Assembly: GCA_023484515.1 (NCBI GenBank)
Contig: JAMDAY010000026.1
Location: 1-40,541 of the forward strand
Origin: Patescibacteria group bacterium
Lineage (GTDB): Bacteria > Patescibacteriota > Doudnabacteria > UBA920
Direction: 5' to 3'
DNA length: 40,541 nt
The notes under the pieces are model-generated. The model saw nothing but the letters and a program-made list of their open reading frames with translations, was not told where the DNA came from and made no database searches. The position numbers were made by a program, and so were the translations under genes. Positions 1 to 40,541 of the stretch are shown here, piece after piece; positions within the stretch are counted from its first letter, which is position 1, and every line of letters begins with the position of its first letter.

Positions 1-125
1 TTGATCGGGCAGTCAGAGAACTTAATCACCGTCCCAGAAAACGCTTAAACTACCTTACCCCTTACGAGGTCTTTGTTAAGGGCCTTAAGCCCTAAGGGCG
101 GTTGCACTTCAAGCTAGAATGTAGG
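1..125 (+). mobile_element. IS30-type insertion sequence, right-hand (3') end, truncated by window edge
   Basis: Positions 1-125 are identical to the reverse complement of 40415-40539 and contain the end of a transposase gene followed by 30 bp of non-coding IS terminus. Identity stops abruptly after the GTAGG at 121-125, which I take as the outer boundary of the element. The two copies point towards each other into the window. An assembly that ends inside two copies of one repeat is the usual result of an unresolved multi-copy IS, so the contig ends probably do not reflect real chromosome structure. Confidence 0.75.
3..95 (+). CDS. IS30-family transposase, C-terminal fragment (partial)
   Basis: The frame from position 3 to the TAA at 93-95 encodes 30 residues that include VRELNHRPRKRLNYLTPYEV. 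This matches the well-known C-terminal end of IS30-family DDE transposases (the N-x-RPRK-x-L-x-Y-x-TP-x-E pattern at the end of the integrase core). The rest of the gene lies outside the window to the left. The identical C-terminus is encoded on the minus strand at the right end. Family assignment is by motif recognition only. Confidence 0.75.
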   Translation, partial: DRAVRELNHRPRKRLNYLTPYEVFVKGLKP

Positions 126-143
126 CTTTAGAGGCCCAATTAT

Positions 144-200
144 AATTTTTTACCGATTTTGGTCCGGCGGATAACCTAACGCCAAAATCGGCAAAAAATT
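144..200. repeat. 19-bp stem / 19-nt loop hairpin next to the IS30 end
   Basis: Arms 144-162 and 182-200 are inverted repeats with one mismatch (152/192), each holding an A/T run and the heptamer GATTTTG or its complement; the loop is 163-181. It starts 18 bp from the IS30 boundary and lies upstream of the gene at 277. Three other hairpins in the window have the same dimensions. It may be an IS target-type palindrome or a repeat-family member; no function can be read from sequence. Confidence 0.6.
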
Positions 201-276
201 ACTTTGACAAAACCTAAAAAAAGCTTAAACTTAAGATAGAATTGCCTGTTTTTATAATTAGCGAAAAAATTACATT

Positions 277-642
277 ATGACCTTAAGCAATAAACAACAA
301 TACATTGGCATAGCCCTGGTGGTAATTGCCCTGGCCGGGGTAATCTGGTTCTCGCGGACCAAGAAAACTTCGGAAAACTTTACTCCGCAAAGCTCGGCCG
401 GCCAGGAAAACATTGACCAAACCAAGCTGGTCAAGCCGGCCCCCAACCCAGAAAACACCTGGGAAGGGACTTTAAAAATTTCCGACAACCTGAAAAAAGG
501 CAACCTAATGCTGGTCATGCGGGACCGGACCGTGTATATCCAGACCAGCCGCGACTTTAGCGGCCTTTTGGACAAAGAAGTTTACGTGACCTACGACGGG
601 GACTATAACGGCTTCAGGCTGGGGGACATAATTGAGAAATGA
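277..642 (+). CDS. Small membrane-anchored hypothetical protein
   Basis: The 121-residue product has one N-terminal hydrophobic segment (about residues 8-25) followed by a positively charged stretch (SRTKK), so it should sit in the membrane. A short low-complexity linker precedes a C-terminal globular part of about 60 residues with alternating beta-type pattern (TWEGTLKISD ... LMLVMRDRTVYIQT ... DKEVYVTYDGDYNGFRLGDI). That part resembles a small OB-like or SH3-like barrel, though no family is recognised. No clear Shine-Dalgarno sequence precedes the ATG. It lies 65 bp upstream of the methyltransferase on the same strand. An overlapping minus-strand frame at 270-575 looks like a shadow because it lacks this domain-like pattern. 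Confidence 0.7.
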   Translation: MTLSNKQQYIGIALVVIALAGVIWFSRTKKTSENFTPQSSAGQENIDQTKLVKPAPNPENTWEGTLKISDNLKKGNLMLVMRDRTVYIQTSRDFSGLLDKEVYVTYDGDYNGFRLGDIIEK

Positions 643-706
643 CCAAAATTGACAAGATTGACAAGATTGAACAAAATTATCTGCCCATTAATTTTGTCAA
701 TTAACT
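641..706. repeat. Intergenic spacer made of TTGACAAGATTG words
   Basis: The gap consists largely of repeats of the word TTGACAAGATTGA. Related words fill the gaps at 6045-6112 and 6480-6545 and occur at 30843-30857. It contains no gene. It looks like a spacer family of this genome rather than a promoter, although single copies contain TTGACA. Confidence 0.5.
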
Positions 707-707
707 T

Positions 708-1577
708 ATGATTTTAGAACATTACGACAAACCATGGGACTTTGAACTGCTGGATACCGGCAACGGCTTCCGCCTGGAAAAATGGGGCGAGGTTATTTTG
801 GCGCGGCCAGATCCCCAAATTATTTGGCAAAAATCGTTACCCGAGGCGGAATGGGGCAAAGCCTGGGCAATCTTCAAGCCCGGATCTTCCGGGGAAAAAG
901 GGCGATGGGGTATCAAGCATAAGCTGCCCGAACCTTGGACAGTACAGTTCCAAAATGTCCGATTTTTATTAAAGCTTTCCCCTTTCAAGCACACGGGATT
1001 GTTTGCCGAGCAGGCAGCGCAATGGAAATTCATGATTGAAAGATTGAAGGATTCAAAGATTGAAAAATTGAAAATACTAAATTTGTTTGCCTACACTGGC
1101 GGGGCAACCATGGTTTTGGCCAAACACGGCTGCCAGGTAACGCATGTGGATGCCAGCAAGCCGGCTATAACCTGGGCCAATGAAAACCATAAATTGAATA
1201 ATTTGCCGCCCAATTCTGTCCGCTGGATCCTGGATGACGCAGTAAAATTCGTCAAACGGGAAATAAAACGCGGCGCCAAATACGACGGCATTATTATGGA
1301 CCCACCGGCCTTTGGCCACTCGCCTTCCGGCAAAGTCTGGAAATTTAACGAAGATCTGCCCAGCCTTTTGGCCGATTGCGTCCGTTTGCTGGCTAACGAT
1401 GCCCGTTTTCTCATTGTTAATGGTTATGCCACTAACTCCTCCGCCCTGGCGCTTAACAATCTCTTAGAGGATGCAATGAGGGGCAAGCCGGGAAAAATGG
1501 AATTCGGCGAACTCTGCCTGCAACAAAAAAACTCCCGCACCATTTCTACGGGAATTTTCGCCAGGTGGCATAATTAA
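708..1577 (+). CDS. Class I SAM-dependent methyltransferase, RlmI/RlmK-like (COG1092 type)
   Basis: The 289-residue product carries the SAM-binding loop ILNLFAYTGGATMVLAKHG (about residues 124-142), an acidic ribose-binding strand VTHVDASKPAITWANEN, and the catalytic-type motif MDPPAFGHSPSGKVWKF. This combination, with the preceding FKHTGLFAEQAAQW segment, is characteristic of the COG1092 rRNA cytosine methyltransferase family (RlmI/YccW). The N-terminal PUA domain of the long family members is missing, as in many small-genome homologues. The product should be a cytosolic enzyme methylating RNA or a related substrate; the exact target cannot be inferred. The stop codon is followed by 82 bp containing the terminator of the convergent gene. 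Confidence 0.85.
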   Translation: MILEHYDKPWDFELLDTGNGFRLEKWGEVILARPDPQIIWQKSLPEAEWGKAWAIFKPGSSGEKGRWGIKHKLPEPWTVQFQNVRFLLKLSPFKHTGLFAEQAAQWKFMIERLKDSKIEKLKILNLFAYTGGATMVLAKHGCQVTHVDASKPAITWANENHKLNNLPPNSVRWILDDAVKFVKREIKRGAKYDGIIMDPPAFGHSPSGKVWKFNEDLPSLLADCVRLLANDARFLIVNGYATNSSALALNNLLEDAMRGKPGKMEFGELCLQQKNSRTISTGIFARWHN

Positions 1578-1613
1578 AGATCCAAGAACCAAGGCCCAAA
1601 AATTTCTTTCAAG

Positions 1614-1645
1614 ACAAAAAAGCGGCGCTATAAATGAGCGCCGCT
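1614..1645 (-). terminator. Rho-independent terminator of the surface-protein gene
   Basis: AGCGGCGCT (1621-1629) pairs with AGCGCCGCT (1637-1645) across a 7-nt loop. On the minus strand the stem is followed by a T-run (complement of 1616-1620). It lies directly downstream of the minus-strand gene ending at 1660 and could also stop read-through from the methyltransferase. Confidence 0.75.
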
Positions 1646-1659
1646 AATTGCTATGGTTG

Positions 1660-3039
1660 TTATATACTCATCTGATTAGCCATCCTGTTGGACACAACGC
1701 CGGCTTGGGTGGCGGCCTGGTCATAACTGTTTGCGGGCACAACTTCACTGGTTTTTAATCCCCAAGAATTAAAGACCTGCATACTGGGAAACCCTGCCCT
1801 ATATCCGTTCTTCATGATATATATGGTTCCGTGGTCGTTAATAAGCGTTCCGTCGGGGTGAACTACTTCGGAACTGTTTATCGGAGCCAGGCTGGTCATA
1901 AACGAAGCATCGCCAGGCTGGACGTTCTTATAGGAATAGCCCAGACCTAAGAATGCCTGTTCATTGGCAAAACCAATTCTCATCCCGTTGGTAATCAAAT
2001 AAACCGTGCCTTTATCGTTAATCAAGGAGCCGTTGCGGGGCGGAATAAAGTAAGTGGCGGTAGTATTGGAGCCGGAAGGCGTGTAAGTGGAAACCGGCAA
2101 AGCCATGTCTCCGGTTGTCGCCGGAACTACATCAGCCCACCCGTTGAACCCGTAGGACAGGAATGCTCCGGCAGAAGTGTAAGGATAGCGGACACCGCTT
2201 TGGATTCTATAAACCGTCCCGTCAGGTCCGGTTACATTGGTATACTCCGCGTGAGCCTGTCCGCTGGCAACGTTATTATTGTTGTTTACAGGAGCCGGTG
2301 CCGGGTTGACAGTCAAGGAATAAGTTTTGGAAATATCCAAAGTTTGATTGGTGTTAAATACTCTGACCGTTACCGCTGAATTGCCAGCCTGGGTTGGTGT
2401 GCCGGATAAATCGGCATGATAGTAACCGTTGCTGTCTTTGGTGCCGTCGCCGTAAATGGAATTAGGCCAACCGGCGCTGGCATTGGAAACCGTTATGCCT
2501 GCCGGTAAAAATGAAACAATAAAATTTGGGCTGTATTGGCCGTTAGAGCTTACTTCAATGCTCGCAATATAAGGCTGGCCTACAGTGCCGTTAGGGAGTG
2601 AAGATGTAATAAAGTTGGCACTGCTTGGCATTGAAGATTGCTGAACAGTAACGGAATAATTTTGATTAACATCAAATGTATGAGTAGTATCATACAAATG
2701 GACTTGGATATTATAACTGCCTGCCTGTGTCGGAGTGCCGGTCAAATCAATGTAATAATAGCCATCGCTATCCCTTTGGTTCAATGCATAGATAGAATCG
2801 GTATAACCAGCGCTGGGATTAGCTAAGGTTATTCCCGGCGGCAGATTAGAAACAGTTACGTTCGGGCCGTATGAACCGTCATAAAAGAATTTGATTCTGG
2901 CCGAATAGGACTGATTGAACGTTGGATTAGCTATGCTGGGCGTGATGTTGCTCACGCTCGCCGCATAGGCCACCTTCTGGTAGCCAAACATTACGCCTAT
3001 GAGCGCAAACACAGATAACACAAACAAGATTTTTTTCAT
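1660..3039 (-). CDS. Secreted surface protein: two Ig-like/He_PIG-type repeats plus three DGTVY-type repeats
   Basis: The 459-residue product begins with a classical signal peptide (KK, hydrophobic core to about residue 20, AYA cleavage motif at 24-26). Two beta-rich repeats of about 110 residues follow. Each runs from a strand such as NPTFNQSYSARIKF or NGTVGQPYIASIEV, through a LPPGIT or LPAGIT turn, to LTGTPTQAGS or LSGTPTQAGN; this is the pattern of putative Ig (He_PIG) domains. After an Asn-rich linker come three copies of a repeat of about 45 residues (DGTVYRIQSGVR, KGTVYLITNGMR, HGTIYIMKNGYR, each followed by an A/Q-x-F-x-x-x-G motif). That repeat is common in uncharacterised Patescibacteria surface proteins. 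Role: extracellular, probably adhesion or cell-envelope structure (inference). Confidence 0.85.
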   Translation of the reverse strand: MKKILFVLSVFALIGVMFGYQKVAYAASVSNITPSIANPTFNQSYSARIKFFYDGSYGPNVTVSNLPPGITLANPSAGYTDSIYALNQRDSDGYYYIDLTGTPTQAGSYNIQVHLYDTTHTFDVNQNYSVTVQQSSMPSSANFITSSLPNGTVGQPYIASIEVSSNGQYSPNFIVSFLPAGITVSNASAGWPNSIYGDGTKDSNGYYHADLSGTPTQAGNSAVTVRVFNTNQTLDISKTYSLTVNPAPAPVNNNNNVASGQAHAEYTNVTGPDGTVYRIQSGVRYPYTSAGAFLSYGFNGWADVVPATTGDMALPVSTYTPSGSNTTATYFIPPRNGSLINDKGTVYLITNGMRIGFANEQAFLGLGYSYKNVQPGDASFMTSLAPINSSEVVHPDGTLINDHGTIYIMKNGYRAGFPSMQVFNSWGLKTSEVVPANSYDQAATQAGVVSNRMANQMSI

Positions 3040-3139
3040 TGGTGTTGGTTAATTTTTCCTGGGCTTGATGTTTGCCCAATAATAAAATTATAAATAACCC
3101 AAATACCTATAATGATTGCATCCATAAAAATAACTGCAA

Positions 3140-3450
3140 TTACATTTGCCCTGCGGCTGGTGGATTTTTTCCCTTATTGAAGGCTGCTTTGCCGGCCCGC
3201 AAGGCAACTATAGCGACAACAATTATCAGACAACCAAATGTTAAAAAATAAAAAGCGAAAGGCAACAATACCGCAAAAAAATTCCATCCAGCTAATTGAG
3301 GGGTCCATAAAATGGATTATTAAATCCGACGAAATACTCTAAAGAAGGACGGCTTGATAAGTAGCCTAAAAATCCAAAACAGATTGCTAAAATGAGAGGG
3401 ATATAAATAGCTAAACCTAAAATTTTCGGTTTTTTATCAGTTGGGTCCAT
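3140..3450 (-). pseudogene. Small membrane protein, apparently frameshifted
   Basis: On the minus strand an ORF starts at 3450 (MDPTDKKPKILGLAIYIPL..., one membrane segment) and stops at 3292 after 52 residues. From about 3320 down to the TAA at 3140-3142 another frame continues with PQLAGWNFFAVLLPFAFYF..., a long hydrophobic stretch, and then a basic tail ending GKNPPAAGQM. Together they would make a coherent protein of about 103 residues with two to three membrane helices if one base were added or lost near 3295-3310. It lies 10 bp downstream of the 69-residue membrane protein. It may be a true frameshift, a sequencing error or two separate small ORFs. Confidence 0.45.
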
Positions 3451-3460
3451 ATAAAATAAA

Positions 3461-3670
3461 TTATTTCTGTTTCCTACGATTTAAGAAGGCTAAAGCTAAT
3501 CCTAACAACGCAAGACATGCGGCTGCAAACAATGATAATGTATTAATCAAAGATGGTTCCGCAGGACGGGAATCCCAACTAAAAGTTTGCTTAAAAATGA
3601 ACATATTGTAAGCCAATATACAGGCCATAACAATAAAACCTACCATTATAAACCAGTGGTAGTATTTCAT
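3461..3670 (-). CDS. Small two-helix membrane protein, hypothetical
   Basis: The 69-residue product has two hydrophobic segments (about residues 6-26 and 43-62) separated by a polar stretch (FSWDSRPAEPSL) and ends in a positively charged tail NRRKQK. It would be an integral membrane protein with a short external loop. It sits between the receiver-domain gene and the frameshifted membrane gene on the same strand and may be co-transcribed. No family is recognised. Confidence 0.55.
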   Translation of the reverse strand: MKYYHWFIMVGFIVMACILAYNMFIFKQTFSWDSRPAEPSLINTLSLFAAACLALLGLALAFLNRRKQK

Positions 3671-3728
3671 AAATGGTTATTAAAAATTTATGCGTTGTTT
3701 TGTTCACTCGTTCAATATCAATTTACTC

Positions 3729-4115
3729 CTATTGCCTTGCCGGTTCCAGATACCCCGCCACTTTGTCGTAAAGTTCGTCCAGGCTGAGGCTGCCTTTAAT
3801 TAAATATTCCTGGATAGATTTTTGTTCCAGCAGCATTTGCCTTAGTTCCGGCTTGTCCAAATTGGTCAAAGCCAACACCGGAATATTTTGCAAATTGGGC
3901 TGGCTTTTTAAATAATCCAAAATCCCCGAGGAACCGTCCTCTTTGGTTAACAATAAATCCAAAATAATAACCTCAGGGGTAATTTTTTCCAAGAGGTTTT
4001 TGGCCTCTTCCGGAGTAGAGGCGGAAAATACGTCTATATCCCACGTGCTAAAACGCTTTTTAAGCGTATTCAGTATTAACGAGTCGTCGTCAATTATTAA
4101 AATAGAGTGGTGCAT
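3729..4115 (-). CDS. Stand-alone response-regulator receiver domain (CheY-like)
   Basis: The 128-residue product contains only a receiver domain. The acidic pocket is D9/D10 (SILIIDDDS), the phospho-acceptor is D53 (VIILDLLLT), the switch threonine is T84 (LALTNLDK) and the conserved lysine is K107 (YLIKGSL). No output domain follows, so it probably acts by protein-protein contact. The start at 4115 was chosen because it gives the canonical HSILIIDDD beginning and lies 4 bp after the stop of the upstream membrane-protein gene; the longer frame to 4154 would overlap that gene. No histidine kinase is visible in the window, so its partner is unknown. Confidence 0.85.
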   Translation of the reverse strand: MHHSILIIDDDSLILNTLKKRFSTWDIDVFSASTPEEAKNLLEKITPEVIILDLLLTKEDGSSGILDYLKSQPNLQNIPVLALTNLDKPELRQMLLEQKSIQEYLIKGSLSLDELYDKVAGYLEPARQ

Positions 4116-4119
4116 AAGC

Positions 4120-4677
4120 TTAAACTTCGGTCGGGTCGGCCACGGAACGGCCAAGGATGATTAAAAATACCAGCGGCGCCACCAGCCAGACAAAGTTGGC
4201 GGTTGCGCCCAAAAATACGAACTGGACCAGCGGCGAAAAAGATTGCTTTAAGCCGGCGGACAAGTAAGTCAAAACAGTGTTAATAAGCAGGCCAAGCTGC
4301 AGCACCGCAAACACCACGCTGAACGGAATGGAGCCGAAATGCCGGCCGTCGGCCGAAGTGCGGAAGGCATACCTCCCCAACAACATAAACAACAAAAGAA
4401 AAATCAGCAAAAAACTGACCAGTTGCTGCAGGGAAGAAAGGCTGCTCGGCAATTTTTGGTTAATGGCGTTAGCCAGCCACGGCGCTTCCAACACCATAAG
4501 CTTGGCAATATACAAGCTTATAAGCAGGCTAATAATTCTGCCGCGGCCCGCGGCAAACGCGTAAATTACGCTGCCGACTGCCCATGCCAAAAAAATAAAC
4601 AGGTCCCACGAAGGGGTATGCCAGTTAAAATTTTGCACCAAAGCGGAAAATTGGGTTATTTGCGCCGCCGCAACCAT
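4120..4677 (-). CDS. CvpA-like integral membrane protein
   Basis: The 185-residue product has about four to five hydrophobic helices. The beginning (WDLFIFLAWAVGSVIYAFAAGRGRIISLLISLYIAKLM) has the Gly-Arg-Gly turn and following helix typical of the CvpA/colicin V production family. It overlaps nothing and ends 4 bp before the receiver-domain gene, so the two are likely translated together. A role in membrane or envelope organisation is only suggested by family resemblance. The CvpA assignment is tentative; the membrane topology is clear. Confidence 0.6.
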   Translation of the reverse strand: MVAAAQITQFSALVQNFNWHTPSWDLFIFLAWAVGSVIYAFAAGRGRIISLLISLYIAKLMVLEAPWLANAINQKLPSSLSSLQQLVSFLLIFLLLFMLLGRYAFRTSADGRHFGSIPFSVVFAVLQLGLLINTVLTYLSAGLKQSFSPLVQFVFLGATANFVWLVAPLVFLIILGRSVADPTEV

Positions 4678-4855
4678 TTATTTTGGTTTTTAAAAATTGT
4701 TTAAAAATTTTTTCAATTTCTTTAATACCGGAGTAATTTTTTGCTTGAGTTCCTGGATAACCATAAATAAATTATAGCATAAAATATAATAAAAATCAAA
4801 AAAATCAAAAAACAGCCCCAACGCCTAGGGCATTTTTTCCATAATAAATAAATCT

Positions 4856-6019
4856 TTAAAAATTTTCCTTAATGTTATCCCAAAATCCCTGGTCTACTTC
4901 CACGCTTTCGCCTCTCTCGTCCGCCAACTGCTTTAGTAATTCTTTCTCCTTTTTGGTCAGCTTTTTGGGAATTACCACGCGGACGGTAACCAGCAGGTCG
5001 CCGCGGCGGTGGGGATCTTTGACATAGGGCACTCCCCTGTTTTTGACTTTCAAGACCGTGCCGGACTGCGTGCCGGCGGGTATTTTTAATTCAATGTCGC
5101 CGTCCAAAGTGGAAGTAATAATTTTAGCGCCCAGGGCCGCCTGGGTAAAGCCTATGGGCAATTCCCTAAGTAAATTAAAACCGTCGCGCGTAAAACTTTT
5201 GTGCGGCCGGGTGCGGATGACCAAGTATAAGTCTCCGGGCGAAGAGCCGCGGTAGCCGGCTTCCCCTTCCCCGGGAATGCGGACGCGCTGGCCGTCGTCT
5301 ATGCCGGCCGGAATTTTTACCTGGATGGTTTTGTCCTGCCGCACTATGCCGCTGCCGCCGCAAACCTGGCACGGGACCTCCGGCACTTTGCCGGTTCCCT
5401 GGCAGCGGTCGCAAACAATGCGCGACTGGATATTGCCGAATATGGTGCGCCTGGTAGTCACAATTTGGCCGGTGCCGTGGCACTTAGGGCAGGTTATAAT
5501 TTTGCTTCCCGGCTGCGCGCCGCTGCCTTCGCAAGCCTTGCAGGTGTCCTGTTTTTCCAGGGTTACGGTTTTTTCCGCGCCGAATACCGCTTCTTCAAAA
5601 TTTAAAACCATGCCCATTTCCAGGTCTATGCCGCGGTTGCGCCGTCCCGCGCGCTCCTGCCGCGTGCCGAAAATGTCGCCGAAAATGTCGCCCAGGTCAA
5701 AATCAAAACCCGCGCCTTCCCCGAATGGCGACGTGCCGGAAAAACCCCCGAACGGATTGCCGCCCTGGTAGTTAAACCCGCCAAACCCCTGGCCGTTCCT
5801 CTGTGCCTGCTCAAAAGTCTGACCGTACTGGTCGTACTGCCTGCGTTTTTCCTCGTTGCCCAAAACCTGGTAGGCTTCGTTGACCTTTTTAAACTTTTCC
5901 GCATTGCCGTTGCCTTTGTCCGGATGGTGTTCGTGCGCTTTTTTGCGGTAAGCCCGTTTTATCTCTTCGGCCGAAGCGTTCTTAGGCACGCCTAAAATGT
6001 CGTAGTAATTCTCGCTCAT
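4856..6019 (-). CDS. dnaJ: Chaperone protein DnaJ (Hsp40)
   Basis: The 387-residue product has all type I DnaJ parts in order. These are a J domain with HPD at residues 32-34, a Gly/Phe-rich region (about 75-125), four zinc-binding CxxCxGxG motifs (CKACEGSG, CPKCHGTG, CDRCQGTG, CQVCGGSG), and a C-terminal substrate-binding region. It stimulates the ATPase of DnaK and delivers unfolded clients. It is the last gene of the heat-shock cluster, separated from the DUF3467 gene by a 93-bp gap filled with TTGTCAATCTTG words. Only a weak GCCC/GGGC stem (4815-4831) is seen downstream as a possible terminator. Confidence 0.97.
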   Translation of the reverse strand: MSENYYDILGVPKNASAEEIKRAYRKKAHEHHPDKGNGNAEKFKKVNEAYQVLGNEEKRRQYDQYGQTFEQAQRNGQGFGGFNYQGGNPFGGFSGTSPFGEGAGFDFDLGDIFGDIFGTRQERAGRRNRGIDLEMGMVLNFEEAVFGAEKTVTLEKQDTCKACEGSGAQPGSKIITCPKCHGTGQIVTTRRTIFGNIQSRIVCDRCQGTGKVPEVPCQVCGGSGIVRQDKTIQVKIPAGIDDGQRVRIPGEGEAGYRGSSPGDLYLVIRTRPHKSFTRDGFNLLRELPIGFTQAALGAKIITSTLDGDIELKIPAGTQSGTVLKVKNRGVPYVKDPHRRGDLLVTVRVVIPKKLTKKEKELLKQLADERGESVEVDQGFWDNIKENF

Positions 6020-6112
6020 AGCAGATTGAACAAGATTAAAAGATTAAATAAGCTTGCCAAGATTCATAAATCTTGTCATTCTTGCTCAATCATGTCAATC
6101 TTGTCAATTATT

Positions 6113-6415
6113 TTACTCCGTCCTAAACCCCACCTTATGCTGCGGGGCCTGGGATTCTTTAATCTTACCGAACTGCTGTTCGTATTTTTGCAAATTGTCC
6201 TGCAGGGCGGCAACAATGCGCTTCATATGGGAAGGTGACACAATAACGCGGGAAGATAAAATCCCGGCCGGGGGAAAGAGGCTCATAAAATCTAATATAA
6301 ACTCTTCCGGCGTGTGCCCAATTTGCATCATATTGGCGTAGACGCCTTTTAGGACATCGTCCGATGTTTTAACCTGGATTTGCTGCCCCTGGGGAACTTG
6401 TTCTTGCTGTGACAT
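6113..6415 (-). CDS. DUF3467 family protein
   Basis: The product of about 100 residues matches the DUF3467 pattern: a polar Gln-rich start (QQEQVPQGQQIQVKT), GVYANMMQIGHTPEEFILDF, then SRVIVSPSHMKRIVAALQDNLQKYE. The family is small and of unknown function, and often lies next to housekeeping genes. The start at 6415 was preferred to 6430 because family members begin just before the Gln-rich segment; neither has a good ribosome binding site. Its position between dnaK and dnaJ suggests co-regulation with the chaperones, though the neighbouring gaps are long. Confidence 0.8.
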   Translation of the reverse strand: MSQQEQVPQGQQIQVKTSDDVLKGVYANMMQIGHTPEEFILDFMSLFPPAGILSSRVIVSPSHMKRIVAALQDNLQKYEQQFGKIKESQAPQHKVGFRTE

Positions 6416-6429
6416 AAAATTAATTGACA

Positions 6430-6546
6430 AGATTTTCCGCCGTTATTAATTAATAAAAGTGGCGGAAAAGATTTTAAGGAAAGATTGGGCAAGGCTTAGG
6501 ATTGGCAATCTTGTCATTCTTGCTCAATCCTGTTTTGTCTTGCCAA
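6430..6546. repeat. Intergenic hairpin and TTGTCAATCTTG-type words between dnaK and the DUF3467 gene
   Basis: TTTTCCGCC near 6434 pairs with GGCGGAAAA near 6462, forming a 9-bp stem; a stretch of CTTGTCATTCTTG words follows up to the dnaK stop. The word stretch resembles the gap before dnaJ (6045-6112). It may act as a processing or attenuation hairpin within the cluster; that is inference. Confidence 0.45.
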
Positions 6547-8451
6547 TTATTTTACTTCCTTGTATTCCGCGTCAACCGGACCTTTGTCCGATCCGCCAGA
6601 TGGAGGGTTAGAGCCGCCTTGATCGGGGCCGGACCCCGGTTGGCCGTTTTCCGGCTGGGCGGGATTTTGCGGGCCGGCTTGCTGGCCGGAAGAATACATG
6701 GAAGCGCCCACTTTCTGGATGGCGGCGGACAATTCGTCCATGGCCTTTTTAATGGCATCCAGGTCGTCTTTGTCCTTAACCGCCTTTAAGGCCGCAATTT
6801 TGTCTTCGGCCGCTTTTTTGTCTTCGGCGTTGGCTTTGTCGCCCGCGTCTTTCAGGGTTTTTTCCGAAACGCTAATTAAAGTGTCGGCCTGGTTGCGCGC
6901 GTCCACGGTTTCGCGGCGCCTGCGGTCTTCCGCGGCATGGGATTCCGCTTCTTTTTTCATCCTTTCCACATCGTCTTTGGAAAGGTTGGAAGAACCCTGG
7001 ATAGTAATATGCTGTTCCTTACCCGTGGCTTTGTCTTTGGCTTTAACGGTCAAGATGCCGTTAGCGTCTATGTCAAAAGTAACTTCCACCTGGGGCACGC
7101 CGCGCGGGGCCGGCGGGATGCCGTCCAAAATAAACCGGCCGAGCGACTTGTTGTCAGCCGCGAATTCGCGCTCACCCTGCAAAACGTGGATCTCAACTGA
7201 AGTTTGGTTGTCGGCAGCAGTGGAAAACACCTGCGACTTGGAAGTCGGAATGGTGGTATTGCGGTCTATTAACGGCGTGCGCACGCCGCCCAAGGTTTCC
7301 AGGCCCAAAGTCAGGGGCGTCACGTCCAGCAGCAAAATTTCCTTACCCTTGACTTCGCCGCCCAAAATGCCGGCCTGCACGGCCGCGCCCTTGGCCACGG
7401 CTTCCATGGGGTCTACGCCGCGCTCTACCTGCTTGCCAATGTAGTCTTCCACGAACTTTTGCACTACCGGCATGCGGGTCGGCCCGCCGATTAAGATAAT
7501 CTTGTCAATCTGCTGCGGCGTCAGTTTGGCATCGCTCAATGCCTGCTCCACGGGATGGCGCATGCGGTCCACAATGGGCTTGACCAGCTCTTCCAGCTTG
7601 GCTCTGGTAATTTTCATCTGTAAATGCTTGGGCCCGGACTGGTCAGCGGTTATGAATGGGAGGTTAATGTCCGTTTCCATGGTGGTGGACAGCTCTATTT
7701 TGGCTTTTTCCGCCGCTTCGCGCACGCGGTTCATGGCCATTTTGTCGGTTGCTAAATCTATGCCGCTTTCCTGCTTAAAAGTATTGGTGATGTAGTTGAT
7801 CAAGGCCGCGTCCATGTCCTTGCCCCCCAGCTGGGTATCGCCGGAAGTGGACATGACTTCAAAGGTGGCCTGGTTGTCAACTTCGTCAAAGGACATAATG
7901 GTCACGTCCAAGGTGCCGCCGCCCAAGTCAAACACCAGAATTTTCTGTTCCTTGGCCCCGCTCTTGTCTATGCCGTAAGCGAAAGCCGCGGCCGTGGGCT
8001 CGTTTATGACGCGCACCACTTCCAAACCGGCAATTTCGCCCGCGTTCTTGGTGGCCTGCCTTTGGGCGTCGTCAAAATAAGCGGGCACGGTAATAACCGC
8101 CTTGGCCACGGGCTGGCCCAAAAAACTTTCCGCGTCGCGCTTGATTTTTTGCAGAATGAACGCGGAAATCTGTTCCGGCGTATATTCCTTGCCGTTTACG
8201 TTATACTTGAAGTTCGTGCCCATTTTCCTTTTGGCCTCAAAAATGGTGCCTTCGGGATTGGTCACGGCCTGCCGGCGGGCGGGTTCGCCCACCAAAAGCT
8301 GGCCTTCCTTGGTAAACGCCACGTAAGACGGGAAAGCCTTCCCGCCAATGGACGTGCCTTCCGCCGCCGGGATCATGACCGGCTTGTCCCCTTCCATCAC
8401 GGAAGCGGCGCTGTTGGAAGTACCTAAATCTATTCCGATAATTTTTGCCAT
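6547..8451 (-). CDS. dnaK: Chaperone protein DnaK (Hsp70)
   Basis: The 634-residue product starts with the phosphate-1 loop [18 protein letters not shown]. It contains [15 protein letters not shown] and the phosphate-2 loop [16 protein letters not shown], and has the interdomain linker region [18 protein letters not shown] full substrate-binding domain, helical lid and Gly/Pro/Gln-rich tail ending in DAEYKEVK follow. Length and motifs are those of a complete bacterial Hsp70. It folds client proteins with DnaJ and GrpE, both encoded nearby. An AAGG element lies upstream of the ATG. The 154-bp gap to grpE is A/T-rich and could hold a separate promoter, although none is convincing. Confidence 0.98.
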
Positions 8452-8605
8452 ATAATTTTTCCTTAAATTTTTACCTAATTAATGTTTTAAAAAAATTGTG
8501 TCAAAATTATTAATTACGAAGTATGCAAAAGTATATATTTAAAAATATATTTGAATATAATTTTTTTAAACTTGCGTCGCATCCCTAATTCTTAATTCAT
8601 AATTC

Positions 8606-9244
8606 CTAATTCTCTTTCTTGCTAACCACCACCTGGCTCGGCCTTATCAGCTTCCCGTTCAGCATAAACCCGCTTTGCAATTCGTCAATAATTACCCCAT
8701 CCTCTTCCTCGCTTTCCACTTCCTTGACCGCCTCGTGGAAATGCGGGTCAAATTTTTTGCCCACGGCTTCTATCTTTTTTACGCCCAGCTCTTCTAAAGT
8801 CTTGTCAAGCTGTAACAAAATGCCATTTATGCCAATTTGCCAGTTCCGGTATTTGGCGGCGAATCCGCTGTCTAATTGCAACCTCTCTGCCTCGTCTGAC
8901 TCGGCATCTCCCCTCAAAGGGGAGAAGGCTTCCGCCCCTGTTCTAAGGTTAGCTGCGGAGCTTTCCCTCCCCTTTTGAGGGGAGGGATTAAGGGAGGGGT
9001 TGTATTCCGGCAAATGGCGCAAGGCCTGCTCCAGCGTATCAATGGTTGGCAACAGCTTTACCACCGTGGCTTCCTTGGCAAATTCCAGCAGTTCCCTGCT
9101 TTCCGCTTCTTTCCTTTTTTTGTAATTTTCAAAATCCGCGGCCGTGCGCTTCCACCCGTTCATGGCGGAATCAAGATCAGCCTGGAGCTTTTCTAGCGTA
9201 ATTTGGCCGTCATCATCCCGGTTGTTTTGATTTTGTTCGTCCAT
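8606..9244 (-). CDS. grpE: Nucleotide exchange factor GrpE, with an in-frame repeat-derived insertion
   Basis: The 212-residue product has the GrpE layout: an acidic N-terminus, a long helix (DSAMNGWKRTAADFENYKKRKEAE), the dimer region, and a C-terminal beta domain ending DGVIIDELQSGFMLNGKLIRPSQVVVSKKE. It releases ADP from DnaK. Residues of about 82-121 (PSLNPSPQKGRESS... to ...DAESDEAE) do not look like GrpE. They are encoded by 8882-9001, which contains two palindromes with CCCTCCCC/GGGGAGGG-type arms. The frame is kept across it, and the helix-loop region hit probably tolerates extra residues. Confidence 0.92.
   Translation of the reverse strand: MDEQNQNNRDDDGQITLEKLQADLDSAMNGWKRTAADFENYKKRKEAESRELLEFAKEATVVKLLPTIDTLEQALRHLPEYNPSLNPSPQKGRESSAANLRTGAEAFSPLRGDAESDEAERLQLDSGFAAKYRNWQIGINGILLQLDKTLEELGVKKIEAVGKKFDPHFHEAVKEVESEEEDGVIIDELQSGFMLNGKLIRPSQVVVSKKEN
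8882..9001. repeat. Palindromic repeat inserted in frame in grpE
   Basis: The segment contains TCTCCCCTCAAAGGGGAGA (8907-8925) and a second palindrome at 8965-8986 with arms CCCTCCCC and GGGGAGGG, followed by AGGGAGGGG. Such G/C-rich inverted modules are typical of dispersed intergenic repeats, here translated as about 40 residues without breaking the frame. Exact borders are approximate; they are taken from where GrpE-like sequence stops and resumes. Confidence 0.6.
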
Positions 9245-9350
9245 AAAATTAAAATGTAAATGTCAAAAATCAAAATTATAGTGTAAAATGTAAATTTATT
9301 TCTTATTTTTCATATTTAAATTTTGCGTTGTCATTTTCCATTTTGATTTT
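9245..9350. repeat. A/T-rich spacer with TGTAAAATGTAAA words
   Basis: The gap between hrcA and grpE is built from words such as AAAATGTAAATGTCAAAAATC on one side and their approximate complements (CATTTTGATTTTTTATC) on the other, so it can fold back on itself. Closely related spacers lie at 18541-18770 and 29867-29965. No gene or clear promoter is visible. Confidence 0.45.
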
Positions 9351-10103
9351 TTATCTTTGAATTAGCATCAGTAGTAAAACCACTGCCCCGCCCCCGCCCA
9401 ACAATTTCGCGATATAACTAAGTATGGACAAGTTCTTTTCGTATTTCATGTTCTTGGGGCCAATCAGGCCAATAACGCCTTTTTTGCCGGAAGGCAGGGC
9501 CAGGCCGGACACAATCATGGAATAGTCGCTGTTCTTGGAAAGCTTCAGCTCCCTGCCAATGAACGTTTCCGGCTTGCTGGCGGTGGAATAGTCCTGCAGC
9601 ATTTTTTCCGCATACTGGTCAATATTGTCAAAAAAACTTGCTATCTCCTTGGCGTCCTCGGGCGGCAGGGACGGGTTGTCCAAAATTTTGGAAAGGCCGA
9701 CCGTGGAAACCTCTTCCGGGAACAAGGCGAACGAAGCCTGCTGGCTGGATTCCGACAACAGCTTGGCCAGGCGCCTGCCCATTTCCATGTGCGCGATTTG
9801 CAGCTTGAGCAATTCCCGCTTTAAACTTTCTTGCTCCTTGAGGGATAGCTTAACCTTGTCCATAAGCTGGTTGACGAAATAACGGAAGCCCTTGTCCGTG
9901 GGCACGCGGCCCGCGGAAGTGTGCGGATGGGTAATGTAGCCCAGGCGCTCCAGCTCCTGCATTTCGTTGCGGATGGTCGGACTGCTCACCTGGAAGTCAT
10001 ACTTTTCCGACAAATCCTTGCTGGCCACGGGCTTGCAGCTTTCACAGTTTTCTTTGACTATGGCTGCCAGTATTCTAGCCTGGCGCGGAGTTAATTCGCT
10101 CAT
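9351..10103 (-). CDS. hrcA: Heat-inducible transcription repressor HrcA, short form
   Basis: The 250-residue product begins with the HrcA winged-helix domain. Signature parts are LTPRQARILAAIVKENCESCKPVASKDL, VSSPTIRNEMQELERLGYITHPHTSAGRVPTDKGFRYFV, and then a coiled region. It is shorter than the roughly 340 residues usual in Firmicutes; the ligand-binding-like middle is reduced and the C-terminus ends in a hydrophobic stretch (GGGGAVVLLLMLIQR). It should repress its own operon by binding the CIRCE-like sites just upstream and be inactivated on heat stress (known for the family). It is the first gene of the cluster, 106 bp before grpE. Confidence 0.93.
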   Translation of the reverse strand: MSELTPRQARILAAIVKENCESCKPVASKDLSEKYDFQVSSPTIRNEMQELERLGYITHPHTSAGRVPTDKGFRYFVNQLMDKVKLSLKEQESLKRELLKLQIAHMEMGRRLAKLLSESSQQASFALFPEEVSTVGLSKILDNPSLPPEDAKEIASFFDNIDQYAEKMLQDYSTASKPETFIGRELKLSKNSDYSMIVSGLALPSGKKGVIGLIGPKNMKYEKNLSILSYIAKLLGGGGAVVLLLMLIQR

Positions 10104-10122
10104 AAATAAAGGTTATTTACAA

Positions 10123-10149
10123 TTATCACTCAAAACTCTTGATTGATAA
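10123..10149. promoter_or_regulatory. CIRCE-like HrcA operator II
   Basis: TTATCACTC (10123-10131), a 9-nt spacer, and GATTGATAA (10141-10149) reproduce the 9-9-9 architecture of CIRCE. The half-site is TTATCACTC instead of the usual TTAGCACTC, with one further mismatch in the second half. It lies between the predicted transcription start and the hrcA ATG. Confidence 0.7.
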
Positions 10150-10153
10150 ATTA

Positions 10154-10182
10154 ATGGTATCATTATCACTCGCAAGTGTCAA
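10154..10182 (-). promoter_or_regulatory. Sigma70-like promoter of the hrcA-grpE-dnaK cluster
   Basis: On the minus strand TTGACA (10182-10177) and TACCAT (10159-10154) are separated by 17 bp. The -35 box and most of the spacer lie inside the upstream CIRCE-like operator, and the second operator lies just downstream of the -10 box. This geometry fits repression by HrcA. Confidence 0.7.
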
Positions 10183-10189
10183 GTGATAA
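10163..10189. promoter_or_regulatory. CIRCE-like HrcA operator I
   Basis: TTATCACTC (10163-10171), a 9-nt spacer, and AAGTGATAA (10181-10189) form an 8-bp perfect dyad within the 27-bp CIRCE layout. It overlaps the -35 region of the predicted promoter. It uses the same T-for-G change at the fourth base as operator II, suggesting that this HrcA has an altered preference. Confidence 0.8.
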
Positions 10190-10191
10190 CA

Positions 10192-10248
10192 TATTTTATT
10201 GGTGATTTTGACCAAGCTGTCTCCGGAACCAAAATCGCCAATAAAATA
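10192..10248. repeat. 19-bp stem / 19-nt loop hairpin between divergent genes
   Basis: Arms 10192-10210 and 10230-10248 pair along 19 positions with one T/G mismatch, and the loop 10211-10229 is 19 nt. The inner arm ends in GATTTTG/CAAAATC, as in the hairpin at 144-200. It lies just upstream of the heat-shock promoter. The remaining 280 bp of this divergent intergenic region hold only the promoter of the next gene. Confidence 0.6.
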
Positions 10249-10527
10249 AAAAATTTCTTTTCGCAAGGCTAAAAGCTGTTTAAAAAAATTTCCCATAAAC
10301 GGCTATGGCGCAAATTGAAACTGCAATTTCTTTTTGCTAATATGAACTCCCATTCAAGAGAAATGAGACAAAATATTTTAATAATTAAAATTATTTATTT
10401 TAACCACTAAAATTCCCGCCCTATAAGCCGGCAATATTTTTCCTTGGCTTAATTGTCGTTTTTCTCCGGATGGGATAAAAACATTAAAGGTTTTTGACGG
10501 CATTCCTTGGGATTATTCATCTTATGA

Positions 10528-10555
10528 TTGACTGGTGATAATTTCAGTCTATAAT
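10528..10555 (+). promoter_or_regulatory. Promoter of the PA14 glycosidase-like gene
   Basis: TTGACT (10528-10533) and TATAAT (10550-10555) are separated by 16 bp, and the predicted start lies about 35 bp before the ATG at 10597. The match is close to the sigma70 consensus. Confidence 0.65.
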
Positions 10556-10596
10556 TTGTTTGTCTCAGAGGATCCGTTCAAGCATAAATAAAACCT

Positions 10597-13188
10597 ATGA
10601 CAAACCTGACACCGTGGCGCAAGGCCGGGAATAAAACATCCCGGCTCCGCCACCTCACCCTTAGCCGCAAGCTGGCTTTGGGAACCGCGCTTTTGGCCAT
10701 GGCCGTAGGGCTAATGTCCCCCAGCGCCAATTGGACGGCATCGGTAAAAAACGAAAATTTAAAACTAAACAAGGCCCAAGCCGCCGCGGCCGCGCTGTCG
10801 CTGTCCAATACCCGGAGTATTGACGTCATGAAATACACCAAGGACGTTATGGCTAACCAGCCCAGCGACGCGCAGATTGCCAACCTGGTGGCCACGCTCA
10901 AATCTTTAAACGTCAATTATATTGCCTTGTCCATTCCCATGGACCCCACGGCCGATTACCCCGCAGGCAGCAAACCTGCCCCGCGCACGGCGGAAAGCTT
11001 TACGCAGGCCTGGGCTGACGCGGTGCATAACGCCGGTTTGCACGTGCTCTGGCGCGGCGCCTTTTCCGGCATGGAAGGAATTTATAATTTCCCGCACCTG
11101 GTCGGCTCCAACCGCATCCCGGCCGGAACCGCAGCCTCAGCCGCCACCGACGGCAGCTCCACCTGGCTGGGCAAGACTTACCAATATATAGTGAAAAACC
11201 CAAGTTTCTTCCAAAACGGCGACATTTGGGCGCCTATGCCCGAGCGCACGGAAGGAATTTTCTCCGACGGCACCTCCTGGATATCTTCTGCCGGCGCGGG
11301 CCTGCAGGCCAACTATGTTAATTTCTTCAATGACCTAAAAACCGTTTCCGAACAAGCCTTTTCCCAAATTGGCAAGTCCGGCGTTTACACCGGACTGACC
11401 ACCAATAATTATTCCGAAGTAATGTCAACCTGGCTGCCGCAAGCGTTCTTTAACAATGCCGGTTACACGGTTATTGACTATTACGGCAACAACCACACCC
11501 CGCAGGAAATGGACAGCGACCTCCGCGCCATGGCCAGCCGCACAGGCAAACCCGTCTTCCTGCAGGAATGGGGCGACTACTGGAACCAAAACATGAGTCA
11601 GACTGATCGCACAAATTACTTAAACCAAATCTATTCCGTACTGCAAAATCTGGCCAGCCAAGGAATTTTAGCCGGCTTCAACTACTGGGGCGGCTGGGCA
11701 AATAACGCCGAAGGCATACTAAACCAAAGCGGCGACAACTTCAGCTTAAACTACCGCGGCCAATTGCTGGCCGACTTCTTCGGAAAATATGGCGGCAACG
11801 GAAGCGTTACCCCGCCTCCGTCCGATAATAACGGATCTTCAGGCGGATCAACGAACGGCTCCACCCCGCCCCCAAGTACAATTTCCTGCCCCGCCCCCGC
11901 CACCAACGCCTTTACCGGCTGCTATTATAGCGACCAAAACCTGAATAATCTGGCGTTGTCCCGGACAGACAACAGCATCAATTTTGACTGGGGAGGGGGA
12001 TCGCCTGACAGCAAAGTCCCCAGCGATCATTTTTCCGCCCGCTGGCAAGGCAATTTCAGCTTTAACGGCGGGGATTACACCTTTACCGCCACGGCAGACG
12101 ACGGCATAAAGGTCTATGTGGACAACAACTTAATCATTAATCAATGGAAAGACCAGCCCGCTTCCACCTATGCCGCCAACCTTAGCCTTGCCCCAGGCAG
12201 CCATTTGGTCAAGGTGGAATACTACGAGAATGCGGGCGGAGCCTTAGCCAAGGTTTCCTGGCAGCAGAATAACAATAATCCTCCGTCTGGCAATGGATTA
12301 CCGGACGGATCTTCCGGCAGCACCACGCCTCCTGCCAACACTTCTTCCTGCCCCTCTCCCGCTAACAACGCCTTTACCGGCTGCTATTATTCCGGAGCAA
12401 ACTTCAATAACCTGGTATTGTCCAGAACCGACAACAATATCAACTTTGCTTGGAATAACGGCTCGCCTGATCCGAAAGTTCCGGCAGACCAATTCTCGGC
12501 CAGATGGGAAGGCAACTTTACCTTTAATGCCGGAGATTACTCCTTTAATATGACTTCCGACGACGGCTCTAAGCTGTATATTGACAATCAACTGGCCATA
12601 GACCAGTGGTCAGATCATGCGGCCCAAACCAAAACCATAACCAAAACCTTAACTGCCGGCATCCATAACATCAAAATGGAATACTACGAAGCTTACGGCG
12701 GGGCAGTGGCGAAGCTAAACTGGAACCAGGTTGGATCCGGCGGAGGATTAACCGGCAATTCTTCCGGCGGATCTTCCGGAGAATCGGCAGGCAGCAATGG
12801 ATCAACAGGCGGCACTGCGCAAACCGGCGGATTTGCAGCCAGCTATTATGCCGGCACGAACTTCCAGCGACTGTTATTGACCAAGGCAGACCCGACGATT
12901 AACTTTGCCTGGAACAACGGCTCGCCCGACCCGTCCGTGCCGTCTGACCAGTTTTCCGCGCGCTGGACCGGCGATTTTAACTTTACCGCCGGCAACCACG
13001 CCTTTAACATAACCAGCGATGACGGAGCCAGACTTTATGTTGACGGACAACTGGTGATTAGCGACTGGAACGACCACGCTTCCAAAACCGACACCAAAAC
13101 CATTTATCTTTCAGCCGGCACGCACAACATAAAAATGGAATACTACGAAGCTTACGGCGGGGCAGTGGCGAAACTAAATTGGAACTGA
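10597..13188 (+). CDS. Surface glycosidase-like protein with three PA14 domains
   Basis: The 863-residue product has an N-terminal membrane or signal segment (about 27-42). A TIM-barrel-like domain (about 68-405) follows, resembling clan-A glycoside hydrolases: strand-end motifs LNVNYIALSIPMDPT, LHVLWRGAFSGMEG, GKPVFLQEWGDYW (candidate nucleophile Glu) and FNYWGGW. Three PA14 domains come next (about 428-557, 583-711, 744-863), each with FTGCYYS or FAASYYAG, DDG-x-(K/R)-(V/L)-Y-(V/I)-D and KMEYYEAYGGA, joined by Gly/Ser/Pro linkers. PA14 domains usually bind carbohydrate. Role: extracellular glycan binding and perhaps cleavage (inference). The barrel is paralogous to that of the convergent gene at 13283. 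Confidence 0.85.
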   Translation: MTNLTPWRKAGNKTSRLRHLTLSRKLALGTALLAMAVGLMSPSANWTASVKNENLKLNKAQAAAAALSLSNTRSIDVMKYTKDVMANQPSDAQIANLVATLKSLNVNYIALSIPMDPTADYPAGSKPAPRTAESFTQAWADAVHNAGLHVLWRGAFSGMEGIYNFPHLVGSNRIPAGTAASAATDGSSTWLGKTYQYIVKNPSFFQNGDIWAPMPERTEGIFSDGTSWISSAGAGLQANYVNFFNDLKTVSEQAFSQIGKSGVYTGLTTNNYSEVMSTWLPQAFFNNAGYTVIDYYGNNHTPQEMDSDLRAMASRTGKPVFLQEWGDYWNQNMSQTDRTNYLNQIYSVLQNLASQGILAGFNYWGGWANNAEGILNQSGDNFSLNYRGQLLADFFGKYGGNGSVTPPPSDNNGSSGGSTNGSTPPPSTISCPAPATNAFTGCYYSDQNLNNLALSRTDNSINFDWGGGSPDSKVPSDHFSARWQGNFSFNGGDYTFTATADDGIKVYVDNNLIINQWKDQPASTYAANLSLAPGSHLVKVEYYENAGGALAKVSWQQNNNNPPSGNGLPDGSSGSTTPPANTSSCPSPANNAFTGCYYSGANFNNLVLSRTDNNINFAWNNGSPDPKVPADQFSARWEGNFTFNAGDYSFNMTSDDGSKLYIDNQLAIDQWSDHAAQTKTITKTLTAGIHNIKMEYYEAYGGAVAKLNWNQVGSGGGLTGNSSGGSSGESAGSNGSTGGTAQTGGFAASYYAGTNFQRLLLTKADPTINFAWNNGSPDPSVPSDQFSARWTGDFNFTAGNHAFNITSDDGARLYVDGQLVISDWNDHASKTDTKTIYLSAGTHNIKMEYYEAYGGAVAKLNWN

Positions 13189-13245
13189 CGACCGCAGACG
13201 CGCAGATGACTGACAGATAACAAGGACAAAAGGACTGGCTATCTT

Positions 13246-13279
13246 GTAGGGGCGGGTCTGGACCCGCCCCTACTTTTTT
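13246..13279. terminator. Bidirectional terminator between convergent genes
   Basis: GTAGGGGCGGGTC (13246-13258) pairs perfectly with GACCCGCCCCTAC (13261-13273), followed by TTTTTT on the plus strand. It ends the 10597-13188 gene and lies just downstream of the opposing gene. Its GTAGGGGC/GCCCCTAC arms belong to the same palindrome type found inside uvrC and at 33183-33239. Confidence 0.8.
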
Positions 13280-13282
13280 CGA

Positions 13283-14605
13283 TTAAAGGTTAAACAATTT
13301 CCCCAATTGTTTTATCCGGTAAAGCAAGCCGGGAGTTAAAGGATTAAGCTGCAAATTTAATTCGTAAAGGGAATTTTGGGAAACAAAAATCTGAATGCCG
13401 GGTTCTTGATAACCGGCCTTGATTGCCGCCAGCTTGTTTGTTCCGGCAGGCAAAAGCAACTTGAAACTTCCTTGCCGGTCAGTTAAGGCATAATAGGAAC
13501 TGCCAAATATGCCGACCGCGGCTTCGGCAAGCGGCTGTCCCAGGGCGTCGGTTATTTTCCCTCGCACCATAGCCGGCTTAAAATAATCCTTAATGATGTT
13601 TGTTACGGGCTTTTCGCTGCCATCATCGCGCAAAAGAGCCGTGGTTCCACCCTGCAAAGTCCAATAGTTGACTGCCGCAATATTTTGGCTTTGGTTGTAA
13701 AATACTTCCAATAACCCCTTAACGAATTGCTCCTGCCCGGTTTCGTCCATTGTTCCGTTAATGTCCGGAACAGGCGCGCCAAATTCTCCCAAAGCGGTTT
13801 TAGCCTGGAATTTTTTACCCAGCTCCCGCAAATCTTCCGCCATCTGCCGGTCGTTTTTTACGTAATTGTCTACCGTAACTATACCGCCGATCTTTTTGAC
13901 CAGGTCGGACGTTAAAATGTCCTTTGCCACATTGCCGTTAGTGGAAAAATAATTACATGCGACATTTTTATTAATTTCAATAAATGCCTGCCGGCAATTA
14001 TTATAAGAAGAAGAAAAAAAATCCAAAAAAATTTTTTTGCTTCCCGCGGAAGCGAAAGGGTTATTTAGCACTTTGCCGTTTTCCGGCTCCGGGGCGGGAG
14101 TAAAGATATCCCCGTCCTTGAACAAATCCGGATGTCCGGCAATAAAAGCCGATGTTTTTTGCAAATGACTGCTGGCGCTTGCCAATTTCGGGTAACTAAA
14201 CCACTCTTCCCAGCCGGAAAAATTCCCCCGAAACCATACTGCCAGGCCATTTGCCCGCGCTTTTGCCACCCACACTTTTAAAAACGGGATAAATTCTTCG
14301 TCATAAGGCGTACCCAAGGAAACGCAATTCGCGCCCAAGGACTTAATTTCGGCCATTTGGCTTTCCACCAGCCGCTCCAGCCCGGCCGGATTATTTTTCC
14401 AGCCGCGCGCCGTATCGCGGGAAAACTTGGTAGTATCAACGCACTGGTACGGCCATAACCTGTCAAAAACCAGTCCAATCTTCCGGACTACGGGCGCCTG
14501 GTTTTCTGCGAATTTTTGCACGAAAAAAACCAAACCTCCAGCCGCAACCAGCAAGACTGCGATTGGAATTATTTTTACCCGCCTGAGTTTATGGTTTTTC
14601 CCCAT
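13283..14605 (-). CDS. Membrane-anchored glycosidase-like protein with C-terminal CarboxypepD_reg-like domain
   Basis: The 440-residue product has an N-terminal membrane anchor (about residues 10-28). A TIM-barrel-like domain (about 40-340) is clearly related to that of the convergent gene: LAVWFRGNFSGWEEWF matches LHVLWRGAFSGMEGIY, KDGDIFTPAPEPENG matches QNGDIWAPMPERTEG, and KTALGEFGAP matches the candidate catalytic Glu strand. The C-terminal 90 residues (VRGKITDALGQPLAEAAVGIFGSSYYALTDRQGSFKLLLPAG) are a carboxypeptidase-regulatory-like beta domain. Its start overlaps the end of the upstream transferase gene by 17 bp, so it belongs to the glycan cluster. It is probably envelope-bound; enzymatic activity is unproven. 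Confidence 0.8.
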   Translation of the reverse strand: MGKNHKLRRVKIIPIAVLLVAAGGLVFFVQKFAENQAPVVRKIGLVFDRLWPYQCVDTTKFSRDTARGWKNNPAGLERLVESQMAEIKSLGANCVSLGTPYDEEFIPFLKVWVAKARANGLAVWFRGNFSGWEEWFSYPKLASASSHLQKTSAFIAGHPDLFKDGDIFTPAPEPENGKVLNNPFASAGSKKIFLDFFSSSYNNCRQAFIEINKNVACNYFSTNGNVAKDILTSDLVKKIGGIVTVDNYVKNDRQMAEDLRELGKKFQAKTALGEFGAPVPDINGTMDETGQEQFVKGLLEVFYNQSQNIAAVNYWTLQGGTTALLRDDGSEKPVTNIIKDYFKPAMVRGKITDALGQPLAEAAVGIFGSSYYALTDRQGSFKLLLPAGTNKLAAIKAGYQEPGIQIFVSQNSLYELNLQLNPLTPGLLYRIKQLGKLFNL

Positions 14606-15725
14606 CGTAATGTTCCTTACGGCGCTCCCGGCGCCAAAACATTTTGTGCGCCAAAGCGGTTTTTATTTTAACGGATATTTTTTTTCTGGCTGAATATATT
14701 TTTTGGTAAGTTTCGTTTTCGTATAGCCTGTTCTTTACCCCGGATGCGGCAGCGGCCGCCATCCACCACCATTTCAACAAAACATTATTTGCATAAAATA
14801 AATCGTACTGCCTGTAAAACAAAGGGGTAAATTCCTTTTTATACCTGCTGTCTCCCCGGGAGAAATCCAGTATTTTAAATCCTTCTTCAAAGAGAGAAGG
14901 GCACTTATAGTAAAGCAAAAGCTTGCCCGGAGCGATGCGGCCGTAATCAGCATGGTAAGCGGTTTTATAAAAATGATAAACTTTCCCGTAAATAAAATTT
15001 ACGCTGAAAATTACGGGTTCGCTGTCAAAGGACAGCACGTCCACAACCAGTTGCTCTCCAAATTCGCCTGCCAGGTTCCGGTAAAATTGCTTATCCCGCC
15101 AGTCCGTAAAGGTCAACAGGCCCTTGCTCCGTTTGGCGCTTCTGGCATCCAAGGCAAAGGCAATTTCCAGGCCTTCCAAATTGGGGCCTTTATAACTCTT
15201 CAAAGATAAATGGCTGCCGAATTTTTTTATTTTTCTCCTCACTTGCTTTTTATTTCTTTCTGAAAAATTATAACAGGCGTCGCCATTTAAAATAAAATAA
15301 GGATTGACCGACGCCTCCCGCAACACAAATTTCCGGCCGCCCTTCTCCATAATTCCCGCCGCCTCCTGCCCAACCTCCGGCAAGTAAAAACTTCCCTTTT
15401 CGGCGAGGTAGCCCGCCAAAGCGCCTAAAATTTCCCGGCTGTTTTCCTTAGCCAGCAGGGGAAGCTTGGCAAGGTGGCCGCCCCCGGGGCAGGTCAGAGC
15501 GGTTATGCCGAATTTCTTTTGTTTTAAAATTGGCAAAAAGGCGGCCGGACTGCCGTTCTCATACGCCGCGACAATACTGCAACCGGCCGGGAAGTAAGCC
15601 TTGGCAAAAGCTGAAAACCATTTTGGCGAGTTGAAAAAATGGGCGCAGGGAGACTTGTCCCAAAGTTTTTGCCATTGCTCCAGCAACCCGCTGTCAAGTT
15701 TTTCATATTCTTTTATTTCAACCAT
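14589..15725 (-). CDS. BioF2/CelD-like GNAT-fold acyltransferase (paralogue B)
   Basis: The 378-residue product belongs to the Acetyltransf_6 (BioF2-like, CelD) group of GNAT-fold proteins. It shows the paired GNAT-like halves, CPGGGHLAKLPLL, the strand VIFSVNFIYGKVYHFYKTAYHADYGRIAPGKLLLYY and FKILDFSRGDSRYKKEF. It shares its start (VEIKEYEKL, LWDKSPCAHFFNSPKWF) with the gene upstream, so I chose the start at 15725, whose ATG overlaps the upstream stop (ATGGTTGA). Such proteins often transfer acyl or aminoacyl groups during envelope polysaccharide synthesis. It overlaps the glycosidase-like gene by 17 bp. Confidence 0.8.
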   Translation of the reverse strand: MVEIKEYEKLDSGLLEQWQKLWDKSPCAHFFNSPKWFSAFAKAYFPAGCSIVAAYENGSPAAFLPILKQKKFGITALTCPGGGHLAKLPLLAKENSREILGALAGYLAEKGSFYLPEVGQEAAGIMEKGGRKFVLREASVNPYFILNGDACYNFSERNKKQVRRKIKKFGSHLSLKSYKGPNLEGLEIAFALDARSAKRSKGLLTFTDWRDKQFYRNLAGEFGEQLVVDVLSFDSEPVIFSVNFIYGKVYHFYKTAYHADYGRIAPGKLLLYYKCPSLFEEGFKILDFSRGDSRYKKEFTPLFYRQYDLFYANNVLLKWWWMAAAAASGVKNRLYENETYQKIYSARKKISVKIKTALAHKMFWRRERRKEHYDGEKP

Positions 15726-16788
15726 ACTGGCCCCTCCGTTCAATGAAAATCTTTTTTAAAAAGCAATAAGCCTGGTAAAGCATTTTATTCCCTATCAACT
15801 TATCCCGAATTCCCGCGGCAACAGCCCACCACGCCCTGATCCAGGCTTTTTGTGAAAAATACAGGTCGTATTGCGAATTACTTAAAGGGGTAAAGGCTGT
15901 TTTTAACGAATTTATCCCCCGCGAAAAATCAAACATACTAAAGCCTTCCCGGTACAAACGCGCGAGGGTATAAAATAATAAAAGCTTGCGCGGGGAAAAA
16001 CGGCTAAAAACCGCGTCATAAGCCGTATTGCTGGAATGGTAAATATTTTTATATATAAAACCGATTTCAAAAACCATGGGCCGGCTGTCGTAATACAGCA
16101 GGCATACCGTAACTTGTTCCCCAAAATTTTCCACTAACTGCCGGTAAAATGACCTGTCTTTTTCCGTAACAAAAGTAGGCATTCCCCTGGCCCTTTTAGC
16201 GCTATTAAAATCTATGGCAAAAACCGGCTTTAAGCTTTCAGGATCCCCCTTATGGCAACGGTATGTCAAATGCTTTTCCATTTTTTTTACCTTTTTCCTC
16301 AAACTGTGCTGGTGGCGGTTGGAAAAAAACGGGAAAGGCCCTCCGGCCAAAGAAAAATAAGGATTTTCCGAAGCCTTGCGTTGCATTATTTTTCCGCAGT
16401 TCCGGCTAATGGACAGTGCCAGGACTTCATCCGCTTCGGATAAATAAAAATTTCCTTTGCCGGACAGGTATGTTACCAAAGCCGGTAACAAATCGGGGTT
16501 GCGATTTTGGGTTAACAACGGCAACTTGCTCAAATGCTTGCCGCCCGGGCAAACCAAAGCTTTTATGCCAAACTTCCGTTCCAGACTTAACGGCAAGACG
16601 GCTAATAAACTACCCCGGTCGTAAACAGCGACCACCCGATAACCTTTGGAGGGGAACGCCTGAAGGCAGGATAAAAACCATTTCGGCGAGTTGAAAAAAT
16701 GGGCGCATGGAGATTTATCCCAAAGCTTTTGCCAATCGGATATTAAATGGCTGTTGAATTGGTTATATTCCTTAATTTGGAAGGACAT
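15718..16788 (-). CDS. BioF2/CelD-like GNAT-fold acyltransferase (paralogue A)
   Basis: The 356-residue product is a close paralogue of the next gene: both contain WQKLWDKSPCAHFFNSPKWF, a CPGG(K/G)HL(S/A)KLPLL motif, FYRQLVENFGEQVTV and FDFSRG. This is the CelD/BioF2-type GNAT fold. The adjacent positions and the 8-bp start-stop overlap indicate a tandem duplication followed by divergence. A role in acylating surface glycans or peptides is likely from context but not specified by sequence. Confidence 0.8.
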   Translation of the reverse strand: MSFQIKEYNQFNSHLISDWQKLWDKSPCAHFFNSPKWFLSCLQAFPSKGYRVVAVYDRGSLLAVLPLSLERKFGIKALVCPGGKHLSKLPLLTQNRNPDLLPALVTYLSGKGNFYLSEADEVLALSISRNCGKIMQRKASENPYFSLAGGPFPFFSNRHQHSLRKKVKKMEKHLTYRCHKGDPESLKPVFAIDFNSAKRARGMPTFVTEKDRSFYRQLVENFGEQVTVCLLYYDSRPMVFEIGFIYKNIYHSSNTAYDAVFSRFSPRKLLLFYTLARLYREGFSMFDFSRGINSLKTAFTPLSNSQYDLYFSQKAWIRAWWAVAAGIRDKLIGNKMLYQAYCFLKKIFIERRGQYG

Positions 16789-16790
16789 AA

Positions 16791-16887
16791 AAATTTAAAA
16801 ACCAAATTACAAATAACAAATTCCAAGTTAATATTCCAATATTCAAATTTTGGAATTTGAGCAAATTATTTGTAATTTAAATTTTTC
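16791..16887. repeat. A/T-rich inverted-repeat spacer
   Basis: AAATTACAAATAA (16804-16816) pairs with TTATTTGTAATTT (16866-16878), and CAAATTCCA/TGGAATTTG pair inside it. It fills the gap between a GT-C gene and the transferase genes and probably forms a weak hairpin; no T-rich terminator tail is obvious. Confidence 0.4.
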
Positions 16888-16890
16888 ACT

Positions 16891-18540
16891 TCACCCTGCC
16901 GTTACGTCCGGGTTGCGCTTAAAGATTAAAATATCCGGAGACGTATAAACCTTTTGGAAATATTTAAACAGGCGTCCCTGCACTACCGGATCTTCGTAAA
17001 TACTGGTCCAAACCGCGTCATTTTTCTGCATAATAATCCAGGCGGCATACTTCTCAGGTTCTTTCAGCGAAACTTCCCAATAGGGTTTGTTGCCTACGTA
17101 AATAACATCCTTCATGGGAATGCGGGTGCGGATAATGCTCATAGTGCGGGCGTAGTCGTCCACCAGGACCAGGCCGCTGTCATAGTTCCGGTCTATCCAA
17201 TACTGCGCGTCCGGAATTTTGGCCACGGCGCTGGACAAACCGGCGGTCCCGTCTTCCAAAGTAATGACTTTGGAATATCCCGTCCCGAACAAAGCCAGTT
17301 GCGCCGCAAATAGAGCCAGCACCAGCGCCTTGCCGGCCGCCCTGCTCTTATAGAACAGGTAAGCCACGCAAAACGCGGCAAAAGGCACCATCATAATGCC
17401 GTAACGGACATTAAACAGCCGCCATTCAAAATTTACAGGGGTCAAGTGCGGAATAAAAATTACTGACTGTCCCGAATACAAAGTGGCAACGTTAAATATA
17501 AAGGGTACTAAGAGGATGAGCAATAAATAAAAACGATGCTTGCTTTCGCGATTGAAAAAAAATAAAGCGAACCCAGCCAGGGACAATAAAAACCAGAATA
17601 CCCCCACGTTGCTCATGCCGGTAACCAGATAATACAAAAATGCCATGAGCAGGTTTTTGTATGCCGGCAGTTCGCCGCGGACCAGCCAATTTTGCTGCTG
17701 GGACTTGGCGGAGAAAATGCTGTGGGTAAAATACAGAGGGTCGCCTAAAATTAAGTAACCCCATAACAGCCATAAGGCAATCCCGAAAAATGCCAGGGTG
17801 GAAAACAACACCATGCGGCCTTCCATCTTTTTATAGCGCTGCAAGTCAAAATTCTCCCGCAATTTGGCGATTCTTGCGGGGAAGCGCTTCCAGGGAAAAT
17901 AGAGCAAGCCTAAAACTCCGGCTTCCATTAATACCAGGGACCAGCCGTCATAACGGGATAAAGCGGCGCAAAACCCGAAAAATGCGGCCAAAACCAGGGA
18001 CAAAATGTCGCTGTCATCCTCCAAAAATTTAATAAAAAAATAGCTGGAAATAATAAAAAATACAATCAAAGTCAATTCCGTCATAGGCGTAGCCTGCATA
18101 TAGAGCATGTTGGGATTGGCCATAAAGACGGCAGCGGCGACAAAAGAAGCTGCGCGGCTTTTAGTGACCAAATGCGTCAATTTGTATAAAAACAAGGAGG
18201 ACACCGCGTAAGCTGCGCCTGAAACAATGGAGCCGGCCAGGCCGCTGCGCCACAAAAAGTCCGAAGCCACGAACGGGATAAGCAACAAATGCGGCAAGGG
18301 CAGCCAAATGCCCCCCAACTGCGCAAAGCCCGGGGTTAAGCTGTCAATGACGCGCTTGGCAATGTTCAAGTGTGACTCCGCGTCGCCGTAAGCCGTAATA
18401 TAGCCGTGCATAAAGGAATAAGCGGTCGCCGCAACGCTTAGAACGACAGCCAAAACCAAAACCAGCCGCTCCGGCGGCAAGGCATTAAAACGCCTTTTCC
18501 ATTTGTCGATTGATTGGTGGGTGATAGTTAATGAGAGCAT
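16891..18540 (-). CDS. GT-C type membrane glycosyltransferase (PMT/ArnT-like)
   Basis: The 549-residue product has about 11-12 hydrophobic helices. Directly after the first helix comes an acidic external loop, YITAYGDAESHLNIAKRVID, which resembles the (D/E)-x-(D/E) catalytic loop of GT-C glycosyltransferases acting on polyprenyl-phosphate sugars. A soluble C-terminal portion (DAQYWIDRNYDSGLVLVDDYAR ... ILIFKRNPDVTAG) follows the last helix. Expected role: transfer of a lipid-linked sugar to protein or glycan on the outer face of the membrane. It sits in a minus-strand run of glycan genes. Family assignment is by topology and the acidic loop only. Confidence 0.75.
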   Translation of the reverse strand: MLSLTITHQSIDKWKRRFNALPPERLVLVLAVVLSVAATAYSFMHGYITAYGDAESHLNIAKRVIDSLTPGFAQLGGIWLPLPHLLLIPFVASDFLWRSGLAGSIVSGAAYAVSSLFLYKLTHLVTKSRAASFVAAAVFMANPNMLYMQATPMTELTLIVFFIISSYFFIKFLEDDSDILSLVLAAFFGFCAALSRYDGWSLVLMEAGVLGLLYFPWKRFPARIAKLRENFDLQRYKKMEGRMVLFSTLAFFGIALWLLWGYLILGDPLYFTHSIFSAKSQQQNWLVRGELPAYKNLLMAFLYYLVTGMSNVGVFWFLLSLAGFALFFFNRESKHRFYLLLILLVPFIFNVATLYSGQSVIFIPHLTPVNFEWRLFNVRYGIMMVPFAAFCVAYLFYKSRAAGKALVLALFAAQLALFGTGYSKVITLEDGTAGLSSAVAKIPDAQYWIDRNYDSGLVLVDDYARTMSIIRTRIPMKDVIYVGNKPYWEVSLKEPEKYAAWIIMQKNDAVWTSIYEDPVVQGRLFKYFQKVYTSPDILIFKRNPDVTAG

Positions 18541-18612
18541 AGGTAATTTAAAATGTTAAAATCAAAATTAAAAGTGACAATGTAAAATGTAAAATCACGG
18601 CTGCATCCCCAG

Positions 18613-18708
18613 AGAAGACCGTCCTCTGGGATAAATCCTATTAATGAGATTTGGATGAATATCGAGCTATCGATAACAAACGATCATTGTCCCAGAGGAC
18701 GGTCTTCT
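18613..18708. repeat. 19-bp perfect hairpin with 58-nt loop
   Basis: Arms 18613-18631 and 18690-18708 are perfect 19-bp inverted repeats ending in TCTGGGA/TCCCAGA next to the loop, with a further CCCC/GGGG pairing outside. The loop 18632-18689 is 58 nt. It is embedded between two copies of the TGTAAAATG-type spacer (18541-18600 and 18715-18770) in the gap separating two GT-C genes. A second element with the same inner heptamer and the same loop length lies at 33002-33095. Confidence 0.7.
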
Positions 18709-18737
18709 GGGGTTCTCTCATTTTTAATTTTAAACTG

Positions 18738-20387
18738 TCATTTTACATTTTGATCTTTTAACTTTACACTATTTTGCTGACGTTCTGATCGGGGTAGCAC
18801 AAATAATACAATTAAGATAATTGCCAAAAGTGCCGCATAAATAACTAAATAGTACTCCTTCAAGTCCATCCGGTTTGCAAAAAATGTATTGTATAGCAAG
18901 CTTCCGCTCTTGTTTTTCAACAAAAAATCCCAGTTAAATAAAAAATTGTAATGCGAATGCAAAGAAGAGGCTTCAATTTTCGGCGGCACGGCATTGGTGG
19001 TTACGGCGCCAAGCAAGGCAATGCCCGAGGAATAAGCGAATAGGATAAAAGCCAAGATCCTGCTCCAGGCAAAATTTTTGGCCTGCGCCAAAAAAACGCC
19101 AATAAATAAGGACAGAACTGCCATGCTGGGAATTAAATACCGCGGACCGAACGCCCAGCCCCCCCAAGGGTCTCCCCAGCTGCTGTAAAGCAAAACGTCA
19201 GCCGCAACCAAGGCCAGCAGGACCGCCATTTCCCCGCTAAAAGATTTTCTCGCAAAAAATATCCCCAATGCGGCCAGCAAAAAAATAGGTGCGTAGACGA
19301 ACAGGCCTCGGTCAGGGGAAACGGTCAAGGTATAAAAACTGAAAGGCAAATTAGTTTCCTGAAAAAAAGTTTGCAGCCCTTTTTGTTCCCCCAATTTATT
19401 TATAACCTGCTGGGAATTGGATTGGCCAAGTCCTCCTTGCTGGAGAACTGTGGAATAATCAACCAATTCCCCGCTTAGCCTTTTCCAACTGCCGTAATTT
19501 TTCTGGTTATGGTAAGCGTTCCAGCCTCCTACCGCCACCAAAACAATTACCGAAAATACCGCTGCCGGACGCAATGCAAAAATAATTTTATCTTTTTCCT
19601 TTAATACGCTTAAGGATGAAATAACGAAATATAAGACCACTGGCAGCAGCAAAACCGCATTCGGATAGTCCGCAGTAATAGCCAAACCGTAAGCCAGCCA
19701 AACCCAAACTGCGCAGATGTACGGAAAGATGCGGAAAATTATTCGTAAAGGCGCAAAACTCAAGGCGGAAGGACGTGGAAACTTATGCGGGAAATGCTTA
19801 ATCCCCTCCCCATCTCTCCGCATATTTTTGAATTTCCAGGCTGCGTAAAATGAGGAAAGCATAAAAAACACTGTAAACTGGTGCTGGTATAAAGTTACGG
19901 CATAGCTCCAGGACGTGCAGCCAAAACCGAAAACCATCGGCGGGACGAGCGAAGCCCAGACTGGCAAATTAAAAACTTTCCGGGAAATAAAAAAAAGCAA
20001 AAGCAAATTAAAGATTGATATTATGGACACGAAACCGAAAGACCCGATTAGCGAAACATTAAATTGTTCCCCCAGCAGATAAAACGGCAAAATAAAATAA
20101 GAAACGCCCGGGGCGAACAAGCTGTAAAACTTCCCCTCCTCCACGCCCACGTCGGGGTAAACCGCATCAGCCAGTTCCTGGCCTAAATCGTATGTATGGA
20201 AATCCGCCAAAGCCAATACATTGGCAAACCGGCCGCGTTCGGGAGAAAGCTCCAAAGGCTTGGTAACCTGGTCCAGGCTGCCTTTAAAGTCCCCTGGTTT
20301 GGGATTACCCAAAATTCCTTTTAAGGTCAGGGAATAAAAAAATAATCCCAATAATATTAAAATAAATACCGCATATTTATGTTTCAT
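18738..20387 (-). CDS. Multi-pass membrane protein, probable GT-C glycosyltransferase
   Basis: The 549-residue product has about 11-13 hydrophobic segments, beginning with a helix at about 6-25. A large first external loop follows, rich in acidic and aromatic residues (ERGRFANVLALADFHTYDLGQELADAVYPDVG), a layout seen in dolichyl-phosphate-mannose-type transferases. A central hydrophilic loop (MRRDGEGIKHFPHKFPRPSA) looks foreign and could be another in-frame repeat insertion. It lies in the glycan cluster between a PIG-L deacetylase and another GT-C-like gene. Exact substrate is unknown. Confidence 0.65.
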   Translation of the reverse strand: MKHKYAVFILILLGLFFYSLTLKGILGNPKPGDFKGSLDQVTKPLELSPERGRFANVLALADFHTYDLGQELADAVYPDVGVEEGKFYSLFAPGVSYFILPFYLLGEQFNVSLIGSFGFVSIISIFNLLLLFFISRKVFNLPVWASLVPPMVFGFGCTSWSYAVTLYQHQFTVFFMLSSFYAAWKFKNMRRDGEGIKHFPHKFPRPSALSFAPLRIIFRIFPYICAVWVWLAYGLAITADYPNAVLLLPVVLYFVISSLSVLKEKDKIIFALRPAAVFSVIVLVAVGGWNAYHNQKNYGSWKRLSGELVDYSTVLQQGGLGQSNSQQVINKLGEQKGLQTFFQETNLPFSFYTLTVSPDRGLFVYAPIFLLAALGIFFARKSFSGEMAVLLALVAADVLLYSSWGDPWGGWAFGPRYLIPSMAVLSLFIGVFLAQAKNFAWSRILAFILFAYSSGIALLGAVTTNAVPPKIEASSLHSHYNFLFNWDFLLKNKSGSLLYNTFFANRMDLKEYYLVIYAALLAIILIVLFVLPRSERQQNSVKLKDQNVK

Positions 20388-20449
20388 TTCTGATAAAATG
20401 GTTAATTACGGGCTCCAAATGCGTATGTGTATATTACGAGGAGGAGCCA

Positions 20450-20896
20450 ATGAATCCCAACTGGTGGGCAACTATTATATTGCTGTCTTTTACTTGCGGT
20501 CTGATAGCTGCGGCGGAATATTTCATCTACCGGGAAAAAACAACGGCAAGCAAACAACTGGTTAAAAATGGCCGTTTTCGCTTCTACTATGGCAGTTACC
20601 TGCGGAATTTTTACAGGCCTTACCCGCCTCGCGGGCTAAGTTTTACTGCCCCGCCTCTTCGCACCAATAAACGGAGTTGCCGGGGATTTTTTATTACCTT
20701 ATCCTTTTATATTGCGCATGGTAAATGTGTCCCGGCGTCCGGAAAAATTATCCAAGCTAGGCGGAATAGTAAACTTCCGGCACCTCGGGCAGCCTGCCTT
20801 CCGGAAACATTTGCGGGACCTGCGATTTATAGCTGGACGCCAATTCCTGTTTTTTCCCAAAACCTCCGCCCCACCGCCATTCCTTATAACCCTTGA
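20450..20896 (+). CDS. Short membrane-anchored hypothetical ORF with a strong ribosome binding site
   Basis: This plus-strand frame of 148 codons begins 5 bp after GAGGAGGAG, one of the few strong Shine-Dalgarno sequences in the window. The N-terminus (NPNWWATIILLSFTCGLIAAAEYFIY) is a convincing membrane helix followed by basic residues. The remainder is Pro/Arg-rich and not domain-like, and its last 140 bp run antisense to the PIG-L gene. A CCCGC-CTC-GCGGG stem near 20625 and a CCGGGGATTTTTT stretch near 20677 suggest that the real gene may be shorter or decayed. It is divergent from the gene ending at 18738. Confidence 0.35.
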   Translation: MNPNWWATIILLSFTCGLIAAAEYFIYREKTTASKQLVKNGRFRFYYGSYLRNFYRPYPPRGLSFTAPPLRTNKRSCRGFFITLSFYIAHGKCVPASGKIIQARRNSKLPAPRAACLPETFAGPAIYSWTPIPVFSQNLRPTAIPYNP

Positions 20897-21629
20897 AACA
20901 ATCCTTGAACCGCCTTGTTTCCTTTTTTCCGGCCCTATAAGGAAAATCTTTCCAAAAAATAACTTTCCTGGACGGCTCCCCTGTTTTAGTAGACGGATTA
21001 ACAGCAATTACTTTTAGAAATTTTTCCTCGGAATTTTTGTCCTCCGCTTCCCGCTGGCTAACCAGGTCCTTGCAGGCTTCCCTTGCCAATATGTGGTCCA
21101 CGTGCCCTCCAAAACCCGCTGGGCAGAAAATTGTCGCCGACCCTGCTGCAGAAAGCGCTTTTTCCAGGGCCTTGGTTATATTCGTTTTAAGCACAAAGTC
21201 TTCTTCGGCTATCTTCCCTGATATAACATGGAACCGGTAGGTAGGATATAAATACTGCCATTCGGGAATAAACTTGGCAAAAAGGCTCTGCCGCCTTTTC
21301 CTGCGCCATAATGCGTCAATAAAGCCCAAATGGGCGAACTCTACTCCCAGTCCGCTCCAGGCCCGCGCATCCTCTGCCGTCCGGCTGCAATAAAATTTTT
21401 CCGCGTCCGCATACCCGCACATATTTAAAAATTTTTTTATGGACAGGGTGTAAGGCGCAGCGGATGCTTTGGTAAAAACCGTAATTATTTTTAACTTAAC
21501 TTTGCCAGCCAGGCAGGAAATAAGGCCGCCGGCCGACAAGGCGGCGTCATCCAAGTGAGGGGAAACAAAATAGCACGGGCATTCCCTGCGCATAATTTTT
21601 TCCAAAAATAAATTATCGCGGTTATGCAT
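20757..21629 (-). CDS. PIG-L family (LmbE-like) deacetylase
   Basis: The 290-residue product has the family's metal-binding signature PHLDDAALSAGG (H25, D27, D28) and the distal histidines in GGHVDHILAREA (H176, H179). Proteins of this zinc-dependent family remove N-acetyl groups from GlcNAc-containing lipids or small-molecule glycosides. Its ATG overlaps the stop of the upstream GT4 gene (TATGCATAA), indicating co-translation, so it probably deacetylates a sugar in the glycan made by this cluster. Confidence 0.88.
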   Translation of the reverse strand: MHNRDNLFLEKIMRRECPCYFVSPHLDDAALSAGGLISCLAGKVKLKIITVFTKASAAPYTLSIKKFLNMCGYADAEKFYCSRTAEDARAWSGLGVEFAHLGFIDALWRRKRRQSLFAKFIPEWQYLYPTYRFHVISGKIAEEDFVLKTNITKALEKALSAAGSATIFCPAGFGGHVDHILAREACKDLVSQREAEDKNSEEKFLKVIAVNPSTKTGEPSRKVIFWKDFPYRAGKKETRRFKDCFKGYKEWRWGGGFGKKQELASSYKSQVPQMFPEGRLPEVPEVYYSA

Positions 21630-22731
21630 ACGTCTTAGGCGCGGAATTGATTAAAAGTTTGAAATATTTTATATAATTTTCCGACGCGTTTTCCCAAGTA
21701 TAGCGCCTGGCCGCTTTTAAGCCGCCGGCTGCAAGCTTGTCTCGCAAGTTTTTATCTTTTTCCAGCATGATGATTGACTGGGCCAAACCGGAAACGTCAA
21801 ACGGCTTTACCTTAATTACGGACTCCCCCGGAATCCACTTAAACCCTTCAATGTCAAACGTTATTAGCGGAACTCCAAAAGACAGCGCTTCCAGGGCAGA
21901 CAGTCCGAAAGTTTCAAACCGGGACGGGACAACCATCATCCACGATTTCCTGAAAATTTCGGATTTTAATTTTCCCTGGGCCCGCCCGGCCAGTACGACC
22001 TTGCCCTGTAGCCCCAAATTTTTAATAATTTCCTTCAACTTTTGTTCTTCACTTTTAATGCCCGAACCGGCTATAAGCAATTGGCTGCCAATTTGTCCGG
22101 ATATTTTTTTATAAGCTTCAAGCAGCAAATCCAGCCCTTTTTGCCATACCTCTATCCTCCCTAAAAATGCCACATACTGCTTCGGCCCTTCTCCTGCCCT
22201 GCCCGTGAATCCGGCACCGTTGGGAATGACCGCAACTTTCGCGGCGGGATTGGCCTTTAGTATCTCCTTTTTAGCCGGTTCCGATACGACAATAAAATTG
22301 CGATAAAGCTTTAACGCGATTTTCTCCATCGCGGGAAAAGGCAAAAAATACTTCCGCTGCATTTCCCGGCCGGACAACATATGGACTAACCCGATAACCG
22401 GCTTTTTGGTAAACAGCGGCAGGAAACCTGCGGAAAAAGGCGGGGTAAAGCTTTCCACCCAAATGTCAAATTTTTGGGTCAAAACATAAAACGGCAACAA
22501 GAAAGAAAAAAATAATTGCCCTAACTTTGGCCCCAAAAAATTCAGGCCTATCCTTTTATACTTCACCCTACCCCGCGCTTCGTCCTTGCTTTGCGGATAT
22601 TTTCCGGTAATTACCGTAATTTCCCAATCCTGAGGCAGCCTCCTGGCAATTTCCCAAACCGCCCTGGCGCCCCCGCCTCCGTAATAGGGATTTTTTAAAT
22701 CATCATAAATTGAAAAAATTATTTTGGGCAT
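21622..22731 (-). CDS. GT4 family glycosyltransferase
   Basis: The 369-residue product has the GT-B fold pattern. An N-terminal Gly-rich acceptor loop (NPYYGGGGARAVWEIARRLP) is followed by the nucleotide-sugar half with YVAFLGRIEVWQKGLDLLLEAY, QLLIAGSG and the E-x7-E type motif PSRFETFGLSALEALSFGVPLI. It should transfer a sugar from a nucleotide donor in the cytosol. The ATG at 22731 starts the typical PKIIFSIYD strand; the slightly longer frame to 22743 adds four unlikely residues. It overlaps the PIG-L gene and follows the large fusion gene by 39 bp. Confidence 0.9.
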   Translation of the reverse strand: MPKIIFSIYDDLKNPYYGGGGARAVWEIARRLPQDWEITVITGKYPQSKDEARGRVKYKRIGLNFLGPKLGQLFFSFLLPFYVLTQKFDIWVESFTPPFSAGFLPLFTKKPVIGLVHMLSGREMQRKYFLPFPAMEKIALKLYRNFIVVSEPAKKEILKANPAAKVAVIPNGAGFTGRAGEGPKQYVAFLGRIEVWQKGLDLLLEAYKKISGQIGSQLLIAGSGIKSEEQKLKEIIKNLGLQGKVVLAGRAQGKLKSEIFRKSWMMVVPSRFETFGLSALEALSFGVPLITFDIEGFKWIPGESVIKVKPFDVSGLAQSIIMLEKDKNLRDKLAAGGLKAARRYTWENASENYIKYFKLLINSAPKTYA

Positions 22732-22770
22732 GCTAATTTCCAATCAATATATCAACATATAAATTCCGCC

Positions 22771-25700
22771 TTACCCGGGCGTTTGAGGGCTGTCCAATAT
22801 CTGCAAGCCTTTTTGGGAAATCTTATTCCAATCAAATTCTTTTGCCCATTTTATTGCCTCTTTGCCCATTTTATTCCTCAGATCATGGTTATTAAGCAGC
22901 AATAAAATCTTCCGACTGAAACCCTGGACATCACCGTGCGCCACTAAAAAGCCGGTATGGGGATTTTTGACCGAATCGCACAAGCCCGAAACATTTGCCG
23001 CGACTACGGGCACGCCGCAGGCATTGGCTTCTATAGTAGTAATGCCCCACCCTTCCACTAAAGAAGGATTAACCAGCACCCAAGCCCGCTGCAGCAGGCT
23101 TAATTTTTCCTTTTCGCTAACCTTGCCGGCGAATACAACCTTTTGCCGCAAGCCAAGGTTTTCGGCAAGTGATTTTAACCGCCGCTCTTCTTCCCCGCTG
23201 CCGGCAATAACCAACCGGGCCAAAGGCAGCCTGGCTAACACTTCCCGAAACGCTTTAACCAGGACATCTACCGACTTATAAGCCTTCAGCCTGCCGAGAT
23301 AAAGTACTAGCGGCTGCGCGTCTTTCCGGCCGGGACGCAGGAATGACAAATCCACCCCGGGGTTCACAATTTCCACGCCGGCCAACCCCAGTCCTAAATT
23401 TTTCAGATTTTCCCTGGAAGAGTTGGAAATGGTAATGAATTTGGTTTGCTTATAAGCCCAAGGCATTACGCGATTTTCCAGGACCGAAGCCAGCAGGGCC
23501 AAGGGTGGGCTTAAGTATTTCCTAAAAACATCCTGGTGAACGTGGTGCAAGAGACAAACCACCTGTTCCTTGGCGTATAGCGGGGCAAAGAACGGAATGC
23601 CGTTTTGGCAATCTATTATCAAGTCAAACCGGCCGCGGAACTGGAGCAGATAATAGACAAATGCCCACCAGTAAACCAGGTAAAAGCCGCCTCTCCTGAT
23701 AATTTGCACTCCGTCTAAAGTTTCCGACCGCAAATTTTTACCGTCATTGCCGCAAAATAAAGTTACCCGGTCGCCGGCGGCAACCCACCGCTTGGCTAAT
23801 TCATGGACATACACTTCCGCTCCGCCCGCATAAGCATGCTTAATGTCGCGCCAGTTAAAAATTAAAATTTTTCTGCGCCCGCGTGCAGAATTTGCAAGCG
23901 GCAGCGGGAAAAACGCGTCAATTAAATCCACCAAATTCCTCAAAATAAACCTGCCGTTGCGCTGTAACAAATGCAAGCTGCCTACAACCGCCAAATATAT
24001 CCCGCTAATTATAAAAACAGTCCGGACAATTGCGGCAATGCTGCCATGGTAATACCATACCCCCAGGCCCATCATTAAAGTCACGCTCAAGGAGGCTATG
24101 GAAAATAACAGTTGCTTCCTGGCCAAATGGAACACGACAAAGGCATTGGCAATGGTAAATAACGCCACAGCCGTGGCATATGCGGGCAAATCCGGAAGAA
24201 TGCCTATGGCTTTTGGCCCGAACAATAAAGGCATAATGAATTTGCCAAGCAGGCTTAAAGCTGCCCAAGCCGCAATGACAAACAGCGCAGTCCATGCCAG
24301 AAGCTTATAAAACAGAGGATTGGGATCTTTCCTTTCCCCTTCGTCCCGGCTGGTAAAGGTAATAATAAAAACGCTTAACAGGGAACCGAAATAAAAAATC
24401 ATTTTTCCCGCCATGGACAATAAGGCGTATTGTCCGGCTTCGGCCGGGGATAAAAAATGTTTGGCTAAAATTACGTCAAAATTCAAGAAAGCGATGGAAG
24501 AGAGGCCGGTTAAAACGGCAGCGACAAAAAAGCGTTTGGGAAAGCGGCGCGATATTTTCCCCAAACTGTCCGTATTGGCCAACCGGGCCCGCTTGCCTGC
24601 GCGCGCCGCAAAAAACCAAGTCAGGAGGAAAGCCGCGCCCATTGATATGGGCAGGGACAAAGCCGCGCGGCTGCCCAAACCCAATGCTGCCAAAATTCCG
24701 GCAGCCGCAAGCTTAACCAAGGCTTCCGCCACCACCACTGTCCCAACCAGGACAAAATGCGTGGTTCCCTGTAAAAACCCCCTATCCACCGCTGCCAAGA
24801 AGCCGAAAACAATGGCCGGGGCAAACCAAAAACCCAAAGTAATGTCAGAAATCTGGAAAAAAAGCATGGCCTTGGACGTTAATATCAGCCAAAAAATCAA
24901 CAACAATGCGGCCGCCAGCCAGCTTATTTTTTTAGCATAGCCGCGGAAATTTTCCCCCGCAGCGGCATTGTATTTTGCCGACAAGTAAGCCGTACGGTGG
25001 TTGACAGTGGCAAACAAAGCCGCGGTAAAAGCGCTTAAAAATATTCCCAGCGTGTTAAATAATACCAGCAGGCCGAAATCTTCCAGGGCCAGAAATTTTC
25101 CCAACACGGCGCTGTATGCAAAGTTAATCAAATTGGAAACCACCAGCGCGACCAGCAAAACGCCTCCGCCGGAAATCAGCTTTTGGGACGCCGCCAGGGA
25201 TTTGGCGCGATCTAAAAACCTCGACAACCAAGACAAAGGCGCTTTCACTTTATCTTTACCGGGCAAATGCAAGCCATGCGCGGTCTTTGCCCAATAATGC
25301 GGCTTAAACACAAGTTCAAAAGCCGCTTTCCACGCGGAAACGCTAATGCCCAGCCAGTAAAACGGAACTAAAAAAGCGTACTTCACCAAACCGTCAAATC
25401 CCCTCTTGGCGCAGCCGATCATATAATGGTAGAAATAAAAAAAATTTCCTAACACAAAGGAAAATACGCCCATATAAAATAACGGGGCCGGGAAAAAAGA
25501 TTCTATATAAGGGCCCAAAACCGGACGGAAAATGAAATACGAAGCCGTGGTCAGCCACATTAAAGGATTTACAAATACGGAAATGACTTTAGCCCCCACT
25601 GTCATTTGGAAATACAACAAATCGCGGTAACGGTTGTTTTGCGTAAAGTCCTTCCAGTGTCGATTATGGACCAGCAAGGTTTGGACGTAGCCTTTAATCC

Positions 25701-26850
25701 AGCGGCTGCGCTGGCGGTACCAATTGCCCATTTTGGAATTGGCCTCTTCCCAGGTAGTGGAATTAACAATTGCAGTCCTGAGTCCCCGTTTAGCCAAACG
25801 GATGCCCAAATCGCAATCTTCGGTCACATTAAAGGCGTCCCAGCCGTTAAGCAGCTTTAGTTCCGCGGTCTTGAAATGGTTGGAAGTCCCCCCTAAAGGT
25901 ATGGGCGCGTCCAGCGACTGCAGTCCGGGCAAAATAAGGTCAAACCACAAGCTATATTCCGCGGTAAAAATTTTAGTCAGGATATTCTGATTGGGATTGT
26001 AAAAATTTAATTTGGCTTGGACGCATACGGTTCGGCCGGCAGATTTTTGGAACGCCAGCACCGCTTTCTTAAGCTGCAAGGGGTCGGGCATGTCTTCGGC
26101 ATCATATATTACAATATATTCCCCTTGTGCAAACTGCAGCCCGTAATTCATGGCCTTGGGCTTGGTCTTGGGCTGGGAACGCGGCACAATGACGGTTTGA
26201 AAATTTTCCGGCAGGGCTAATTTGCTTATCTCGTCTATGGTCTTTTGGTCGTCTTCTTCCAACAGCAGCAAAATTTGCAAACGCTGCACCGGATAGTCCA
26301 GTCGTTTTATGGCGGAAATGAATTGCGGCACAACTTCCCATTCTTTATACAAAGGACAAAGAACGGTATAACCGGGCCATTCCCTGCCGGAAGCCGCAGC
26401 AATCTCTTCCGGGAAGATTTCCAGCTCCGGCCGCTTGCTGAAACTCCGGTAGACTAAAAAAACGTTAAATAATACGTCTAAAAAATATACGATAATAATT
26501 ATGGCAATGAACATTTCCAAAACCAGCCGCCAATCCGCCAGGGCCGCAACCGAAACTGTCGCTAAAATTGCCGAAATAAAAATTTTTTGGCTGGCCGACA
26601 AATTACACAACGCGGTTTCGGAAAAACGCAGCTTGGAATAATTGGAAAATTTCCTCCCTTTATGCCAAAATTCTTCTTTTGAGTAAACTGGGAGCTGCGG
26701 CAAGTCCAGTACTGCTTCCCCGCGGTTGAAAAAATTTGCCGCGACTTTCCTTTTAAGGGCCGAAGAAAAAACGCCCCATCTTCCCCCATTTCCCTGCCTT
26801 GCTTCCCGCAGTTTTTCTCTTTCAGGCAAATTAGCGCTTTGTGGAAACAT
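22771..26850 (-). CDS. GT2 - polysaccharide flippase - GT4 triple fusion protein
   Basis: One uninterrupted frame of 1359 codons joins three modules. Residues about 80-540 form a cellulose-synthase-like processive GT2: two leading helices, TVLCPLYKEWEVV, the DxD-like YDAEDMPDP at 249-257, TEDCDLG at 343 and QRSRW at 380-384, then further helices. Residues about 555-965 form a Wzx/MATE-like polysaccharide exporter of 12 or more helices, including LNFDVILAKHFLSPAEAGQY near 788-807. Residues about 993-1355 form a GT4 enzyme (HAYAGGAEVYVHELAKRW, VLYLGRLKAYKSVDVLV, SLVEGWGITTIEANACGVPVV). The protein could initiate, export and elongate a glycan at one membrane site (inference). It is the first gene of the minus-strand glycan run. 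Confidence 0.88.
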   Translation of the reverse strand: MFPQSANLPEREKLREARQGNGGRWGVFSSALKRKVAANFFNRGEAVLDLPQLPVYSKEEFWHKGRKFSNYSKLRFSETALCNLSASQKIFISAILATVSVAALADWRLVLEMFIAIIIIVYFLDVLFNVFLVYRSFSKRPELEIFPEEIAAASGREWPGYTVLCPLYKEWEVVPQFISAIKRLDYPVQRLQILLLLEEDDQKTIDEISKLALPENFQTVIVPRSQPKTKPKAMNYGLQFAQGEYIVIYDAEDMPDPLQLKKAVLAFQKSAGRTVCVQAKLNFYNPNQNILTKIFTAEYSLWFDLILPGLQSLDAPIPLGGTSNHFKTAELKLLNGWDAFNVTEDCDLGIRLAKRGLRTAIVNSTTWEEANSKMGNWYRQRSRWIKGYVQTLLVHNRHWKDFTQNNRYRDLLYFQMTVGAKVISVFVNPLMWLTTASYFIFRPVLGPYIESFFPAPLFYMGVFSFVLGNFFYFYHYMIGCAKRGFDGLVKYAFLVPFYWLGISVSAWKAAFELVFKPHYWAKTAHGLHLPGKDKVKAPLSWLSRFLDRAKSLAASQKLISGGGVLLVALVVSNLINFAYSAVLGKFLALEDFGLLVLFNTLGIFLSAFTAALFATVNHRTAYLSAKYNAAAGENFRGYAKKISWLAAALLLIFWLILTSKAMLFFQISDITLGFWFAPAIVFGFLAAVDRGFLQGTTHFVLVGTVVVAEALVKLAAAGILAALGLGSRAALSLPISMGAAFLLTWFFAARAGKRARLANTDSLGKISRRFPKRFFVAAVLTGLSSIAFLNFDVILAKHFLSPAEAGQYALLSMAGKMIFYFGSLLSVFIITFTSRDEGERKDPNPLFYKLLAWTALFVIAAWAALSLLGKFIMPLLFGPKAIGILPDLPAYATAVALFTIANAFVVFHLARKQLLFSIASLSVTLMMGLGVWYYHGSIAAIVRTVFIISGIYLAVVGSLHLLQRNGRFILRNLVDLIDAFFPLPLANSARGRRKILIFNWRDIKHAYAGGAEVYVHELAKRWVAAGDRVTLFCGNDGKNLRSETLDGVQIIRRGGFYLVYWWAFVYYLLQFRGRFDLIIDCQNGIPFFAPLYAKEQVVCLLHHVHQDVFRKYLSPPLALLASVLENRVMPWAYKQTKFITISNSSRENLKNLGLGLAGVEIVNPGVDLSFLRPGRKDAQPLVLYLGRLKAYKSVDVLVKAFREVLARLPLARLVIAGSGEEERRLKSLAENLGLRQKVVFAGKVSEKEKLSLLQRAWVLVNPSLVEGWGITTIEANACGVPVVAANVSGLCDSVKNPHTGFLVAHGDVQGFSRKILLLLNNHDLRNKMGKEAIKWAKEFDWNKISQKGLQILDSPQTPG

Positions 26851-26928
26851 GTTTTTTGTATTATGGGACGTAAGCCTAAAGTTGTTTCCTCCTTTAACTA
26901 AACGGCAATAATGAGAAGTTCTTACATT

Positions 26929-26964
26929 AAAAAGGGCGATCCTTTCATGATATAAGGATAGCCC
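26929..26964 (-). terminator. Terminator downstream of uvrA
   Basis: GGGCGATCCTT (26934-26944) pairs with AAGGATAGCCC (26954-26964) with one internal mismatch. On the minus strand the stem is followed by TTTTT. It lies 26 bp beyond the uvrA stop and separates uvrA from the glycan cluster. Confidence 0.75.
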
Positions 26965-26989
26965 GTTATAATTAAAGTTATAGTTAAAC

Positions 26990-29863
26990 CTACAGCATCT
27001 TCTTAAGATACTGTCCGGTATAAGATTTTTTCACTTTAGCCACGTCTTCCGGCGTTCCCGCCGCTACGACTTGCCCGCCTTTGTCGCCGCCTTCGGGGCC
27101 TAAGTCAATAATCCAGTCCGCGGTTTTGATCATATCCAAATTATGTTCAATCACTATCACTGTGTTGCCTTTGTCCACCAATTTATTCAACACATGGATA
27201 AGCCTTTTGGTATCGGCAAAATGCAGGCCGGTAGTAGGCTCGTCTAAGAGGTACAAAGTCCGGCCAGTGGACGCGCGGGACAGTTCCGTGGCCAGCTTGA
27301 TGCGCTGCGCTTCCCCGCCGGACAAAGTGGTGGCGTTCTGTCCCAGCCTCATATAACCCAAGCCAACCTCGCTTAAAGTCTGCAGCTTGCGGTGCAGCAC
27401 CGGCAGGCTGGCAAAAAAGATTTTAGCTTCATCCACGGTCATTTCCAAAACATCGGCAATAGTCTTACCTTTATAATGGATTTCCAAAGCCTCGCGGTTA
27501 TACCTTTTACCGTGGCATTCCTCGCAGGTAATGTAAACGTCAGGCAAAAAGTTCATCTCTACCTGGATTACGCCGTCGCCCAGGCATTTTTCGCAGCGCC
27601 CGCCCTTGACGTTAAAGCTGAACCGGCCGGCGCGGTAGCCGCGCATGCGCGCTTCCGGCGTGGACGCAAACAAATCACGGATAGGCGTAAACACTCCCGT
27701 ATAAGTGGCCGGGTTGGAGCGCGGCGTGCGGCCAATGGGCGACTGGTCTATGTTGATTATCTTGTCCAAATGCTCCACGCCCAAAATTTTCTTATGCTTG
27801 CCGGGCTCGTCCTTGCTGTTGTAAAAATAATGGTACAGTGACTTGGCCAAAATATCGTTAAGCAGGGTGGACTTGCCGCTGCCGGATACGCCGGTCACGC
27901 AGACAAACTTGCCCAAAGGCAAATCCACATTGATACTTTTTAAATTGAACTCTTCGGCGCCGAAAATGGACAGCTTGCGGCCGTTGCCCGGCCGGCGGCG
28001 CTTGGGCACCTCAATCATTTCCTTGCCGGAAAGGTATTGCCCGGTAACGCTGTTCTTGTCTTTTTCTATTTCTTTCGGCGTGCCTTCGGCCACAATTTCC
28101 CCGCCGTGCTTGCCCGCGCCCGGGCCAATGTCCACTACCCAGTCGGCTTCGCGGATGGTTTCCTCGTCGTGCTCCACGACAATTACCGTATTGCCCAAGT
28201 CCCGCAAATTTTTCAAGGTATCCAAAAGCCGGCGGTTGTCGCGCTGGTGCAGGCCAATGCTGGGTTCGTCCAAAATGTAAAGCACGCCAGTCAGCCCGGA
28301 ACCGATTTGCGTGGCCAGACGTATACGCTGCGCTTCCCCGCCGCTCAAGGTGTCGGCCGTGCGGTCCAGGGACAAATAAGCCAGGCCCACGTTGAGCAAA
28401 AACGACAAACGCGCGTTAATTTCCTTTAAAACCTGTTTGGCAATGGACTGGTCTTTTTGGCTTAAAATTTTCGGCAGGCCTTTGAAAAAATCGGCCGCGT
28501 TGTCAATGGTCAAATTTACCACTTCCACAATGCTCTTGCCGGCAATGGTTACGGCCAAAACTTCCGGTTTCAGCCTTTGGCCTTTGCAGGTCGGGCACTG
28601 GCGTATGCGCATGTAGTTTTCTATTTCGCTGCGCATGTAGTCGGAGTCGGTTTCCTTATACCGCCTTTCCAAATTGGGGATTACGCCTTCAAATGCCGTG
28701 TTCATTTCAAACTGCCCGTCGCGCGAGGCAAATTCGCCCGCCACCCGCACCTTTCTTTCGCCCGTGCCGTATAAAATTACGTCCAGAAATTTTTTAGGAA
28801 GATCTTTCACCGGAGTCTGCGCGGAAAACCCGTATTCGCGCGCCACCGCTTCCAAAATGCGGCCGTACCACGACAGACGCGAAGTGGTTTTGCTCCAGGG
28901 ACGAATGGCGCCTTCTGCCAGGGTCAGGCGCGGGTTTGGGATAACCAAGTCCGGTTCTATGGTCAGTTTGGTTCCCAGCCCCTTGCAGTCCGGGCAGGCG
29001 CCATGCGGGCTGTTAAAGGAAAAATCGCGCGGATCCAGTTCGGACAAGGCCACGTGCCCGTCCGGGCAGGCGAATTTCTGGGAAAGGGTTATTTCCTGCC
29101 CCGTCCGGGGTCCGCGCTGGTCCGTTTTGTTATCTGCGTCAATCTGTTTTGCAATGGCAAGGCCATCGCCCAAATCCAGCGCCTTTTCCAGGCTCTCGGA
29201 CAGGCGCCCTTTTTCTTCCGGGGCAATAATCAGCCGGTCCACCACCACGTCAATGCTGTGCTTTTTCTGCTTGTCCAGATTTGCATTCCTGGCTTCGCTC
29301 AAATCCATTACTATGCCGTCCAGGCGCACGCGCGCGAACCCCGCTTTTTTTACCTGCTCAAAGATCATTTTATGTTCGCCCTTCTGGTCGCGGATAAAAG
29401 GCGCAAGCAGCATAATTCTGGTTCCGCCCGGCAGGTTCAGCAATTGGTCAACCATGGCCTGCTTGGTCTGGCCTATAATTTTTTTCCCGCAAACCGGGCA
29501 GTGCGGCACGCCAATGCGGGCATAGAGCAATCTTAAATAATCGTAAATCTCGGTAACCGTGCCTACGGTAGACCGCGGGTTATGTGATGCGGATTTTTGG
29601 TCAATGGAGATTGCCGGTGACAAGCCTTCTATTTTGTCCACGTCCGGCTTGTCCATTAAGCCGATAAACTGGCGGGCGTAAGCGGAAAGCGATTCCACAT
29701 ACCGCCTCTGGCCTTCGGCGTAAATGGTGTCAAACGCCAAAGACGACTTGCCGCTGCCGGACAGTCCGGTTAATACCACGAACTTGTTCCTTGGCAAATC
29801 CACGTCCACGTTCTTTAAATTGTGCTGCCGCGCCCCGCGGATGGAAATAATATCGGAAGGCAT
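26990..29863 (-). CDS. uvrA: Excinuclease ABC subunit A
   Basis: The 957-residue product has the duplicated ABC ATPase architecture of UvrA. The first Walker A is GLSGSGKSS (residues 33-41) and the second is [13 protein letters not shown]. Two LSGGEAQRI signature motifs and zinc-binding cysteine pairs ([16 protein letters not shown] and CEECHGKRY) are present. Full length indicates a functional damage-recognition subunit of nucleotide excision repair. uvrC lies 1.1 kb away on the other strand, so both are encoded here; uvrB is not in the window. No Shine-Dalgarno sequence is visible. Confidence 0.98.
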
Positions 29864-29866
29864 AAA

Positions 29867-29965
29867 ACTTAATGTAAAATGTAAATATCAAAGTTAAAAA
29901 TTATAGAGTTTTTGCTTCGCAAAAACACTTATATTTTGCACTTTGATATTTACATTTAAAATTTT
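29867..29965. repeat. 17-bp inverted-repeat A/T spacer upstream of uvrA
   Basis: AAATGTAAATATCAAAG (29877-29893) pairs perfectly with 29941-29957, and an inner hairpin GTTTTTGC/GCAAAAAC sits at 29908-29926. It belongs to the TGTAAAATG spacer family of this window. It covers the uvrA upstream region, so it could contain or mask the promoter, but no consensus boxes are clear. Confidence 0.5.
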
Positions 29966-30330
29966 TATTATAAACCAGTAGTCATTTTACCACGGATGTC
30001 AAGGCAAGGCAAGAGGCTTAAGATAAACTCCTTGACCTTCACCATATATTCCCAAACCCATCAAAACTGCTGCTTAAGCAACGGCTCATTTGGCTATTAA
30101 GCGGTTTCCTGCCGTATTTTAACGGCTCAGCGCGTTGAGCCGTTAAAATGCATCTTAAAAAGGCTTAAATAACCCGCATTGCCCGCCCCCGCCAATAGCC
30201 GATGGCCGTTAGCAACTGGCTGACGACGGCTGGAAAGATATTCCTGTTGGTTATTAGATCAGCGATTAATCCGCGTTACTATCAGCGTGTAATCCGCGGT
30301 ATAAAAAAGCCCGCCCCCTTAGCCAACCAG
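29966..30330. other. Gene-poor interval with degenerate words and one palindrome
   Basis: No convincing gene is seen. TTTTAACGGCTCA (30117-30129) pairs with TGAGCCGTTAAAA (30136-30148) as a 13-bp hairpin. Between 30253 and 30302 the words AATCCGCG and ATCAGCG repeat in degenerate form, a pattern of decayed dispersed repeats. Confidence 0.45.
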
Positions 30331-30343
30331 CTAAAAGGGGCGG
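30302..30343 (-). terminator. Terminator of the small membrane-protein gene
   Basis: CCGCCCCCTTAGC (30311-30323) pairs with GCTAAAAGGGGCGG (30330-30343), with one mismatch. On the minus strand the stem is followed by GGGCTTTTTTAT. The stop codon of the upstream gene lies inside the stem. Confidence 0.7.
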
Positions 30344-30798
30344 TGGCGGGTGCGGGAAGGGCGAGGTTTTGGAGCCGAAAATCTTGTGGCGGCGAACACG
30401 CGCAAAGGGTACAGAAAGGCAGACAATTTTCGCCCCAAAACCCGCCTCCTTTTCGGCCGGAAGGCAGGAACCGTCAACGCTGATATTTTGCCTATAAAAA
30501 AGGCGTCCGCCACACCGCTCCTTCTTATGTTTTCATATTCCTCGTCGATCTTGTTGGCCAGTTCTTCAGTGAATTTCTGCCCCTGCCTCCGCTCTGGCCG
30601 CAATTTCCAAAATACATGCAACCCGAAAAAGATCATTGTTACCCACCAGACAACAATAACTGAAAGAAGGGCAACAATTATCGCCCACGTTAAGCTGTAT
30701 ATGAACGAAAGCGCGCCGTTAATGCCCAGCGTAAAATTCAAGCTAGCCAAAACAAGCAAGACTACCGCCGCTACACGCTTCATGATCTTATCCTCCAT
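30331..30798 (-). CDS. Small two-helix membrane protein, hypothetical
   Basis: The 155-residue frame begins with two hydrophobic helices (about residues 8-26 and 33-62, VAAVVLLVLASLNFTLGI and LTWAIIVALLSVIVVWWVTMIFFG). A charged region (LRPERRQGQKFTEELANKIDEEYENIRRSG) follows. The last 50 residues are Arg/Pro-rich, and the stop lies within the terminator stem, so the true C-terminus could have been altered by a repeat or frameshift around 30480. No family is recognised. Confidence 0.5.
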   Translation of the reverse strand: MEDKIMKRVAAVVLLVLASLNFTLGINGALSFIYSLTWAIIVALLSVIVVWWVTMIFFGLHVFWKLRPERRQGQKFTEELANKIDEEYENIRRSGVADAFFIGKISALTVPAFRPKRRRVLGRKLSAFLYPLRVFAATRFSAPKPRPSRTRHRPF

Positions 30799-30864
30799 AA
30801 TATATTTTACGCCTTGCGCAATAAAGGTATTTTATTCCTAACGGCAATCTTGTCAATAAAAACA

Positions 30865-30894
30865 TAGACTTCCCGTCAAGTAATGGGTTATAAT
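30865..30894 (+). promoter_or_regulatory. Candidate uvrC promoter
   Basis: TAGACT (30865-30870) and a perfect TATAAT (30889-30894) are separated by 18 bp. Transcription would begin near 30901, inside the left arm of the hairpin that fills the leader. Confidence 0.5.
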
Positions 30895-30895
30895 T

Positions 30896-30950
30896 AAAAT
30901 TGCCTAAAAATTGCACCATAGGATTTCTTTAGGCAATTTTTGGCAATTTT
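30896..30950. repeat. Hairpin occupying the uvrC leader
   Basis: AAAATTGCC and AAAAATTGC on the left pair with GCAATTTTT and GGCAATTTT on the right, with a single bulged T at 30905; the loop is 18 nt. It ends 3 bp before the uvrC ATG and directly follows the predicted -10 box, so it could be a DNA operator or an RNA structure. Its dimensions match the other three hairpins of about 19-bp stem. Confidence 0.6.
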
Positions 30951-30953
30951 AAA

Positions 30954-32846
30954 ATGGACAAACTTAAGGAAAAACTCAAGGATGTGCCCAAGCTGCCAGG
31001 CGTTTACCAATTTAAGGGAAAAAACGGCGAGGTGCTTTATGTTGGCAAAGCCAAAAACTTAAAGGCCAGAATAGGGCAGTATTTGGCCGGCCGCGACGAG
31101 CGGGAACAAATCCCCTATCTGCTGAAAGAGGCCGCGGATTTTGACTACACCGTGGTCAACAACGAGCTGGAAAGCCTGTTTTTGGAAAGCACGCTCATAA
31201 AAAAATATCTGCCGCGCTACAACATTATGCTGCGCGACGACAAAAACTACGCGTTCATTAAAATAGACTATTCCACGGAAATTCCGCAGATCCAAATTGT
31301 CAGGAAAGCAGACGGCCCTAAAACCTATAAGCTAAAACCTAAAAGCTACTTCGGCCCCTACACCGCCGCCTACAAGATCCGCAACACCTTGAATTTGGTG
31401 AGAAGGATTTTCCCCTACTGTTCGGCGCAAAAAGTGGGCAGCCGCCCGTGCTTTTACTATTATTTGCACCGCTGCCCGGGCGTGTGCATTGGAAAAATTA
31501 GCCTGGACGAATATAAAAAACATTTGGGCAAAATTGCGGACTTTTTGGCCGGCAACGTTTCCAAAGTCAAAAAAGAGCTGGCTGCGGAAATGAAAGCCGC
31601 TTCCAAGCGGCAGCAGTTTGAAAAAGCCGCGCGCCTGCGCGACCAGTGCAATGCCCTGGAAATATTGGAGCAAAAGCAGTCGGTAATTTTGCCGAAAAAA
31701 GTGGATTGGGACATTGTTTCTTTGGCTTTTGAAGCCGGCTATGCCTGCGTAAACCTGTTTAAGGTGCGCGAGGGAAAATTGTTTGACCGGGAAAACTTTG
31801 TCTACAGCGATCCGGAATTGCGTAATCCGTCCCGAACTGCGGAAAGTTACGAGGCAGACATAATCCAAACTTTCCTGGAAAAATACTATTTGGAAACCAG
31901 CAACGCCCCCAAAACGGTCTACACCCAAATTCCGGCGACAGATGCCGAACTTATAGCCCATATTGTAAGATCAAGGTTCAACAAAAAAACCGGAGTGATT
32001 TTTCCCCAAAAAGGCAAGCCCGCGGAACTGGCCAGGCTGGGACAGACTAACGCGGCCGAATATTTAAAAAACTGGCTAAAAAATTCGGCCGAGCACCGTG
32101 ACCGGATAAACGCGGCTCTAACGGAATTAAAAGAGGTGCTGCATTTGGAAAAAATTCCTGAACGGATAGAAGGCTATGACATTTCCAACATCCAGGGCAG
32201 CAATGCCGTAGGCAGTATGGTGGTCTTTAAAAACGGCTTGCCAGCCAAAAGCGAATACCGCAAATTTAGGATACGTTCAAAATCTACTCCGGATGATTTT
32301 GCCATGATGCGGGAAATGCTGGCACGGCGATTATCACGATTACCTGTAGGGGCCGGCCTTGGCCGCCCGACTGATAACGGACGCGCAAGCGCTGCCCCTA
32401 CAGCAGATAAATCATTCTGGGCCGCCCCTGATCTCATCGTTATTGACGGCGGCAAAGGCCAGCTTTCTGCTGCAATGGAAGCCTTAGATAAATATCAAAT
32501 ATCAAATATCAAATATCAAACTATAGGATTGGCTAAAAGGATAGAAGAAATTTTCCTGCCCGGCCGCAGCAATCCCATTGTCCTGCCCGAAACCAGCCCG
32601 GCCCTGCAACTGCTTCAGCGCCTGCGCGACGAAGCCCACCGCTTTAGCATTACTTATCACCGCCAATTAAGATCAAAGCAGGCGGTCAGGTCCGCGCTAG
32701 ACGATATCCCCGGCATTGGCCCCAAGACCAAAAAACTCCTCAAGCAAAAATTCGGCACCGTTAAAAACATCCGCCAGGCCAGCCTGGACGAATTAGCCGC
32801 CGTGGTCGGCGAACATTTGGCACAATTAATCCAGCAATCACTTTAA
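30954..32846 (+). CDS. uvrC: Excinuclease ABC subunit C, with an in-frame palindrome insertion
   Basis: The 630-residue product has the N-terminal GIY-YIG nuclease (GVYQF at 16-20, LYVGKAKNLKAR at 28-39) and a UVR motif (QFEKAARLRDQCNALE). It also has the RNase H-like nuclease (GYDISNIQGSNAVGSMVVF, LIVIDGGKGQLSAA) and a C-terminal helix-hairpin-helix pair (DIPGIGPKTKKLLKQKFG, ASLDELAAVVGEHLA). It makes the two incisions of excision repair. Residues of about 464-483 (PVGAGLGRPTDNGRASAAPT) are absent from the normal family pattern and are encoded by a palindromic repeat at 32345-32402. A 7-bp tandem ATATCAA run lies at about 32490-32520. Confidence 0.97.
   Translation: MDKLKEKLKDVPKLPGVYQFKGKNGEVLYVGKAKNLKARIGQYLAGRDEREQIPYLLKEAADFDYTVVNNELESLFLESTLIKKYLPRYNIMLRDDKNYAFIKIDYSTEIPQIQIVRKADGPKTYKLKPKSYFGPYTAAYKIRNTLNLVRRIFPYCSAQKVGSRPCFYYYLHRCPGVCIGKISLDEYKKHLGKIADFLAGNVSKVKKELAAEMKAASKRQQFEKAARLRDQCNALEILEQKQSVILPKKVDWDIVSLAFEAGYACVNLFKVREGKLFDRENFVYSDPELRNPSRTAESYEADIIQTFLEKYYLETSNAPKTVYTQIPATDAELIAHIVRSRFNKKTGVIFPQKGKPAELARLGQTNAAEYLKNWLKNSAEHRDRINAALTELKEVLHLEKIPERIEGYDISNIQGSNAVGSMVVFKNGLPAKSEYRKFRIRSKSTPDDFAMMREMLARRLSRLPVGAGLGRPTDNGRASAAPTADKSFWAAPDLIVIDGGKGQLSAAMEALDKYQISNIKYQTIGLAKRIEEIFLPGRSNPIVLPETSPALQLLQRLRDEAHRFSITYHRQLRSKQAVRSALDDIPGIGPKTKKLLKQKFGTVKNIRQASLDELAAVVGEHLAQLIQQSL
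32345..32402. repeat. GTAGGGGC-type palindromic repeat inside uvrC
   Basis: TGTAGGGGC (32345-32353) and GCCCCTACA (32394-32402) bound a 58-bp element with inner GGCC and CGCCCGACTG words. The 57-bp intergenic element at 33183-33239 has the same termini and the inner words CGCCCGAACTG and GCAAGC. The frame of uvrC is preserved through it. Confidence 0.8.
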
Positions 32847-32868
32847 AACCCCGCAAGCGCGGGGTTTT
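32845..32868 (+). terminator. uvrC terminator
   Basis: AAAACCCCGC (32845-32854) pairs with GCGGGGTTTT (32859-32868) across a 4-nt loop, overlapping the uvrC stop codon. Confidence 0.85.
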
Positions 32869-33001
32869 AACCTTCTGCCTTATTGATAAAGCGACCTAAT
32901 TTCTGCGGAAGTCAAAAAGGTTGTCCACATAAATTGTTATTGCGCGCAATAGGGCGAAGGCATCCTTCCGGGATTAGCCTTCTAAAGTCAGATTATTGAG
33001 T

Positions 33002-33095
33002 GATGACGCACATCTGGGACAATCTTCCTTAAGTCTGGTTGATGATGGTTATTATCCGGCAATTTAAAAACCGCTTATCCCAGATGTGCGTCATC
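33002..33095. repeat. 18-bp perfect hairpin with 58-nt loop
   Basis: Arms 33002-33019 and 33078-33095 are perfect inverted repeats ending TCTGGGA/TCCCAGA at the loop, and the loop (33020-33077) is 58 nt, the same as in the element at 18613-18708. The outer stem sequence differs (GATGACGCACA here, AGAAGACCGTCC there). Confidence 0.7.
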
Positions 33096-33113
33096 GCCCA
33101 ACAAACACCTCCT

Positions 33114-33141
33114 GAACGCCACAACACGTGTTGTGGCGTTC
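33114..33141. repeat. Perfect 28-bp palindrome
   Basis: GAACGCCACAACAC is followed immediately by its exact reverse complement with no loop. It lies in the repeat-rich gap between uvrC and secG. No T-run follows, so it is not an obvious terminator. Confidence 0.7.
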
Positions 33142-33182
33142 CCATAGGGGCAAGGCTTAGGGTTTAATTACAAATTATCCTT

Positions 33183-33239
33183 TGTAGGGGCTGCCCTTTG
33201 GGCGCCCGAACTGCGGGCAAGCTTTAGCTTGCCCCTACA
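33183..33239. repeat. GTAGGGGC-type palindromic repeat, intergenic copy
   Basis: TGTAGGGGC and GCCCCTACA form the ends; inside lie GCCC/GGGC and CCCG/CGGG pairs and GCAAGC/GCTTGC. It is the intergenic relative of the element in uvrC. Confidence 0.75.
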
Positions 33240-33243
33240 TTCT

Positions 33244-33560
33244 TTATAGGTCTGTTGCCTGCTTTAGAGGGCAAGACTTCCAAGTATTCCGGCGTAACAT
33301 TAAAATATGCGGAATGAGCAGCTTAATGAATGGGGCAACTACTTCCTTTGTTTGCTCCGCGCCTGTCCTTGTAGGGACAGGTCTAGACCTGTCCCTACGT
33401 CTTTGACATCAATGACCAGCTTGGCAATGGCTTTATCCGGCGCATCCTTAGCCTTGTCCCTGCCGTCCTTGATGCCTGTGATCCTTAATCTGTGTCCTGA
33501 ACCGGAGATCTTCAAGTCGGCTGGAACAGGGTTTATCCGTAATCCGTGTTTATCTGTCTG
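33244..33560 (-). pseudogene. Possible decayed coding remnant broken by palindromes
   Basis: The minus strand shows coding-like stretches in different frames: ITGIKDGRDKAKDAPDKAIA followed by KLVIDVKD (about 33500-33400), then AYFNVTPEYLEVLPSKAGN (about 33310-33245). They are separated by stop codons and by the palindrome at 33371-33398. This could be the remains of one gene disrupted by repeat insertion. The outer part (33528-33590) is the repeated word ACGGATAAACACGGAT, which weakens the coding case. Confidence 0.3.
33371..33398. repeat. Perfect 28-bp palindrome (GTAGGGACAGGTCT type)
   Basis: GTAGGGACAGGTCT is followed immediately by its reverse complement. The terminal GTAGGG/CCCTAC links it to the GTAGGGGC family, including the terminator at 13246-13273. 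Confidence 0.7.
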
Positions 33561-33592
33561 CCTTGATCCGTGTTTATCCGTTTGCAGTCTAA

Positions 33593-33621
33593 TTGACACG
33601 GCCCCCTCATTCTAGTATAAT
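33593..33621 (+). promoter_or_regulatory. Consensus sigma70 promoter of secG
   Basis: TTGACA (33593-33598) and TATAAT (33616-33621) are both perfect consensus boxes with the ideal 17-bp spacing, 30 bp before the secG ATG. It is the strongest promoter visible in the window. Confidence 0.85.
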
Positions 33622-33650
33622 AACCAAGACAAAAATTTTTTCCTTACCTT

Positions 33651-33866
33651 ATGGCCAATTTGCTCAAATTCGTCAATATTGCGGTAATGGTAATCTTAAT
33701 TATCATTATTTCCCTGCAAAACAAGTCATCCGGGCTGTCCAATGTGTTCGGCGGCGCGGGCAACGTGGTGCAAACCAGGCGCGGTTTTGAAAAATGGCTG
33801 TTCTACGCCACCATTGTCTTCGGCATTTTATTCGTGGCCATTAACATCATCTTGCTTCTCCAATAG
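33651..33866 (+). CDS. secG: Preprotein translocase subunit SecG
   Basis: The 71-residue product has the SecG layout: a first helix (FVNIAVMVILIIIISLQNKSS), the cytosolic loop GLSNVFGGAGNVVQTRRGFEKW, and a second helix (LFYATIVFGILFVAINIILLL). It is a non-essential helper of the SecYEG channel and fits the many exported proteins encoded here. The Gly-rich loop and the R-x-G-x-E-K-x-L/x-x-x-T motif are typical. It is transcribed from a consensus promoter, probably together with the substrate-binding protein 39 bp downstream. Confidence 0.88.
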   Translation: MANLLKFVNIAVMVILIIIISLQNKSSGLSNVFGGAGNVVQTRRGFEKWLFYATIVFGILFVAINIILLLQ

Positions 33867-33905
33867 CGCTGTTTGGATATTTTCCGGCGCTATTTTTGAT
33901 TACTG

Positions 33906-35651
33906 ATGAACGTTAAAACCCAAAACTTCATAACCTACGGCAAGCAAATTTTTTCCGGGATCAGGCAGCTTAGAAACTTCAACCTTTCCTCCTTAAGGAA
34001 AGTTTTTTCTTTAATGGGCAAAAAAGAAAAAAAGGCAATACTGTCCCTGCTGGGAGTGGCCTTTGTCAGCCTGTCAGTTTCGTCAGCCAACTTTTATTAC
34101 GCCCATACCTTAATTGCTCCGGCTAACGGCGGCACTTATACCGAAGGACTGTTCGGCCAGCCGACTTACCTAAATCCGCTTCTGGCGCACAGCGAAACCG
34201 ATCTTAGTTTGATCCGCCTAATTTATTCGGGGCTTTACAAATATGACGACAACGGCCAGTTGGTCCCGGACCTGGCCGAAGGCATGCCCCAAATTTCCGA
34301 AGACCAAAAACAATACACCATAAATTTAAAACCCAACGTCAAATGGCATAACGGCAAGAGCTTCACTGCGGACGACGTAATATTTACCATTCAAACCTTA
34401 AAAGACCCGGCCTACAAAAGCCCCTTAAGCTCCCTCTGGCAATCCACGGACGTGGAAAAACTCTCGGATTACTCCGTTAAGTTCACTACCAAAGATATTT
34501 CCGGGCCTTTCCTGCAAAACCTGGCCTTGCCCATAATGTCCAAATCCGTCTGGGGAACGGTGGAACCGCAAAATTTCCTGCTCTCCAAATACAATTTGGA
34601 GGCTATTGGCACCGGGCCTTATGCCATTAAAGAGATAAAAAAGCAAGCCAGCGGGAAAATTGAACAAATTACCCTGAATGCTTCCGGAAACTATTACGGC
34701 GGCAGGCCGAAAATTGACAGCCTGGCTTTTAAATTTTTTGACACCGAAGACGAACTGCTCAATGCCCTGCACAGCAAAGAAATAGGCGGATTCGGCTACA
34801 CCCCTTCGGGCAGCAACCTGTACCTGGAAAAAGACCAGCAAGATTTCCGCACTTTCAGCATTCCTTTACCCCAATACCAGGTAATCTTCTTTAACTTAAA
34901 CAATCCAATACTGGCCGACCTGTCGGTACGGCAGGCCTTGGCGGCCGCAACCAACCGCCAACAAGTAATTACCGGCGTATTTAAAAACAATGCCTTGTTC
35001 CCCGCCTCCCCTTTGCTGCCGCCGGGAAGCGCCGCTTCATCTTCCCCGGATTCCTTCAATGCGGAACAGGCTAAACAAATTTTGGACAATGCCGGCTGGA
35101 AAGTTGACTCCAAAACCGGCCTGCGCGCCAAAAAAAATGCCGTTTTAGAGCTAACCATAACCACCAACGATTCCCTGGCCAACTCCCAAGCCGCGGAAAT
35201 TGTTGCCAACCAATGGAGGGCATTAAATATTAAAGTCAACTTGTCGGTCCTGCCAAACCAGTCTGCGGAAGCGGCCATCCATTCCCGCAGCTTTGACGTT
35301 TTGCTGTTTCCTCAAAAATTCGGCGCCGACCCCGACCCCTTCCTGTTCTGGCACAGCAGCCAGGTAAAAGACCCCGGTTTTAACCTGACCGGGTTTGCCA
35401 ATGCCGATGCCGACCGGCTTATTACCGAAGCCCGGACCACTACCGACAATAATATCCGCAAACAGAAATACGAAGAATTTAATAATTTGATCACCCAGCA
35501 AGCGCCTGTAATTTTCCTGGACCAGGCAATGTACGTATATGCCGTGGACAAGCGCGTAAAAAATATTAACCTTCAAAACTTTTACGAACCCAACCAGCGC
35601 TTCTACGATTTGCCTAACTGGTACATGGACGAAAGGCGGGTGTGGAAATAA
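33906..35651 (+). CDS. Family 5 extracellular solute-binding protein (OppA/DppA-like), membrane-anchored
   Basis: The 581-residue product has a basic N-terminus of about 42 residues, one hydrophobic helix (about 43-65) and then a complete SBP_bac_5 domain: TYTEGLFGQPTYLNPLLA, GLYKYDDNGQLVPDLAEGMP, NVKWHNGKSFTADDVIFTIQ, and a C-terminal FYEPNQRFYDLPNWYMDERRVW. Family members bind oligopeptides or similar ligands for an ABC importer. No permease or ATPase gene lies nearby, so it may serve importer genes elsewhere or act as a surface binder. It lacks a lipobox and seems to be held by an uncleaved helix. Confidence 0.88.
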   Translation: MNVKTQNFITYGKQIFSGIRQLRNFNLSSLRKVFSLMGKKEKKAILSLLGVAFVSLSVSSANFYYAHTLIAPANGGTYTEGLFGQPTYLNPLLAHSETDLSLIRLIYSGLYKYDDNGQLVPDLAEGMPQISEDQKQYTINLKPNVKWHNGKSFTADDVIFTIQTLKDPAYKSPLSSLWQSTDVEKLSDYSVKFTTKDISGPFLQNLALPIMSKSVWGTVEPQNFLLSKYNLEAIGTGPYAIKEIKKQASGKIEQITLNASGNYYGGRPKIDSLAFKFFDTEDELLNALHSKEIGGFGYTPSGSNLYLEKDQQDFRTFSIPLPQYQVIFFNLNNPILADLSVRQALAAATNRQQVITGVFKNNALFPASPLLPPGSAASSSPDSFNAEQAKQILDNAGWKVDSKTGLRAKKNAVLELTITTNDSLANSQAAEIVANQWRALNIKVNLSVLPNQSAEAAIHSRSFDVLLFPQKFGADPDPFLFWHSSQVKDPGFNLTGFANADADRLITEARTTTDNNIRKQKYEEFNNLITQQAPVIFLDQAMYVYAVDKRVKNINLQNFYEPNQRFYDLPNWYMDERRVWK

Positions 35652-35752
35652 TACTACAGAACTACAAATTTAAATCCACTACAAAAAACTACAGAATTCA
35701 TAGCACAGCTTACCCTGGCCCGCTATTATACTCCCCTCTGATCATCTTTTGT

Positions 35753-35796
35753 CATTGCAAGCCTTTAAGGGCTTTATCTTAAAGGCGAAGCAATCT
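35753..35796. repeat. REP-like ATTGC...GCAAT palindrome
   Basis: ATTGC and GCAAT flank a GCCTTTAAG/CTTAAAGGC stem (35761-35786), resembling the widespread CATTGCGAG...GAAGCAATCTG repeats of bacterial genomes. It lies between the solute-binding protein gene and tRNA-Leu, and may also act as a transcript end. Confidence 0.6.
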
Positions 35797-35839
35797 GTCC
35801 ACAGATGTCGCAATGGCGCAGCAGACAGCCCCCCCCCTG

Positions 35840-35868
35840 TTCACAATCAGATGAAATTCTGGTAAAAT
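35840..35868 (+). promoter_or_regulatory. tRNA-Leu promoter
   Basis: TTCACA (35840-35845) and TAAAAT (35863-35868) are separated by 17 bp, with the tRNA beginning 18 bp downstream. Confidence 0.6.
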
Positions 35869-35882
35869 AAATAAGTTGGTTT

Positions 35883-37520
35883 TCAAGCCCAGGTGGCGGA
35901 ATTGGTATACGCGCACGCTTCAGGAGCGTGTGGGAGCAATCCCGTGGAGGTTCGAGTCCTCTCCTGGGCACCAGTAGTAACTTTTTGAGAATCAACAGAA
36001 TGGAGCGTTTTTTGCAAAGCAAAAAACGCACTTGTATTTTCGCCAAAGCCCTTTCCGCCTACGGCGGAAGCCGTGAAATCCCACAAATCCCCCCAGCGTA
36101 TGGAAACCGTTTTGTCCTTGATTTCAGGGTTAGAGCCGATTTTTTGAAAAAACTTCTTCCATTCCACAAAATTGGAAGTTTTTTCTAAATCAGCCGCTTC
36201 TTTCAAGGACAAAACGAAACTCCGCAAGGGTTCGATCCAATTCTTTCTCTGTTGCCCAAAATCCTTAAAACTTTCCTCCAATTTCGCTTTCTGACGAAGG
36301 AGAGTATCTTTTCGTTGTAAATAAATCTCACGCTCAATATCGCCGTCAAGATAAATCGAAACAAGTTTATCCATTTTCTCCTTCGTCTCGGAAAGTTTTG
36401 ACTTTATATTTTGGGCAACATTTCCTTTTTCTGAAATTGACTCTTGTTCCCAAGCAGTAATCTGCTTGTCCATTTTTTCAATTTCAGAAAAAGGAAGCGA
36501 CACTGTTTGAAGCAGAGTTTGCAATTGTGCGGCGAGGATTTTTTCTTGCGTATATGGCTGTGCGCACTTTCCATTTTTCTTAGTGCAACGATAGTAGGTG
36601 TAGCGTGTGCCAAATCGGTTCGTGGCATATTGCGCCGTAATCGCACAGCCGCACTCGCCGCACTTTGCAAACCCTGTAAACGCGAACGGTAGCGCAATTT
36701 TGGACTTTCTCGGCTTCTTGCGCGAAGTGAGCACCTTCTGCACTGCTTCAAACAGTGTCGGAGAAAGAATTGGTTCAAAGTTTCCGTTGTGCCATTCACC
36801 GCGATGTTTGATAAAACCGAGGTATGCTCTATTGGTCAACATTTTTACAACGGAAACTTTGGCGAGTGGCGTTCCTTTTTTCTGAACAACGCCATGATCC
36901 GCCAAAAAATCCGCTAGAGATTTCAAGGTATATGTTCCGGTGGCGTATTCCTCAAACGCTCGCTTGATAATACGAGATTTTACTTTGTCGGGTTCAATAT
37001 TTTTAGTTTTGTAATTGTTCACATATCCAAAAGGAGCGAGCGTGAGCCACTCTCCTCTACGGAGTTTTTGGCGGATACCGCGATTGATGTTTTCAATGAG
37101 ATTGTCGGAATAGTATTTGGATTGGCCGAACGCCACTTGCAACATGAATTTCCCTTGCGGAGTTGGCTCAAACCAAAACTGCGGAAAGCGTAAAGAAGCA
37201 ATTCTGTTGATGTCTATGAGGTAGATAATTTTCCCGCCATCAACAGAATTTCGGGCGAGACGGTCGGGGTGCCATGCCAAAATACCAAGCGGTTCACTAC
37301 TTGCCTCAATATACGCAATCATTTTGGCGAATTGGTCTCGCCCGGGCTTCTTTGCGCTTTTCGCTTCTGTAAATATTTTTACGATTTCAATGCGTTCTCT
37401 GCTCGCATATTCGCGTAATTCAAAAAGTTGTGCCTCAATGGACATTATTTGCTGGTCATCTTCCTCGGTGCTCTTGCGAGCATAGAGAACGCATTTAATT
37501 TTGGTTTGAGTTGTTTCCAT
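35883..37520 (-). CDS. Large serine recombinase (resolvase + recombinase + zinc ribbon)
   Basis: The 545-residue product has a resolvase catalytic domain with VLYARKSTE (Ser17) and HPDRLARNS (R87, R90). A recombinase domain (about 155-265, GEWLTLAPFGYV ... SLADFLADHGV) follows, then a zinc ribbon with C287/C290 and C312/C319, then a coiled coil (about 370-430). ATG 37520 was chosen over 37547 because METTQTKIKCVLYAR is the family-like start. Residues 472-516 are encoded by the left attachment arm. Residues 517-545 (ERTRTSTGLLPHAPEACAYTN...) are antisense to tRNA-Leu, so the C-terminus depends on integration. The first codons lie in the inverted attP copy. It probably catalyses integration and excision, and could invert segments between the repeats. 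Confidence 0.9.
   Translation of the reverse strand: METTQTKIKCVLYARKSTEEDDQQIMSIEAQLFELREYASRERIEIVKIFTEAKSAKKPGRDQFAKMIAYIEASSEPLGILAWHPDRLARNSVDGGKIIYLIDINRIASLRFPQFWFEPTPQGKFMLQVAFGQSKYYSDNLIENINRGIRQKLRRGEWLTLAPFGYVNNYKTKNIEPDKVKSRIIKRAFEEYATGTYTLKSLADFLADHGVVQKKGTPLAKVSVVKMLTNRAYLGFIKHRGEWHNGNFEPILSPTLFEAVQKVLTSRKKPRKSKIALPFAFTGFAKCGECGCAITAQYATNRFGTRYTYYRCTKKNGKCAQPYTQEKILAAQLQTLLQTVSLPFSEIEKMDKQITAWEQESISEKGNVAQNIKSKLSETKEKMDKLVSIYLDGDIEREIYLQRKDTLLRQKAKLEESFKDFGQQRKNWIEPLRSFVLSLKEAADLEKTSNFVEWKKFFQKIGSNPEIKDKTVSIRWGDLWDFTASAVGGKGFGENTSAFFALQKTLHSVDSQKVTTGAQERTRTSTGLLPHAPEACAYTNSATWA
35887..35973 (+). tRNA. tRNA-Leu (anticodon CAG), CCA encoded
   Basis: The 87-nt sequence folds as a class II tRNA. 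The acceptor stem is GCCCAGG/CCTGGGC, the D arm contains GGCGGAATTGGTATACGC, the anticodon stem CACGC/GCGTG encloses TTCAGGA (anticodon CAG), a long variable arm follows (TGGGAGCAATCCCGT), and the T arm is GGAGGTTCGAGTCCTC. Discriminator A and CCA are encoded at the end. The last six bases GCACCA form the core of the attachment site of the element that follows. The tRNA stays intact because the element restores these bases. Confidence 0.95.
35968..36107 (+). repeat. 140-bp inverted repeat 1, left copy (attL core + left arm P)
   Basis: Identical to the reverse complement of 37513-37652 over all 140 bp. It starts with the GCACCA core and contains the hairpins GCGTTTTTTGC/GCAAAAAACGC (36005-36029) and TTCCGCC/GGCGGAA (36053-36069). 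On the minus strand it encodes the recombinase C-terminal part (VSIRWGDLWDF...). Confidence 0.95.
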
Positions 37521-37652
37521 ACGCTGGGGGGATTTGTGGGATTTCACGGCTTCCGCCGTAGGCGGAAAGGGCTTTGGCGAAAATACAAGTGCGTTTTTTG
37601 CTTTGCAAAAAACGCTCCATTCTGTTGATTCTCAAAAAGTTACTACTGGTGC
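37513..37652 (-). repeat. 140-bp inverted repeat 1, right copy (inverted P arm + core)
   Basis: Exact inverted copy of 35968-36107. On the minus strand it ends with ATGGAAAC, the first eight bases of the recombinase gene, and so provides its start codon. At its outer end the TGGTGC core (37647-37652) is shared with inverted repeat 2. Confidence 0.95.
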
Positions 37653-38004
37653 TGTAATTATACACTTTGCGCGAACCTTTTTCGAACGGAAATTGAATGA
37701 ATGAATCAGCCCCGCCACCGCTCGCTCCGCTCGCGTGTCCCACAGAAAAATGTTCTCCGCTAATTTCTTTTTGCGCGCGCCGGATTTTTTCTTCTAAAAG
37801 GAAGAGAACATTTTTCTGTGGGTCTCTGCCCTCAATTCTTCGGGCAGGTGGCGGGGCTTCAATACGGACTCGGCAAAGCGAAAATCTTTTTTTCTGGGGC
37901 AAAAGGATTTTTCGCTTTGCCTCGGCTAATTTCCCGCCCGCAGGAGGGGTCTGGGGAGGAATGCGGGCGGGATTCCAAATTCGTTTTTCCGAAAAATTTG
38001 CGCC
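37647..38004 (+). repeat. 358-bp inverted repeat 2, left copy (core + P' arm)
   Basis: Identical to the reverse complement of 39876-40233 over 358 bp. The arm is a chain of nested dyads: 37708-37719/37847-37858 (12 bp), 37739-37757/37804-37822 (19 bp, perfect), CTGCCC/GGGCAG near 37826-37847, 37872-37884/37909-37921 (13 bp) and 37933-37942/37962-37971 (10 bp). It is open in several frames on both strands (for example 105 codons at 37697-38014), which I regard as a by-product of its composition. Confidence 0.95.
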
Positions 38005-38109
38005 CATAAAATAAATCCATAATTTGATTTTGCTAAAATTTTGGTGTAACATCATAATATCAACAGTAAAGTGGATACTCCAATATAATGTTAATCTTTT
38101 ATTGATTAT

Positions 38110-38316
38110 ATGTCAAACAACCAAAATTTAGCAAATAACATAAAGAAACTACGCGAAGCAAAAAGGCTTTCGCAAGAGAAATTGGCGAGGTTGGCCGATG
38201 TCGCCAATAATACACTTATTAAAATGGAATCGGGAGAAAATCAAAACCCGACATTAAACTCTCTCAAAAAGGTTGCGAAAGCCCTTGGTGTGAGCGTTGA
38301 TGATTTAATAAATTAG
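38110..38316 (+). CDS. XRE-family helix-turn-helix regulator
   Basis: The 68-residue product is a single Cro/C1-type HTH domain (LANNIKKLREAKRLSQEKLARLADVANNTLIKMESG, then NPTLNSLKKVAKALGVSVDDLI) with no effector domain. A TATAAT at 38084-38089 with a weak -35 (TCAACA) suggests its promoter. It begins 105 bp inside the end of repeat 2 and precedes the symporter by 23 bp, so it probably regulates the cargo operon and perhaps the recombinase, whose promoter faces away from it on the other side of the repeat. Confidence 0.9.
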   Translation: MSNNQNLANNIKKLREAKRLSQEKLARLADVANNTLIKMESGENQNPTLNSLKKVAKALGVSVDDLIN

Positions 38317-38339
38317 ATTATAATTAACTTTAATATTAT

Positions 38340-39866
38340 ATGGACAAACTTTTAACGCTCACTGCTTCGCAAGGTTATCTACTCCTTGCCGTTTACGGCT
38401 TGATTATGATTTTGGTTACTTACTTTTTTGCTCGTTGGAAAAGGTATCGTTCAATTCAAGGATTTTTGGTCGCAGAAAGAAATGTGAAATGGTGGCTTGG
38501 AGCGGCGAGTATCGCCGCGTCTTGGATTTGGGCACCGGCATTATTTGTTTCTGTACAATCTGCGTACCAACAAGGATTGCCCGGAATTTTTTGGTTCACA
38601 TTTCCAAATATTATTGCACTTCTGATTTATATTTGGCTCGCGCCAAAAATCCGAGAAAAAATGCCATTTGGGTACACACTTCCTCAATACATAAAACACC
38701 GCCTGCAAAGTGAAAAAGTTCACAAAATGTATCTATTCCCATATTTTTTCTATCAGCTTATGGCGGTAACTGTTCAATTATTTGCAGGCGGACACCTTGT
38801 GTCTTTTCTAACTGGTATTCCATTTATAACCGCTATGTTAATTATGGCGGCGACAGTTTTAATTTACGCTTTTATCTCTGGACTAGAATCCTCATTCGTT
38901 ACGGACTTTATTCAATTTATTTCTATTGTTGTCGGTGTAGTAGTGGTCGTTCCTTGGGCTATTTCCGCCGCAGGCGGTTGGTCAGCAGTAAATCTCGGTT
39001 TGGGTGGAGTAACGGGACAATTTAGAAATATATTTGACCCAGGAGTTGCATTTTCTTTCGGTATCGTTACCGCCATTGGTTTGATTTCTGGCGCGATATC
39101 AGACCAACAATATTGGCAAAGAGCGTTTGCTATCAAAAAAGATAACCTTGTTAAATCTTTCGTTTTTGGTGCAATAATGTTTGGTATTGTTCCTGTTGCA
39201 TTGTCGAGCTTAGGATTTTTAGCGGCCAATAGTGCTTTAGGAATTACTTTGCCAGCTGGGGTTGATATTTCGCTGATCGGCGTAGCCGCCGTAAGTCACT
39301 TGTTGCCACTTTGGGCTATGGGATTATTCGTTATTATGCTTTTGAGTGCTCTGTATTCAACACTTGATTCCGGCGTAGTGGCAACAAGCTCGTTGTATGT
39401 TACTGATGTTGTCAAATATTCTGATAGAGAAAAGGAGATACTAGAAAAAATAGACCGAGGAACGCAACTTACTTCAGAAGAACAAACTATTGGCGAGAGA
39501 CTTGATGATAGAGGAGTAAAAAATTCAAGGAAAGCTATGTTTTGGATAACAGCTTTAGGATTATTGGTAGCTCTCGCCGCTAATTATATTCCTGGTTTTG
39601 GGTTAAAACATTTGTGGTGGATTTTTAACACTATTGCCGCTTGTGTGGTTGTGCCGACTATCTTGAGTTTATATTGGAGCAGATTGGACGCACGAGGAGT
39701 ATTTTGGGGAGTGCTTACCGCTTTTGTCATTGGCGTTCCACTTTTCATTTACGGAAACATCATTGATAAGCCAGTGTGGATAGTCGGAGCTTCACTGTTT
39801 ATAATTGCGGTAAGCACAGGTTTTTGTTTGGCTATGCCAAAGAAAAATCAAGAAGGGTTGGTTTAA
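38340..39866 (+). CDS. Sodium/solute symporter family (SSS) transporter
   Basis: The 508-residue product has about 13 hydrophobic helices and SSS-family features: an early FLVAERNVKWWLGAASIAASWIWAPALFV, the central SDQQYWQRAFAIKK loop, and the signature-like LYSTLDSGVVATSSLYVTDVVK. The substrate cannot be fixed; the QQYWQRAFA region recalls urea- and proline-type members. It should import a small solute with Na+. It is the only metabolic cargo of the element, is A/T-richer than host genes, and ends 9 bp before the right-hand repeat. Confidence 0.9.
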   Translation: MDKLLTLTASQGYLLLAVYGLIMILVTYFFARWKRYRSIQGFLVAERNVKWWLGAASIAASWIWAPALFVSVQSAYQQGLPGIFWFTFPNIIALLIYIWLAPKIREKMPFGYTLPQYIKHRLQSEKVHKMYLFPYFFYQLMAVTVQLFAGGHLVSFLTGIPFITAMLIMAATVLIYAFISGLESSFVTDFIQFISIVVGVVVVVPWAISAAGGWSAVNLGLGGVTGQFRNIFDPGVAFSFGIVTAIGLISGAISDQQYWQRAFAIKKDNLVKSFVFGAIMFGIVPVALSSLGFLAANSALGITLPAGVDISLIGVAAVSHLLPLWAMGLFVIMLLSALYSTLDSGVVATSSLYVTDVVKYSDREKEILEKIDRGTQLTSEEQTIGERLDDRGVKNSRKAMFWITALGLLVALAANYIPGFGLKHLWWIFNTIAACVVVPTILSLYWSRLDARGVFWGVLTAFVIGVPLFIYGNIIDKPVWIVGASLFIIAVSTGFCLAMPKKNQEGLV

Positions 39867-39875
39867 AATTGATTA

Positions 39876-40233
39876 GGCGCAAATTTTTCGGAAAAACGAA
39901 TTTGGAATCCCGCCCGCATTCCTCCCCAGACCCCTCCTGCGGGCGGGAAATTAGCCGAGGCAAAGCGAAAAATCCTTTTGCCCCAGAAAAAAAGATTTTC
40001 GCTTTGCCGAGTCCGTATTGAAGCCCCGCCACCTGCCCGAAGAATTGAGGGCAGAGACCCACAGAAAAATGTTCTCTTCCTTTTAGAAGAAAAAATCCGG
40101 CGCGCGCAAAAAGAAATTAGCGGAGAACATTTTTCTGTGGGACACGCGAGCGGAGCGAGCGGTGGCGGGGCTGATTCATTCATTCAATTTCCGTTCGAAA
40201 AAGGTTCGCGCAAAGTGTATAATTACAGCACCA
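39876..40233 (-). repeat. 358-bp inverted repeat 2, right copy (attR: P' arm + core)
   Basis: Exact inverted copy of 37647-38004, ending in GCACCA at 40228-40233, where the sequence switches to host-like DNA. The TATAAT at 40217-40222 reads outward across the core, into the chromosome in this integrated state. Confidence 0.95.
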
Positions 40234-40267
40234 AAATAGAACTCAACGGCTTTTTCAAAGCCAAGAT

Positions 40268-40292
40268 GTGGGACGCCCGAAGGGCGTCCCAC
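40268..40292. repeat. GTGGGACGCCC hairpin
   Basis: GTGGGACGCCC (40268-40278) pairs perfectly with GGGCGTCCCAC (40282-40292) around GAA. It lies 35 bp beyond attR and may be the original terminator of tRNA-Leu, displaced by the integration (inference). Between it and 40360 nothing else is recognised. Confidence 0.6.
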
Positions 40293-40359
40293 TGATTTTA
40301 TGACAGCTTTTAGCCAACAACACAGATATACCAGAATCTCGACCTTCTTTTATACTTAA

Positions 40360-40414
40360 TTTTTTCTGCAATTTTTATTAGCTTGGTTTTCTGAGATAAA
40401 AATTGCAGAAAAAA
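40360..40414. repeat. 19-bp perfect stem / 17-nt loop hairpin abutting the IS30 end
   Basis: Arms 40360-40378 and 40396-40414 are perfect inverted repeats rich in A/T with a TCTGCAA/TTGCAGA centre; the loop is 17 nt. The IS30 boundary (40415) begins exactly at the outer base of the right arm, so the IS may have inserted at the edge of this palindrome. Confidence 0.7.
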
Positions 40415-40541
40415 CCTACATTCTAGCTTGAAGTGCAACCGCCCTTAGGGCTTAAGGCCCTTAACAAAGACCTCGTAAGGGGTAAGGTAGTTTAAGCGTT
40501 TTCTGGGACGGTGATTAAGTTCTCTGACTGCCCGATCAACG
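40415..40541 (-). mobile_element. IS30-type insertion sequence end, second copy, truncated by window edge
   Basis: The sequence is identical to 1-125 in reverse orientation plus two further IS bases at the window end. The TAA of the transposase is at 40447-40445 on the minus strand, and 30 bp of IS terminus reach 40415. Confidence 0.75.
40445..40540 (-). CDS. IS30-family transposase, C-terminal fragment (partial)
   Basis: Encodes the same C-terminus as the left-end fragment (VDRAVRELNHRPRKRLNYL... to GLKP) with one extra Val codon at the contig edge. The rest lies outside the window. Confidence 0.75.
   Translation of the reverse strand, partial: VDRAVRELNHRPRKRLNYLTPYEVFVKGLKP

Follow-up and report, generated by a model that had tools for sequence, protein, structure and literature searches.

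Palindromes tagged by GTAG have been described inside open reading frames (Di Nocera et al. 2013, PMC3733652), where head-to-head dimers are predominant and dimers or groups encode 20-30 residues; their hosts include genes for excinuclease ABC, UvrD, polymerase, ligase and tRNA synthetases. Repair genes seem to be over-represented among these hosts, and a mutator effect is speculated for repair genes that carry a REP (PMC3733652). In-frame GTAG REPs, uvr genes included, are known from that work; the palindromic elements of Rickettsia, of ~150 bp (Ogata et al., reviewed in PMC10969869), are the classical coding selfish palindromes. The uvrC element analysed here resembles the intragenic GTAG REPs (PMC3733652) in its GTAG palindromes, its head-to-head dimer form, its location within an ORF and its uvr host. 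It is like the REPIN/RAYT systems (PMC3116915, PMC2817692, PMC8266576) in being an inverted doublet with a short spacer, and Y1/HUH genes flanked by REPs are present in sister genomes; a bulge in the stem is common to the REPs of E. coli and those of this genome. The likeness to the Rickettsia elements is that of selfish palindromes set in frame in unrelated genes, with the peptide apparently tolerated.

The window, which is the whole stretch of 40,541 nucleotides that was analysed, corresponds to contig 13 in a genome of 1.30 Mb (G000; 36 contigs, 97.8% complete, apparently a MAG). The host is a Patescibacterium, as the preliminary description had guessed, and its close relatives bear the name Ca. 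Doudnabacteria. Patescibacteria have small genomes that are usually called streamlined. The family set comprises 22 genomes (G000-G021), and counts in sister genomes refer to four sisters, five genomes together with G000. The gene and its element are arranged as follows:

30954..32846, + strand: uvrC, excinuclease ABC subunit C, 630 aa (TIGR00194, E 2e-163)
32346..32401, no strand: GTAG REP doublet (REPIN/BIME-like, head-to-head), 56 bp, in frame in uvrC, UvrC residues 465-483
32346..32369, + strand: left REP; GTAG, outer stem GGGC/GCCC, 1-nt bulge C, inner stem GGCC/GGCC, TT loop, 8/8 pairs
32370..32377, no strand: spacer between both REPs, ACTGATAA
32378..32401, - strand: right REP, inverted; outer stem GGGC/GTCC, bulge A, inner stem GCGC/GCGC, TT loop, 7/8 pairs

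The palindrome reported in frame at 32345-32402 is present; the REP ends lie exactly at 32346 and 32401, and the flanking T32345 and A32402 lengthen the palindrome to 58 bp. The sequence of the element is GTAGGGGCCGGCCTTGGCCGCCCG-ACTGATAA-CGGACGCGCAAGCGCTGCCCCTAC (24 + 8 + 24 bp), two inverted REPs and a spacer that form one hairpin, as in a REPIN; 32345-32402 folds better than its shuffled versions both as DNA (z -2.87) and as RNA (z -3.70). The element is a GTAG REP doublet of the REPIN/BIME kind, because the anatomy of its arms fits the definition (PMC3733652, PMC8266576). The encoded peptide (residues 465-483) is VGAGLGRPTDNGRASAAPT, 19 codons free of stops, and the frame runs on into the LIVIDGGKGQ motif, whose D498 stands 15 residues past the REP-encoded segment; uvrC is a single ORF, in agreement with the earlier statement that the frame is kept. 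The extra residues had been correctly placed before this motif; their number, first given as about 20, is corrected to 19 codons, and the shortest loops among relatives are smaller by ~19 residues. The match to GCCCCTAC at 31354-31361 is not part of any element and consists of native FGPYT codons.

The protein has the GIY-YIG N-terminal domain and the RNase H-like C-terminal domain of UvrC with its conserved D, D and H; the active-site columns D409, D498 and H562 are invariant in the UvrC alignment. Within the RNase H-like nuclease domain, the loop that receives the element connects helix 448-460 to strand 494-498. In the solved UvrCs a helix ending in RRxS is followed almost directly by PDLIVIDGG or its equivalent, and at this point the query has ~25 residues more than UvrC of T. 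maritima. The structures from T. maritima, D. radiodurans and B. stearothermophilus are without the REP-encoded segment, as are almost all relatives; the finding that would have marked these residues as native, their conservation in distant UvrC proteins, was thus not made. Across family members and outgroups the loop ranges from 7 to ~52 residues with both flanks conserved, and on this alignment evidence the segment is an insertion; the genus contains one genome, so that uvrC is compared with relatives outside the genus and the exact insertion junction is not seen. The loop model proposed in the preliminary description, an AlphaFold2 prediction from a 30-sequence alignment, gives residues 468-485 a pLDDT below 50 and the next block ~91, and the predicted RNase H domain superposes on 2nrr with a TM-score of 0.90 (target length). 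The nuclease fold is predicted to be kept and the REP peptide to form a disordered surface loop, based on the low pLDDT of the loop, the TM-score of the domain and the invariance of D409, D498 and H562; UvrC would be expected to stay functional.

The element belongs to a family dispersed through the genome, which was followed by pattern searches and at the loci that these returned. The window has 7 occurrences of GTAGGGGC where 1.1 would be expected (0 of 100 shuffles reach 7), and across the 1.30-Mb genome the pattern GTAGGGGC-N20-50-GCCCCTAC is matched 13 times, with no match for the reversed control. The genome-wide count of GTAGGG...CCCTAC palindromes is 33, many of them in frame inside genes; 17 are long, with 52-59 bp, and the 16 short ones have 27-28 bp. 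The reversed patterns give 0 long and 2 short matches. In the long GTAGGGGC copies two inverted arms share a plan: GTAG is followed by an outer stem GGGC/GCCC, in most cases a single bulged base, an inner stem of 4 bp with variable sequence, and a short loop that is mostly TT. The 36 intragenic arms keep 269 of 288 stem pairs (93%) across 8 versions of the inner stem. All arms begin with GTAGGG and continue as an imperfect palindrome, as is characteristic of the GTAG REP superfamily; 33 dispersed palindromes is a low number for a REP family. None of the other 27 genomes of the class contains GTAGGGGC doublets. Further members of the family in the window, and the repeat island that holds two of them, are:

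13246..13273, no strand: another short GTAGGGGC palindrome, from the pattern search
~32950..33590, no strand: mosaic intergenic repeat island of ~640 bp made of recurring pieces, containing the next two features
33184..33238, no strand: intergenic GTAG REP doublet of another subfamily, with near-identical intergenic copies
33371..33398, no strand: short 28-bp palindrome GTAGGGACAGGTCTAGACCTGTCCCTAC, the genome's commonest short REP, from the pattern search

The uvrC element had been described as clearly related to the intergenic copy 0.8 kb downstream. The two share REP ends and hairpin plan, but the downstream doublet belongs to a different, near-identical intergenic subfamily and sits in the mosaic island, pieces of which recur at many other genome sites, mostly at 81-99% identity and up to 433 bp long; the copy at 33184-33238 is a structural cousin of the uvrC element and not evidently its source.

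Other repeats were noticed elsewhere in the window. Perfect 358-bp inverted repeats (37647-38004 and 39876-40233) bracket a gene at 38340-39866 that by eye is sodium:solute symporter-like; the bracketed segment is possibly invertible, or possibly an assembly artefact. A 554-aa ORF on the - strand (35883-37652) looks like a serine recombinase; it has 140-bp perfect inverted repeats at its ends (35968-36107 and 37513-37652) and overlaps a tRNA-Leu(CAG) gene (35887-35973). The contig ends (1-129 and 40411-40539) are mutual inverted repeats at 99%, probably the place where the assembly broke.

At least 11 further copies are in frame in genes of this genome, in UvrB, LigA (in the zinc-finger loop), TrmD (two), RF1, ThrS (two, one long and one short), ValS, Kbl, a DOT1-like methyltransferase and a REP-type transposase; seven of these host proteins have solved relatives, and in all seven the alignment shows a gap or a poorly matched stretch where the copy lies. 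An extra stretch in ValS (residues 243-323) is by eye not repeat-like. Four sister genomes add 12 copies, in UvrC, two PcrA/UvrD-type helicases, RecR, TopA, RF2, LysS, LepA, GatB, transketolase (TKT), a flavin reductase-like protein and a membrane protein; a copy at a Mur ligase family gene (L153) was excluded, as the element probably precedes the true start. Across the five genomes 20 of 36 long doublets are intragenic, and two of the remainder (L183 and L184 of G020) are at contig ends. DNA-repair/replication or translation genes hold 18 of 23 intragenic copies, the transposase being excluded from the 23; p is ~2e-6 if 30% of coding DNA is assumed to lie in informational genes and 2e-4 if 40% is assumed. 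The contrast drawn in the preliminary description, an element of this kind "but in a repair enzyme", is a weaker exception than it appeared; the phenomenon is genome-wide, and repair genes were already reported as frequent hosts (PMC3733652).

The element is read in the GTA-GGG frame (VGA...) in 20 of 24 cases and in the other open frame in 4 (p 0.0015), the third frame giving TAG; this bias is as expected if a small, Pro/Gly-rich, flexible peptide is better tolerated. The flanking base is Y at the left in 23/24 and A at the right in 22/24. A fixed target duplication was searched for at the intragenic copies and not found, and intragenic element lengths fall in all three classes modulo 3.

The loop of UvrC that carries the REP, and two further loops, are repeat-laden in the family; in G000 the latter hold tandem repeats:

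31317..31348, + strand: (CCTAAAA)n, in frame, UvrC loop 1, before YFGPY (residues 123-127, pLDDT < 50)
32490..32520, + strand: perfect (AAATATC)4.4, in frame, UvrC loop 3 (KYQISNIKYQ), from sequence

In G018 the REP-bearing loop holds a second GTAG doublet; in G015 it has CATTGCGAG, a dispersed element of another kind, and a Kerfeldbacterium UvrC has a sequence like this CATTGCGAG insert. CCTCCCC palindromes occupy the loop in G019 and in one outgroup, and AT-rich repeats occur there in further relatives; of these sister inserts only CATTGCGAG was counted genome-wide, most of the others giving few matches among the stretches compared. Copies of a CATTGCGAG...GCAATGACA hairpin repeat are scattered through 12 of the 22 family genomes, the number of matches reaching 30 in G017. 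The loop of UvrB after VSATP likewise holds a GTAG doublet in G000 and different repeat-like inserts in G001, G004, G005, G008 and G009. Between VSATP and EQIIRPTGL, the UvrB proteins L220, L229, L219, L221 and L232 display differing repeat-like peptides, for example IPASEPESRTKKSGSRVKPGMT in G005. In the UvrC tree G018 falls in a clade with 99/99 support that excludes G000, the forks near G000 being open; because this clade separates the two genomes, two insertions into the UvrC loop are more economical than one ancestral insertion common to both. The target preference of one transposase hardly explains why several unrelated families share a loop; the shared hot loops point to a tolerance filter, the survival of in-frame inserts in tolerant loops, as a simple explanation.

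Genes with a Y1_Tnp match number three in G000 and are present in 14 of the 22 family genomes; G005 has 8 doublets, yet no Y1_Tnp match was found in this MAG, which is 92% complete. A Y1 gene with GTAG REPs on both sides, the arrangement of a REPtron, is found in two sisters. At L202 of G018 one REP ends at 1420 and the next begins at 1942, with ...GGCTGAAGCCAGCCCCTAC upstream and GTAGGGGCAGGGCTTGCCC at the 3' end; at L217 of G020 GTAGGGCC REPs lie at 1277 and 1838. The latter is a second REPtron type, that of GTAGGGCC REPs. L211 has a REP on one side only and is near a contig end; the G000 gene nearest in type, L016, has a 27-bp REP within its own ORF and is not flanked on both sides. This REP (L016/L157, contig 14, 57205-57231) directly follows the HUH motif of a Y1 transposase of the REP-associated kind, and L216, a relative of L016, has a GGGCGGATGAGATCCGCCCCTAC stretch near the corresponding place. 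In an NCBIfam scan of the three G000 transposases and L202 the sole family match was REP_Tyr_transpos (NF047646) at 47.8-60.5 bits, under the curated cut-off of 80 bits; judged by these scores, the transposases appear related to NF047646 and are not called members.

The uvrC element is very probably a mobile GTAG REP doublet, presumably moved by a RAYT and kept as a tolerated in-frame loop. A REP-associated tyrosine (Y1, HUH) transposase would most likely have carried the doublet into uvrC via single-stranded DNA, and the insert may have survived as it is stop-free, in frame and placed in a surface loop that tolerates 19 disordered residues. Such a filter would also account for the unrelated repeats in the UvrC and UvrB loops of sisters and for the many in-frame REPs in housekeeping genes. 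The REP may instead have reached the loop by template switching, gene conversion or illegitimate recombination between repeats, a route that fits the lack of both a target duplication and a fixed net length, the movement of intergenic copies within larger mosaic repeats and the REPs of G005 without a Y1 match; it is considered unlikely given the sharp GTAG/CTAC ends in unrelated flanks, the Y and A that border nearly all intragenic copies, and the REP-flanked Y1 genes of sisters. A native, ancestral origin of the segment within UvrC is contradicted, and highly improbable: a similar peptide occurs at the same UvrC loop in G018, but the segment is missing from outgroups, from UvrCs in the PDB and from other members of the G018 clade, and its DNA is a palindrome from a dispersed family. 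An assembly artefact is barely credible even in a genome of 36 contigs that is apparently a MAG, as the intragenic copies all differ in sequence, each with its frame intact, and the same phenomenon is seen in independently assembled relatives.

Two further explanations concern the effect of the insert on the gene. One gene with three repeat-derived inserts might be on its way to loss, the REP being an early inactivating hit; this is very unlikely, as the frame is open over all 630 codons, none of the active-site columns varies, the match to TIGR00194 is strong (2e-163), and relatives with equally many inserts keep their frames open. Domestication, in which the insert alters UvrC activity (for example a mutator effect) or an mRNA hairpin tunes uvrC translation, could draw on the stable RNA fold (z -3.7) and on the share of intragenic copies in repair/replication or translation genes (18/23, against an assumed baseline); the peptide is predicted to be disordered, however, the same loop holds unrelated repeats or none in different species, and sequence and length of the insert are unconserved, as expected of something merely tolerated, which makes this reading improbable. 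It is equally doubtful that REP insertions are steered to, or favoured in, repair and translation genes, with loops that adjust repair, for example as mutator tuning via UvrB, UvrC and UvrD. The tolerated doublet remains the preferred reading, with the insert probably close to neutral.

The Rickettsia comparison of the preliminary description is right in kind; its sequence makes the uvrC element a GTAG REP doublet, and the lineage has a RAYT-type transposase. Assignment to the Rickettsia palindromic elements was rejected, as the element measures 56 bp and is of the GTAG type against ~150 bp, and the two only work alike; the copies here are GTAG REPs of 27-64 bp with an identifiable transposase class. 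No earlier report of intragenic REPs in Patescibacteria was found in a literature search from which most subscription journals were out of reach; as far as this literature goes, the phylum, the density and the repeated hits of unrelated repeats in the same loops are new. The analysis brings a little-studied phenomenon, selfish palindromes turned coding, into Patescibacteria; it repeats the 2013 claim of repair genes as favoured hosts in an independent phylum, and adds several unrelated families per UvrC or UvrB loop. Through this recurrence in the same loops, tolerance filter versus targeting becomes testable by comparative genomics, and REP-bearing proteins provide natural maps of insertion-tolerant sites. 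Compared with the REPIN/RAYT systems, the genome has 33 palindromes instead of hundreds, many copies are intragenic instead of extragenic, and the transposases score 48-61 bits on NF047646 (cut-off 80); compared with the intragenic REPs of PMC3733652, the REPs have struck the same UvrC loop in two species, and unrelated repeats are found there as well.
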